A DNA stretch of 64,000 nucleotides from Pseudovirgaria hyperparasitica (Eukaryota > Ascomycota > Dothideomycetes > Acrospermales > Acrospermaceae): contig NW_022985550.1 in assembly GCF_010093815.1 (NCBI RefSeq), forward strand, positions 1,315,074 to 1,379,073, read 5' to 3'. Below are positions 1 through 64,000 of the stretch, piece after piece. The notes below the pieces were generated by a model, which worked only from the letters and a program-made list of their open reading frames with translations, made no database searches and was not told where the DNA came from. Position numbers and translations under genes: made by a program. Position 1 is the stretch's first letter. Every line of letters begins with the position of its first letter.

Positions 1-275
1 ACCGAGGTACCTCGTTGTGGAGTTTTGTTGTTGTACATGCAGGTATGACAGCTTCGCTTAGTTCGTATTCGGGGAAGTCTAGACCTTCAGTAACGCTGAA
101 TTTGGGTCAGCCAGTTTCCGTATCAATCTCTTGGATTGGTCTTCGGTCACAATATTATTCTACGCGTGTCAGATGCTTTGTTCGTATAACTCTACAGGCA
201 GACGTGGCGTCCAACCCTGCTCGTTTGGATGCACAAGTTCATGAAAACGTCCTACCTCAGCTTCGGCCGGATGCT

Positions 276-1331
276 TCAAGCTATCACTTCACGCATTCTC
301 GTACTCGCCTCGAGAGTTCGTTTGAGAACGATGATGTAGTGGTACACTTCTGGTCTGTACACCATCGTCCCATGGTTCTGTTCGCCTACTTGAGCTCGAC
401 TCTCCGTGGTCACGACAGGCTGTTTGAGCACTGGCGTCCAGTATCTGATAGGATTCGGCAATGGTTCTGGCATATGAACGGGTTTTCTAAACGGTGATGG
501 CCGAAATGGGATGCGGTCTTCGGAGAATGTAAGCATCATCCATAAGCAACTCGGCTTCGCTATCTGAGCGAGGTGAAGTGATAGTAGATTGACCGGATGT
601 ATGAGACTGTCTTCATCGGACTTGCGTAAAGGAGGACTCCCCGAGCGACTTGTGTTTGACTGTGTGCCCTCATTTTCAGACATAGGAGATGGACTCCTTA
701 TTTGAAAAGTCTTATAACGAGAGATAATGGACGTTGTTGAATCAAGAGATTTGAATTCGATATCTTCTCCGCATGCTATGGCGTCAGAACAAGACTTCTC
801 TATGATGATATCGAAAGAGTCAGGTTCCAGAACAGAGAGGATGGAAGGGAATGAAAGGAGATCTACCGCCTCCCAATGCATCATGCCGGTCGATAATGGC
901 TCACGAGGAACCGGAGGCAGTGCAGTCATATCTCTTGATGCTATCTCCTCGTCTCTCTCAACATCTTTCAAGATTTGTTGGATCATGCTTATGCGGTTTT
1001 TGTCATTCAGTTTGTCCCAAACGCCACTCTTTACAAGATCATTCTCCCATCGTCGGCCAAGCTCGACCGCATTCATGGAGAAATCAACATTCCAAATTTG
1101 CTCTGGATTGTCTACCAAGCTCCGTAATTGCATGGAAAGCAACGATGTGCCGCATCCGATATGGAGGATCTTGGGAACAATTCCCCTAGATTTGCACTGA
1201 GCTATGGCGCCGGCGACATGGTCGTCCAGAACGTTGGCAGGATGAAGCCAGTCGAATGGATTTGACTCTTTCTGGAAACGCAGATCCCAATACTCACGAG
1301 AGTAAAACGGGGCTGGTGCTCCTGAAGGCAT
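276..1331 (-). CDS. SAM-dependent methyltransferase (EEF1AKMT4/METTL13-like)
   Basis: Predicted class I SAM-dependent methyltransferase of 351 residues, intronless. The N-terminus carries the FYSREYWDLRFQ block typical of the METTL12/METTL13/EEF1AKMT4 group, followed by glycine-rich SAM motif I (ILHIGCGTS, residues 55-63), the acidic NVDFS strand, and a later DIIIEKSCSDA block matching the group's 'D-x-x-x-E-K' motif. Relatives modify lysines of translation elongation factors; the substrate here is inferred only. I start at the ATG at 1331, because the extra N-terminal residues of the longer open frame are unlike the family and the FYSREYW block begins shortly after this methionine. It diverges from the mitochondrial-type gene at 1525 with about 190 bp between starts. 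A low-complexity Ser-rich insert lies in the second half. Cytosolic location is likely, as no signal peptide is visible. Confidence 0.8.
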   Translation of the reverse strand: MPSGAPAPFYSREYWDLRFQKESNPFDWLHPANVLDDHVAGAIAQCKSRGIVPKILHIGCGTSLLSMQLRSLVDNPEQIWNVDFSMNAVELGRRWENDLVKSGVWDKLNDKNRISMIQQILKDVERDEEIASRDMTALPPVPREPLSTGMMHWEAVDLLSFPSILSVLEPDSFDIIIEKSCSDAIACGEDIEFKSLDSTTSIISRYKTFQIRSPSPMSENEGTQSNTSRSGSPPLRKSDEDSLIHPVNLLSLHLAQIAKPSCLWMMLTFSEDRIPFRPSPFRKPVHMPEPLPNPIRYWTPVLKQPVVTTESRAQVGEQNHGTMVYRPEVYHYIIVLKRTLEASTRMREVIA

Positions 1332-1524
1332 TTTTCTTTTGGCTTTGACGCCAGGTTTGGTGTCGCGTGTATAAGGGTACTGGCAAGCTTCTTGGCTAGC
1401 CGTTCTGAGATAGCATCGGATACCCTTCGGGCAATGCTCCGTATAATTCTCCACGAGTTTTGTATCTTCATGCCAGACTACCCATTGCGTTTCTGCTCAC
1501 AGATATCATCGATACTTAATTACG

Positions 1525-2352
1525 ATGTCACTGCCTTCAGCCAGCCGGGTCGCTCAGTTTCAGCGTTCTGCAGGACGACAGCTCCGATTCCAAACCTTCG
1601 CATGCCCATGGCTTCAGTCGAGACGGACCAAGACAACGAATGCGAACTACGAACCCATCGTCCTAGAAAAGCCCGACAGGTTTCGACCTCCTTCCCATCC
1701 GCAGCGCATTGTCAAACCCAAGCCGAAGATATACGGCCCTGATCTCACGGCGCAGCAGAAGATGGAACATAAAACCAAGCAGTATCCACACCTCATGCCT
1801 CCAGAGGACAGCTTTATGCATTGGTTCCTACACAGCAGATGGATACATATGTGGATCACACTAGTATATATTTATTCTCATATTGTGCTCTGGATTAGAC
1901 ACTAACTGCGACAGAGCGTTCTCATGTCTGCAGCTACCTACGTCTTCGTCCAGGACTTCTATCAGACTACGCCATACATGGATCTTCTACCCCCCAAGTC
2001 GGAGTTTCTGAGCCATCCATTCTCATTCATGGGACAATATCTCCAGGTATATAAGATGACGGTCATCTACAACAGCGAACAAGTTGCCGAGCTACGGCGC
2101 AAGAAGATTGAGGATGCGGAAAAGCAGAAGGAGTACAGACGTGCACATGGCTTACCAAACGAGCCATACATCCTTAGAAAGCTACCTGGGTACAAGGATG
2201 AGGTCGAGAGAGAGGCGGCGAAGAAAGAGGCAGCTGTCGTAGCAGAGGCAAACGCGGACGCTTCGCCAACCGCGGCAGCCGACGTGCCCGGGAGATTCAA
2301 GAGCTTTGAAGGGAAGATTGAATCGCCCAAGAAGTGGTTTGGAATCTGGTAG
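1525..2352 (+). CDS. Conserved fungal mitochondrial-type membrane protein
   Basis: Two exons, 1525..1863 and 1915..2352, give 258 residues. The 51-bp intron has a weak GTATAT donor, a good CTAAC branch point and a CAG end; splicing joins WITL to SVLMSAATYVF and so completes one transmembrane segment. The N-terminus is rich in Ser, Arg and Gln without acidic residues, as in a mitochondrial presequence. A single transmembrane helix lies near residues 105-125. The C-terminal half is a charged helix (ELRRKKIEDAEKQKEYRR) followed by an Ala-rich tail. I infer an inner-membrane protein but cannot name the family; a respiratory-complex accessory or assembly role is possible and unproven. It shares a short divergent promoter with the methyltransferase. 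Confidence 0.72.
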
Positions 2353-3171
2353 AAGGGTATGACCTTTAGAAGAGAGTGAAACGGGGATTCTCGCCATTTG
2401 TATAGTATGAAAAACATGCTCTGTGTACATATGATAGCGGGCGCATAAAATTTTCCTAGCAGCGTTCTAGCAGACGACTTCAAAGTAAAATTCTAGAGCC
2501 AGCCATAGGCCATGGGACATCGACCCGATGAATAACGAACCCACAAGGCCCAGCTGCCTGTTAAATTCGTCTCAGTTCGCGGAAAAAATAGAATTTGCTT
2601 TCTAAACTATTATAGTACCGACATGTCTAACAGTGCTCCGGGACAAAGAAATAAAGTGACTTGGGCCTCATACTTCGTTATATGCCTCGGACAGACACTC
2701 TGATTCACAGTGGACAGGAATAAAATGACGCAAGACTATGCGGCCGCCCGGTACTTGCGTACTCCATAGTGCTGCTATTAATTAGCGCTATCCCTACTCT
2801 ACTGCACTCTGCTGCTCCATTGTGTAGGAGGGCTATGCCAACACATTCGATCGACTGTGACAAATCTACCTGACGGTGAATCAATCACTGTGCTAGTAGA
2901 ACTTGATTTGTCCCTGGGATTAGCGAATCACAACAAGCCAGCACAGCCTCGTGACTTAGCTGCGAATCAGCAACCTCTTATGCCTGTCTGACAAGCTGGG
3001 ACACCCTACCGTCTAGGTGTTGCTGCCTCGTCGCCCCCTCATCTTTGTGCAGGTTCACTTCATTCATACTTGATCCAAATCCTTCAATTAGGTTTTTATT
3101 ATTACTTGCAATTGTAACAAGTACTCACTCAGGCCTACCTTTGACCACACTCTTGAAGTACAGATATCACT
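2353..3171. other. Intergenic region, no gene seen
   Basis: About 820 bp of mixed composition between two plus-strand genes. It should contain the terminator of the mitochondrial-type gene and the promoter of the small gene at 3172. I see no convincing coding frame, repeat or RNA gene. Confidence 0.6.
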
Positions 3172-3704
3172 ATGAGTCGCCTCGCAAAGATCGACACTGA
3201 TTGCGAGCGTCTACCGTCGGGCATGCGCCGAGTTGCTTACGACGCTGATACCCAACGTTACACATACAAGGACCCAACAGATGACTCTCTATGGGAAGGT
3301 GCAGAGGGCGCCCGATATGGCCTTCTCCGACGAAAGACAATATCTCCACAGAGGCTTTTCAGTGATGTAAGTCATTCTACTTAAGTGCCATGGATACCGA
3401 TGCGGTCTGTGGTCGTGTTACTCTTCGAAGTATTACCATCATCTTGGTGAAAAGCACTGTTAACTTATCATCACAGCACTACGATAATGACCTTCTGCCT
3501 CCATACCAACAGCACCCAGCTGGCAATTGCACACGAACCAACCCAAGCGCTCACTGTTCTTGCTATTTCTGCAAGGCCTCCGTAGCTGTCAAGCCGCCGA
3601 TGCGCGAACGCTCTAGTTCTTTAGTCCAAGGAGTCCAGTCTGTAGCTCAAACTATCAAGAGATCAGTATCTGTTAGGGCGTCGAAACCTTCTGCTCCTAA
3701 ATAA
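3172..3704 (+). CDS. Small conserved fungal protein (YDADTQ motif)
   Basis: Two exons, 3172..3366 and 3477..3704, code for 140 residues. The intron has a perfect GTAAGT donor and a TCACAG acceptor and keeps phase 0 (RLFSD joined to HYDNDLLPPY). The first exon contains the block VAYDADTQRYTYKD followed by SLWEGAEGARYG. I associate that block with small conserved Pezizomycotina proteins, sometimes annotated with LysM-type names because longer relatives carry LysM domains; no LysM domain is visible here. The second exon ends in a Ser/Lys-rich basic tail after a CSCYFC cysteine cluster. No signal peptide is apparent. Function unknown. Confidence 0.65.
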
Positions 3705-4081
3705 GTACTTAGGAGGAAATTAAGATGAATAATGCTACGCTACTAGGGGTGTGGGGTAGTTTGTAGAATTAATCTGCTTCAGGGATCATGCGACGACAAA
3801 CAATACGTGTCTTAAATTCCGTGCCTGCATGCACGAAATTTCAAATAACTCATTATTCACTCAACTCTCTAAGGATGCGCTACTCAAAGTTATAATGTCA
3901 CTGATGTTCTGACATCAGCGCTGTTTCAGAGGCTTCCTACTGCGGCCCGAATTCAACGTCACGATTCCATGTCTAGTACTAAGATAATTCTAATATGACT
4001 CTACTGTGCGGGGTGCATAACTATCGTTATACTCTCCCCTCTACGCCCTTTTCCATTTTAATCTAGTATGGAATCTTTGAA
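3705..4081. other. Intergenic region, no gene seen
   Basis: A 377-bp AT-leaning spacer between the small conserved gene and the protease gene. Nothing beyond presumed promoter and 3' end signals can be seen. Confidence 0.6.
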
Positions 4082-5200
4082 ATGGTCTCCTTTTTATCAT
4101 TCGCTGTCCTTGCGTATACATTCTTTATCCCATGTCTTGCCGATGGACTACCATACTATGTGCATCCCACATGTGTTCATAATGACTCAGGTGTACAAGA
4201 GGCTATTGAAGAAGCAGTCTTAATGGCGCAACGGAGTGTCGCCCGTCTGGATACCAAGGACCCTGATATCCGAAAGGTCTTCTGGTATACATTTGGTGCT
4301 GATATTTCTCGTCGAACGAGTAACATTCCTATGAGGAAGGTGCGCAAGATTATGAAAGGCATTGGTGACATGAAAGGTGTCGAGACAATGCAAGATAGCG
4401 TCGTACGTATTATTTGCGACCACGACAAACGCTGGAAACCGCCACCCGAAGACATGAAACTGCAAAAAGACAAGTTAGGCAACGACCTACCAGATTGGTC
4501 ACAAGATTCTCTAAAACCAAGCGACGAGAGAGCTCTAATTGATGCGGAGCAACTGAAAGATGGCACCCTCGACACTGAGCCGTGGCGTTTGAATTTTGGG
4601 CATAAGCGAGTATGCCATGAAAGGGGATCAATCGCTATGTACACCCTTACCTATCATGGTAGTATCCCTAAATTCGGGAAAGGAAGAGCCGATGTGACAA
4701 TCTGTAGTCCATTCGATCGTGCTCCAGTGACGACACTTAGAAAACTTATGACCATACCTGACTTCGACATTGTAAGGGACACAACTCTGGTTGGGTCTAG
4801 GGATTCACCTCCGACAGCCATGGCTCCAACAGCGTTGATGAGTTTCATGCTCCTGCATGAACTCACACATCTTGTGGACTTCGACCGTAAGTTCCTTCAT
4901 CTCAAATGATCTACCAACGAGCAGTTGACTAATAATTATTCCTAGGTGAGGATGTACCCGAACCGGATCCATATGGATGGCAACACATTATACATATGAG
5001 TTTGGAATCGAGATTGCTTAATGCAGATAATTATGGTAAACTCTTGTGTCTAATTATATACACGTGCTAATAATGACTTAGCGTTTCTTGGCTTACTTGC
5101 TCTCCTAGGAGACTATAGAGTTAAGCTGGATGGGGACCAACGTCGGGCCAAGGGCGGATACTTGGTCAACACGGATTATGACTTCGGGTTTCGCCCATGA
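4082..5200 (+). CDS. Secreted aspzincin-like (M35-type) metalloprotease
   Basis: Three exons, 4082..4886, 4946..5035 and 5082..5200, give 337 residues. A hydrophobic signal peptide (FLSFAVLAYTFFIPCLADG) spans about residues 3-21. The zinc-binding HELTH motif is at residues 259-263, and the second exon supplies EPDPYGWQH, which fits the downstream Asp-x-Tyr-Gly region where aspzincins place their third zinc ligand. The NADNYAFLGLLAL block then matches the usual C-terminal helix of fungal secreted members of this putative-peptidase group. Both introns are short (59 and 46 bp) with CTAAT-type branch points. I infer an extracellular metalloendopeptidase, with substrate unknown. The I78-type inhibitor gene lies about 650 bp downstream on the same strand. 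Confidence 0.8.
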
Positions 5201-5850
5201 CTGCCAGAGGATATGGAGAAAATAGACTCCTCTAGAGCTTTGTCCAAAGAACCGCATAGCTATCAACTAGAGCCAAATGATGAGCTCACAAAAAACTGTA
5301 CTGGATATTGGCACCGAATAGGAAGTACCAATATTAAAGCAGGCTGTTCAACCTAGCAAGCGTGTTGCTCCTAAGGAATGGCTAGGGGTATGGAAATATG
5401 CTTCAAAGTAGGATGTCTTTATCTCTTATGTGGTGCAAGCTACAATCACAAAGGCACCCTAAAGAGTGAAACCCTCTAATACTACTCGTGTAGCATCGTT
5501 CCATGATTCTAGCTACTTGAAACAGTTGATATATGACAAGAGTACACTTCTGAAGACCAAGCCGACGTGCCCGCTAGGTCTCCAGCAAAGTCGAGTACTA
5601 ACCGAATTTGGCGTAGAGCCTGTAACGAGTGAACTGCCTATGTGGGTTAGCGGGGTAACAGCTCAATGCACGATGGCGTACCAGCACTCAAACCAGGCAT
5701 CCAAACATATAAACCTCCTCGATCCAGCCCTCCACTGTCCTTCCGATTCCCCGACATACAGTTCCAGAATTCCCTCAACTTGAAACAAGCCAATCTCTCA
5801 TAGATACCGCAACGATATTCGCGCAGTGACGTCATACCGACAATCCCACA
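5201..5850. other. Intergenic region, no gene seen
   Basis: About 650 bp between the protease and the inhibitor gene. One open frame of about 105 codons on the plus strand has no recognisable domain and no biased composition, so I do not call it. Confidence 0.55.
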
Positions 5851-6169
5851 ATGGCCGACAGAGCAGAAGAGTGGAAGACTAAGTTGATCGGCAAGAAGCT
5901 TGGCGACAATCATGACGACTCGGTACGATGCAAACAGTCCACTGGGTCGTACGCATGAGTAACGATATGCTGATTCAATCCAGACGTTCAGCAAGACAGA
6001 CCTGCCTGAAGGCCACAGGGTGTTGGAGGAGAACGAACCCACGACAAAGGAGTTTTTTGTCGACAGGTGTGTGTACTCGCTGAGGCTTCGAGGTCGCTGC
6101 TAACGAGAAGGTAGATTGAACGTGGTGAAGGACAAGGAGGGTGTGGTTTCGAGGGTGTATTATGGGTAG
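5851..6169 (+). CDS. I78-family peptidase inhibitor, small cytosolic protein
   Basis: A small three-exon gene whose frames are individually too short to stand out: 5851..5922, 5984..6066 and 6115..6169, giving 69 residues. The protein runs LIGKKLGDNHDDS, then LPEGHRVLEENE, and ends DRLNVVVDKEGVVSRVYYG. The pattern LPxGxRV...DRLNV.VD..G.V..V..G is that of the I78 (potato-inhibitor-I-like) family, which binds serine proteases through an exposed loop between these blocks. No signal peptide is present, as in many fungal members, so it probably acts inside the cell. Both introns (61 and 48 bp) have good acceptors, and the second has a clear GCTAACG branch point. All three phases fit without a stop, which is the main support for the model. 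Confidence 0.82.
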
Positions 6170-7560
6170 AACGGGGACGTCCTGCGATCGATTCCCGGTG
6201 CAGATTCTCACGTAGCTGGGGCGACGTCTTCTCGTCAAGTGCCGTCAGGAAGTAGGTGTCTGTGACAAGGATGTATCGTATCGGATATGGGCTCTTGGAA
6301 TACCGATTCTTGTTCGCCACGTGTATGTTGTCTCCAAAGTGCTATGTACTGAGAAGTAAGAATTAAAGTACGCCTGCGATGCTCCAGCTATAATTTTTGA
6401 TGGCCACTTTACTAGGTCTGCACCGACAGCTCGCTTCAAAACACCATCCAAAAAGTACTATAACAGTTTTCCCCTTGCTCGTTGAGTTGTTCACGATTGT
6501 GTCTACCTCGAGACGATCGCACAGCTCCTCACCATTCGCAGGCAACCTACCGTCATATCATCTATAAAGTAGAACCTTTTCGAGCACCTATGAACTCGGA
6601 TATTGGGTTCGTGTTTGTGTGTTTGGATTGAGGATTTGCGGTAGCGATATTCGGAGCGATGAAGTCCCTTGGAACGCTGATCATGATCTGATGCTTGGTC
6701 AATCCGTTCTGCAGGGAAATTCTGTGTGTCGTCAAGGGACCCTCCCCTAGCTCTTCCTTATCAGGTTGCTCGTTTCTCGAAGGCTCTTACTCGCTGTGTT
6801 TAAACATAACCTTCATGAGCTATGTGTCAAAAGTAACATTGACATGGAAACTGTGCGCTGCGACTGGGAGCGAGAACTCATGCATGCCCAACGCATCTTG
6901 TATACAGAGAAATGAATCCGGGTTATGATTGCTGTAAGTAGTATCAGTGTGACGACTAATGACCGATTCATTCGTTCAAACTGGGACTCCTAGCTGTGTT
7001 GGGTTCCATCTATAATCAAATATCAGCCAGCCTACTAGGTAGTCTCCTTGGTCATTCGAGGGCATTCCTAACTGGAGATCTCCTCCGGAAGGTGACTCCT
7101 TCTCGTCATCCCTAGAAGTCATATTCGCGTGGAGTACTTTGGTTCTAGTTGATGAGAGCACTTCTGAGCGTTAGTATGAGCGACTGACCCGAGACAGGCC
7201 ATTCTACAACGAATGGAAACATAATTTGACAGTGATATCAAATCAGGAATAACACCCTGTATTCCACCAAGAAATGGGGCATGAGAATGTGCCTAGAACG
7301 TTGTACCGGTCGATCAGGACCTTGGCGTTGTTATTCGAAGCGCGTGCCTGAAATCACTTCCCACGTGAATCAACTTTGTTGTTGGCACGCGTCGCGTACC
7401 GTCCTGACGTATTTGATTTTCTTGCGCACATACGAAATTTGTAGCTGGTGCGTCGCATATAAATATACCCAGCATCTACAGCTCTTTTCAACAACAATCC
7501 CTCCAGAACGATACCCAAACAACTCTTCGCTATAGCTGACCAACAACTTTCTTCTTTACA
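6170..7560. other. Intergenic region, possibly with decayed coding remnants
   Basis: About 1.4 kb of somewhat AT-rich DNA. Short open frames occur on both strands (a minus-strand one near 6363-6545 and another near 6976-7161), but none shows a domain, a consistent exon chain or a plausible start. The last 150 bp act as promoter for the gene at 7561. Confidence 0.5.
7458..7465 (+). promoter_or_regulatory. Probable TATA box upstream of the gene at 7561
   Basis: A TATAAATA match lies about 95-100 bp before the ATG at 7561 and is followed by a pyrimidine/CAAC-rich leader typical of a short fungal 5' UTR. It supports placing the translation start at 7561 instead of the internal ATG at 7673. Confidence 0.5.
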
Positions 7561-8455
7561 ATGGTATAGCCCCGACTCACTTGATTTATATCCACATCAC
7601 TGACAGTGGTAGTCTCCAACGTCAGCTAAACTTGGCCCTGCAGGTTCGCCAATCAAAGATCTGATCCCATATATGCCAACAGAAGAATACTTCCAGGAGC
7701 TCTTCGACGGCGCGCGATGGATGCGAAATAGCAACGAGAGGACCGAACATAATGATAATTGCCCGACCGACAAGGTTGATGACAGCTCTTGGCTCTTGAA
7801 GAGCTTCGACAAGAACGAGACTCCGCCAACGGGAGCGGACAATTCAGATCATCCAGTGTCATCCGAATCGCAAAACAACGTCCGCGACGGACGAAGAGCT
7901 TTGGTGGGTATGATGGACGAGGCTCAAGTGCTCTTACGACAATTCTATAACTCAGAAACACGTGTGCCCGAGAAAAAGGAACTTCCCACCTTGAAAGACG
8001 ACACTTCAACCGAGGACGGTATGAAGGCTTGGGTGAAGCTGCTCGAAGATCAACAGGCGGAGTTGGAAGAGAATTTGATGAGTCTTGAGGGGCATAAGAG
8101 AGTTGACGGATTCATCGAGCAGCGTGCCAAGTCCAGCAGCTTCACAGGACTTCCACCCCATCCGCAGCAAGATCCAAGGGAGCGTTCTCGACAGCTCGCA
8201 CGCAGAATGCGATGCTTCATTGACCGGACGCGAGGGGCACTTAAAGTGCTCCGATCCAGAATCCGATCGATGCGGAAGGTTCGCAAGGAACCTCCAACGG
8301 GACCCCGGAGCTGGGATGACCCTCGAGACCACGAGGAAGAATGTCTCGACGACAAAATGGACCGGATGAACGACTGGTCCTCCAGGTTTGAACACGGTCG
8401 CCTTGTTCGCGGCCGAGGACCGCCCTACGGCAAGCGTGGGTACGGACGCTTGTGA
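7561..8455 (+). CDS. Charged hypothetical protein with predicted coiled coil
   Basis: The main open frame (from ATG 7673) codes for 260 residues. I extend it to an ATG-only first exon, 7561..7563, spliced through a 49-bp intron (7564..7612, CTGAC branch, TAG end) to 7613, giving 281 residues. That exon sits just behind a TATA box and gives an open frame, but the donor GTATAG is weak, so the start is uncertain. The middle is highly charged and helical (LLEDQQAELEENLMSLE), probably coiled-coil. It is followed by an Arg-rich stretch and an RGRGPPYGKRGYGR tail like an RGG region, so nucleic-acid binding is conceivable. I recognise no family. Confidence 0.6.
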
Positions 8456-9009
8456 ACACACCATGTCAGCAAGCATTCAGCAAGAGTGCATACATGCGGA
8501 GACAAGAATTGGACTGTATTGGAAAGCTACACAACTCTTTGTGGATATCTTACAGCGAATCAAAGGATCAGAGAAGGTTGATGGGCCATTGAGGACACAT
8601 TGAGAGAGCCATGTCTCGATGCCTTGTGGAAAGCAGGAAATTGGACGGAGAGTTTGAAGAAGAAGACCTAGTAGTCTGATAGCTTACGCGGATACTCGAA
8701 TATCCCAATTCCACTATATGACGTGCCCCAAATCTACTGCCAGACTCGTGCAAGTGACCAGGTTTGCTTTGACTCAGCCATCGCCGTAAAACTAGTGGCA
8801 CTTTATGAGCGTCCAGAGTTGCGTCGTCGTCATCCACGTATTGTGACCAAATAGTCGTAAGGCCATTCTTCTCAGCACAGACGTGATGCACCTGCTGGGC
8901 ATTGGCCGCAGACGTTGTCTACTGATGGCGTTACAGCCCATGCAACGAGGATATCTATCGTATAGTAGAGTCCTATCCGTTGTCTCATCAGAAGCTCAAA
9001 ACATCCCTC
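8456..9009. other. Convergent intergenic region, no gene seen
   Basis: About 550 bp between two convergent genes, expected to hold both 3' ends. No coding signal or repeat is evident. Confidence 0.6.
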
Positions 9010-9735
9010 TCACTCGACCCTCCTCCTACTCGCTCTCTCCCCCTCGTTCTGTTCCGCCGCCACGCCCCTCACGGCATCCGTCACCAGCTCCCTCAACTGC
9101 CTCTGCCCCTCCTCACCCTGAAAGTCCTCTCTCGCAGCCAACTCCTCAATGCGCCTCCTGAACTCCGGATCCGGCGCCTCCAACCCATCCGCATCCGCAG
9201 ACACATGGCCAATGTCAATCTTGACATTCTCAGGCAGCGCCGGCGGGACACGCACACCATTCGCCCGCGCATCTACATTATCCGACCCAGACGCATCCGA
9301 CGCCGCACCGTTCTGGATCGCGCCTTGTTGCGTGCCGGCAGCAGGTTGCGAGACGCCGGTGCGCTCGCGCAGGTACGACGCCACGAGAATCCACTCCTCG
9401 GACTCGGCACGCTCGAGCACGGTTTCGCCCTCGCTGTTGCGCGCGTGTGCGTCGGCGCCGAGCTCTTCGATCAGACAGCGCGCGACAGGCACGGTTTCGG
9501 CGTAGAAGAGCGGTGTGTCGCCGTCGGAGTCGCGCGTGTTAGGTGAGGCGTTGTACGTGGTGACGAGAGCGCGGAGCAGGTCGATGTGTGCGTAGGATGC
9601 GGCGGCGTGGAGGAGGGTGTAGCCGTTGGCGTCGGCGGCGGTGGCGAGGGTAGGGTGTTGGGTGAGGGTGGTGAGGATTTGGGAGGGCCGGTCGGGGAGG
9701 ATATTCAGGAGGAGGTCAATGGAGGGAGTCGCCAT
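9010..9735 (-). CDS. Small ankyrin-repeat protein (yeast YGL242C-like)
   Basis: An intronless protein of 241 residues. Residues 30-125 hold about three ankyrin repeats, with the signatures NGYTLLHAAASYAHIDLLRAL, DGDTPLFYAETVPVARCLIE and EGETVLERAESEEWILVASYL. After a low-complexity Ala/Gly/Ser linker the C-terminal part is acidic and helical (PEFRRRIEELAARED). Size and layout resemble the small fungal ankyrin proteins such as yeast YGL242C, whose role is not established. A protein-interaction role is inferred. It diverges from the PAP2 gene, with starts about 640 bp apart. Confidence 0.82.
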   Translation of the reverse strand: MATPSIDLLLNILPDRPSQILTTLTQHPTLATAADANGYTLLHAAASYAHIDLLRALVTTYNASPNTRDSDGDTPLFYAETVPVARCLIEELGADAHARNSEGETVLERAESEEWILVASYLRERTGVSQPAAGTQQGAIQNGAASDASGSDNVDARANGVRVPPALPENVKIDIGHVSADADGLEAPDPEFRRRIEELAAREDFQGEEGQRQLRELVTDAVRGVAAEQNEGERASRRRVE

Positions 9736-10374
9736 GGTGTTAAAGTTCTGGTTGTGTAGTGGTAGAGAAGTTTTTTGGACATGGAGGGAGGGAGTTGTGG
9801 TGATGCGGGCACGCTAGCACATGGATATCCTGGGGTTGTGGTATAGCTATTATTAGGGAAGACGGGCGCCCTTCTCGAGGTGAAGGTATTACTCCTCCAT
9901 GATAATGTTGCATAACATGACGAAACTCATGCTCTCCCTCATTTTGACAAGATTCCAACTGCTCAACATGAACACCTTAGCAGCAACACAGCAGTTCCAG
10001 CCGGAAGCGCGCGTTTGGCGGCCAAGCAGCTGAGCCTCGCGCCTTTTGCTTGGCTGACGTGACCCCAAACACTCGATTTGTCGCGTGCTCGCACTCGCTG
10101 CAGTGTTGTGAAGTCGTCACACAGTCATCAAGACATGCATGGATGCAGCATTCCTCTCTCCACCTGTAGCCTTTCCCGTGTTCTTGGATGAACGAGGTCA
10201 CAAGCAGAAGAAGATACGGCGATGGAGCGGCTGTGCGATCTCCCAGTGGATTGAAGCTTCAGGCTCTCCATCTTAGTGCCTCTTGGCTGGCGCGAATGTT
10301 TCTTTAAACATGTCCCCTTCCTCGAATCGTCGGTCTGCTCATCTCTCCTATATCCATCATCTCACCAGCTCACG
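9736..10374. other. Divergent promoter region
   Basis: About 640 bp between the divergently transcribed ankyrin and PAP2 genes. No additional gene is visible; it presumably holds both promoters. Confidence 0.6.
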
Positions 10375-11716
10375 ATGCCGACTCTACGCGCATTTCAGCT
10401 GCCGTCCAAACGTCTCATCCTTTCTTATGTGCTCGACTGGATCGTTATCATGTGAGTTGCTGTCGCTGCCACAAGGCTGATCTCAGGATCCACTACACAG
10501 CGTGCTAACGTCAATCACAGAGCTATTGCTGGTGTCGGTGGTGGCTTCAATAGAATCGGGCCGTATAGAAGGCCATTCTCCCTGGTCGACCTCAATATCT
10601 CATATCCTTACACGGAGAACGATCAGGTCTCCTGGTGGGTCGTCCTGATAGTCGCACTGATCGGACCCGGTGTCATCATCTTCCTGACCTGCCTCTTCTT
10701 CGTACCCGGACCGCGCGCCATCAGAACGCACCCGTGGTCACTGGTATGGCGACGCAAGTTCTGGGAGTGGAATACGGGCTGGATGGGCCTTGGCTTGAGT
10801 CTTGCGACCGCGTTCATGATCACAGAAGGTCTGAAGAATCTTTTCGGAAAGCCCAGACCTGATCTGCTGGCGCGATGCCAGCCCGATGTTGACAACATCG
10901 AGCAATATGTTGTTGGAGGTTATGGTCAGGACATCTCGCCAAAGTGGGTACGGGTTAGCGCAGCCATTTGCATGGGTCCGAATACCGATGAGATTACGGA
11001 TGGCTTCCGAAGCTTTCCAAGCGGCCATTCATCTTGTGAGTCCATCCCGACGTATCCCTGACTATGTCGATCAATCACTATAGACGTAATGTATTTGAAA
11101 CTGACTATCCACAGTTGCATGGGCTGGACTATTATACCTTACGCTCTTTGTCTGCTCAAAGTTTGCCATCTCTATTCCTTTCCTACCGCCCAGAGCATAC
11201 TCTACCGACTCAAAAGCTGTGGCTCTCGAAGCAAAGCGGCACGACCGTCTGCCATTACACGAAGATGACGAGACGTCTATCATCCCGATCCGCAACCAAG
11301 CAGCTGCGCCCCCCAATTATCTGCTTGTCTTGGCTCTAGTTCCGGTCGGGACTGCGGCGTATATCGCTTCGACGAGGTACTCTGATTACCGCCATCACGG
11401 GATCGATATCTTCGCTGGCTCACTCATTGGTATTGCCACTGCATGGTTCTCGTTCCGCTGGTACCATCTGCCCATTCAGCAAGGCGCAGGCTGGGCCTGG
11501 GGAGCGCGGAGTCGTGATCGGGCCTTTGGCATCGGCGTTGGTACAGGCAACTATGTGGGAACAGAGGGATGGGGTCCTGCAAAGTCGAGCCAGCTTCGTG
11601 ACGAAGAATCAGGGCGCAATGGAATCTTGGGACCTGGTCTGGATGGGCAGCAGGCTGTCTCGAATGAAGCACCCAGTGCCGATAGCCTTGCGCGCAAGGC
11701 CAGCACTGATAGATGA
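10375..11716 (+). CDS. PAP2-type lipid phosphate phosphatase (DPP1/LPP-like)
   Basis: Three exons, 10375..10451, 10521..11035 and 11115..11716, give 397 residues. All three catalytic motifs of the PAP2 phosphatase superfamily are visible: motif 1 KNLFGKPRP at about residues 131-140, motif 2 PSGH at 192-195, and motif 3 STRYSDYRHHGID around residues 281-296, with the catalytic His near 292. About six hydrophobic helices surround them, and a soluble Gly/Ser-rich tail follows. Members dephosphorylate diacylglycerol pyrophosphate, phosphatidate or lysophosphatidate in ER, Golgi or vacuolar membranes. The second intron splits just after the PSGHSS motif, and the phase-corrected join to FAWAGLLYLTLF confirms it. 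Yeast DPP1 and LPP1 are the closest named relatives I can point to. Confidence 0.9.
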
Positions 11717-11986
11717 GGCATGTGGTAGACTAATCTTTCCTTTCGTTTTTCATCATTGCACACCCCGTTTCTTAGCGTAATTGATAATGCAATAATGGTA
11801 GCAGTTTCGCACTCGCTCTATCGCAGCATTTTGATCTATATTTCAAGCTCCATTACACTGCCTGCCTATCTACCCGCCTACAACTCCATCCACATCCTCC
11901 TCCCCATTCTCCATGCTTCTCCTTTGACAGAGTCCACCTCTACAGCCCCCATCTCACCAGTCCACCTTTCCCCCAAATCCAAAGTC

Positions 11987-12623
11987 TCACAAAAGCGCCG
12001 CAGCACCAGCAACCAAAGCCGCAGCCGCCAAACCACCCATGGCAGTCGGCACAGCAGCCGCACCCGTCGCCCCAGTAGTCGCCGCCGAAGAAGACGAAGA
12101 CGACGACGACGAAGAAGAGGTAGTCGGCTCCGATCCCGCACCCGTCGTCGGCGCAGCCGTAGTCGCCACCGAGCTGTGCGGCGCCGAGCTGTGTGGCCCA
12201 GTGCTCGCTGCTGGCGGCGGCGCGGACGAGTGCGCGGCCGAGCTGGGTGCCGGGGCAGAGGACGGCTTGTCGTCCGCGATGGGGTGGCCGGCGTCGGCGC
12301 AGGCGCCGCGCACGGCGGACAGGGTGCGCTGTTCGTCTTCGTCGCTGCAGGCGGCCTGCACGCAGGGAAGGAATTTGGGGATCAGGTCGGGCTTGTCGCA
12401 GTGGCAGCCGAAGTTTGAGAGGCCGACGCAGCCGTCCATGGCGACGGTGGTGGCGAGGCAGCCGCTCTGTTGGTCGGATGGTGTTAGATTGGTGGTGGGA
12501 TAAGGGGGGGGAAAGGGGGAGGGGGTGAGGGTGAGGACGTACAGCGCATGATGGGATGTCCGGGAAGCTCTGCGAGGAGCCGAGGGATGCCAGGGCGGCG
12601 AGGGCGAGGATTGAGGTCTTCAT
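11987..12623 (-). CDS. CFEM-domain, predicted GPI-anchored surface protein
   Basis: Two exons (12543..12623 and 11987..12466 on the minus strand) give 186 residues. A signal peptide covers about residues 1-18. The CFEM domain follows, and after splicing it has all eight cysteines (PSCASGC, DGC, GCHC, PC, AC and GAC). A long Ser/Thr/Ala/Pro-rich stalk, including a run of about 12 serines, leads to a hydrophobic C-terminus ([16 protein letters not shown]) typical of a GPI-anchor signal. CFEM proteins act at the fungal cell wall or plasma membrane, some in haem/iron uptake and some in host interaction. The axial Asp found in haem-binding members is not clear here. The 76-bp intron is in phase 0. 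Confidence 0.88.
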
Positions 12624-12681
12624 TGTGAAGGTATTGGGTTTTTGGAGGGTGTGAGTGGGTGTGAGTGGGTGGTGGTGTTGG

Positions 12682-12750
12682 TTGGATGGATGAATGGATG
12701 GATGGATGGATGGATGGATGGATGGATGGATGGATGGATGGATGGATGGA
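12682..12750. repeat. (GGAT)n microsatellite in CFEM gene leader
   Basis: About 17 near-perfect copies of the tetranucleotide GGAT, with one GAAT variant and one TAGAT end. It lies 60-130 bp upstream of the CFEM start codon, so it is probably in the 5' UTR or core promoter, where length changes could affect expression. Confidence 0.9.
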
Positions 12751-12830
12751 TAGATGCTGTCGAAGGCGGTCGAGATGAGAGATGATGGATGGCGAATGAA
12801 TGACAAAACAGCACAGCAGACATCAACTCT

Positions 12831-12838
12831 TTATATAT
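12831..12838 (-). promoter_or_regulatory. Possible TATA box of the CFEM gene
   Basis: Read on the minus strand this is TATATAA followed by AG, about 210 bp upstream of the CFEM start and beyond the GGAT repeat. Position is plausible only if the leader is fairly long. Confidence 0.35.
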
Positions 12839-14412
12839 GTATAATATCCATCGATCTACACAAGCATACGCATGTCTAATTAGTATCCATGGCATCTACT
12901 AGACAAAGCCCTCGAATGACACGACCGCCTTTGCCTTCGCAAGCGCATCTATTTCGGGTGCATTTACTCGTGAATGCTGCACACCCACTGGCAAGCAGGT
13001 AGCAAGCAAGTACCCGAGCTTCGCTCGTGGAGAAACACGAGCGCGCGACTCTGTTCTTGGCAGGACATATACGAACGACGACAAGATGTGGTCTGAGGCT
13101 AATTTCGTTTTTGATGGTTCTAATTAGTATGGGGATGGGGGGATCCGAGCGCGAGGCGAAGACATGGATGACAGTCTTGGGTATGAGGTTTGGATGCGTA
13201 ATAGACTGTGTATGCAGACAAGGTGTGTATGTCTATGTGTGATTATGCTACTTGGTGTAATTATGCGATGATTGGAATGAGAAATGCTTGATTACATACT
13301 AATTATCTCTGTGTGTAGGAATCTGATCTAGTAAGGCTGCATATGTACGGAATCAGGGTCTCTCAACATCACAAACCACGCATGCGATCATTAGGTTACG
13401 TATGTGATAATAATAGAGCATCCCATCCATCCATTACACGAACCGTCCTCTATTCACCGCACACCACCGATATAGCTCTTGAAACACATAGCGCAGTCGA
13501 TGACACGTAGAACAGCAGCGACCCTTCCATTGTATATGACGCGGTCAAACAACTCTTCTGCGGATACGATACGATGGCGATCCGACACCATGAATGGATG
13601 GACGATGCAAAACACCAAAGACAGACACTGATGACGTGACCTGCCGACTGAATACCTGCTTCCACTCTCTCCTCCCTCTCAATCCGCTTCTCTCTCTCTA
13701 CACTCGTCCCTCGTAGGATTTTGCTTGGCTGTCGCACCTACAAGTCTACTACGACCAGCGGGAAACGAGCTATGATCGTACTCGTGTTCGGCCAACCACG
13801 GCTGCACTGCAGAATACTACTACCTCTGCAAACGCACCGCCTCGCAAGAGAACGCGTGCGTACGTATTAAGGCATGCACGTACGCGTACACATCTTGAGA
13901 ACCTAGATAACCAGCAGTAACCCACCCACCATCGTATTACCCCGGACCCGGAATGCCCCAAAACAACAGCAACAAGAACAACAACAACAACGACAACGCA
14001 GCCTCCTAGGACAGCGAGAAAGGGGACGTTTCGGAATGCCGGACTCCACAGCCGTCAATACGACGCGGCATTCCGATTCGTGTGGGCTCGGGCAAGCCTT
14101 GCTTGCGGTGCGGTGCGGGTGGAGCATGGAAATGTCACTGCTGGTGGCCGGCCAGTGACATTTCTTGGTCGCGGCCCGGATGGATGGGATGCGCAGCCGG
14201 ACCTCCTGGATGGTGGAGGGGGGGCTGTGCTGTGGCTTTTAATATATAGAGCTGGTGTCTGCATTAGGCTAAGCGGCCAAAGCACCAGCCTGCCTGCGTG
14301 TGTGCACGCGTCGACGTTGACGTCGATGTCGTCGTGAGTCGTCCGTCCATCGCGCACCTATTACCCATATAATTACCTCCCTTTCTTCTACTCCCATCAT
14401 CTTTCATACAAC

Positions 14413-15806
14413 ATGGCGCTACGCATCGGACAAGTCCTCCGAGGCGCCGCAGGTAAGTACGAGCTCGTAGAGGCGCTGAAGGGGTGCAGCGTCTTCAAGG
14501 CACGCGTGCTATCATCCAGAACCCCTTCATCTGGAGGAGAATGGTAAATAATGTTGCTCTCGTCTTCTTCCTGCCTTCTTCCTTCCTTCTTCTCTGTCTC
14601 CTTCTCCTCCGAAAGCCACTCCTTCAAGCCATAGGCAGACAAAAGGCCAACCAAAGCATGCGCTTATCATAACGCTTTTTCGAGGGCCATGATCAAAACC
14701 GCCACGTCCGATGACGAGAAAATGGTTCTGAGGCGCGAATACCGCAATTACGGGATCCGCGATATCGCGTCGTGTGCGTATATCCGACGGCTGCGTGATG
14801 TCGTTGCCGTGCCGGCGGCGGTGGATGGGGAGGAAGAGGAAGAAGGGGGAGGAAAAGGAGGAGAGGGGGAAGAGATGATGAATACACACGACCCAGACGG
14901 TCTGGTGTTTGAGTGGATGGATACAGACCTGCGGTGCGTCCCAGCCAGTCGGTTCCGAGGCGATGCGAGGCTGCCAAAGGGGGTGTCGCGAGCGGTCCTG
15001 TCGGCGCTGGACGTGTTTCGGACGTTGGGACTTGTCCATACGGGTAATGATTTTGTTCGAGGATTGATTTATGCCGTGCCAATGCTAAAGGATGTAAGAT
15101 GTGAGTGTCAACAACGTGTTTGTGTCCGACCTCGATGGCGCGTCGCCGGTTGCCAAGCTGGGTGATTTGGGGAATTGTACGTGTTTTTTTTCTGTGTTAT
15201 AATCCTCGTCCTCGTCCTCCTATCCACCAGCACTCACGTCCACAGTGATAGTCCAAGGCTCCACAACCCAACGAGGCCAAAGCCTGCCCTGCCGCGCACC
15301 AGAAGTCTGGCAAGGCCTAGGCTGTCGACATTCCTCAGATATATGGTCCCTTGGAGTCACGGTTCGTGCCCCCGCTACACTCCAGGCCACCGTTCCGTCC
15401 GGTCGGGCGCTAACCTAGAAGCAAGTTGGCACGTCGTCTATCACCGCACGCGCACTTCGGAGCCAGCGACAAGATCATCGAGGGCCACACCGAGGCATGG
15501 TGCATCGCGAAGATAATCCGTCGCTGTGGCCCGATACCCGACCCACCTGCCGACCAACACAACTACTACCAGCCCTACAGGGAGGAGTTTGCGCTGGCAG
15601 AGCAGCTTGCAGTCATGGATAATCCGCATGATGGCACGAGGCTGATCAAGGGAGGCACGCTGCGTGAGGAGTTGCTGCGGCTTGCGGAGCCCCCGGTGTC
15701 GGAGGAGCTGGTGGATTTTATTGAGGCGCTGCTGGTTGTGGATCATGGGGGGAGACCTGTTGCGTCGGAGGCGCTTCGGCATGCTTATCTGCGGTCTTCT
15801 ACGTGA
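14413..15806 (+). CDS. Protein kinase-like protein with HTD and DLG motifs
   Basis: Five exons, 14413..14543, 14685..15043, 15099..15176, 15246..15361 and 15426..15806, give 354 residues. The order of kinase elements is clear: MALRIGQVLRG start, ATP-binding Lys at residue 48 (WAMIKTAT), hinge VFEWMDTDL, catalytic loop VHTDVSVNNVFVSD (HTD at 162-164 in place of HRD), GDLGN in place of DFG (Asp 186), then CRAPEVW, SDIWSLGVT and the C-lobe GHTEAWCIAK. I associate this with a recurrent Dothideomycete family of kinase-like proteins. The metal- and base-residue positions are kept, so activity is possible. A Glu/Gly-rich insert sits in the N-lobe. Intron 1 (141 bp) and the unusual GTTCGT donor of intron 4 are supported by exact frame restoration. 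Confidence 0.83.
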
Positions 15807-16112
15807 GGAAGATCCTGGCTCGTTCTAGGGGGTGTTGACACGGCGAGAGGAGCGGTGTAAGAGTGCACTCATCTTCCATTGCCAAACGAAGTGTCCAAGT
15901 TGGGGCAGAAATCTCTCCTCTTCTGTACTGTAATATGAAGTCTCCAATGTATACTACATAAATACCGCGGTTACAGTGTACTATCCGTCAAGTGACAGCC
16001 GTCCCAACCGCATATCAGCCAGGGCAGACAGACAGACAGCCAGACAAGGAACAAACGCGTAAAAGAGGGCGAGAGTAGGGCACCGAACCAAACAAAGAAA
16101 AAGGCCCTGTAG

Positions 16113-16295
16113 TTGCGTACCTCTCCTATCTAAACTACCCCTTGTATATGGGAAAGTTAGTTAAGTAAGGTTTATTAGTAGCGAGTAAGACGAGGAACCT
16201 TTGTACTTGCGTAGCTCTAATCTTAAGACTGCCCTTTATTTGTAGAAAAGGTAGACAAGTCATATTATATTACTTTTATAGCAGGCAAGAAGGGA
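16113..16295. repeat. Degenerate direct duplication, about 94-bp period
   Basis: Two adjacent segments, starting at 16113 and 16207, both begin TTGCGTA[C/G]CTCT and stay alignable for about 85 bp, with the same succession of blocks (ACT-CCCTT, GAAAG/GAAAA, AAGT, TTA, TAGC, AAGA). They look like an old tandem duplication. The origin is unknown. Confidence 0.5.
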
Positions 16296-16509
16296 TATAA
16301 GCTTACCTACCTCCTACCTGTGTTGAACTTGCTCTTTGATTGTAAGGTGACAAAATATCCTATTGCAACGTCCACTCCCTCCTTAGGAATCGTATACTAA
16401 TGATAACGGAGCTATAGTCATTCAAAAACCGTCACTTCTGCAAGGCATGAAACTATCTTAGCATAAAGTAAAGTCACTCTTCACACCCTCGACTATATCC
16501 CTTTCCACA

Positions 16510-16557
16510 ATACATACATACATACATACATACATACATACATACATACATACATAC
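16510..16557. repeat. (CATA)n microsatellite
   Basis: About 12 uninterrupted copies of the tetranucleotide CATA. Confidence 0.95.
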
Positions 16558-16740
16558 CCGTGAAAACACTGGTTATGGCTTGTGCCGAAATGCTCGATTA
16601 TCTGGAGATACCGAGTCAGTAATTAGTTGTTATGAATTTTGACTAATACATATGAATTTTCTGCGTCCCGATTGGTCAGCTATGTTTCATTTTTTTCTTT
16701 CTGAAAGGTACTCATGGTTCTTTTAGAGCAACTAGGGGCT

Positions 16741-16830
16741 TAAGTAGGAGAGTAAGTAGAAGAGTAAGTAGAAGAGTAAGTAGAAGAGTAAGTAGAAGAG
16801 TAATAGGAGAGTAAGTAGGAGAGTAAGTAA
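16741..16830. repeat. 12-bp minisatellite (GAGTAAGTAGAA)
   Basis: About seven copies of a 12-bp unit reading GAGTAAGTAGAA with GGA variants at both ends. Each copy contains GTAAGT, which equals a perfect splice donor, but no coding sequence is nearby. Confidence 0.88.
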
Positions 16831-17135
16831 GATAACAACCAACCAACCAACCAATTAATTCTCTTATCCCCCTCTTCTCCCTCCTTTCCAAAAGCTCCAT
16901 ACATCTAGCTATATAAACACAACACCTCACTTCAAAACGTTATATCTGCGACATTAACAACGGGCACGACAACTAATGATAGCACTATAGCATTCTACTA
17001 ATAGCTTATCTATACACGAGATACATAGTCTATATGCTACCAAAGTACTAGATATCGAACTTACCTACTTAACATAGTAATATTCATTCTATATTATAAT
17101 CTACTATATAAGATTATTGGAGCTTGGAACTATGT

Positions 17136-17137
<2 letters not shown>

Positions 17138-17191
<54 letters not shown>

Positions 17192-17200
17192 TTCTCTCTT
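17138..17200. repeat. (CT)n microsatellite
   Basis: A CT dinucleotide tract of about 62 bp, grading into TTTCTC near its end. Confidence 0.93.
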
Positions 17201-17543
17201 TACATAGTATATATACATGGATAAGCTTTACTACCTAAGAACGACCAAGAACGATCAAGAACAACCAAGAACAAGCACTACCTCTCCTACCTCCTATCCC
17301 ATTCTTACTCCCTTGAAAGATGAACAGAGTGTAGTATTTAAGACTAGTATACTAGTAAGTTTAATCCGTTGTTACGTACTTACTTTGATTGACTATGTTA
17401 TATGTTATATGGAGTTTGGATGGATAGATGGATAGGGTTAGGTCATGTCAAGGACTGATTGATTGATTGATTATCGGTGTTTGAAAACAGTGGTGTATTG
17501 TCTAATAGGTTAAGAGCGGGGAGATGTGTTTGTTGTTAGAGGA

Positions 17544-17563
17544 GGGGGGGGGGGGGGGGGGGG
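17544..17563. repeat. Poly-G tract
   Basis: A run of about 20 G residues. Its exact length may be unreliable in an assembly. Confidence 0.85.
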
Positions 17564-18005
17564 TTGTCGACGACACTACTATTTCGGTGATTGATTTAAT
17601 TATCTCTTCTTCTCCTCTACTATCCTCGTCTTTCCTCTCCTCTTCTCTCCTCTATTTCTAGTCTCGTTGTTGGACTGCTAGGATGGGATTGGGGTATATA
17701 TATATATATACTGATTACTGGACTGGTTAGTGGACTGGCTGAGAGTCGAGGTGTTTGACTTGGTTGGTTGATATACAGGCGAAGGAATGGGGAGAGGGAC
17801 GGATTGTGTTATGTGATATGGATGCTGGAGATGTCGATGGTAGAAGACTTATATTCCGTGCATGACGCGGAGATCGGTGTAAGTTCGAAAGCAGATATGA
17901 ATTCTATAATACTACAATCTACGCAGTATCTCATCCATCCCATCCCATCCCATCCAAACCCCAAGGCAAAAAACCACCCAATCATTGGCAATCTCCATCC
18001 CAATC

Positions 18006-18714
18006 CTAAGCCACAACCCTAACCAGCCCCTCCCCCTCCAAATACGCCACAATCCTCCGCACACTCTCCTCGACACTCTCCTCGGCACTCCGAATATGTA
18101 TCTCCGCACTCTCCGGCTCCTCATACGGCGCACTCACGCCCGTAAACTCCATGATCACGCCCTCGCGCGCCTTCTTATACAAGCCCTTCGGATCGCGCTT
18201 CTCCGCCTCCTCAACACTGATATCAACCCACACCTCCACAAACCTCAGCGGCTGCCCCTTCTCCTCCTCTTTCCCATCACCACTCGTCACAGCCTCATGC
18301 AGCGCCCTCGCCGCCTCCCGATCCCGGCGATACGGACTAATAAAGCTCGTAATGGCCACGGTGCAGGAATCCGCAAACAAGCGCGCGACCTCGGCAATCC
18401 GGCGGATGTTCTCGTTGCGGTCGGCCTCGGAGAAGCCAAGGTCGCGGTTGAGGCCGAAGCGGATGTTGTCGCCGTCGAGGCGGTAGGCGGCCATGTGGTA
18501 GTGGCGCAGCAGGTGTTGCTCGAGGGCGGTGGCGATGGTGGATTTCCCGGAGGCGGACAGGCCGGTGAACCAGATTGTGAAGCCGGGCTGGTTGCGTAGG
18601 GTTGAGCGTTCGGAGTGGGAGAGGGAGGGGTGCCATGTTATGTTGCTGTGAATTGGGGGGTTAAGATTGATTTTTCGAGGGGTTGTTTTTGGGTGGTGAG
18701 ACTTACGTTGCCAT
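18006..18714 (-). CDS. MET14: Adenylyl-sulfate kinase (APS kinase)
   Basis: Phosphorylates adenosine 5'-phosphosulfate to PAPS, the second step of sulfate assimilation. Two exons, an 8-nt first coding exon (18707..18714) and 18006..18645, give 215 residues, the normal length for a fungal APS kinase. The start [11 protein letters not shown] is characteristic. The P-loop GLSASGKST is at residues 31-39, followed by [21 protein letters not shown], the IRRIAEVA helix, and [10 protein letters not shown]. The C-terminal lid KARxGxIxxFTGxSAPYE ([20 protein letters not shown]) is intact. A short Lys/Glu-rich insert is present after the ALHEAVTSG helix. The 61-bp intron falls in the third codon with a clean GTAAGT donor. 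It lies next to the long gene-poor region. Confidence 0.95.
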
Positions 18715-19294
18715 CTTGGTGTACGTGAGGCGTCGGTCTCGCGGTTTGATGGAGGAGTATTGGATGAGTTCGAGATTAATTGGTGGTCTAGTAGCAAGAA
18801 GTCGTTGGAGAGATTCAAGTTGGACGTTGAAACACAATATTCGTTGAAGAGGAAACTCTGCTAGCTCTCCCACCACGAGGAGGAGGAGGAGGGGGACCTA
18901 TGACGTGATCGGCCGCGGCGCGGGTAGAGCCGCGGAGGGGCAGTCACGCTATCCAGTTTAGGGAGTTTATTTATACATACCCACATCGCGCGCGCACATG
19001 GGATGCTCGTGTCACGGAGCACACGTGACCATGTTGATATCCCATGGATCGTGGATCCGTGACGGGTCTCTTCTGTAGTCGCTGTTAACATCAAAGTCCT
19101 TGGTCAGGTGGTGCCCGACTTTGAGTCTGGACTGCTGCGCACCCAATTATGCTGTGTGCATCGTTAGTCGTATCGTATCGTTTCCCAGACATCCGTACGC
19201 GCGTCATGGCATATCAGTCAGCGACACGGCGGAGTATTATTAACGCTGGACTCGGGATTCCGTGTTTGCCCTCAGCATACCCACTCACACCTGT

Positions 19295-19300
19295 ACACAC

Positions 19301-19336
<36 letters not shown>
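19295..19336. repeat. (AC)n microsatellite
   Basis: A CA/AC dinucleotide tract of about 40 bp with a single G interruption. Confidence 0.92.
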
Positions 19337-19337
<1 letters not shown>

Positions 19338-19982
19338 GATACGGCCCCCAAGCAGCGAAGACGCGAAGAAGAACAGTGCAGCTGCATAGAAGACGGGATT
19401 GCAGCATGGAACAGTTTAGGATGCATGGGTTGCCTGGATGGCGGATGCAGCCACAGCTGTAGTTAGCCAAGTTGGAGGGTACAGTGCGTACTATTAGCAC
19501 ACATGGTTTGCTCGCGTAACAGCCGGGGTATAGCCATACACGTATAGATGGTGGTATAAGTGGGTGGGTGGGTATAGGTGCACGTCGTATGTGTGTGTTT
19601 GGAGGTTGTTGGAGGGGTGTGCACACCGGCAGAATAATTAGACGACAGCAATTCGGAATTCCCATAGATCATCAGGCCCGGAGCGGCTCGTTCGATCGCG
19701 CACACCACAGACCGGTCAGGAATGGATCGCACGATGGGTTTGTTGGTTTGGAGGAGGCAGAGAGCGGCTTTGCGGGTGTGGTGGTGGTAATGGTGGTGGT
19801 GGTGGGGATAATTATGCCAGGTGCAGGGTTTGCAGATATGCAGACAGGTAGGTAGCATTGGTTGGCATAGGCAAGCAAGCAGGCAGCAAACCGGGCCAAG
19901 AATAGCATCTTGCGCAGCAGTAGTAGTAGCACAGCGCGTCGAAGCTCGTAACGAATGCCTCTATCGGTGTGGTGACTGTCAC

Positions 19983-19983
19983 T

Positions 19984-20039
<56 letters not shown>

Positions 20040-20040
20040 T
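19983..20040. repeat. (TAG)n microsatellite
   Basis: About 19 uninterrupted copies of the trinucleotide TAG. Confidence 0.95.
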
Positions 20041-20815
20041 TGCTGCAACAGTAATTAGTAGCAGAGCGATAGACGATGAAATGTGGGGATGGAGAAGAGG
20101 CAAGTAGGCAGGAAGGAGTCAGTCGGGCAGACTGTTCAGCCGCAGATTTCACATTTAGAGTTTGGGGGGGGGGAAGGGAGAACTAAGCAGGCAGGGTAAG
20201 TCAGTAAAGTATAGCGAGCTGTTGCGCTTGCGGACCAGCGGGCGGAGGAAGTTTGACGCGCACGAAAAGTAGAGGATGGAATGGATGGATACGCGGACAA
20301 ACTCTGGTGGATGGATGGAGGGATGGAGGGGTAATTAGTAGTAGTCGGCCGAGCCGGTCAAGCGTATTTTGACCTTTGCTTACGGCCACGCACGCGCAAA
20401 TCACCTTTTTTATGCTGCTTGGCCTGGCTAACTAATTACCTGCCTGCCTGCCTGCCTGCCTGCCAGCCAGCTGCCCAGCTAAACTGCCCCCGTTTTACAA
20501 AACCCGGGGAGAGATGGAGGGGCAGACTGGGCGCCAGAAAGGGGGGGGAAAGGGCAAGCGACAGGGCAGCCCCGACAGCTGAGAACCGGGGGGAGGAGGA
20601 CAGCAAGGAGACAAAGAGAGAGACAAAGAGAGTGCGGGTCTCAGGACTACAAGTACAATCCCCAGGACTACAAGTACGCACCACCACACACCCACCCCCC
20701 AAAAAGTTCCCAAGTCTAAGCCACCCTGGCAGCCAAGCCGGACGCTATTCGCTACGGGACCGTGGCACTGGGCGCTGGGGCTGACGGTGACATGCGTCTC
20801 TGCCTGGCTGGGGTT

Positions 20816-20878
20816 CGTATGTATGTGTATGTATGTATGTGTATGTATGTGTGTGTATGTATGTGTGTGTATGTATGC
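20816..20878. repeat. (GTAT/GTGT)n imperfect microsatellite
   Basis: About 62 bp alternating GTAT and GTGT tetranucleotides. A purine-pyrimidine alternating tract of this kind can adopt Z-DNA; that is inference only. Confidence 0.85.
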
Positions 20879-23800
20879 TGTACAGTGTATGCGTGCATCG
20901 AACCATGTGTACGTTGTGTTGTTCATCGTTTGCCGATACTGGTGGTGAAAGATCGGTTTGCGACTGGACTGCGCTTGTTTTGCTATGCTGTTGTGCTTCC
21001 TGTCTGGATGTCATGTGTGTATGTGTATGCGCGTATGTGTCTGTGTGTTTGTGTGCGTGTATACGTCGGCGAGAGCCATAGGGCTGCCCTACACTGCCAC
21101 CTGCTGCACATCAAAACAATAGACAACAGACAATAGACATCGCGCCGTTGTTACTGCCAAGCGCATCATAATCTTGCCCATCGTCGTCGCCCAGAAGTCC
21201 GTCCGACCGACCACCGCCCGGCCGCTCTTCTTCAGCCGTTGCCGGTCTTCTTTCTCTCCCCCCCGGGCATTCTCAGCGTATGTATAACTCCGTCCCCGGC
21301 CGCCGGTCGACTAATTATCTAATCAATTGGCCCGTACCGTACCTACCTAATTATTGCCGTCTGTCTTTCTTGCTAATATCCTCACAACAGTCCCCACTTC
21401 ACTCACAGTCACTCTAGCTATCTCCCTCCTCCTTCCGGCCCCCATCCGTGCTGTCCTTGTGCCTTGTCTTTTGTCTCGACTTATCAACCCCCCCCTAAAC
21501 CCTGCCTGTTGTTGGCCGCTACGCTGTTACCAGGACTGGTAATTGAACGAGTCTGGGATCTAGGGGGGAGGGGGAGGGGGAATCCATTTGCGTGTCCCGA
21601 GCAAGCATTCTCTGAAGCCTTCTTCCCATTCTTTCCATCCTTCCATCTCTCTCATCCATGAATGATAATTAGATATCCTGCCTCCGAGTCGATGATGAAG
21701 ATGATGCTGCTGCTGCTGCTGCTGATGATGGATGATGCTTGTGCCTGTCCATGTGCTACCTTACCCTACCCTACCCTACCATACCCTACCCTACCCTCCA
21801 CTAACTAACAAACCCCCTCCCCATTCCCTGCCGACACGAGGTCTCTCCTAAGACGCGCACGCGGCCTTACCGCTCTGCAGGGACTACTATTCTCGATCTT
21901 CCTTTCCTCTCCACCCATGAAGCTGCTGGCCGGCCGCATGCACCGCGGCCGCCTATTTCTTTTGTTCCTCTTCCAATTCCATCTCTCTCACACTCACACA
22001 CACACATCCCTGCTCTCATGTCTACCTACCCTCGTTACTTGCCGTTTTATTCCACTAATCGCGTTTGCGTATTGCTCTGCTGCCCCAAACCCCTGTGTTC
22101 GGCGACCTACTGCTGCATATACAACAATGAAAACAACATTAACAACACTAATTACTGCTTGTTTTGAATACCTGTGTATGTATGTATGCATGTGTGTGTG
22201 AGAGGGTATCTGGCCGCCGAACCAACACCCTCCTACTAATCATCAAACGTCAATACGAGAAAATGCGCAATCTTATTGAATTTTGTCGTCCCTTTTTTCT
22301 GAAACGGAGATGGCTCCGTCCCGTTGTAAGATGGGCGGGCTGGGCGTGCGATATTAACTTCTTCTATCGTATCCTTCCACCGTCGTCGTTGAAGCTGCCT
22401 TTCCACGCCTGTCATTTGTGGAACTTTCCACGCGATTGTCTTCTTCTATGGTGCCCCCCTGTCTCCCTTGGCCCACTGCAGCTCGTGTTGTCTTGCTCAA
22501 GCGAAAGGCACACACCACCACCACCACCACCAGTGCGTTGCAGCCGAGCACTCCTATCTTCCAACTTTCCATAATCACAACGCTAGATTTGTCTTCCAGT
22601 GGTCTAGAACGACACGCGAAACCACTCCTTGTTCGTTCGTGCTAGTTAGATGTCCATATACCCTGCCATTGTTGTATGATGTTGTTATTGTTGTTGTATG
22701 TTGTTGGAAGGGGTGGTGTAATTTGACCTGCAGGCGCCACACACACACACTCATACACATCCACGCACATCCACGCGCATCCACGCTTTCTCTCAGGCAC
22801 CACCACCGTAGATCTGATAGCTAATCAATCAGACCACACATACACACACACACAAACCACGCGAATGGATGCGCGCCCCTGCCTGGCTTAAACGTTCTGA
22901 AACCGACGCAATCTGACAGGCCGTTTTGTTGGGTCTTGTCTTTTCTAGAATAAATGGATTATTTGCCAAATCGAACCGTATCTTGACCTTGGCTTCCACA
23001 ACCACGAGGACGGGCAGCTGAGGCAAGAACAACTGTTGTTGTTGTAGGACGTTTATCTTGACAAGGACTCCTGTTATCGCTTCCAACGCAGGTCCTACGT
23101 CCCGACTCACCTACACTGCTCACCACGAGCCGCGATAGAGTTCTTACCAAAGAGAGCCCAGTAGATTGGTTGACGGGTTTGCTGCTCTCCCCAAGGTAGC
23201 GAGGGCTAGCTGGCTGGCTGGCTGGCTGGCATATGTCATGTCCTGTCATGGCATGTCATGTCATGACATGTCAAGGACGCAAAAATGGCTGTCTGCCTTG
23301 GGGAGACGAGATCCACGGGACAGACAGACAGGCAGACAGGTACGTAGGTAAGCCCTCCCCCCCTCCCCATGTCGACGATTGCGCTTCTGCGTCAAAGGAC
23401 TCGCCTGCCAGTGACTTGTGGAATAATTACCTCTTCTTTCATTTTAAGGAGGAAGGAGGAAGGAGGAAGAGGAGATGGGCTTCGGATATGCGAGCCATGC
23501 GTGCATGTCGGAAGGTGCCGCTGCGTGACTACTCTCCTATCCTATACTCTACTCTCCTCTGCTACATTCGACTCTACCATGCTAGATTACAATCGCTGCC
23601 CTCTCCAAGCCTGTGGACAGGACAAGGTCAGGTCAGGACAAGGCCAGGAACAAGCGACCTTCAGGTCCTTGACCGCGAAACATATTGCCCGATGCGGTAA
23701 TTGGCACTGATTCACAGCCTCATGGCTACCTACTGCTGTGGGGGTCCTCCCCTGGGTCAGTGGCCATCTTTCCCACCCCCCCTCCTCTCAGGTCGGAGAG

Positions 23801-26800
23801 TTTGTTAGGCATGCCAATATGTTGCCGGGATAGTTCTCCTGTTGATGATGGTGGTGTGCACGGTCGGGTCGATTGTGATGAGCCTCGTGCGATTAGCTTG
23901 GGTGGGTGGGTTGTGCGTGTGCGTGTGTGTGTGTATGGGTGTGTGGGTGGGGAAGAGATGCATAATTAGAACAGTGAGCGGTTTCTGGAGAAGAGAAGAA
24001 AGGGTGCCTGATTCGTAATGTGCTATGTATATGTTTAGTGAAAGAGAAAGCACTGCCGAAGTAATGACTAGTTCCTAGCTAGCAGATCGCATCCATTGCA
24101 ACTTCCATTTCTTTTTTTCTTTTAATAATTCTTCTTCTCCCGAGCACAACGTTGAGATAGGGATAGAGATCCATCCATCCATCCATCTGCCCATCTGTCC
24201 ATCTGCCCATCTGCCCATCCCCATGATCCGTCGCATGGACCACGTAAGCAAAGCACAGCACCTAATTACATCCATAGATAGATGATAGATGCGAACTTTG
24301 CGCACCTAATTATTCGGTCTGCGCCAAGTCTCCTTGTCACCATGAGTCACGTTGACGAAGCCGCCAAGCGGTCCTGTTTCCAACAAGACCTAATTACAAC
24401 CTGCATCACCTGTACACACACACCTGCAGGGACAAAAGACGCCATCCATTTTCTAGAATGATCGGAGAAGACAGAGCTAGCTAGGCAGGCAGGGCGTTCA
24501 CCGACTTCTCGAATACAACGCAGCACGCAAGCAAGCAAGCAGGGAGAAAAGCACACAGCAGCAGAGTGCCGTGCATAGATGCGTAGGGCTGGCCAGTAGA
24601 GATAGGCGGGTGCGGGAGAGCGGTACAGTCAGATGGAAACCGTTGCTAGGTACTGTATGTAGGTAGGTAGTGTAGATAGGCTGTGATGTGATGCGATGCG
24701 ATGAACTGGAACGGAAGCCAAAGTCCCACACGGGGGCCACGGGTCATCATGGGTCCATCCCGAGTAGCAGTTCGAAGAGGCCGTCCGTCAACGTCGTCGT
24801 CTGTCGTAATGTGAACGACTTGTCGTTGGTGGATGTCATGTCCGCTTCGTTCGTAGTCGGACGGACGAATACCTAAAACCTAGTCAATCCATGGATATAC
24901 GCACGCCCGCACGCACATAACAACAATAAATGGGATTTCCATGGCGCCGGCAAGATACCGCCGCCTCGCGAACACATGAAAAAAAAAAGCCGATACCGAC
25001 GACGCCACGGCCGATCTATTTAGAGCGCAGAGAGCAGCAAGTGCGAAGAGATATGAGGATGACCAAGCAACCGCTAGACCAGGTAGTTGGTTGTATGTAG
25101 TCCACTAATTACTCTGCCTCCACCCCCCCCCGAAAGTCTCTAACCTTAAATCCAATAAAGGAACGGGAACGGCTAATGGCTATAATGGCTAATGGCTATG
25201 GCTATGCTATGGCTATTACCGCTACATTGTCGTTGTTTGGGGGGGGTTGTTTCTATAATACTACTACGCACACACACACGCGCGCATGCACTTACTACTA
25301 CTGTGCACCGGTCGGTCTCGTAGAGCAAGCAGCAGCAGCACACAAAAGAGTCATCTGGTGTCAGTGGAGAGAGGCTCGTAGGCAAAACACCAAAGAGTCC
25401 TAACGTTATGCAGTATTTGCGCCAACACTCTGGCCGGCCGCTTCGTCGATTCGATTCGATCCCCTCACCCGTCACCCACACACCCACACCCATGCCCCGG
25501 GCTGAATGATGATGAATGCTTGAAATCGTACGTTTTGTGTGATCAGTGCGTGGTGCGTGGTGCTGCGTGGTGCTGTGCTAGAACCAAGAGTTTTCCCCCC
25601 CCGTCCGTTCGGCATTCTATCCTGTGCGGGACAAGCCTCGACTAAAACGCATCCATCACTCGCAGAGTTGGCTCTCCCGTGTGTGCAGGACGAGGGAACT
25701 GCTTAGGGGCCTTTTCCGTTCGTTCGTCGGGGGAAGAGAGCAGCGGTGAACATGGACCCCGGCATGCAGCTGAAACCCAGCAGGACGTCACTGCTACACT
25801 GCTACACTGCTACACAGAACAAGGTCCAGGGATGGGTTTTGGGCCATGTTGTTGTGTTAATTAACCGCCATTCTTTCGACTAGCCACTGGCTGCTGCAAC
25901 GTTCGAACCTTTCGTATACTTCCTCGTCGCATGTCGAGCCCAATCAGGGGGTGCCCGTGTATTTTTGGGCGTAGGTAGGTGGTATCGCGTGCTATGGTAT
26001 TGGGTGTATAGCTTTGTTTGTGTTGTTGTGTGTGGGTGGTGGGGCGCGCGCCCAGTTGTAGCTGGAGAGAGCCCAGAGCCCCGCGCTGTTGGACAAGTCG
26101 AGTCGAACATGAGCCATAGAATTAATCAACCAGATGCATGATGGATGAATGAGCGCGAGCATTTGCGACCGCCTTCACATGTCCCTGGATCTGTCTGTCT
26201 GTACACTATGGCCGCTGTGTATAAGACACCGCTTGTCTTAAGACCGACGTGGACGGAAGACCGATGATTAAGGAAACCACCAGAATGAATCATATCTTTT
26301 GACAAGATTGCCCGGCCGAAATCAATAATATGTATGTCATGTGTACGGGTTGCCTGTTCCGATTGAGCGTACTGTTATACGATATGCCCCCGTGGACCGG
26401 ATCGTACGGAAGAACCCACATTACCCAACAACGTCCGTCCAACAACAATGCAACATATAGCCCGGAACCGGCCTGCTGCTCTCTTCTCTCCAGCCCCCAG
26501 GTGTGAGTTCGTGCCATTTTCCTCATTCGTATAGTGTGTGTCCAGTCGGCCGCAGCAGCACCAGCACCAGCACTAGGTGTCGTGAACAGCATGCTGCGTC
26601 TTGTCTAGATAATTATCAAGAAACTACGCCATGCGTGGTGGTGCCCACTATGTACTATCTTTGTGACCCGACTAGGTTTGAATGGTGGTAGTGGTGTGTG
26701 TGTGTGTGGGCATCTATGTTGGCAACCCCCCTTGTCGCCTTTCTCGTGGAGACGCAGCGACACGAGCGCAGAATGATACCTGATTGGAAGGAGAATGCGA

Positions 26801-27512
26801 GGAATCAGTACATATGGATTACTGACCGACCAGCAAACACACACAGACAGACAGATGGATGGATGGAAGGCCGCGTTTACGACTGCAGCCCTAGCGAATC
26901 TGGCTTTTGGTTGTAGCCAAATTTGCGGCAATTTCTCGAGAGCTAAATGCGAGAATGCATTGCTCAGCCCTGATGGCCGGGGTGCCGTTGCATCCATGTA
27001 CGGGGGGGTGTTGTGCTCTCTAATCACCGCCTCGTGGTGTGGCCCGTTCTCGCGAGACGGCCATGGACTTTCCTATGTGCACACACTCCCGCTCTCCTCT
27101 CCTCTCCAATTGCACTTTCGCTCCAACGAACCTCTTTTACGCATCGCACGGCCCTCGCCACGAGAAGGGGGGGAGGGGGGAGGGGGGTGAGGGTCCCATA
27201 TCTCTCTTTCTCTCTCTCTCTCGCATGCTGAACGATGCCTTTCTACCTACAGCTCCAAGCTCTCTGGCACCACAGAAAGGCTGGGCTTGCAGGGGGGGTT
27301 CAGTTATCACAGCCCTCAAGATAAATATATGGAACATCTGCCCCGAGTTCACACCAGTTTGTTGGTTCACTTCTTCTTATTCTTCAGCCTTCTTCGTCTT
27401 CTTGAATCATCATATACTACTATATACTCCTGATCTATCATCCTTGGATATTAGGCTTCTCATTCAAGCTTGTGTGTGTGTTTACACCTAACCTCACCAC
27501 ATACCAAACACC

Positions 27513-28711
27513 ATGAACCGACACGCCGCATACACCTACCCGCAGCCTGCCCAAAGTACTCACAGATATTCGGGCACCAGCAGTGCTTTCTCCGCCAGCG
27601 CAAATCCAAACGAGGACTGGACAAAGATCTCAGACCTAGCTGAGCGCCGGAGAATACAGAACCGGATCGCGCAGCGCAACTACCGTAAGTCCGCCGCATA
27701 GCTCCGAGATATATATATCCTTTTTTTTCCATACCAGATTCCTAATACTGCCACGCAGGCAAGAAGCTCAAGAAGCGATTGGAAGACCTCGAGAGACGCG
27801 CTGCCTCGAATTCAGCCTCGCCAGAACAACGTCCCGCGGAGCTGCACCGGTCGGATTCCCACCAGTCGAACGGATACGCACAGCACGAGGCTCCCCAGGA
27901 CTCGGACCGCCACTACAGCAGCAGACAGCAGTCCCACGACTCGTACCAGCAGCACCACCACTACCCAACACATGCCAGCCAGGACGACCGGGGCCTGTTT
28001 GCGCATCAGTACACTCGCCAGCTCTCCACGTCGCCGCCACCGTACTCGTATGCAACATACCCAAGCCACGAGACTGTCTCCTATTCCACCTATCCTCCAC
28101 CCTCAGCCTATCAAGCCGGTGCGACGGCCGACTCGGGTTACACGCCGCCATACCTCCCTCCTCTCTCCTCGGCCTATCCGAACACGCTGCCGAGCATGGT
28201 GCATCCGGTCAAGCAGGAGTACTACGGCGAGGAGGTCATCAGTCCGTACAGCATGAGCTACGCCTCCATGGCCGGGATCGACATCCCCGCCCCTCTTCAC
28301 TACGCAGACTCACAACACAACCCTCAAGTAAATCTCCCCAAGCCACACCCTCACCCATATCCACATCCACATCCACATCCACCTCGTCATCACTGAGAGA
28401 GAGAGAGAGAAGAGGAGAGGAGAGACAAGCTGCACCACCTTCTTGTGTATAAAACGCGTTTTCATGACGCGCCCTCTTTCGTTCCCCACCTTACTCGCTC
28501 GCCCAACACAACTTTCTCTCATGAACAAACAAACTCGAACCTCCATTTGCTGACTCGCGGCCTGCCTCAGACTCCTCCTCTCTCTGATTCATTCGATGCC
28601 TCGGTCGCCGGCTCACCACCGGACTCGTCGGCCTATCCTACCACGCCCGGCTCGTCTGTGGCGGGTTCTCCGCCCATGTGCATGGACAAGCATTGTACCA
28701 GCTGCTCATGA
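27513..28711 (+). CDS. bZIP-like transcription factor with short zipper and Cys C-terminus
   Basis: Three exons, 27513..27684, 27759..28327 and 28571..28711, give 293 residues. The basic region ERRRIQNRIAQRNYRKKLKKR (residues about 44-64) matches fungal AP-1/Yap-type DNA contacts (N-x3-AQR-x-YR). The zipper is very short: RLEDLERRA, then a polar Gln/His/Ser/Tyr-rich region. The third exon encodes TPPLSDSFDASVAGSPPDSS and ends CMDKHCTSCS, a four-residue-spaced cysteine cluster. Intron 1 restores RNYRKKL. Intron 2 (243 bp) is inferred from the strongly protein-like third exon, a GTAAAT donor and a CTGAC-then-CAG acceptor; reading through it instead would give a His-Pro repeat tail ending at 28396. 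It presumably acts in the nucleus. Targets are unknown. Confidence 0.82.
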
Positions 28712-31155
28712 TGACGATGAAACATGATGAACATGATGATCATGATGACGATTGTGATTGGAGGAGAGAAAGATGGGGAATATGCGGGCGAAGCAAGACC
28801 CGGAATTGTATAACACATTCAAACTCAACCCTCTTTTTTTTCCCTTCTTTTAAAGGATATTTCATCCGCTTTTTTTTGGAGGGGCTTGTATGCATGGATA
28901 GCGAAAAAGCATCATGAGACGGTCTCCCCCTCAACTCATGATGTGGTGGATATGGCGTTTACAGGGTTGGGCAAAGGGGGGAGTTGGGGATGGATAGGGA
29001 AGGGAAGGAGGGGAGCAAAGGGGCTCCTCGTCCGCGTCCTCGTCCTCCTCCCACCTCAGCGACGACAAACAGTGAGAATTAGCGGGAACTTTTTTGCATA
29101 GCGAAAGAGAGGCAGGTAGTGGGCAACACCGCTTTCTGGAATGAGACTTTTTTATTTATTTATATTCTACTCTTCATGAGGTTCTATCTACAACTTTCCC
29201 CCTCCCTCCCCTTTACTGTAAAGGATAGCGGACAAGTATACTATGGAGATATGTAGTGAGAGATATGATATGCTGCTACTGCTACTGCTGCTAGCTAGCT
29301 AGTATGACGAAATGGAATTTAAGCTAAGCTACTTTTTTTGATTGACAATGAATGCAATGCCCTTCGTACGATACGTATTCTTCTATTCAGCTCAGTAGGC
29401 TAAACCTTTTGAGTCACAGGTTAACGTTAGGGCCCGTGTAGAGAACAAGCCCCTACCTACGTCACTTGCTACCGTCAGCTAGGTTCCCCGGGGACGGGTG
29501 TTACTAAACATCAGGTTAGTTTGTCAGCAGCGAAGAAGAAGAAGCACCACCACCACCACCCGACAACCTTAGTATCGACAAGACAAAACAAAGTCCTATG
29601 CCTAATTATGCCCATGCCTATGCACTATGCCCATCTATTCATGCATCTCGCATTCGGGGGCAATGCTAGCTTAGCCTACAGTAGTAGCTCCCTACCTACC
29701 TAACTTAAGCGGGTCCCTTGATCGGTCAGCAACGAAGAACATCGCCTTACCTACTACTACTAATAACACTACAGGGCCTAATTAACTAAGGTCATCAGCG
29801 GGTTGTGCTAAACCCTAAAACCTAGCCCTAAACTCCGAAAACTTTGGGTGGAGGGTTTTTTTGTGTCTCCCCGGCCCCGGCCGTGAGTGAGTGGGAGGCC
29901 TTGGAATTGTAGTTGGTTTGTTTGTGCGCCCTTTTGTCGTTCACCGGTTTGTGTTTGGGTGGGTGAGTAGGTAAGGCCGACCATTCCATTCCATTCATAT
30001 GCGTACCTAATTAAGGGAGGGGTGGGGGGCCGGCCGGTTCTGTGGCCCGATATCTTGGGGGGAGGGCGTAGATGTTGTGGTTGATCTGTCGATGTAGGCT
30101 AATTAGAGGACCTCTCACGCTTTCGCTTTCGCGATGGATATATCTGTGCCCCTACTACTACTACTACTGCTACGTAAGGTGTAGCAGCATTGTATTGTTT
30201 AGCCAGCATAGTTCGAGGCGTCTGTCTTCTTCCCTTCTCGCGCGCGCGGGGGTCGAGAGGATAGACTGACACTGGGAACTCTGTTGGATTAGATATTAAA
30301 TTGCTCTGCTCTGCTTGGTTTTGGGGAGGGTTCAAGCATGGTTGGCGGGTGGCATGCCCAGGCTCTCTCCAGGCTCCAGCCTTGCTCGCTCGCTCGCTGC
30401 CTTTCTGGCTGGGACTGTTCCCGGACAGAGATGCTGCGGGCTCTGTCGTCCTTGACTCCTTGTTCTTGCGCGCGCGCACACATCCCATCCACTGGAGATC
30501 TGCTGCGTGGTCTACTGTAGTTACTTGTCGCTTAGCTGGGGACGCACGTCGGGGTGGTGTGCCGTATGCGGTCCATCCAGAATGGATCCCATTGCCTCAC
30601 GTGTCTGCCCCGAGTGTCTCCCAGGAACTAATCACTTACTCATTGCTATAGAAGACCCCGATATATACCGGATTAGGTATGTGCGATCATGCTGTCTCAG
30701 CAAGAAGAGGGTCAGTCAATCCTAGACTGGAGAGGGGGCCAGGTCCTGATAGACCTGTCTACCTATAGGTTGGGTAGGTTAGTCAGGCGTGGGAGGTGCG
30801 GCAAGGATCAGTAAGAGATGATCGGTTCTACCTCCTCGTGTGTGTGTGTGTGTGTGCCATGGATAGTGACGAATCGTTTTCCCCTTTCTCCTCTCAGCCG
30901 CGAATTTCTCTGCCAGAAACCCTACCCGCACGAGGATTGTGTATATTTTGTCCAGCTTTGCTCGGAATGGATAATGGTAGCGTTAGGACATGCTGCTTTG
31001 TTAGGGAGGGGGAGGGGGTCATGAGCTCGAACATTATCCCGGTCTTTTACACGCGTCTCCCTGTCTTTTGTCTTTGCTATACGACAAGCAGCGTTGTTAA
31101 TGATTAATAGGCATGGGTTAGATGGTTGGTTCGGTCGTCGTGGAGCTGCTGCCCA

Positions 31156-31199
<44 letters not shown>

Positions 31200-31631
31200 C
31201 CTTCTCCCAAGTTCCGCGGAAGAATTTTAGACAGCCTGTGAAATCCTATCACTAATTATTACAGTATTCTCTTTCGACCCAGTGAGATGTTGAGAAATGA
31301 ATGTTGCGGCTGGGTCCTCGGGGGTCGTCGGCCTTAATCACCTTACCCGTCGACCGTTCGCTGGAGACGCGCTAGTCTCGCGACGCGTTGACGCGATCCA
31401 TCGTTCGAGCTAATCGCCCTTTTTCGAATCTTATGCATATCTCACTTTCGTTGGCTCGTCTTACCTGCTGGCTTAATTAGACCAGGTTCCACGCACGCCA
31501 TCCATTACCAAACGAGGACCGGGCCTAGCATTTCCTGAAACTCAATTCCGGACCTTCTTTAATCCCGGTCTCGTCAATTAACCAAACCCCCCGCCCGATA
31601 CCCGCGCCGTGGCCACGATACTGTTGTCCGC
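28712..31631. other. Intergenic region of about 2.9 kb, no gene seen
   Basis: Same texture as the gene-poor block upstream of the bZIP gene: TAATTA motifs (near 29603, 29781, 30008, 30101, 31252 and 31478), short simple repeats, and homopolymer-rich stretches just after the bZIP stop. No coding or RNA gene is supported. The last 200 bp should be the ORC1 promoter. Confidence 0.6.
31157..31197. repeat. (AC)n microsatellite
   Basis: A perfect AC dinucleotide tract of about 40 bp followed by CCCCC. Confidence 0.93.
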
Positions 31632-34600
31632 ATGAAGCCTCCTTCGAGAAAGCGGGTCAAGACCGAGCGTGCCCGGCGCATCCTGTCTGGCGGCGCAGCT
31701 GGCCCTCGCGACACGTCCGACGACGAATCTGCCGCTGCAGATGCGGGCTGGACATGGATTTACGGCGAGCCAGAGGAGGAGGAGGACACACTCGCCCTAG
31801 CTTCTTCTTCCAAGGCAGCACCAGCAGGAGCAGGTAGTTCGCGCAAGAGAAAGGCCCCGGATCCAGATCTGCCAGCGTTGCCAATCGTTGGGGCGCAAAA
31901 GGGCAATGTGCATGTCAAGGTCGGCGATCCGGTGGTGCTGAAGGGCACGCAGAATGAAGTCTGGATCGGCATCGTCCAGGAGCTCTTCCAGGACGACGAT
32001 GCCAATGATATGATGGCCAAACTGGTCTGGTTCCATTACCCGGAGGAAGTCAGAAATAAGACTAAGAGGCGGACGGATGCACTTGCGGTACGGCCCACGT
32101 CATGTCATCTCTCCTGTCGAGAGAGGGCCACGTTTTTGCTTTGCTGAGGACAGTGCTGATGTAAGACAGAACGAGATCTATATATCCTCTGCATCCGACG
32201 TCAATTCCCTCGAGACCATCAACGGCCATGCCAAAATCCTCTCGCCGGGCGTATTTAATGCGCGATATCCTACCGGTGTGATTGGGAAGAGGTCCAAGGA
32301 CTACGGGCGAGTCTTTGTATGCAGACGTGGCGTCACTGTGCGCACAGCAACGTACACAGAAGAGTTCATCTGGGAGAAGGTCTACAAAGGTGCCGAGGAC
32401 CTGGAGCCTCTCCTGGACCTCGTCACCTCCCAAACCAAGCCCACGAGGAAGCGTGCGCCGGCCAAAGCGAAAAAGGAGAGCTATGTATACGACGACTTTG
32501 TCGCAGATGAAGACGACGATGACGACGACGAGCCAAAGACGCCAAGAAAACGACAGAAACTCAAGGGCGCCGCAACGCCTACATCTGCACGCAAAGCACG
32601 TACTCCGAGCAAGAACTTCCTCACGCCGACCCACAAAAGGATCGTCGTCAAAAAGCCACTCGAGTTCACCCCGCTAGGCACTCGAGTGCTCTCCCCGTCA
32701 GCCCTTTCGTCGCCGTTCCAACTCGCCCGGAGCCAGCTCCATGTGTCCTCTGTTCCTGCTACGCTGCCTTGTCGGGAGGAGGAGTTCTCCACCGTATACT
32801 CGCACCTCGAAGCAGCCATCACTGATGGCTCAGGCTCCTGCATCTACATATCTGGCACGCCTGGGACGGGCAAGACTGCGACTGTTCGAGAAGTCGTAGC
32901 GCAGCTCAATACAGCCGTTGTAGCCGATGAGCTCGATGATTTCATCTTCGTCGAGATCAATGGCATGAAGGTCACGGATCCTCACCAGTCATACAGCCTT
33001 CTCTGGGAAGCCTTGAAGGGCGATCGTGTGTCTCCGTCACAGGCGTTGGATCTGTTGGAGCGCGAGTTCTCCTCTCCCAGCCCGCGACGGATACCATGTG
33101 TCGTGCTCATGGACGAACTCGACCAACTGGTCACCAAGAACCAGAGCGTCATGTACAATTTCTTCAACTGGCCTAGTCTACGACACGCTCGGCTGATCGT
33201 ATTGGCTGTTGCGAATACTATGGATCTGCCCGAGAGAACACTGAGCAACAAGATCTCTAGCCGACTAGGTATGTATTGTTCCATTCTTTGTTGATTTCTC
33301 ATCTATGCTGTTTGAGTCGTGCGTGTTTGCTGTTCTGCACACACACACACATACACACACACACACCCTATCCACCACCCCCTTTTCTTTTTCCACATCG
33401 ACTATCCAGGAATACCCTCTCTCTCTCCTGCCTTCTCCTCGGATGGACCAAGGAAAAGCATATACCAGCAACTGCCGGCGCCGTTTCTTTTTTTGGAAGA
33501 GCTGCGCTGGCGTGCATGCAGCCTTTCTTCTTTTTTTGCTTTTTCTGGCTGCACTGTCGCGTGTTTGGAATCTCCTCGGCGAAGGCTCCGCCCCAGTCCC
33601 ACCGCGCGAGAGAGACTATGCCGCCCAACACGACGCAAGTCTTGCTATGTAGCACTCGCGCAGTCTACCCTACCCTGCCCTGGCCTGGCCTAGCATGGCA
33701 TGGCGAACAAGAATCAGGGCCAGCCAGCGACGGGCGGGCACACGACAGGCAAACACACGCCGCCGACCGGTACAACAACCAACTTTTTGGGGTGACATTC
33801 TTTGCGCCGGGGCGGGCCATCGGGGTTCCGGTCAACGACTCGATGCTCCAATTAAGCGTGTGCTGCGCAAAAATCAAGACGCCTTCTGAAGATACGTACG
33901 GGACGTGGTGGGGACCTTTTTTCTTGTCTTCGCCCGCCTGGGTCGGGTGGATCCGCTCGTTTATTCCTTTTTACCCAAAAGTCAACGTCACATGCATGCA
34001 TGCACCCAACCACGCACGCACCACACCGAAGTCCATTTCTTTTTTCGTTGCAAGCGCGAACTACGCAAGGTCCAACAGGGAACGGGCTAGTAAACGACGA
34101 GGCTGGCGTGTGTCCCGAACACCCTCTCCTTTGCGGTCTTGGCTTTTCCATTGTCTGTTTCTGCCTCAGGCATGCATGGATACGACTGCTGTCCTTCGGG
34201 ACTTCCGTCTTGGCGCTCGGTCCTCCTAGATCTTGCGATCCGCGTATTTACCTTCATGGGCATGCATTTTCCAGGCTGCTCCGGTTCTGCCTGAGGCGTC
34301 CTCCCGCGTCGGACATCCAAACCCCCTGTCTTCTATACGCGTATCTGTGCATCGTCGTACCGTACACGATACGACACGACACAGACCGCAACTCCTCGTA
34401 CTATCGTTCCTGTCATGCATTCATTCATGTATCCATTCATTCAGCCTCCACCGCCCCAGCCCCAAACACGAAACCACAACCCATGGCGTTCAGCTTTTGC
34501 TAACCTTCCCCTGTGTGCACCCACAGGTCTAACCCGTATCACCTTCCCCGGCTACACCCACGACCAGCTGATGCAAATCATCCACTCGCGCCTCTCCAAC

Positions 34601-35566
34601 GTCCCAGACCACATCGTCCACCCAGACGCCGTCCAGTTCGCCGCCCGCAAAGTCGCCGCCGTCTCAGGCGACGCCCGTCGCGCCCTCGACATCTGCCGCC
34701 GCGCCGTCGAGCTCGCCGAAGCCGAAGACGCCGCCTCCACATCCATCTCCGCACCTGATGATCCCGCAAGTGCCCCTGACCCCCCAACCCCAAGCCGCTC
34801 ACAACGCGCAAAACAACACCCATCATCATCATCATCAAACCTCTCCCCCAACAAGAAACGCATCCCAGCCCCCCTGCCCGCGAAGAAGGTAAGCGTCACA
34901 ATCGCAACTATCAAACGCGCCATCGCCGAGGCAACGTCCAGTCCGCTCCAGCAGTATCTACGTGCTCTGCCCCTTGCCTCGAAGCTCTTTCTTGCTGCGC
35001 TGCTGGCGCGCGTGAGGCGCTCTGGGGTTGGCGAGGCGCTGCTGGGCGATGTGCTGGATGAGGCGAAGAGGCTTGCGCTTACGGCGCAGGTGGAGGGTGT
35101 GGAGCGGTGGTTGTTGGGTGGTGCTGGTGGTGCTGGTGGTGCTGGTGCTGGGGGAGGTGGGGGAGGTGGGGGAGATGGTGATGGTGGTGGTGGGGATGCG
35201 GATTCTGCGGTTGCGGATTTGGATGGTGGGGATCGGGGGGACGATGACGATGATGGTAATGCCGACGATGACGTCGACGAGGAGGGAGAAGAAGAAGAAG
35301 AAAACGAAGAAGCAGAAAAAGAAATAGAAAACGAAGAAGAAGAAAGAATAAAGAGCAAGAGAGCGCGCGGCACAGACGGGAAGAGCGTGCCCCGTGTGCT
35401 GGGCCTGGGCAGTGCGGCGGTCGAGTTGATGGAGGCGGGCGTTGTCGGCTTGGAGAGTAGACGGGGGGAGCGCGTGGGGAGGGTGCGGTTGGGTGTTGGG
35501 GAGGAGGAGGTGCGGTTGGCGTTGCGGAATGATGAGGAGGTTAGGGGGTTGGGGTTTGGGTCGTAG
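31632..35566 (+). CDS. ORC1: Origin recognition complex subunit 1
   Basis: Large ATP-binding subunit of ORC, which marks replication origins and loads MCM with Cdc6. Exons 31632..32087, 32170..33268 and 34527..35566 give 864 residues. Order: basic N-terminus; BAH domain ([26 protein letters not shown], about residues 90-240); acidic/basic linker; AAA+ domain with Walker A GTPGTGKT at 381-388 and Walker B LMDELDQL with DELD at 467-470; sensor 1 [13 protein letters not shown]; and [14 protein letters not shown] with [14 protein letters not shown] (sensor 2). The C-terminal winged-helix part is interrupted by a Gly-rich then Asp/Glu-rich insert of about 100 residues. Intron 2 spans 1258 bp, very long for such genomes, but both ends restore SSRLG-LTRITF exactly. 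Confidence 0.93.
33269..34526 (+). other. Long intron (1258 bp) of ORC1
   Basis: Donor GTATGT at 33269 and acceptor CACAG ending at 34526. The sequence contains AC repeats near 33338-33366, T-rich and C-rich runs, and an open frame of 317 codons without domain content. Nothing in it resembles a transposon or a second gene. Confidence 0.75.
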
Positions 35567-36336
35567 GGTGAGGGTGAGGGTGTAGAGAGGGAGGAGAGGG
35601 GGGAGGAGGGGGATTGGTGATTGTGGGGTGGTGATTGGGCGTATTTATTGTGTGTATGTATGTGTAGATGTATGTATAGATTAGGTGTGCATGTGTAGAT
35701 GTATAGATGTATGTAGGTGTATGATAGAAGGCATTCCTTCCTTCATTCATTCCATTCGCATTGCATCGCATAGCTAGACATGCTTTTCTTCCACGAAATC
35801 ATGTCTATGAGGAACCCGGTTTTCGTCCCTTGGGTAAAACCTACACCCCACACATCTCTCTCTCTCTCTCTCTCCTCAAACTCCATCCACCCGTTGTATA
35901 TATAGATAGATAAAGAGAAAGAGAGACGTGTGTTGTGCATCTAAACTCCGTAATCCCATGCGCACACACTGCACATCACTCAGTACAGTCCAGTGACCGA
36001 TCTCATTTATGCACAGTGTGCCCTGTTTGTCTGCCAGTACACCTGCCTGCCTATCCTGCTTGCCCTGCCCTACCTCTCGCACGCCCAATCCAACGACCCA
36101 ACTCGCATGCTATTGACCTTACAAGCCAAGCCAACCCAAGCTAAGCCATACCAAGCCAACCCAAGCCAGCCACCCACATGAGAATGAAAACAAACTCAAA
36201 CGAGCAGAAGTACAAGTTCACAAAGAACGCGCACACAGGACCATCTCCATCTATCTCATCGCCCACACGCCACCGCAAAGGGGCAAGCACCTCTCTCGAG
36301 AGTTCCGGGGGAGGAGGGCCTCAGAGGAGGAAGGGT
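35567..36336. other. Convergent intergenic region, no gene seen
   Basis: About 770 bp between ORC1 and PRP46 3' ends, with GT/TA-rich and CT-rich low-complexity tracts and a CCAAG-type tandem near 36120-36170. No gene is visible. Confidence 0.6.
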
Positions 36337-38024
36337 CTAAAACTTCCGACGGCCAAGCGTAGGCTTCCAGTCAAGCGGGTGTGATTCAGGCGTGGCGTCA
36401 TCGTCGAGTTTCCACATTTTGACTGTTTTTTTGGGGGTTTAGAGGTTAGCTTCTTGTTGTTGTTTTGCAAACTTTTATGACACTTGTCTTAAGGGAGGGG
36501 AGGGGAGGGGGAAGGGGATGTTGTTCTTCGAAGCAAAGGGACGGACTTACTTGACTTGTCTGCTTCGCCGGTGATGAGGCGGAGGCCGGTGCGGTCAAAG
36601 GTGGAGCTCATGATGCCTGCTTCGGCGTCGAGGGAGCCGGGTTGGGCGATGCTGTCCTGGTGCTGGAAGCGGTGGCCCGTTTTCCAGTCCCAGAAGCTGA
36701 TGGTGCCGTTGTCGCCTGTGCACGGGTGTGTGTTGTTAGTGATCAGTACAACGGATATTCAAGGCAGGCAAACAAGCAGGCACTTACCGCCGGAGAACAG
36801 GACGTTGTCCTCGTTGACGCTGAGCGAGGAAATGATGGAGTTGTGGCCGTCAAAGTTCTGCATGAAGGCGCCCTCGGGGCACTTCCACTGCTTGATCTGC
36901 CCGGAGCTCCCGCTTGCAAAGGTGAATTCCTTGGGGTGCACCGCGAGCGATCGCACGCCCTTCTTGTGGTGTGTCAGGACGCCCATCGTCTTGCCCGCCG
37001 CGAGATCCCACATCCTGATTGTCGAGTCTAGAGAGGCGCTGATGACCTGGGGGTCGGCTTCTTGACACTTTAGGTCTGCCACTGTGCCTTTGTGGCCGCT
37101 GAGCACGTGGATGTTACTCCGTGTCCGCATGTCCCATACTCGACACACTCCGTCTCTGCCGCCCGTTACCAAGACATCTAGCGTCGGGTGTAAGCTGAGC
37201 GTGTAGACACCGCTCAAGTGTCCGTGGTAGTGGCGTATCACTTTGTTCGTCTCCAAGTCCCAGCACTTCACCATCTTGTCTTCTCCGCACGAGAACAGGT
37301 ACGGATGTCGCGGCGACACCGCCAGTCCACGAACAGTCGAGATGTGCCCGGTCAAGGTCAGCTTCAGCATCCCAGACGCCAGGTCCCAGATCTTGATCGT
37401 GCGATCGCCCGCTCCGCTGGCAAACCACTTGTTGTCCGGCTCGACTGCCAACGCCCTCACCCAGCCCAGATGCCCTGAGATGACGCGCATGAGTTTCCAC
37501 GGCGCATGCCAGTCCGGACGCACTTGTCTAACAGTATCCTTGCGCACAAGAGCCGTGGAAGGCGTGTTCTTCTGCAGCGTAGGCCCAAGCGCATTGGGCG
37601 CCGACCCAGTCCCTTTCTTCCGCACCGTAAGCGCCGTGGATATGTCTGACTTGGCCGCCGAGCCCTTCTGTGCCACGCCTTCTATCATCTTGCGCATCTT
37701 CGGGTCTGTCGGTTGCTCGTCAGCGGCATCTTGGCCCTTCTTGCTCTTCTTGCGCGCGGCGGCGACGGCGGCTGCGTTGGCCTGCTTCGCTGCGAGTGCG
37801 GGGGGGAGCTCTTTCGCGTCTTCGAATTCGTTCCGTATCCGCGTCGATATATATGATGTGTCTGCTTGCTCTCGGGGTGATGGGCGCGACGGTTCTATCG
37901 TGAATCGAGGTGTGAGGGTGTGATCGAGCGCGGCAGGCGACGCGAAGTCTGCTGCGAAGACTTCGCGTGTTCGTTTGGCGGAGTTTCGTAGAACGGGCAA
38001 TGGGTTCTCTGATAGTGTAGCCAT
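36337..38024 (-). CDS. PRP46: Pre-mRNA splicing factor PRP46 (PLRG1), WD40 protein
   Basis: A core component of the Prp19-associated (NTC/CDC5) spliceosomal complex in the nucleus. Three exons (36788..38024, 36551..36715 and 36337..36422, minus strand) code for 495 residues. The N-terminal 170 residues are polar and Ala/Lys-rich. The region from about 175 to the end holds seven WD40 repeats, beginning with the conserved lead-in [20 protein letters not shown], with [62 protein letters not shown] and [14 protein letters not shown]. The last repeat is completed by the short terminal exon (GEADKSIKMWK, then [10 protein letters not shown]). Both intron phases are exact. Human PLRG1 is the counterpart. 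Confidence 0.95.
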
Positions 38025-38358
38025 GACTGGACGTGTATGGCTGTTGTGGGCGGCGTGTAGTTGGTTGGGTGATGTTGTAAACTTTTGAGATTCATATTAG
38101 CCCTAGCTTGTACTCAGATACCGCTGCGGAATATCACCGGCGCGGTTCCGAGACCGGACTGTGGATATATCATCACAGTGTCCGATATAACGTCTCTCCT
38201 GTCCGACTAATTATCATGCTGAATCGTCAAGTAATATATTGCAAAACAACTATCTTTACAGTAAAACTATACAAATCACCAAAGAAATTGATACAAAACA
38301 TGTACATCCACTCGCCAACTCTTTTTTCTCCAGCCATCTCTTCTTGCGTAGCCCAGAT
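38025..38358. other. Spacer between PRP46 promoter and mpaB-like 3' end
   Basis: About 330 bp of AT-rich DNA with one TAATTA motif near 38208. No gene is visible. Confidence 0.6.
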
Positions 38359-39711
38359 TCAGATCTTCCCAAACGGACATCCACCCCTGCCACTGCCCAT
38401 CAAGTCCTCCACGCCCTTCTCAAACTCCTGCAAGCCCTGCCCCTTCATCGCAAAAGGCCCTACCTCCTCAACTACATATCCCTCACTCTGCCACTGTTTC
38501 GCTGGCAGCGCAAGACCAAACACCCATCTCAACGCCCCCTGAACACTCCACTTGTACCGTTCAGGCACATACCAGGGCTCCGCAAGATACACCTTCCGAT
38601 ACAGCTTCCCCGTCTCCTTATCCGGCTCCTCACTCAGGAACCCAAACGCAGTCCGCCTCGGCAGCGCCGCATACCGCATCACAAACTTCCTCATCTTTAG
38701 AGTGGCATCAACGACAGACTGCAGCCACGCCGGCGGCTTGTCGTACATCATCGCAATCCTCAACCGCTCATCCATCAGCGTCGCCGTTACCAGCCGTCCA
38801 AACTTGGTGAAGCCTTCGGACTCCGGCATCCCGTAGGTCAAGATCTTGGTCGTATGGTCTGCTACCGCCCGGTTGCTCTGCGCAGGCACCATGTACTCGG
38901 CCTCATACGCGTCCGCCCACGCAGCCAGCTCGTCGAGCCAGTGCAGGCCATCGCGCCACTCATCGGATGCGAGGAGCGGTGGGTATGAGATGCCCATTGC
39001 GTCGCCGACGGATTTCCAGAAGACGCCGAAGGCGCAGAGCTCAAGTGGAGTGAGGGCTCGCCATTCGTGGCGGGCGATCCAGCGGGAGGGCTCCAGGGCG
39101 AAGAGGGCGAGGGTGTAGAGCATGTCTGGATTGGAGATTTTGCCGGCGCGTTGGTATTTGCTGTGGATGTAGTTCATACGGGATATGCCTGAGCAGGCGC
39201 GTTTGGAGGATGGTGGGTTGTTGAGGAACTCGCCGATGAGGATGGTGGTGTCGACGGCTCTCTTGATGGTGTTAGTTTCGAGGCAGATAGTACAGCACGT
39301 ACGGAGAAATGAACTCATACCTTCCCAGCTGTATTCTTGGCCGAGAACTCGGTCGTCTTCTGCAACAAACTGCTGATAGTTGGGATGCCATATGTCCTTT
39401 GATCTGGTTAGCACACGTGTATCATCCCTCTACTATGCTCGAGCAGGCCATATCCTAACTCACTTGAAGAGCGCAAAGTTCAGCGCCTTATCCACCATAT
39501 ATGGGAATTCCCAGTCCATCACGATTCGCTGAATCTCGTACGCCTGATCCACTGTCATACTCGCAAGCTCCTCCTTCGTGCGCATAGGAAAGCGCCGTTG
39601 AAGGTCATGCAAGCGACGGAAGCGCAGCGCCTGACAGATGCCCAGATATCCGAGGATGGATAGCGATGCGATAGGCCTCCATTGCTGCAGAACTGTAGCA
39701 ATAAGCTCCAT
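38359..39711 (-). CDS. ER-bound oxygenase, mpaB/DUF2236 (rubber oxygenase-like) family
   Basis: Three exons (39464..39711, 39321..39396 and 38359..39261, minus strand) give 408 residues. A transmembrane anchor sits near the N-terminus (residues about 10-28), followed by YEIQRIVMDWEFPYMVDKAL and, across the first intron, FKTYGIPTISSLL. The long C-terminal part contains RMNYIHSKY, then GKISNPDMLYTLALFALEPSRWIARHEWR and WKSVGDAMGI. These blocks are diagnostic for the DUF2236 family of ER-membrane oxygenases, whose characterised member MpaB' cleaves a prenyl chain in mycophenolic acid synthesis. The conserved histidines expected for haem or metal binding appear in YIHSKY and ARHEW. No biosynthetic cluster surrounds it, so a housekeeping or lone metabolic role is more likely than a known pathway. 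Confidence 0.85.
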
Positions 39712-40751
39712 CGTATGGCAGAAGTGAAGCTGCAACAACAAGTACAATATATGCAACGATGGACCAGACCTATCACCACCCGCCCGAGGTACGTTTGAGA
39801 ATGTGGGGTTTGGGCAACGTGGACCCTTTACTCCGGAAGCTGGATGTATCGAAGATTCCGACAAGAATTGTTTTACATTTGACCCACTAGCTAATCGAAG
39901 AAATAGCTGTATGCCCTGCAGAGGTGCTGTATGTATTGAAAATGCACAGTAGAAGCTGCGATATTTTGAGCTATCGGGTAGTCAGGCAGGCAGAAATTCG
40001 GAGCGCGAATATAGAGGTTCGTCATGGCCCGTTCCACTACTAGGCTGCCGTCGTGCGGCGTACATGAATGAATGGCGTGATATGGCGTTACAGACAGGAC
40101 AAGATGAGAACTGTGAGTCCAATAGCAATGGTGGCATTACCGAATCTTGAGATCACATCACGATTGGTTGTATCCGAGTCGTATCAGATTGTACTGCTTG
40201 AGTAGGACAGGCAGCCTAGTGACCTCTGCAACAATCTCCAAGAACCAGATCATGCGAGACGACCGGAATTAACAAAGTATAATTAATGCAAAAGTCTGCT
40301 ATACCATACCATATTCATTAGAGTTTGGCCACGTGCAGCAAAAACTTTGAGATTCTGGGTGGTTGATATGTAGTTGGAGGCCACATAAAGGTGAGGAGTA
40401 CTCCTGGCGAGCTGGTCACATCACAGTAAGCACAGTAGATACGAAGATTGTTTTAGTACACTAAGAATGAAATTATTATCAGATAGCAAGACGCGATGCA
40501 CAAGCATCACGTCGTAACGTCATAAAGACATGGCCACGAGTCAATCCCATACGGGGAGACATCAGAACCGACCAGTCTGTGAGATCAAACAATCGAACGA
40601 CAGGCACCATTCGTTTGCGGCAACGACAAGTCGAAGCCGGACCGAGACGGTGAGAAGCAACCAAACAGTGACAATGAAACTTTTCCTACACTGGAGAGGC
40701 ATTGCCCTCTCCAGCTCCCCGTTTAAATCATGAATAACCAAAGTTTGCGGA
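39712..40751. other. Intergenic region, no gene seen
   Basis: About 1 kb between the mpaB-like promoter and the 3' end of the CpcA-like gene. Short open frames lack domains or start context. The part from about 40500 to 40750 is likely the 3' UTR of the bZIP gene. Confidence 0.6.
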
Positions 40752-41972
40752 CTACTGAGGGTTGTCACTGAGAGTTGCACTGAGAGCCAGTGTCTTCCAC
40801 CTCTCAGCCTCAGCCTTCAGCTGCTCCTTCTCATCCTCAAGTTCCTTGATACGGTTGGACAGAGTCTGAACATGCTCGTACTTGCGCTGGCGAGAGTCAC
40901 GAGCAGCAAGAGTATTGCGAGCTCGCTTCATTGCCGCCTTGTCGTTAGGGTCGACCGCGATTGGAGGTAGAGGACCTTTGCGGCGACGAGGCTTGCTAAT
41001 ACCAGCGTTCATCGCAGGAGAAGCGTTGGTGGACGACTTGCGACGATTTGACTGATCAAGGACAAGAGGAGAGTTGGTGCTGGAGGCGCTGGACTGCGCG
41101 AGCGATTGGGTGCTTGGGTTGCGCTCGAGGGGCTGAGAGAATGACGAAGAAGCGTTATCGGTGGAATCGGGGAACAAAGAGTACCAATCGTTACCGGTGT
41201 TGACGTCCATGGAGTTGTCAAACATCGGGGACGTGTCGAAGCTACCAGACATGAACGGAGAAGCATCAATATCAGGAGAAGTCAGGTTGGTGAAAGCGGC
41301 AGATGGTGGTGCAGAGAAGCCATCTTGGTGCAGGTCCTTGGGAGAGACAGTTCGAGTGGACGTGGACGCGTTCGAAGCACCGTTGATGGATGTGAACTTC
41401 ACATCTGTGGTGGAATCACCAAAGATATCATTCAGGGAGGCATCCGACGCGAAGTCGTTGTGGCCGAAGCCACTGCCGATCCCGGGGAAGAGGTCGAAAT
41501 CTGACGGACTTGAATTAGAGGATGTGTGAGAGAGTGGTATATGCAGTGACAAAGTACCTGTAGCCATGGTGCCGGTTGCAGTGTTCTGAGATCTCTGACG
41601 AGGGTATTGATGCACGTTCGGGGTGCTGTTGCTATGGAAGAGAGGTACCGGGGGTCGATTTGACGGAGGTTGCTGGTTTTGAAAACCGAAAGAAGACGTC
41701 GGAGCCGAAGTGGCGTAGAAGTTCGATTGGTTAAACGCTTGACCAGGCAGAGGAACGCTGGGTCGACGAAGCGGCTGAGGCTTGGTCGGTTGATCGTAGA
41801 GTACGAAGTCGGTCGCAAAAGTTGGTTGATTCGATGATTGCCTTGAGGCTGGGGGAGCTGGTGAGGAGGGCCATGTTTGCTGTTGAGAAGCCGTGGTGAA
41901 CGACGGAAAGTCGGACAGGGTAGTAAGCGGCGAACTGAAGATGCGCGAGGCAGGACTTGAGTTCACAGATTC
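40752..41972 (-). CDS. cpcA: CpcA/GCN4-type bZIP activator (5' end unresolved)
   Basis: Regulator of cross-pathway (general amino-acid) control. The C-terminus carries a complete GCN4-type bZIP: KAAMKRARNTLAARDSRQRK basic region, then an EHVQTLSNRIKELEDEKEQL zipper. The N-terminal 300 residues are Ser/Pro/Gln-rich with acidic-aromatic patches such as DWYSLFPDS, as expected for activation regions. No ATG precedes the coding stretch in frame: the frame stays open far upstream, and a good acceptor (CCTTTCAG) lies just before GAATCT at 41972, so a first exon further upstream is likely. A 57-nt in-frame segment (41501..41557, GTACTT to GTCAG) may be an intron, giving either ATDFDLFPG or a 19-residue longer form. 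Upstream ORFs fit translational control as in GCN4/cpcA. Confidence 0.82.
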   Translation of the reverse strand, partial: ESVNSSPASRIFSSPLTTLSDFPSFTTASQQQTWPSSPAPPASRQSSNQPTFATDFVLYDQPTKPQPLRRPSVPLPGQAFNQSNFYATSAPTSSFGFQNQQPPSNRPPVPLFHSNSTPNVHQYPRQRSQNTATGTMATGTLSLHIPLSHTSSNSSPSDFDLFPGIGSGFGHNDFASDASLNDIFGDSTTDVKFTSINGASNASTSTRTVSPKDLHQDGFSAPPSAAFTNLTSPDIDASPFMSGSFDTSPMFDNSMDVNTGNDWYSLFPDSTDNASSSFSQPLERNPSTQSLAQSSASSTNSPLVLDQSNRRKSSTNASPAMNAGISKPRRRKGPLPPIAVDPNDKAAMKRARNTLAARDSRQRKYEHVQTLSNRIKELEDEKEQLKAEAERWKTLALSATLSDNPQ

Positions 41973-42076
41973 CTGAAAGGAAGACTGTGAGAAGGGGGGT
42001 TGAGTGGGGATTTGAGTGGTTGGTTGGTGGTTGGAAGGTATGTTGTCGACGTTGGGCGACGTGAGGGGTGAGAAGG

Positions 42077-42097
42077 TTAGTAGGCAGCCATGATCAT
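42077..42097 (-). promoter_or_regulatory. Short upstream ORF (MIMAAY) before cpcA
   Basis: A seven-codon frame including its TAA, with two in-frame ATGs, lies about 105 bp before the CpcA-like coding exon on the same strand. GCN4 and cpcA/cpc-1 mRNAs are known to carry such upstream ORFs that couple translation to eIF2 phosphorylation. Whether it is in the mRNA is inferred. Confidence 0.5.
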
Positions 42098-42283
42098 CGA
42101 CTGTCTGTGTTGGATGTGAGTGTGATTGTGTATAGCAGGGAGGTGGTGAGAAAAGAAGAAGAAGAGGAGGAGCCTGGGGCGCTGAGGCGAACCTTTTGTA
42201 AGATGCAGCAGGCAGAAGTGCGAAGGCGGAGTGGCGCTAAGGGTGAGAGCACGCTAAAAGTCCTTTGACTCATACTTCTACAT
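42094..42283 (-). promoter_or_regulatory. Upstream ORF of 59 codons preceded by an ATG-TAG element
   Basis: At 42283 an ATG is followed directly by TAG (a start-stop pair). Ten bases downstream an ATG at 42273 opens a 59-codon frame ending in TGA at 42094, which overlaps the start of the MIMAAY frame by four bases. Together they form a run of consecutive upstream ORFs in the presumed cpcA leader. Confidence 0.4.
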
Positions 42284-43842
42284 CCAATAGCAGTGCCCGT
42301 CTGTCCTGGACCCCGGGATGCGCACGTTCACGTTGCTTCAACGCGACACATGCACAAGTACATTTCCTGCAAGACATGATTGTATGCTCCTGTCAATTGC
42401 GCGTTAATCGATACCAATTACATCTGTACAGTAAATGTGAGGGTGAGCTGCAGTCTGGCTGGAGAGAGGACGGGCGTTGGGGTGAGTCGTGTCGCGTAGG
42501 TGAGCTTGTGGACTGTCAAGAGCCAAAAGCGGTATGGATTGAACGCCCCACCAGCCGGGGTCATACTACAAAGTGCGCGCCCTTCAGCTGACAATTAGCG
42601 CCTTTTTCGGGGCATCGCGTCCACTAATTTGACTTCTCTGCGGGCTTACGGGCTGCCTAAGCGTCGTTGTTGAATTACTCCGCCCGCCCTAATTACTTGA
42701 TCGAGACACCGAATGCGCTGACTCGGAGTTAATTGTCTCCTGCTTTGCTGCCTGCTAGGTTCGTTTCAGCCTACGCGTACTCCGACAGAAGATCTTCCAT
42801 CTCTTCAAGAAAATGGACTGAAGTCGTGTTGTTGCAATACTTGAATACTCTAGTAGACAATTAGTAGATAGTAGAATAGGGCAAATGCGACATGCGACAG
42901 GCGACAAATGCCACATGCGACAGACGATCCCCCGCGCTTGGCATCTGCAAGTTGTCGGCAACGTTAGAACTAATTAATACACCGTTGGATTCCAGTAGTC
43001 ATTCCGACATTTCGCGACAACGATGCACGTGCCAGTCTGGGGCCAAGGCTGTGTCTGCCTTAGGCTTTTGACTCATTCGTGCATCGAGTGTGTGCGTGCA
43101 TCGAAATACGAGACTCAGCCTCCTCCTTCAATACAGTCGTCGTAGCTTCAATTTCAGCTTTAGTCTTTGGCTTTCAATGATCGACTTCATGCGCGTTCGT
43201 ATGCATTGACGATCTCTGCCATGAATTAGCACTTGCTTCGCTACCTTTTAACAGCTTCTGGAGTATCAATTTTGCGATGTCTTGATTGGTTGTATTTCCG
43301 ATTCCGAAAGATGGGCACCTCTTTAACTTCATTGATGATCCGGAGCCTTGCCTCGACAACTCAGCGTGGGGAGTGAAGGGCATAGTAGACTTGCCAGCAC
43401 GTTGCTGATAGAATATTGCCTGGAGGAGCTGCTCTTAAATACTGGCTCCCCTCCTTCATGTTGACTCCCCCATGGTTCAGCGTGATTCATACCCAAAGAT
43501 GCGTCACGCCAGAATCACCTAATCACCGCCCAACAGTCTCCCATGTTCCACGCGTTTCCCTGCCAGCAATGACTGCGACTTCTATTCAATATGGAAGACC
43601 TGCCTACGTTCGAGTGACTCAGACGCCACCTTTCTCCAATATTAGCTGTGAAGTGTCATCGTTCGTCAAGCTATGCACAGTCTAACAGGCAGACTTCAAG
43701 AATCACTCGTACGATATTCGTCAACTAGATATGACGCGAACTGAGACATGGTAATTCAGTCATCTCTTGGTCACGTATGTCGGGCACGTGAGCTGTAAGA
43801 TTCATCGCTACTTCTTTTGAACTTCTTCAACACATCACCTGA

Positions 43843-44826
43843 CTAGCTGCCTGGTATATGGTTCTTCAATCCACTACCTTGCAGTTCATGAGCGCCATTA
43901 GGTGCTTCTAGCTCCGGTCGATATGCTCTCGTTTCCCCCATCTCGTGCTGCGTAGTCGATCCTGCTAGCTCATGGCCCGGCTCTGGATACCTTTTCTCCT
44001 CTGTTGTCATGATCTCATGAGTCGGTTCTTTCGGTTTTTTGTTCTTTCGTCGCCGCATGAACAAGAATGCTGCTCCACCTACAATGAGTAGAGCCACAAA
44101 CGCTCCTACACCTATGCCAACCCCAGCTCCAGCACTTAACCCGCCTGTTCCAGGTGTGTTGTCCGTGTCTGTTCCAGGTGTGTTGTCCATGTCTGTTCCA
44201 GGGGACGGAGTCACTCCAAAACTGGCCTCAGGACTGGAAATAGTCACACTCCCTCCAGTTGCCGAAGTACCCGGAGTGAAGTCAGGACAATCCACGACGG
44301 CCGTCGGGAGCAGTCCCAACACCTCCGTATTGTCGCAATCCCATCCTATCGAGACCGCGTCCGCAAACAATGTCGACCGTGCAGCGCTTACCGTTGTGCT
44401 CGAGCCACTCAGCGCAAAGATGGATGTCCAGCCATACGTTGGGAAGTTCGACACACAACCCAGTTTGTTGTCAATGCCAGTCTGTATCTCCGCAGCCAGC
44501 GTGCCAAAGTTAAACGAGCTGGGGCAGCACACCGCAGACGTCATGGGGACCCGCGCATTGCCAGGCTTGACCAGCGCAATCGTGTATCCCGTTGGACATA
44601 CGCCAGGTGAGAACGCGACGTCCGTCTGGCGAAGGATGTCGCAGCCCGAGGTCGCCGGGGCAAGGACGGCAAGACATGTTGTGGAGGTCGCGGTCTCGCT
44701 GTGGAATGGGATACAGCTGATTTGCGTCAAGCAGCTGGGAGCGGGCGTGAAGATGCTGGTGAGTGCGCTTGTGCTGGCGGGCCAGGAGAAGTCGTCCGAT
44801 GATGTGATAGTAGTAGGCGCACTCAT
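43843..44826 (-). CDS. Single-pass cysteine-rich surface protein (Mid2-like layout)
   Basis: An intronless protein of 327 residues from the ATG at 44826; the longer open frame upstream adds an unlikely basic stretch. The N-terminal ectodomain has the fungal pattern TPAPSCLTQ, PGVCPTGYT and AVCCPSSF, with about ten cysteines. It is followed by a Gly/Thr/Pro linker containing short tandem copies of GTDxDNTP, one transmembrane helix (ALLIVGGAAFLFM, about residues 240-258), an RRRKNKK stop-transfer and a polar cytosolic tail. There is no obvious signal peptide, as in relatives. The layout resembles Mid2/Wsc-type sensors, but no kinase-pathway contact can be deduced. It diverges from the FAM50 gene (529 bp between starts). 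Confidence 0.72.
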   Translation of the reverse strand: MSAPTTITSSDDFSWPASTSALTSIFTPAPSCLTQISCIPFHSETATSTTCLAVLAPATSGCDILRQTDVAFSPGVCPTGYTIALVKPGNARVPMTSAVCCPSSFNFGTLAAEIQTGIDNKLGCVSNFPTYGWTSIFALSGSSTTVSAARSTLFADAVSIGWDCDNTEVLGLLPTAVVDCPDFTPGTSATGGSVTISSPEASFGVTPSPGTDMDNTPGTDTDNTPGTGGLSAGAGVGIGVGAFVALLIVGGAAFLFMRRRKNKKPKEPTHEIMTTEEKRYPEPGHELAGSTTQHEMGETRAYRPELEAPNGAHELQGSGLKNHIPGS

Positions 44827-45355
44827 CCTTATGGATTGCGGCGCAGGTGCCCGTGGACGAGTCGTTTTGGTTCTTCCGGATTCGGTAATTCTACACCACA
44901 ATCAGTGTCGAGACATTGACAAAGAAGCTCTCCCGCATCGTCCACAGCAGGCAATGCGACGGCGCACTGAAAACATGTAGCACAGCAGTAGTAATAAGGC
45001 TAAAGGTCTTTGCCTACGTAAGATTATGATCTGATACAACGCTAGGCCATAAATGTGCAGTCCATATCCATGGATGTAGCTCCATTCATTTCGCATTATG
45101 GTCATCAAGTGGAACCTTTCAGAATGAGTCTACAGGTACAAACATATCACGTTCAGTGGTTCAGTAGAACAAGAGGTGACTTCGACTGAGAAATAAGCTT
45201 TTTCTTAGTAATAAATACAGATTCCAACGGGAGGACCCGCTTAAAAGTGCTGAAGCCGACCACTTGCGATTCATGGATCATGACCTCAAGCCAAACATGC
45301 CCATTCAACAACCTCCATAACCATCACACTCCCCGCTCCTCCAGGAATCTTCGCC
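44827..45355. other. Divergent promoter region
   Basis: About 530 bp between the surface-protein and FAM50 starts. No further gene is seen. Confidence 0.6.
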
Positions 45356-46703
45356 ATGTCAGCTCCACCGTCTGGATCATCAACTCCAAACTCCCGCTTC
45401 ACATCACAAGCACACACCGCCGAAGACCTCCTCAAATCCCAAACAGTCGGTCTCGTAAACCTCACCGACTTCCGCAAACGTCGCGCCGAAGCCCTCGAGC
45501 AAAAGGAGCGTGAGCTCCAATCCGGCTCCGGGTAAGTCAGCAGCTTCATGGAAACATAGCCTTGGACAGATCCCCATCAACGCCACCCAGAGCTCGAGCT
45601 AACAGACAAAGTACAGCGCCTCCACACCCCAATCCGATCGCGTCCCATTCAAGAAGCGCAAGAAAGGCGCGTTAGCCAAAGCAAAACTCTCCTTTGGCGT
45701 CGACACCGACGATGCCGACAACGACGATACCACCGACTCCGCCGGCCTGTCCAGCGGCATACCTACCCCACGCGCAAAGTCACACACACCAGCGCTCGAA
45801 GGCGAGGACACGGGGGTAAACAACACCACAGTCGCGCCACGCAAACGACTCGGCCCAAACACCCTCTTCGCATCCAACGCACCCAAAGCAAAGACCAAGT
45901 CCGCCCTGGCAAGAGATGCCGCCACGCGCGACCAGCTCCGCCGCGAATTCCTCGTCATGCGCGAGCGCGTCAAGGAAACACCCTTCATCCTCCCCTTCGT
46001 CTTCTACGACGGGACAAACATCCCCGGCGGCGCGTGCCGCGTCAAGAAAGGCGAGCACGTCTGGCTCTTCCTCGACAAGGCGCGCAAAGTAGGCGCCGAA
46101 CACGGCGCCGGCAGCGGCGACAAGGGCCGGCGTGAATGGGCGCGCGTGGGCGTCGACGACCTGATGCTTGTTCGTGGGGATATCATCGTGCCTCATGTGT
46201 GTGCTTTCTTCCCTTTTCCTACCCTCACTCGTACTCCTCCGTCCACCCATGCTTTTTCCTCTACCGTACATACAGAAGTATACCTAACCCCCGCCCCCCC
46301 TTCTCAGCACTACGAATTCTACTACTTCCTCGCCAACAAAACCCTCAATTTCTCTGCGCAGCGCCTCTTCCCCCACTCCGCCGAGCCCACCCCCGCCACC
46401 CCCGCCGAACCCGCATCCAGCAGCGCAGACACAGATATCGACCCCTCAACATACGACCCGCTCGCGCGCCACGACAAGAAAGACAATGACACTTCTTCCT
46501 CTTCTTCGTTTACGGTGCTACCGGACAGCGAGCTCGAGGGTGCAGACGAGGAGCCCAGCGTGACGAAAGTGGTTGATCGCCGCTGGTACGAGCGCAACAA
46601 GCATATCTATCCGGCTAGTATCTGGGAGGAGTTTGATCCGGGGAAGGATTATAGTAGGGGGGTTCGGAAGGATGCGCAGGGGAATTCGTTTTTCTTTTCT
46701 TGA
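45356..46703 (+). CDS. FAM50/XAP5 family nuclear protein
   Basis: Three exons, 45356..45531, 45617..46196 and 46308..46703, give 383 residues. The N-terminus (TVGLVNLTDFRKRRAEALEQKE) and the C-terminal XAP5 core match the family: LRREFLVMRERVKETPFILPFVFYDG, then GDIIVPHHYEFYYF and, at the end, WYERNKHIYPASIWEEFDP with GNSFFF. FAM50 proteins are nuclear and associate with spliceosomal C-complex factors in animals and plants; a role in mRNA processing is inferred here. Intron 2 is confirmed by the exact join IVPH-HYEF. For intron 1 the acceptor TACAG at 45616 is the only one near a CTAAC branch point that keeps the frame. Ser/Asp-rich inserts interrupt the core. Confidence 0.88.
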
Positions 46704-47429
46704 GATGGTGGGTTGGGGGGGGCGGGGGGCTTGCTGTGTGCTGTGTGCTGTGTGCTGTGTGTGGGTTGGGTGGTGGTGGGTTACAGGGGCGTGGATGGCT
46801 GGATGGATGGATGTGGTGTTTGTTTTCGCACCGGAGACTAGTCCTTACTCTTTCGTTGTAGAAGGCTGAGATTGAGTGCTGGTGCTGTGTGGTAGTGAGA
46901 GCTCGCTGACTACTCTGCAAACACCACGATGATATAAACACTCTCGAGACCAATGACATACAGACGCCGTATCAGTTCATTCATTGCATATACCATCCCT
47001 GAGCTCTATGACATACCCCGTACTACATACCCCATACTCCATCACCCATGTCCAATACTCTCTTCTATGGATATCCCACACAGTCTCTGTCTTCAGCCCG
47101 ACGACAATTCTCGTTCTACCTCTCTCTTTCTCTCTCTCCGTGTATGTGTTCCCTGCTAGCATCCAGCCCATACCCGCCACCCTAGTTCAGACTCCTATGA
47201 ACTGAATCCCACTGCTCTACTCGGTATCCGGAGAAATCTCAACGACAACAACGACGAATTCCAGTACGCCGCTTTCCTGCCCAGCCTAGCATATCTAGAG
47301 TCCTGCCATCACCATCACAGCCAAAAAACCAGTCAGTCCTTCCTCAGTCCCGCAGCTAACGCACAGACATGCACGAACCCAGAGAGAGAGAGAGAAAAGC
47401 TCCCCTCAAGGAAACCCAAAGGAAGGCAC
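46704..47429. other. Convergent intergenic region, no gene seen
   Basis: About 725 bp with short GTGTGCT and CATAC-type low-complexity tracts near 46730-46770. Contains the 3' ends of the flanking genes only. Confidence 0.6.
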
Positions 47430-48302
47430 TCAACGATTAAAATTCATATTATACCCGCCCGTCCTCTCATCCTTCACAAACTGAAAATTATCCGTACTCA
47501 GCCCAAACGGCCTCAACAACCCGTTGCCCAACCCCTTCAACTTGCCCATCATATCGGCCATCTCCCGACTCTTCGCCGCGTCCAGCCGGGCAGGTAGTGT
47601 CCGCAGCGCGCCCTGTACCGTGCGCCGATCTGCGCTGCTGAGCTCCGCGTGTTGTTGGGAGAGCGCCGTGTAGTCGTCTATTGCGCCCTGGAGCTCGGCC
47701 CAGGTGCCGAGTTCGGCGCGGGCTTTGGCGCGGCGGAGGAGGGCTTTGGTGCGTAGTTTGTGGAGGTCGGAGAGGGAGTGGTTGAGGGCGGTGAGGATGG
47801 CGATGCGGGCTTCGAGCGCGTCGGAGATTTCGGAGATTCTGGGTGTGTTGGTGTTGCTGTTGTTGCTGTTGCTGTTGTCGTCTTGTGCGGGGCTCGTGGC
47901 GGGCTTGTCGGTTTGGGACTGTTGTTGTTGTTGTTCTTGTGGCACAGGGTCGACGTGGTGGAGCTCGTCGAGGGCCTGGCTAGCTGCGTCGGCGGCGTCT
48001 TTCCAGGCGCGGAGACGCAGGTGGCAGGCGGCGATGTTGGCGTGGAGGACGGCGATTTCGTAGTGGCAGTAGCTGGGCAGAGGGGTCAGGGCGCGGGCGT
48101 AGAAGTCGATTGCGGAGGAGAGGTCCGAGGAGGTGAAGGAGGCGGTTGCGGTGGCTTTGAGGGCGTGGGATTCGGAGAGGAGCTCGGATTCTTCGTCTGC
48201 GGGGAGACGGGAGAGCGGGGCGGCGGCTGGGATGGGTGAGGATGAGGAGGAGGGTTTGGATGTGGGTTCAGGACGCTTGGGGGTTGGTGTGCTGGTCGAC
48301 AT
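47430..48302 (-). CDS. TTC1-like tetratricopeptide repeat protein
   Basis: An intronless protein of 290 residues from the ATG at 48302, in good context (ACGATGTCG). Residues about 50-215 form TPR helices (SHALKATATASFTSSDLSSAIDFYARAL, then YEIAVLHANIAACHLRL and LRTKALLRRAKARAEL), split by a Gln/Asn/Ser-rich low-complexity insert. The C-terminus KLKGLGNGLLRPFGLSTDNF and GGYNMNFNR is the diagnostic end of the TTC1 group. Human TTC1 is reported to bind Ras and heat-shock proteins, so a chaperone-adaptor role is plausible. It diverges from the HAD phosphatase gene, with starts 279 bp apart. Confidence 0.88.
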   Translation of the reverse strand: MSTSTPTPKRPEPTSKPSSSSSPIPAAAPLSRLPADEESELLSESHALKATATASFTSSDLSSAIDFYARALTPLPSYCHYEIAVLHANIAACHLRLRAWKDAADAASQALDELHHVDPVPQEQQQQQSQTDKPATSPAQDDNSNSNNSNTNTPRISEISDALEARIAILTALNHSLSDLHKLRTKALLRRAKARAELGTWAELQGAIDDYTALSQQHAELSSADRRTVQGALRTLPARLDAAKSREMADMMGKLKGLGNGLLRPFGLSTDNFQFVKDERTGGYNMNFNR

Positions 48303-48580
48303 CGTTACTTGGGTGTAATGTAAGATTTTGTGTTTAGGGAGGCAGATTGAAGCTTTCACACTTAGAAACGTTGCCCAGCCAGTGTTTAGTTACGAGCCGC
48401 GCTAGTCCCCGCCTGACGTCGATGGATCGCGAATTTCACTTTGCGGGCAAGCTTCGGGAGGGGTATTTTGGAACTTGAGGTCGTCGCATAGCATCAATTT
48501 ACTGCAATTCCAAGACCGTACCGTTGTCGCATTTCCTCTTACCTTACTTCAGAACCTCCAGAGCCTCCAGAAACCTCGCA

Positions 48581-49499
48581 ATGCCCCCCAAAGCGTTCGT
48601 TATCCTGCACTCAATGCGTCTATTGACACCATCTGATAGCCCCTAGCGCCCCTGCGCCCATCCGGGCCTGTCTCTTCGACATGGACGGCCTCCTCATAAA
48701 CAGCGAAGACCTCTACACAATAGCCACAAACGAAGCCCTCCTCCACTTCGATCCAGGCCACGAGCCGCTCCCATGGCCCATCAAAGCGCAACTGCAAGGC
48801 CGCCCCGCGCCCCAAGCAACCGAGATCTTCATGGCATGGGCCAACATCCCTGTCTCGATAGCCGACTTCCACAAGCACACAGCGACGCTCCAGGAGAAAT
48901 ACTTCCCGCGCACGGAAGTGTTGCCTGGCGTGCAGGAGCTGGTCGAGAAACTGGCGGGCAACGGCGTGCGCATTGCGCTGGCGACAAGCAGCACGACGCG
49001 GAACTTCGAGCTGAAGACTGCGCATTTGGGCAAACTGTTCGACTTGTTTCCGCCTCGCCAGCGGGTGCTGGGGGATGACAGGCGCGTAAAAGCTGGGCGG
49101 GGCAAGCCTGCACCGGATATCTTTCTTGTGGCGCTGCAGACCATTAACGAGGAGCTGAAGGGAAAGGGCGAGAAGCTGATTACACCGGATGAGTGTCTGG
49201 TGTTTGAGGATTCCGTGCCAGGCGTGGAGGCGGGACGGAGAGCTGGGATGCAGGTCGTTTGGTGTCCGCATCCTGGTTTATTGGGAGAGTTCAAGGATCA
49301 GCAAGAGCTGGTTCTTGCGGGACTGACAGGGGAGCACAAGGGTGGTGATGCGTCGCCGGAGCCGAATGAACTTATTCCGCAAGGCACTCGGTCGATAGGA
49401 ACTCCCGGGGATATCGACGATGGTTGGGCAACTCTGCTCGGCACTCTAGAGAATTTTCCGTACGCGCGATACAGTATAGGAGAAAAGAGTGCTCTATAG
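48581..49499 (+). CDS. HAD-superfamily phosphatase (HDHD1/pseudouridine-5'-phosphatase-like)
   Basis: Two exons, a 14-nt first exon (48581..48594) and 48647..49499, give 288 residues. Splicing restores the N-terminal strand APIRACLFDMDGLL, which carries HAD motif I (nucleophile Asp 16, acid Asp 18). Motif II is ALATSSTT, motif III the Lys of GKPAPDIFLVAL, and motif IV CLVFEDSVPGVEAG. The helical cap with LPGVQELVEKL matches the HDHD1/GS1 subgroup that dephosphorylates pseudouridine 5'-phosphate or similar sugar phosphates. Substrate is inferred. The intron donor GTTCGT is unusual but is the only one that gives the correct frame. A C-terminal extension of about 50 residues is not part of the fold. 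Confidence 0.88.
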
Positions 49500-49772
49500 A
49501 TATATAGTTAGCACACCACTTGAGCATTATACATAGAAACGAGCTAGAGTCATTGTGATCATCGATTTCGCTATGCTATACTTGCCCAACAACGTTCTGT
49601 CGCTAGACATATGCCAGTGCAAGTGTGTGTAGCATTGCTATTAGTTACACCGCCGTTGCCACGGACGTCCCACCCGGTCTACGCTCATTTCGAAGACAGA
49701 CACTCGGCATTTCCAACAGTCGAAGTCCTGGACCCATAACGCCAACGGGGCATGTTGCAAGGATTCTGTCTT

Positions 49773-50597
49773 TTATTCGACCTCTTCAATCTTTGCCTTG
49801 CTGGCATCAGCAGCGGGCTTGTCGTCGCTCTCAAGTCCAGGCATTTCCTCATCTTCATCTTCATCTTCCTCCTCACCGGCGGCGCCAAGGTCGCCGAGGT
49901 CGGGCATACCGCCAGCTCCGCCACCAAGTTTGGAGAAATCTATGCCGCCGAATCCGCCATCGCCACCCATAGCGTTCATCTTCGACATGTAGTCCTCATC
50001 CTCGCCAGCCACGTCTTGCTCGTCCTCGTCAACCCACTGTGCGACTGTTAGCAGATGCAATTGATCAGTCCGTTTTGTCGAATGAGCATGCATACCTTGT
50101 CAAAATCAGTCTTGAGGAAGTGCATCTTCTTGGAATCCTTCAGTAGCCTCGGCCAGAATTCCTGCTTGAGGTCCTTCTTCCTAAGCACCAGTTCGATCGA
50201 GCGATCCGTGTGCGAGATCTTGGTGGCACTTGGATCGATTTCTGCAAAAAGCACAAGCTCGACAGCGTAGGTAGCTTTCTTTGAGTTCGAGTAGCCTTCG
50301 AAAGTAACACGGTCGGCCTTGACATCGAGCTTTGTCTTATCCTTGGATACGTCTGGGGTCATCAACGTGACGAAAACGTAGTTGCGCTCGGCATCGCTAT
50401 CGGAGGAGCGTTGTGCCCAAGTGACTGCAAGGCAGAGTTAGCTCTCGTACCTCATGCCGGTATGTTCGTTGAGCAGCCTGAAGATGTAGAGTCCATTGGG
50501 ACGATCTCTGGTATGACCATCTGAGATGTCCAGAAACCGAGAGTCATATATCAAAGGCGTGAAAGGCTGAGAACGCACCTTCGGGTGTTAGAGACAT
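49773..50597 (-). CDS. SBA1: p23 Hsp90 co-chaperone (SBA1/Wos2)
   Basis: Binds and stabilises the ATP-bound, client-loaded form of Hsp90 in cytosol and nucleus. Three exons (50579..50597, 50096..50424 and 49773..50036, minus strand) give 203 residues. After the 19-nt first exon the CS domain begins VTWAQRSSDSDAERNYVFV, continues NSKKATYAVELVLFAEIDP and ends with KDLKQEFWPRLLKDSKKMHFLKTDFDKW, the signature of p23. The third exon encodes the flexible tail: GGFGGIDFSKLGGGAGGMPDLGDLG, then an acidic stretch ending IEEVE. The first intron (154 bp) has a perfect CTAAC branch. It diverges from VPS24. Confidence 0.94.
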
Positions 50598-51192
50598 GTT
50601 GGAAAGTGAGAGTGCGATTGTTAAGAAGCTCGTAAGTTGTAATCGTGTGGACACGACAGATGTGTTGACGAATTTATGGTAGTGGGTGGAAAGTGAAGTT
50701 GTGGTAGATGCAGAGAAGTGCAATTTGCAAGAAGTAAAGGATGTCGTCAAAAGCACCTATTAGCGCGGGAGGCTGAAAAGATGTTTGTGGAAGACGATCG
50801 AAATGCGGAGCAATGCTTGCTTCCCTGCGTCAAGATGACCGAGCGTCGTGTGATTGTTGATTGAGGCAACGATCGTTTCGAAGCTGTGCAAGGGCTAGAG
50901 AACGCAAACTTTATACTTTGATTCTTTAATTCACCTGAGAGCGAGGACGTTTGACTGATATCTGGATAGCTTCCCGTGTTGTTTTGGTGCCTGCCGGCCG
51001 GAGCTGTGAAAATGCCCCGCCACACAACAACGTCAGTCTAGAATGGATACGTCTATGGGCCCGTGCCGTCCGTGCCTTAAGCCAGCCTGAATGTCAACGT
51101 CGTGGAGTTGCGATATCTGCCAAAGCATATCAAATCTCATTCCTATCAAAGATCTATAGACAGGCTCCCTCAGTGGGCTCGCACCTCCAGTC
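50598..51192. other. Divergent promoter region
   Basis: About 595 bp shared by SBA1 and VPS24. No other gene is visible. Confidence 0.6.
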
Positions 51193-51927
51193 ATGGACGC
51201 TATCCGATCAGTTTTCTGGAAGCCGAGCCCAGAAGAGCAGGTTCGCAGCATACTCCAACCTATCATCACAGACCGCTGACCAGATTCTCAGAAACGTAAA
51301 TGTAATGCGCTTGTGCGCCAGAACGTCCGGAAACTTGATCGCGACATCCAGAACTTGAAACAAGCCGAGACCAAGACCAAGAACTACATCCTTCAGGCGT
51401 CGAAGAGGGCGCAACGGAATCCATCCCAAGCGAAGCAGGCAGCCAGCGAGACACGTATATTTGCGCGAGAGTTGATAAGAGTACGGAAGCAAAATAACCG
51501 CTTGGCGACATCCAAGGCCCAGCTGCAGTCGGTACAGATGCAAGTGAATGAGGCATTCTCAGTACGGAAAATCGAGGGAAGCATCAAGGCATCAACAGGG
51601 ATCATGAAAGATGTCAACTCGCTTGTACGACTGCCCGAGCTGACTGGTACAATGAGAGAATTGAGTCAAGAGCTGGTTCGGGCGGGGATCATCGAGGAGA
51701 TGGTTGGGGATTCTCTACCAGACAGTGAGCTATTAGAGGGCGAGGACGACGAGGCAGAAGCAGAGGTTGACAAGATACTGGGAGAGATCTTGAAAGACAA
51801 ACTTCCTCCATCAATGCAGAAGCAAGAGGAGGAATTGCCTGCACAACCTGTCGAGGAAGAGGAAGAAGAGGATCAACAAGAGATGCTCGCACAGATGCGT
51901 GGACGATTAGAAGCTCTTAAGAGTTGA
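51193..51927 (+). CDS. VPS24: ESCRT-III subunit VPS24 (CHMP3)
   Basis: Part of the ESCRT-III filament that sculpts endosomal and other membranes. Two exons, 51193..51240 and 51292..51927, give 227 residues. The start MDAIRSVFWKPSPEEQ and, after splicing, KRKCNALVRQNVRKLDRDI are typical of VPS24. A long basic helical region follows (LIRVRKQNNRLATSKAQL, then SIKASTGIMKDVNSLVRLPEL). The C-terminus is acidic (EDDEAEAEVDKILGEIL) and ends EEMLAQMRGRLEALKS, a MIM1-like motif for Vps4. The 51-bp intron uses a GTTCGC donor; only this choice removes the TGA that follows in the unspliced frame. Confidence 0.93.
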
Positions 51928-53183
51928 ACAAAGATGGCTTGCCCATTGAACATCATTGTTATGTCTTGTCATGCTGTGGCATTTCGTATGCGGTGCGTTG
52001 CATTCATCAACGCTGAAGGCGCAGTATTAGTTCACGCGGCGTATTTGCTATACTTTGTAATCTTGGAGATGACGAGTCCCATATCGTCCTCTCCGAGGAA
52101 TACCATTAGTTGCACGATGTTGCTCGAGATCTGCTATGACCTGGGCTACCGATCCCACGTTGGAAACCAGTCACATATCGTAATCCGGAATGTGGTCGGG
52201 ATCATGCCTGTGACCAGCAATTGAGTCTATCCATAGAATTATGTCACAGAAATATGAATTTTTGCTCGACGCGTAGCATTTCACTCCTGTACTGTGGTCT
52301 TATGGTAAAAATCCCCGTCGTACAATCACAACAACGCAATATCACAATGCAGTAAGGTCTTTGCTTCTTGATGTTATGATCATTGCTGTAAATGCGCGCG
52401 AGATCCTGACCGGCTGCATAGCATTCACCAACGCGACCTGGGATCTCGATCGCATGCAATGCCCCTGATACCAAATCATAATTCCACCTTTCGTCCAAGC
52501 ATCGCGCGACTTTGTTCGTGACTGACGAACAATAAAGAAATGAAATCTCATGCAGCTTGCTCCCTATTCTCAACGCAGTGTTAAAAGGCCCAGAAGCGGG
52601 CAGTATGTGATAAATAAAACGCCGTAACACCTGTGCATTTCCCCGAGTGTATGTCAAACCATCCCACGTAGGGGCGTCTGCAGAGCTGTTTTCGTGCAAA
52701 TGGGTATAACAGGAATACAACGCATAAAGATGCGGACTTCGACCAAAGCCTCCAATCTGAATGGGATTGATGTCGTCAAAATACAATGCTAGATGGCCAG
52801 TGATTTGCCAGTGATTTGCCAGTGATTTGCCAGTGATTTGCCAGTGATTTGCCAGTGATTCAGACTCCTGTGTTCGTGTCTGTTAGGGCAGATATGGCGC
52901 GCCGGGACGACCGGATCGTCTTTTTGTTTCTGTGTGGTATGCGTCTCGGAACGCATAAGATGTACGGAGCTGTATCCTTAGGCTTTCGACGATCGTGTAG
53001 ATAGATAGATCGAATTCATGCTCGACTCCAAGTTGATATAAGATCAAGCCGCGTGTGCTTGTATCACAGCAACCATGTTCATCGCTGGTTCACTCGTACC
53101 ATGTTACTAAAACCTCCAGGTCGCTCATTGATCCCGAGTGGGTTACCGGCTGTGAAGTCCTGTGTCAATGTGTTTAGCCAGGT
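51928..53183. other. Convergent spacer with an ATG-less open frame
   Basis: About 1.25 kb between VPS24 and MED19. A minus-strand frame at 52244..52786 is open for 180 codons but begins at TTG and has no early ATG or recognised domain. A minisatellite (52796..52860) lies just upstream of it. Nothing else is apparent. Confidence 0.5.
52796..52860. repeat. 11-bp minisatellite (GCCAGTGATTT)
   Basis: Six nearly perfect tandem copies of an 11-bp unit. Because 11 is not a multiple of three it is unlikely to be coding. Confidence 0.93.
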
Positions 53184-54570
53184 CTATGGTTCATTAGATA
53201 GAGGTTTTTGTACCTTTCGACGTTTCTTATTGGAACCACGTCCATTTTCTTCTCCACCGGTCGAGTCTGCCACATCTTCTTCGACAAAGGTCTCACCGTA
53301 ACCTGTATAACTGGAATCATCATATCGGCGCTTCTTCCCCGGTCGCTGTGGACGCTGAGCCGTGGGATGAGATGATGTGCGCGCAATTTGTGGTGCCGGG
53401 GTGGCTCCTGCTGGTACGAATGGTTTTTTCTGCGGTGGGACAAACCCAAGTCCAACTTTCGGCTTATTGAATTCGTCTTGACCCACGATATTCCGCCATT
53501 TTCGATCGTCCTGGGGGCTCAAATTTCCAGATTTCATACTCATAGCGCGGGCCATTAGATCGTCTCCGAAGGGCTGTGCAGATATAAGACTACTATTTCC
53601 GATAGACGACTTCCACTCTTCTTCGGTAGTGTCGTGCATACGCGTTAGCTCTCCTGGTCGTGATGTAGGCTTATTCTTTCCTGAAAGATGCAACAATTTT
53701 ATTTGATTCTCATAAGATTTGCGTAGCTTGTTGATTTTCTCGCCAGTGACTGGATCTGTACGAGCGACACTAGCAGCTAAGCCATTGAGATTGTAGGTCG
53801 AGATAAGGTGTTGAGAGGTATGCGGTCGGGACTGTATAAGAGCTACCCAAGCACCTGTGTTAACATTCGTATTCCTAAGGAAAATAAGCACGAGCGAAGG
53901 GAACCTTACGATCTAGAACTGGGAAAAAGAGGGTTTCCATTGGCGAGGCATCAGCCAACGATCCATCTCCTTGCCTTTCGTGATCGGTTCGTCTGTGGCT
54001 GGCTTCTTGCATATCTTCCATTTCTACGTCCACCTTACTCTGATCATATTTGACTTCCTTAGTTTCTCCATGTACCTGTGATGCCGAAGACATGTACGGC
54101 GGGGATGTAGGTGTGTTCGGATGAACCGTAACTGACTTTTGTTCGGCGTTCTTCGCGGGATGGGCGAGGTGATACGGCGGTGACGCAGGTGAGAATGATC
54201 CTTCGAGACGGGGCTTCTTATGCGGACTGGCCGACATAGGAGCGACACTTCTCTTCGAGGGCGTGATAGCGATACCCGGCTTTGGAGGGTTGTTGTACGT
54301 GCTGGCCGAAGTAGGCAAAGTCGGAGGAGGGGATTGCGCTGACAACACTTCCGGTGAAGCGTTCAGCAGTTTCGCTTGTACAGTATCGACATTCGAAGAA
54401 GTATTGAGCCTTTTCTTCTTCACTATGCGCTGTCGCTTTATTCTGGTAGTGGCCGTCGGGTTGGGTGGTCGTGACGATGAGGTTGGAGGGAGTTGGGTGG
54501 AGGTCGAGGTGGAAGCCCTATCCGGCTTTGTTCCAGAGGCTGACGGCTTGGCTTTCCTCTCGATGGCCAT
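53184..54570 (-). CDS. MED19: Mediator complex subunit 19 (ROX3)
   Basis: Head-module subunit of Mediator, linking activators to RNA polymerase II. Two exons (53910..54570 and 53184..53854, minus strand) give 443 residues. The first 220 residues are a basic, Ser/Pro-rich disordered region (KRQRIVKKKRLN; HKKPRLEG). The conserved Rox3 core follows the splice: RPHTSQHLISTYNLNG and SVARTDPVTGEKINKLRKSYE (about residues 231-272). A middle block, KWRNIVGQDEFN, and a basic C-terminal tail, NKKRRKVQKPL, complete it. The acceptor is ambiguous: TTAACACAG at 53855 is preferred, because the next in-phase choice (GGGTAG, 53841) would remove part of the WVALIQSRPH lead-in. It diverges from RAD10. Confidence 0.87.
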
Positions 54571-54944
54571 TTTGTCACGTGCTGAGCTGTGGTAACTAAT
54601 CTAGGTTAAGCGGGTGCCAATGTCTGAAACGTCACTCGGTCAATGGCGATGCTGCTAGATGTTCTGCAGATTGATGAGTATTGTGTAGAAGAAAGAATGA
54701 GAAGTATGAAGAAGGAAGAGAGAGAGAGAAAGAGAGAGCGAGAACTGAGTAGAGCAGCTTGTTAATAAGGTGCCTGCGACGATTGCGCATCAAGTGCCCG
54801 CGTGCCCGCGTGCCCGCGATATTGTTATTGAGGTAAGTGAACAAGCAATCCGCTGTGCCCACACTCGGAAGTTCACTCTTCCAAGCAAAAATCAAACCAC
54901 AGCCATACCTTCACCTTTGCCTGGCTTCTCGGGACGACTGCAAA
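54571..54944. other. Divergent promoter of MED19 and RAD10
   Basis: About 370 bp holding a GA-rich tract near 54710-54745 and three tandem GTGCCCGC words near 54796-54818. No gene is visible. Confidence 0.6.
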
Positions 54945-56024
54945 ATGACCGATGATGATTTCGGAGGCGATACTCAACTGAATGATGCCTTTGAAACTGC
55001 TCAACAGAATGTTGAACGCAATACCCGACGGTCTGATCCAGATGCACCAAAGGTACAGCAGCCGAAACCTCAAGCTCTACCATCTCGTGCAGGACCAACC
55101 TCAATTCTTGTTTCAACACGCCAAAAGGGCAATCCGATCCTCAATAGCGTGAAGACGGTACCTTGGGAGTATTCTGATATTCCGGCTGACTACGTGCTCG
55201 GCGCAACTACTTGCGCCCTTTTCCTATCACTTAAGTACCACCGCTTACATCCGGAATACATCTACAATCGCATTCAGAAATTACGTGGCATGTACAATCT
55301 TCGAATCTTGCTCACGATGGTCGACATACAGAACCATGAGGAGCCTTTAAAAGAGCTATCCAAAACATCCTTGATCAACAACGTTACTATAATTCTCTGC
55401 TGGAGTGCACAAGAGGCTGGGCGCTACCTAGAACTTTATAAGACATACGAGCATGCCGCCCCTACGAGCATCAAGGCACATCAATCTACCAATTATTCTG
55501 ATAAATTGGTGGACTTCATCACTGTTCCGCGCAGTATTAACAAGACCGATGCGATCGGTTTAGTTTCTAACTTTGGAAGCTTAAGGACTGCAGTCAATGC
55601 TCAGCCTGAGGAGGTCGCCCTCATCGCTGGTTGGGGGGAAAAGAAAGTGCAACGATGGTGCAACTCTGTCAGAGAGCCATTTCGTGTCCGCAAAGCGGCT
55701 AAACGCATCTACTCAACTGAGCAAACTCGCGCCTCACTCTCAAGAGAGCCGTCACATCGAGACGGCGAAGGCCCCCCAGAGGCTGCTGCAGTGGGTCCAA
55801 CGGTCTTGGATGGACCATTTGGATCCGAAGATAGTCAGCGCCCTGGAAAAACACATGACATCGCGGAAGAAGTGACTTCTGAGCATCAGGAGATTTTACA
55901 GAGCAAAGCCGAGTCTATAGGTGAGACGTCTGCGACAGTCTCGAATCCTGCAATGACAAAGACTCAAGAGCAAGATTTAAGCGAAGGTGTAATGGCTGCA
56001 CTAGCGAAACTACGGAAGTCCTGA
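54945..56024 (+). CDS. RAD10: DNA repair protein RAD10/ERCC1
   Basis: Non-catalytic partner of the XPF/RAD1 structure-specific endonuclease, which cuts 5' of lesions in nucleotide excision repair. Intronless, 359 residues from the ATG at 54945 (AAAATGACC context). The central domain is diagnostic: GNPILNSVKTVPWEYSDIP, then ADYVLGATTCALFLSLKYHRLHPEYIY and LLTMVDIQNHEEPLKEL. The tandem helix-hairpin-helix region follows (VPRSINKTDAIGLVSNFGS, then LIAGWGEKKVQRWCNSVREPF, about residues 205-255). The last 100 residues are a polar tail without known domain and are longer than in human ERCC1. The tail ends in the short helix GVMAALAKLRKS. Confidence 0.96.
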   Translation: MTDDDFGGDTQLNDAFETAQQNVERNTRRSDPDAPKVQQPKPQALPSRAGPTSILVSTRQKGNPILNSVKTVPWEYSDIPADYVLGATTCALFLSLKYHRLHPEYIYNRIQKLRGMYNLRILLTMVDIQNHEEPLKELSKTSLINNVTIILCWSAQEAGRYLELYKTYEHAAPTSIKAHQSTNYSDKLVDFITVPRSINKTDAIGLVSNFGSLRTAVNAQPEEVALIAGWGEKKVQRWCNSVREPFRVRKAAKRIYSTEQTRASLSREPSHRDGEGPPEAAAVGPTVLDGPFGSEDSQRPGKTHDIAEEVTSEHQEILQSKAESIGETSATVSNPAMTKTQEQDLSEGVMAALAKLRKS

Positions 56025-56895
56025 ACGTGTGCATACTAAAAGGAGAACTTCTGGTAGTCCTTGTGGGCAGCGGCTCATAGAAGCTGAGGTACCGATGGCC
56101 TTTTATCGAAGATCCGATCATGAGTGGGTTCGAAATATAATCTGCGAGGAATGGAAAGCTGATGCGCCAAAGAAGCTTTGGGTTAAAACAACTACATATG
56201 TGAAATATATGTTCATGGGCGAGCCATATTAGATTTGATGAGAGCTTTAAGTACTCTTAGCCTTTATCCGCACCTTAGTGTCATAGAAAGTATCATTAGA
56301 GTATTAGAGTCCTCACTTTCTAGGATGAGCTGATAATAGTCTGTCGGCCGAATTTCCCCACTTGCCACTTTGTGTAGGTGACTAATAGGTTGGAGATCAT
56401 ACCTGCCGATATCTCATAGAATAAATATATATATGGTAGATATACTTGATAGATTTGCAGTAGAAGAAAGAGACTGCAGTTGATAAGTCCATCTATTTAA
56501 ATTGTTAAAGAAATTCTACTATAGGTCTTGAGTTTTGGTTATGTTGTTAAGGCGAACAGGAAAGGGCCGGCCGGCCAAGATGATAGTCTACGAGTAGAGT
56601 GAATTATGCTATAGCATAGCAACATGTATAAAAGAGGGACGGTCTATTAAGTGCTAATCATACCGAATCTATACGATGGGAAGAGAATTCAGCTGTATAG
56701 TACCGCGTTGTGTGAACCGTCCACTAAGTAAATTTGGGAAAGGCGTTCGTGATACCTCTTACGCCGAAGTTTGCATTTTGCATCATGGCCTGGACCCTTC
56801 CAACTTAGATAGGCACGAGAATTGAGCACGCGACGGATGCGCGTCAACGCGTCAGGAATTCTAACAACCACGGTTGGTGGTTTCAATATGACAGC
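56025..56895. other. AT-rich intergenic region, no gene seen
   Basis: About 870 bp downstream of RAD10. It contains a GGCCGGCCGGCC run near 56565 and AT-rich stretches; short open frames are not credible. It should include the promoter of the UBA/AT-hook gene. Confidence 0.55.
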
Positions 56896-59069
56896 ATGAG
56901 AACGTTTGTCGACGATTCCGATGATGGTGGAGGTGACACAGTTAGCGAGAGTCAGTCGCCTGTGTCTGCCAAAGGAAACCCAGCCGAAATATGTGAAGTC
57001 GAAGAGACGCAAGAAGCAGCTTGTGCAGGTCTCGGTATGGAATGCTAAAAAGCATTGAAGGACACTCTTTGACAATGTAAAGCTGACTCAGTCAAGGACA
57101 TTCCGTTGAGGCCTTCACACCCCTCGTCGAACATATCACTCCTCTGAGACCCTCGAGTAAACGTAGGAGAACGATCAACGGCCACGTTACTGATAGCTCT
57201 CCTACCAAGCGGTTGGAAAGAAGTAAGACCATGCGAACTTATGGAAAGCCAACGCAGCATAGAGCTGCAGATTATTCAGAGATCAATGAGACTTTTCGAA
57301 GAACACAGTTCACCCAGGGGGATACTTCGGCCATCAAGTCTTCGAATCAGTCGAGAAATCCAAGTAGCCAGACGATTCATAGTGAGATGACCCAAGCCTG
57401 GCATTTACCCGCGTCTCTACAGCAAGAATTTGCTTTACACGAGCCAAACGCAATGTTCCCCGACCCATCAAGCACAGTGCCAGACAACAGCTCGACACAG
57501 AAACACCTCGTTCAAGATGCGATCGACGCCTTTAGAGCCCCTACAGTCGTGGAGATTTCTGTGACAGATTTCACTACCCAGAAGACGAACGAATCCTCCG
57601 TGCCGTGGTCAGACTACCTTCAGACGCAACCTGCAGAACCTGCCAAAACCCCGACGAACGCTGCAGCCCCAGAACCCCCTTCTACAACAGACCACACAGC
57701 TTTTCTTGATACACTACCAAAATTGAGTGATTCTTCTACTAGAAAGCGAAAAGCAACTAGTTCTCAGATCATTGGGACGCCAGATCAGGGAGTAGATTCA
57801 AGTCAGACGAAGCACCGGAAAGGCTACGCTAGTAGCACTATAGATCCTCTTGATTCTGATGAATTGGCTATTGATCTACCACAGGAGATGTATAAGCCTA
57901 GGCCGAGTCGATCACGATCTGCGAGATATGCGGACGATCCAATTGACTCGTCTGCGACCCTCCAGAGATTTAGTCGAAAAGTACCCAAGCGCAGCAAGAC
58001 AAGTTCGGAATGTGCAACGCACACAATGCAGCTGTCATCATCTGAAAAGATAGAAATGATATGTGCCATGGGATTCACCAGTTCTCAAGCTCATAACGCT
58101 CTACAGAGATCATATGGAAGTCTTGAGAAAGCTGTCGATCAGCTCTGTAACGTTGAATCCCAAGGACCGCATCAATCTGTCGAGGAAGTATCTTTTGTTG
58201 TCCAGACCAATGTACATCCTTCGAAAGATATCGATGAAGCGCAAGTGAAAACTTCGACCGAAGAAGTCACAAGTGTTGCAACTGTAACTGCAACTGGAAC
58301 TTCTATCCCTGTGCCACCAAAAGCAGTAGATGAGCCGACACAGAAAGAAGTCAAAGCCATCATTGACTCTGAAGATGAAGGCGATATCGACTCACCGATT
58401 ACTGAGAACGCAGAATATGTGCTTGCTAAGGAAGCCAATGGCACCTCGGCTGTAGAAGAGGATTTAGATGAAGAGCAGGGAACGGATGAAGACGCTGCTG
58501 TCGATATGCGCACGAAGATGAGGAGAACCAAGTCTATGCCGGTTCTTGCTGTTCAACGAAAAAATGAAGGGACGAAAACCAAAAAGCGACGTGGTCGTCC
58601 ACGAAAGGAAGCGGAAGTCGAGCTCGAGGATAGTCCAAAGCTCATCGACAAAGATTGCGGAAAGACACGTAAAGGTAGGGGCAGACCCCGCAAAAATGTC
58701 GACATAGTCCTGGAAAATATCGAAAGTCTGGTTGAAAAAGAGTTCGACGAAAAGGCCGAAGCTAAGACTGACACGGCGGTCGCAGAAGAAAAGAGCAAAG
58801 TTACCACTGCATTGACGGAGGACTCTCCTAATCCGAATGCCGTCCGTACAGTATTGCAGGCCCACTCACCTCCATCTACTCCGCCTCAGCAGCTACCTGC
58901 GTCAGCGCGGGATAGACCGGAAAGCAGGCACGGTCCTGAGCTCCTCTCACCGAAGAAGCCGAAAGCTCTGAGTCCTCATTCGCCATTGATGAAAGGCAAG
59001 GTCTCATATAGAGTGGGATTGAGCAGGAGGGCTAGAATAGCCCCGTTGCTACGAATTGTCAAGAAGTAA
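56896..59069 (+). CDS. UBA and AT-hook domain nuclear protein, unknown role
   Basis: Two exons, 56896..57034 and 57097..59069, give 703 residues. Most of it is disordered and Ser/Thr/Glu-rich. A UBA-type domain is visible at about residues 360-397 (SSEKIEMICAMGFTSSQAHNAL, then GSLEKAVDQLCN), with the MGF loop that contacts ubiquitin. Two AT-hooks follow, KRRGRPRK near 542-549 and KGRGRPRK near 572-579, for minor-groove DNA binding. The last 25 residues, YRVGLSRRARIAPLLRIVKK, form a basic block that looks conserved. I infer a chromatin-associated ubiquitin-binding protein, possibly in DNA repair or silencing, but recognise no named homologue. The 62-bp intron (donor GTATGG after CTCG) is one of two possible donors. 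Confidence 0.75.
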
Positions 59070-60786
59070 TGGGATAGGAAAATGAGGTCATGAATTTATG
59101 TGATATTACCTTTTATAGCGATATACCCTAGGGATCAGGACCATCAAAACGGCCAAAAAGCAAGCAGAATTAATACAGTTGAGTCACAGACTTTGAGTAC
59201 TCTATCTTTCTATATAGTAACAGATCTTACCTATGCTAAATGCTCAATAGCGACGGTGAGAGACATCTTACATTATCCACCCTTGTCATGCATCCCCGTT
59301 TTTACATTTGCTACTCTCTCAACGCACAGCCGTCTTCCTAAAGTGTGTCTTACTGTTGTGTAGTCGCAATGAGAGCTCGTCATGCGATATCAGCCGGGTG
59401 GCGAATATCAAAAATGCGTACACGTTTTACGACATGACACGCTGATGACCTCGCGCATATGCAGTGTGACCTGACGAGGGGTATAATGGCAGCTAGAGTG
59501 GAAGGCGAGCACGCGACTATTTTGTGAATTATTTGCCAGTCAGTGTCTCCTCACAACAGGGTTCTCCACTACTTCTGGTATACTTGTACTCTCATTTAAT
59601 TAGAGATCAGGTCAAGATTTTAATTCAGCGATCTACTGTGGATCACCAGGCAGAGGTATCACATCGTTTTTCGCCTTCGTGCGAACTAGAACTTTCGAAC
59701 CACTCCCGAGACGGGGTACCGGCGCCATTATGCAGGGACAGGTTCGCTGCTTCGTGTCTGCACGACGATGGAGCGATGAGCTCCACTGAAGCGTCATCTT
59801 TGGCGGCCTTCAAGCAGCAGTATTCGGCAGAAGTGCAGCATCATGACCAAGAGGCGACAGGGGTACGCATACACACGGCAAGTCAAGCGGACTATCAACG
59901 GAAAGAGAACGATGGGAAGATGTTGTGAAGAGAGTAGATTGGTATGGTAATTAGTGTGTAATTAAACTAAAGGTTGGGAAAAGCCAGGGGAGTGTTTTAC
60001 CGCACGCCACATACAGGACTGGCGAGTCGTTGAATTGTTTTTGGTCCTGTCGCCCTGAATATTAATTACCTTCTTACTGGAAAGGGGTCACGATGTTGGC
60101 GGGGCAGGTACGCTAAAAGGACTGGGCGTCACTTCTCTTTTTCACACGTGCAACACCCAGAGCCTTTCACTCGTATTTATTACTATTGCTGTACCACTCA
60201 CTGCACTACCACCACCACTACTACTACTTACTACCTTACCACTGTAACAAGAATAAGCAATTATATCTTCAAATCTACTTCACGCCCTTCCTCGTTCACC
60301 ATGCTAGCTTCTTAGGCCATCATTGGCATCTTACTTTGCGTTTGCGCCAGCCCCGACTCTTTCCTTCCAGCTCTCGCTGCCATACGTGCATATGACTGCT
60401 CTTAAGCATCATTCGTACTGAGGCATCTTCTTGCCCAAGGCACTTCCGCCCGGACAGCGCGAGCTCCAATTAGATCCTGGTATTAAGCCACGACCCTCAC
60501 CAAGCCATCATAACATATCTGATACTGAATCCCTCCGTCCCGCTAAAAGCCGCTCTTGTCTCGCTCCATTTCCGACACTGCCCGACATATATAATACACT
60601 ACATCACATTGCGCATTGACAAGCAATAACCTCCTGTCACATCAATTTCACTTCCCTGGGCGTCACATATTGACTTTTCTTGGCTTTCGCGCTCTGACCG
60701 TGGAATCGCCAACGCGAATCTTTCTCTATTGAAATTCGCACCCGCTTTATACAGCTTTTCATCACCAATGGTGGACTAAATACACG
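59070..60786. other. Intergenic region, no gene seen
   Basis: About 1.7 kb upstream of the GDE1 gene. It contains TAATTA motifs (near 59598, 59949, 59958 and 60062) and a CCA/ACT-rich leader near 60205-60235. Open frames of up to about 134 codons have no domain. A long GDE1 promoter and leader is the likely content. Confidence 0.55.
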
Positions 60787-63700
60787 ATGAAGTTCGGTCA
60801 TAACCTACCAAGGAACCAAGTTCCCGAGTGGGCTTCGTCTTATATTAACTACAAGGGCTTGAAGAAACTTATCAAGTCAGCACAAGAAACGGAGCGACAA
60901 GGCAACGAGGCTGATCTGGTTGGTAAGTGACTGCGATTGTGATGGTTCTTCAGGAGAACTGAAGCTCTATCTCGTACCACCCCGCTTTTTGGAGGGGAGC
61001 TCTGACCAGTGTCAGAGTTTTTCTTCTCGCTTGATCGCAACTTAGAGGACGTGGACAGCTTCTATTCGAAGAAATATGGGGAATCGGCGCGCCGACTGCG
61101 ACTTCTTCATGATCGTTACGGTCGAATGATCAAAGAACCGGACGGTCTTGATAAGGAAGAGGTCGATGATCTCATGGGAGCATTGTTAGAGCTCAGGGGC
61201 CAATTAAGAAAACTGCAATGGTACGGTGAAGTCAATCGTCGCGGCTTTGTAAAAATCACGAAGAAGCTGGACAAGAAAGTACCAAACTCCTCGGCTCAGA
61301 GACAATATCTAGCCTCCAAGGTCGATCCGAAGCCTTTCGCTACCAACAATCTTCTGGCTGCGGATGTAAAAGCAATTAATGATTGGCTTTCGGCGCTCGG
61401 AGACGCGAAGACTTTTGATGATGCGGGATCAGTTGGCTCAATTTCCTCTATGCGAAGAGGCACTTCTCGGGCGGCATTGAATCTCTCCCAATCCTTTCTG
61501 GACGAATTAGAACAGACCATTCGAGCTGACGATGCGGACACATTAATGGCTAAGCTAGCCGAGATCAAGACAGAGGAGGATCATGCGAGCGCTGCCTATC
61601 AGCAGCTTCTGCTTAACCTACTTCAACGCGCGATTTCGTGCAAATGCAGGAAAACGCTAGTTGCCCTGCTGCCAATCATTGACTCTTTGGAAGAGGACGA
61701 CGATATGAACAAGCGAAATTGTATCCATCGGCTGGTGATCTCTATTGGGAGAATCAAATCTGTCGACACACCCTCAAATTCAGGGGCACATAAGCCGTCG
61801 CCTGCGGAGGCGCCGAGCTTCATTGTGCCTGCAGCATCGCCAATGTTGGTACCGGCGCCCTGCGCAACGACCGAGCAAGAATCCGCACAGTTCCTCGGGA
61901 AACAAGATGAGATGGTCCGGCTGTTGACATTCCTGCTCGATAACCTAGAGCCAGAACAGCGAAAATCACTTGGTTCACGAGATGCATATGGACGGCTGCC
62001 TCTGCATTATGCAGCACAATATGGGTTCGTCGTGATATGCCAAGAAGTCATCAAACATATGCAAGACTGGGGTCAATTCGATGTCTCTCACTCAATAGAT
62101 TCTGAAGACTGGCAGGACGCTGAGGGCTACGCGCCGCTCCATCTTAGCGTGATCGGCGGTCATGCCCTGACTGCTAAGTGCCTACTAGATGCTGAGAGGT
62201 GGAAAGGTGCGTCTTATGAGATGCGAGATACCAGGAAACGTATAGACAAATCCGGGGCAGTACTGATGTTAGCCACGAAATCGAATGCAATCTCCATCGT
62301 AGAACTTCTTGTCGAAGCTGGTGTCGATATAAACCATACTGATGAGCAGGGTGAAACCGCTCTCCATGTGGCCGCACACTTTGGCCACACTAGATGTGCC
62401 GAAATTCTGCTTAAGGGGACCGACGACCAGAAAGCCGATGTCAACATACCAGAAACGACATTTGGGTGGACTCCGCTCTTCGTTGCTAGCGTTGATGGCA
62501 ACCTCTCCGTTGTAGAACTTCTGATTGGCGCTGGGGCAGACGTAGATAGGGTTGATCTATCTGGGTGGTCTGCCAAAGAACATGCAGCACTCAGGGGTCA
62601 CCTGGGAATAGCTCAGAAAATTGCGAGTCTATCACCTTTACCGGAACTGTCCACGTCGGACACGTCTTCACCCAATAGCTCTCCACCCCAGACACCAGCC
62701 CTCGGGCCTCAACGCATAAACGGAAAGCACGGCAAAATCCATACTGAAGCAACCAAGACATTTGGACATCGATATCTCACCAATCAAAGTATGATACTAG
62801 TCAGTTTGGGCAGTATGGACTCCAGGAAGAACTTTCCTGCAGTAAAACTAGAAGATATTCCCTTGACAGACGCGCACTCTACACAGCTTGACACCGCTCT
62901 GTCGATTGTGGTATCAGCCAATGGCGCGTCTGGTGAGCCTACCATCATCGATCTTCCTGTGCAAGAAAACATCAGCACAACCCCAATCACATTCATGACG
63001 TCCGACGCTTCGAAAGTTAAGCTTTTGTTTGACATTGTCCCGACCTATGCAGGTTCAAAGGATCGAGTCGTAGGCCGGGGAGTTGCCTTGCTGTCCACAA
63101 TCAGGCCAAATGTTGGCTCCAGAAGAATCTCTTTACAGGGTGATATTAGTGTCCCTGTCATGGCGGCCAGCACGCTGGACGTTATCGGCTCTGTGAATTT
63201 CAATTTCTTGATTATTACGCCGTTCCAGCATCCTAATATGTCTCTAACCGAAGACCGCACATATTGGAAAAGTATGGAAGATTCGACAATGGTTATCGGG
63301 CATCGAGGTAAACACGTCGTATCATTTGACTGGTGCTTTCTCAAACTTTCCAATAGGCATGGGCAAGAATCAGGCGGCTCAGAGGTCACTACAATTGGGT
63401 GAGAATACCATTGAGGTTTGTCGGTCTTTTCGTTTGCGAAACGTTTCTCTTAACGGTCGGTGCAGTCCTTCATAGCTGCCGCAAATTTGGGAGCTTCATA
63501 CGTCGAGGTAAGTCAGTCTGAAACTTCACACGGAATTCGCTAATGAGACTGTAGTTCGGTAAGAATTCCCCTAATGAGCCTGTGCTATCTCTGACGCATA
63601 ACAGATGTGCAGTTGACGAAGGATCATGTACCCGTCATTTATCATGACTTTCTTGTCAGCGAGACGGGCATAGATGCTCCTGTTCATACCCTCACTCTAG

Positions 63701-64000
63701 AGCAGGTAGGAGTTTCTGATGGGAATTGAAAGCACGACTGACATCCGTAGTTCCTACATGTGAGCGAACAGCGTACTCCTCGACATTCTCGTCCAGTCTC
63801 TCCTTCCGAGTACAAAGATCCTTCGAATAAGGGTTCGAAGGAAGGTCATCGAACACGATCCTACTCTGTGGGTTTACCACATGATGCTCGAAACACTGAC
63901 ATGAGCGAACGGATGAAGCACACGCGTGACTTCAAAGAAAAGGGCTTCAAAGGTAACAGTCGGGGTAACGCGATTCAGGCGCCTTTCACAACTCTCGAAG
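60787..64000 (+). CDS. GDE1: GDE1-type glycerophosphodiesterase (SPX-ankyrin-GDPD), 3' end cut by window
   Basis: Hydrolyses glycerophosphocholine to choline and glycerol 3-phosphate; the SPX domain senses inositol pyrophosphates or phosphate status. Exons seen: 60787..60922, 61016..63307, 63357..63415, 63466..63507, 63555..63558, 63605..63705 and 63751 to the edge. SPX begins MKFGHNLPRNQVPEWASSYINYKGLKKLI. Ankyrin repeats lie around residues 300-560 (AYGRLPLHYAAQYGF, EGYAPLHLSVIGGHAL, QGETALHVAAHFGH, GWTPLFVASVDGN). The GDPD barrel starts VIGHRGMGKN (His 808, Arg 809), runs LGENTIESFIAAANLGASYVE and continues VQLTKDHVPVIYHD. The catalytic E-F-D (843-845) is spread over three exons through a 4-nt exon. 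The gene runs off the right edge inside the GDPD domain. Confidence 0.93.

Follow-up and report, generated by a model that had tools for sequence, protein, structure and literature searches.

The locus described here raises the question of how a gene of Pseudovirgaria hyperparasitica whose coding sequence is interrupted within its catalytic motif comes to specify that motif intact, and whether the four bases (TTCG) lying between the interruptions are a fixed part of the message or a means of switching the enzyme on and off. The gene is situated at the end of the window, by which we mean the whole stretch of 64,000 nucleotides that was analysed, and runs beyond it.

Anatomy and splicing of the catalytic site

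The exons of the gene are 136, 2292, 59, 42, 4, 101, 298, 401 and 204 nt in length, and the spliced model, read past the end of the window, comprises 1178 codons with no internal stop. Pfam analysis of the product revealed SPX, ankyrin repeats, C2_GDE1 and GDPD in this order, all above the cut-offs, with the GDPD match (184.4 bits) extending over residues 808-1126, microexon included. Judged by these domains and by its motif, the gene is of the GDE1 type and specifies a predicted SPX-ankyrin-GDPD glycerophosphodiesterase. The anatomy of the site, as established here, is given in Table 1. Upstream of GDE1 and on the same strand is a 660-codon open frame (57087-59069), which contains what we take to be a UBA-like stretch and two AT-hook-like RGRPRK motifs.

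Table 1. Position of the GDE1 gene and of the elements surrounding its microexon (window numbering)
Feature	Position	Strand	Description
GDE1 gene	60787-64000 (part in window)	+	nine exons; continues to 64759
Exon 4	63466-63507	+	42 nt; ends GTCGAG; last codon GAG = Glu843
Intron 4	63508-63554	+	47 nt; phase 0; GTAAGT...CTGTAG; CTAAT branch-like site 11 nt from end
Microexon TTCG	63555-63558	+	4 nt; Phe844 codon and first base of Asp845 codon
Intron 5	63559-63604	+	46 nt; phase 1; GTAAGA...AACAG; CTGAC branch-like site 10 nt from end
Exon 6	63605-63705	+	101 nt; opens with last two bases of Asp845 codon; reads ATGTGCAG from 63605
Candidate second donor GTCAGT	63512-63517	+	4 nt downstream of main donor; scores second of 14 GT
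Candidate acceptor CAG in exon 6	63610-63612	+	8 nt downstream of main acceptor

With the microexon included the letters read GAG TTC GAT GTG CAG (E F D V Q) and the product Y-V-E-F-D-V-Q-L-T-K-D. Lying between two GT-AG introns, TTCG is a microexon by the size criterion of about 30 nt or less, and the letters are as the sequence-only reading had described them, with GTAAG donors and AG acceptors belonging to the four bases themselves. A CTRAY site is found 10-11 nt from the end of introns 4 and 5, and a motif of this type in 11 of the 15 introns of the gene and its paralogue on contig C13 (see below).

The residues expected of the active site are H808, E843, D845, H858, E976 and K978, and the H-35-E, E-15-H and E-2-K spacings equal those of Schizosaccharomyces pombe Gde1, the two proteins having been compared by these spacings. 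In the latter enzyme the metal ligands are given as Glu845, Asp847 and Glu968, and the E845A-D847A allele is described as behaving like a deletion (PMC8749416); Glu44 and Asp46 are named as ligands in an archaeal GDPD (PMC4926365). The E and D also line up with solved GDPD structures in the four alignments shown among ten matches. The earlier statement that these two residues are metal ligands in the family is thus in agreement with the S. pombe work (PMC8749416). The description of the microexon as the heart of the catalytic site holds in so far as the exon is required for E-F-D, but it goes too far in that Glu843 is encoded wholly by exon 4 and the microexon contributes Phe844 and a single base of Asp845. 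E-x-D together with the two catalytic histidines is present in the product only when the microexon is included.

Splicings of 63466-63705 were enumerated with GT-AG, GC-AG and AT-AC introns of at least 40 nt, and then of at least 20 nt, the target being a stop-free E-x-D[VILM]..[TS]-x-D. At the former limit the motif was recovered in none of 283 one-intron and one of 6380 two-intron solutions, the one being that with the TTCG microexon; at the latter limit the values were 0/340 and 1/14728. Other junctions that keep E-x-D were sought across the enumerated splicings of this region and not found. The uniqueness of the solution is thereby established, and it bears out the claim that TTCG is needed to obtain E-F-D-V-Q. 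That TTCG (63555-63558) is an internal coding exon of GDE1, four nucleotides in length, is almost certain, the decisive evidence coming from outside the window, in the paralogue described below. When the 97-nt interval was shuffled 20000 times with its dinucleotides preserved, the arrangement AG-TTY-G-GT flanked by two introns of at least 40 nt arose once, and its stricter form (YAG..GTA) never.

Splice-site scores, computed from rough matrices resting on 7 to 14 introns, single out intron 4, to which both the best-scoring donor and the best-scoring acceptor of the stretch belong. Against the microexon solution, the acceptor at 63604 lies outside the six best of 18 AG when the matrix is taken from the seven introns of the paralogue. 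Ranked by summed site scores among in-frame, stop-free two-intron solutions, the microexon solution is third here and fourth in the paralogue; both of the higher-ranked solutions here, and two of the three in the paralogue, reuse the same microexon with a later acceptor, and these later acceptors remove part of the GDPD domain.

Two short introns separated by four bases are also what one would see in a twin intron (stwintron), or in recursive splicing, where one intron lies within a splice element of the other and there is no true exon between them. However, none of the 991 nested GT-AG solutions for the window gene, and none of the 590 for the paralogue, gave the motif, and the protein requires the four bases. 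We consider that there is next to no chance of this explanation being correct, and the pair of introns was not classed as a stwintron.

A second gene with the same exon

A GDPD search of the same genome yielded seven matches, which were grouped into five genes. One of these, on contig C13 (L005, L009; L009:3860-6072), is a second GDE1-like gene with eight exons and an intact frame of 618 codons. Pfam analysis of the first 447 of its 618 residues revealed ankyrin, C2_GDE1 and GDPD, and since the seven SPX matches in the genome are all on other contigs, the paralogue is SPX-less. Its catalytic site reads GTTGAG/GTGAGC...CTCAG/TTTG/GTAATG...CTGTAG/ATGTACAAG, in which a 4-nt exon (TTTG) again results in E-F-D-V-Q; the phenylalanine codon differs synonymously between the copies (TTC here, TTT in the paralogue) while E-F-D is kept. 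Exon lengths around the site (59-42-4-101) are common to both genes, and the intron phase is identical in all seven comparable introns. When the enumeration was applied to the paralogue, the motif was found in none of 315 one-intron solutions and in one of 7708 two-intron solutions, once more that with the 4-nt exon; shuffles holding the microexon pattern numbered 11 of 20000, or three of 20000 in the stricter form. After the second catalytic histidine the two genes differ, with H-N in the paralogue and H-D in the window gene (LMHN vs IYHD).

The two products share 221 identical residues out of 574 aligned. Since differences at codon positions 1, 2 and 3 number 273, 202 and 390, respectively, and the base differs at 50 of the 72 fourfold sites whose residue is shared, the two copies can be taken to be old and to be under selection. 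Between paralogue and window gene, the introns on either side of the microexon are no more alike than shuffled sequences, the score being reached by 2214 and 1676 of 3000 shuffles. Because the same exon is present in both copies while its flanking introns can no longer be aligned, the microexon appears to predate the duplication and to have been retained while neutral sites changed. A comparison with related genes had been proposed in the sequence-only reading; it establishes, within the scope of one genome and two genes, that the microexon is conserved in size, phase and encoded residues.

These data also bear on the notion that the gene is decayed or the assembly in error, the motif being broken and the microexon a coincidence. 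Against it stand the 1178 open codons across nine exons, the fact that its exon lengths and phases recur in an independent gene located on a different contig, and the rarity of the pattern in shuffles of either interval. We regard it as highly improbable.

Introns 4 and 5 contain a 21-column near-repeat around CTAATGAG (63532-63552 vs 63562-63583), which was equalled by 12 of 3000 Markov shuffles. Local duplication as the origin of the exon was considered and rejected: TRF reported no array, and in the paralogue the exon is present although its introns show no repeat of this kind (1140 of 3000 shuffles as high), so that the near-repeat does not explain the exon.

Constitutive inclusion or regulated skipping

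The reading that we favour, with a probability of about 0.88, is that the GDE1 glycerophosphodiesterase gene is functional and that TTCG serves it as a coding exon of four nucleotides, included constitutively; constitutive inclusion would also be the simplest reading. Because introns 4 and 5 are both short and each has its own donor, branch-like site and acceptor, the sites could be paired across each 46-47 nt intron (intron definition), and the introns would be removed in succession. With the first gone, the four bases would form part of an exon of greater size, and what remained would be an ordinary intron. We infer that the microexon is in this way included in the mRNA, and the product, presumably an active enzyme, would carry Glu843-Phe844-Asp845, the Glu and Asp of which would bind the metal ion of the GDPD active site. 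The microexon is probably kept because its loss, or a change in its length, would disrupt the reading frame within the catalytic motif. We would thus have a coding exon of four nucleotides, a length not divisible by three, retained in a catalytic motif through an old fungal gene duplication, and a case which allows intron definition to be tested on exons too small to be defined themselves. Since a gene finder which misses the four bases would lead to the enzyme being called truncated or its active site damaged, the GDE1 models of related fungi merit checking.

The sequence-only reading had suggested instead a regulated on/off switch, in which inclusion would be controlled, for example by phosphate, and skipping would give a truncated message prone to nonsense-mediated decay. 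Removal of 63508-63604 as one intron does result in Y V E M C S stop, as had been stated, and in both genes skipping leads to a stop after three codons; in addition, a microexon acting as a switch has been described in the fungal gene Xlr2 (PMC11121469). A 4-nt frameshift, however, tends to lead to a stop, which is therefore weak evidence for regulation. Here it probably arises from the Leu/Val-Thr codons read in the shifted frame, a stop being formed for two of the four third bases. Moreover, the flanking introns of the two copies are unconserved, as given above, and the RNA is less folded than most shuffles, 196 of 200 and 195 of 200 shuffles folding at least as well (z +1.71 and +1.58), which is to say that its structure is unremarkable. 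The switch is a legitimate idea, but it is unsupported here and we think it unlikely.

Nor does every loss of the microexon truncate the protein. That skipping harms the site is correct for the GAG-ATG join, which stops after three codons, but there are also in-frame, stop-free skips, which lose the aspartate. Joining the donor at 63512 to the acceptor at 63604 (63512-63604 out) gives YVEVNVQ, with E-V-N replacing E-F-D, and joining the donor at 63508 to the acceptor at 63612 (63508-63612 out) gives YVE-LTKD, with F-D-V-Q lost. A single pre-mRNA could accordingly be imagined to provide two full-length proteins, the active enzyme with E-F-D and, without the microexon, a catalytically dead SPX-ankyrin-GDPD sensor; a 4-nt microexon and a 4-nt donor shift would then be interchangeable as regards frame, and splicing could choose between an enzyme and a non-enzymatic regulator. 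The open frame of both microexon-less forms and the rank of the shifted donor (Table 1) speak for this. On the other hand, the paralogue has neither form as a GT-AG single intron, since there the shifted donor is GC and use of the later acceptor leads to a stop, and alternative use of GYNNGY donors is described as mostly noise (PMC4267661). As the common donor GTAAGT itself contains GT at +5, the in-frame skips may be coincidence. We judge this explanation to be very unlikely, more so than the switch, and retain constitutive inclusion as the preferred reading.

Exons as small as this one have precedents. Those of 1 nt and 3 nt are already known from fungi (PMC12940212, PMC5639578), so that to place four bases near the lower limit, as had been done, was an overstatement; a length of 4 nt does not set a record, and a GDE1 microexon appears in no title or abstract start among the literature matches listed. 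The human MPC1 microexon is likewise coding, four bases long and not a multiple of three; it is described as constitutive, its shortening to 2 or 1 bp making no marked difference. It differs in having a strong exon-defining intron sequence, long introns (46-47 nt in the window gene) and experimental proof (PMC9929638). The 1-nt exon of Fusarium CYP621A resembles ours in being fungal, inferred from the frame and a conserved motif, and conserved in related genes, although it belongs to the P450 family (PMC12940212). The 3-nt exons of lipS in Dactylellina haptotyla are also fungal, tiny and located in duplicated genes, but are in frame by virtue of their length and occur in a different gene (PMC5639578). 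Xlr2 of Trichoderma virens provides a further microexon in a filamentous fungus (PMC11121469), and plant microexons of 1-15 nt are similarly conserved and coding, often missed by annotation, and in some instances kept or lost between gene copies (PMC8831610). Whereas the GDE1 microexon is known from sequence, CYP621A has 18 SRA reads (PMC12940212), the Xlr2 switch is glucose-regulated according to its authors (PMC11121469), and the plant microexons were found with RNA-seq (PMC8831610).

Other GDPD genes and wider searches

The microexon is present in two of the five GDPD genes of the genome, these being the two of GDE1 type. No intron splits the site in the C7 gene (E-T-D) or in the C12 gene (E-M-D). 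The C5 gene (L008 / L011, minus strand), which we take to be Pho81-like from its ankyrin-GDPD layout, has no intron at the site either; its GDPD-like part is without both E-x-D ligands (YVRIFVQLT), and no match on C5 was among those listed from the SPX search of the genome.

A DNA search of the organism's own genome with the 240-nt stretch retrieved only the stretch itself. In non-fungal collections, pattern scans returned 52 matches in genome contigs and 78 in viral contigs, none of them a relative by tblastn; in either scan, one of the two patterns allowed at two positions an erroneous letter as an alternative to the correct one, taken from the window gene. Lastly, the C12 gene has one in-frame TGA inside its GDPD match (L002:2053-2055), which is an intron, an error or the mark of a damaged gene.
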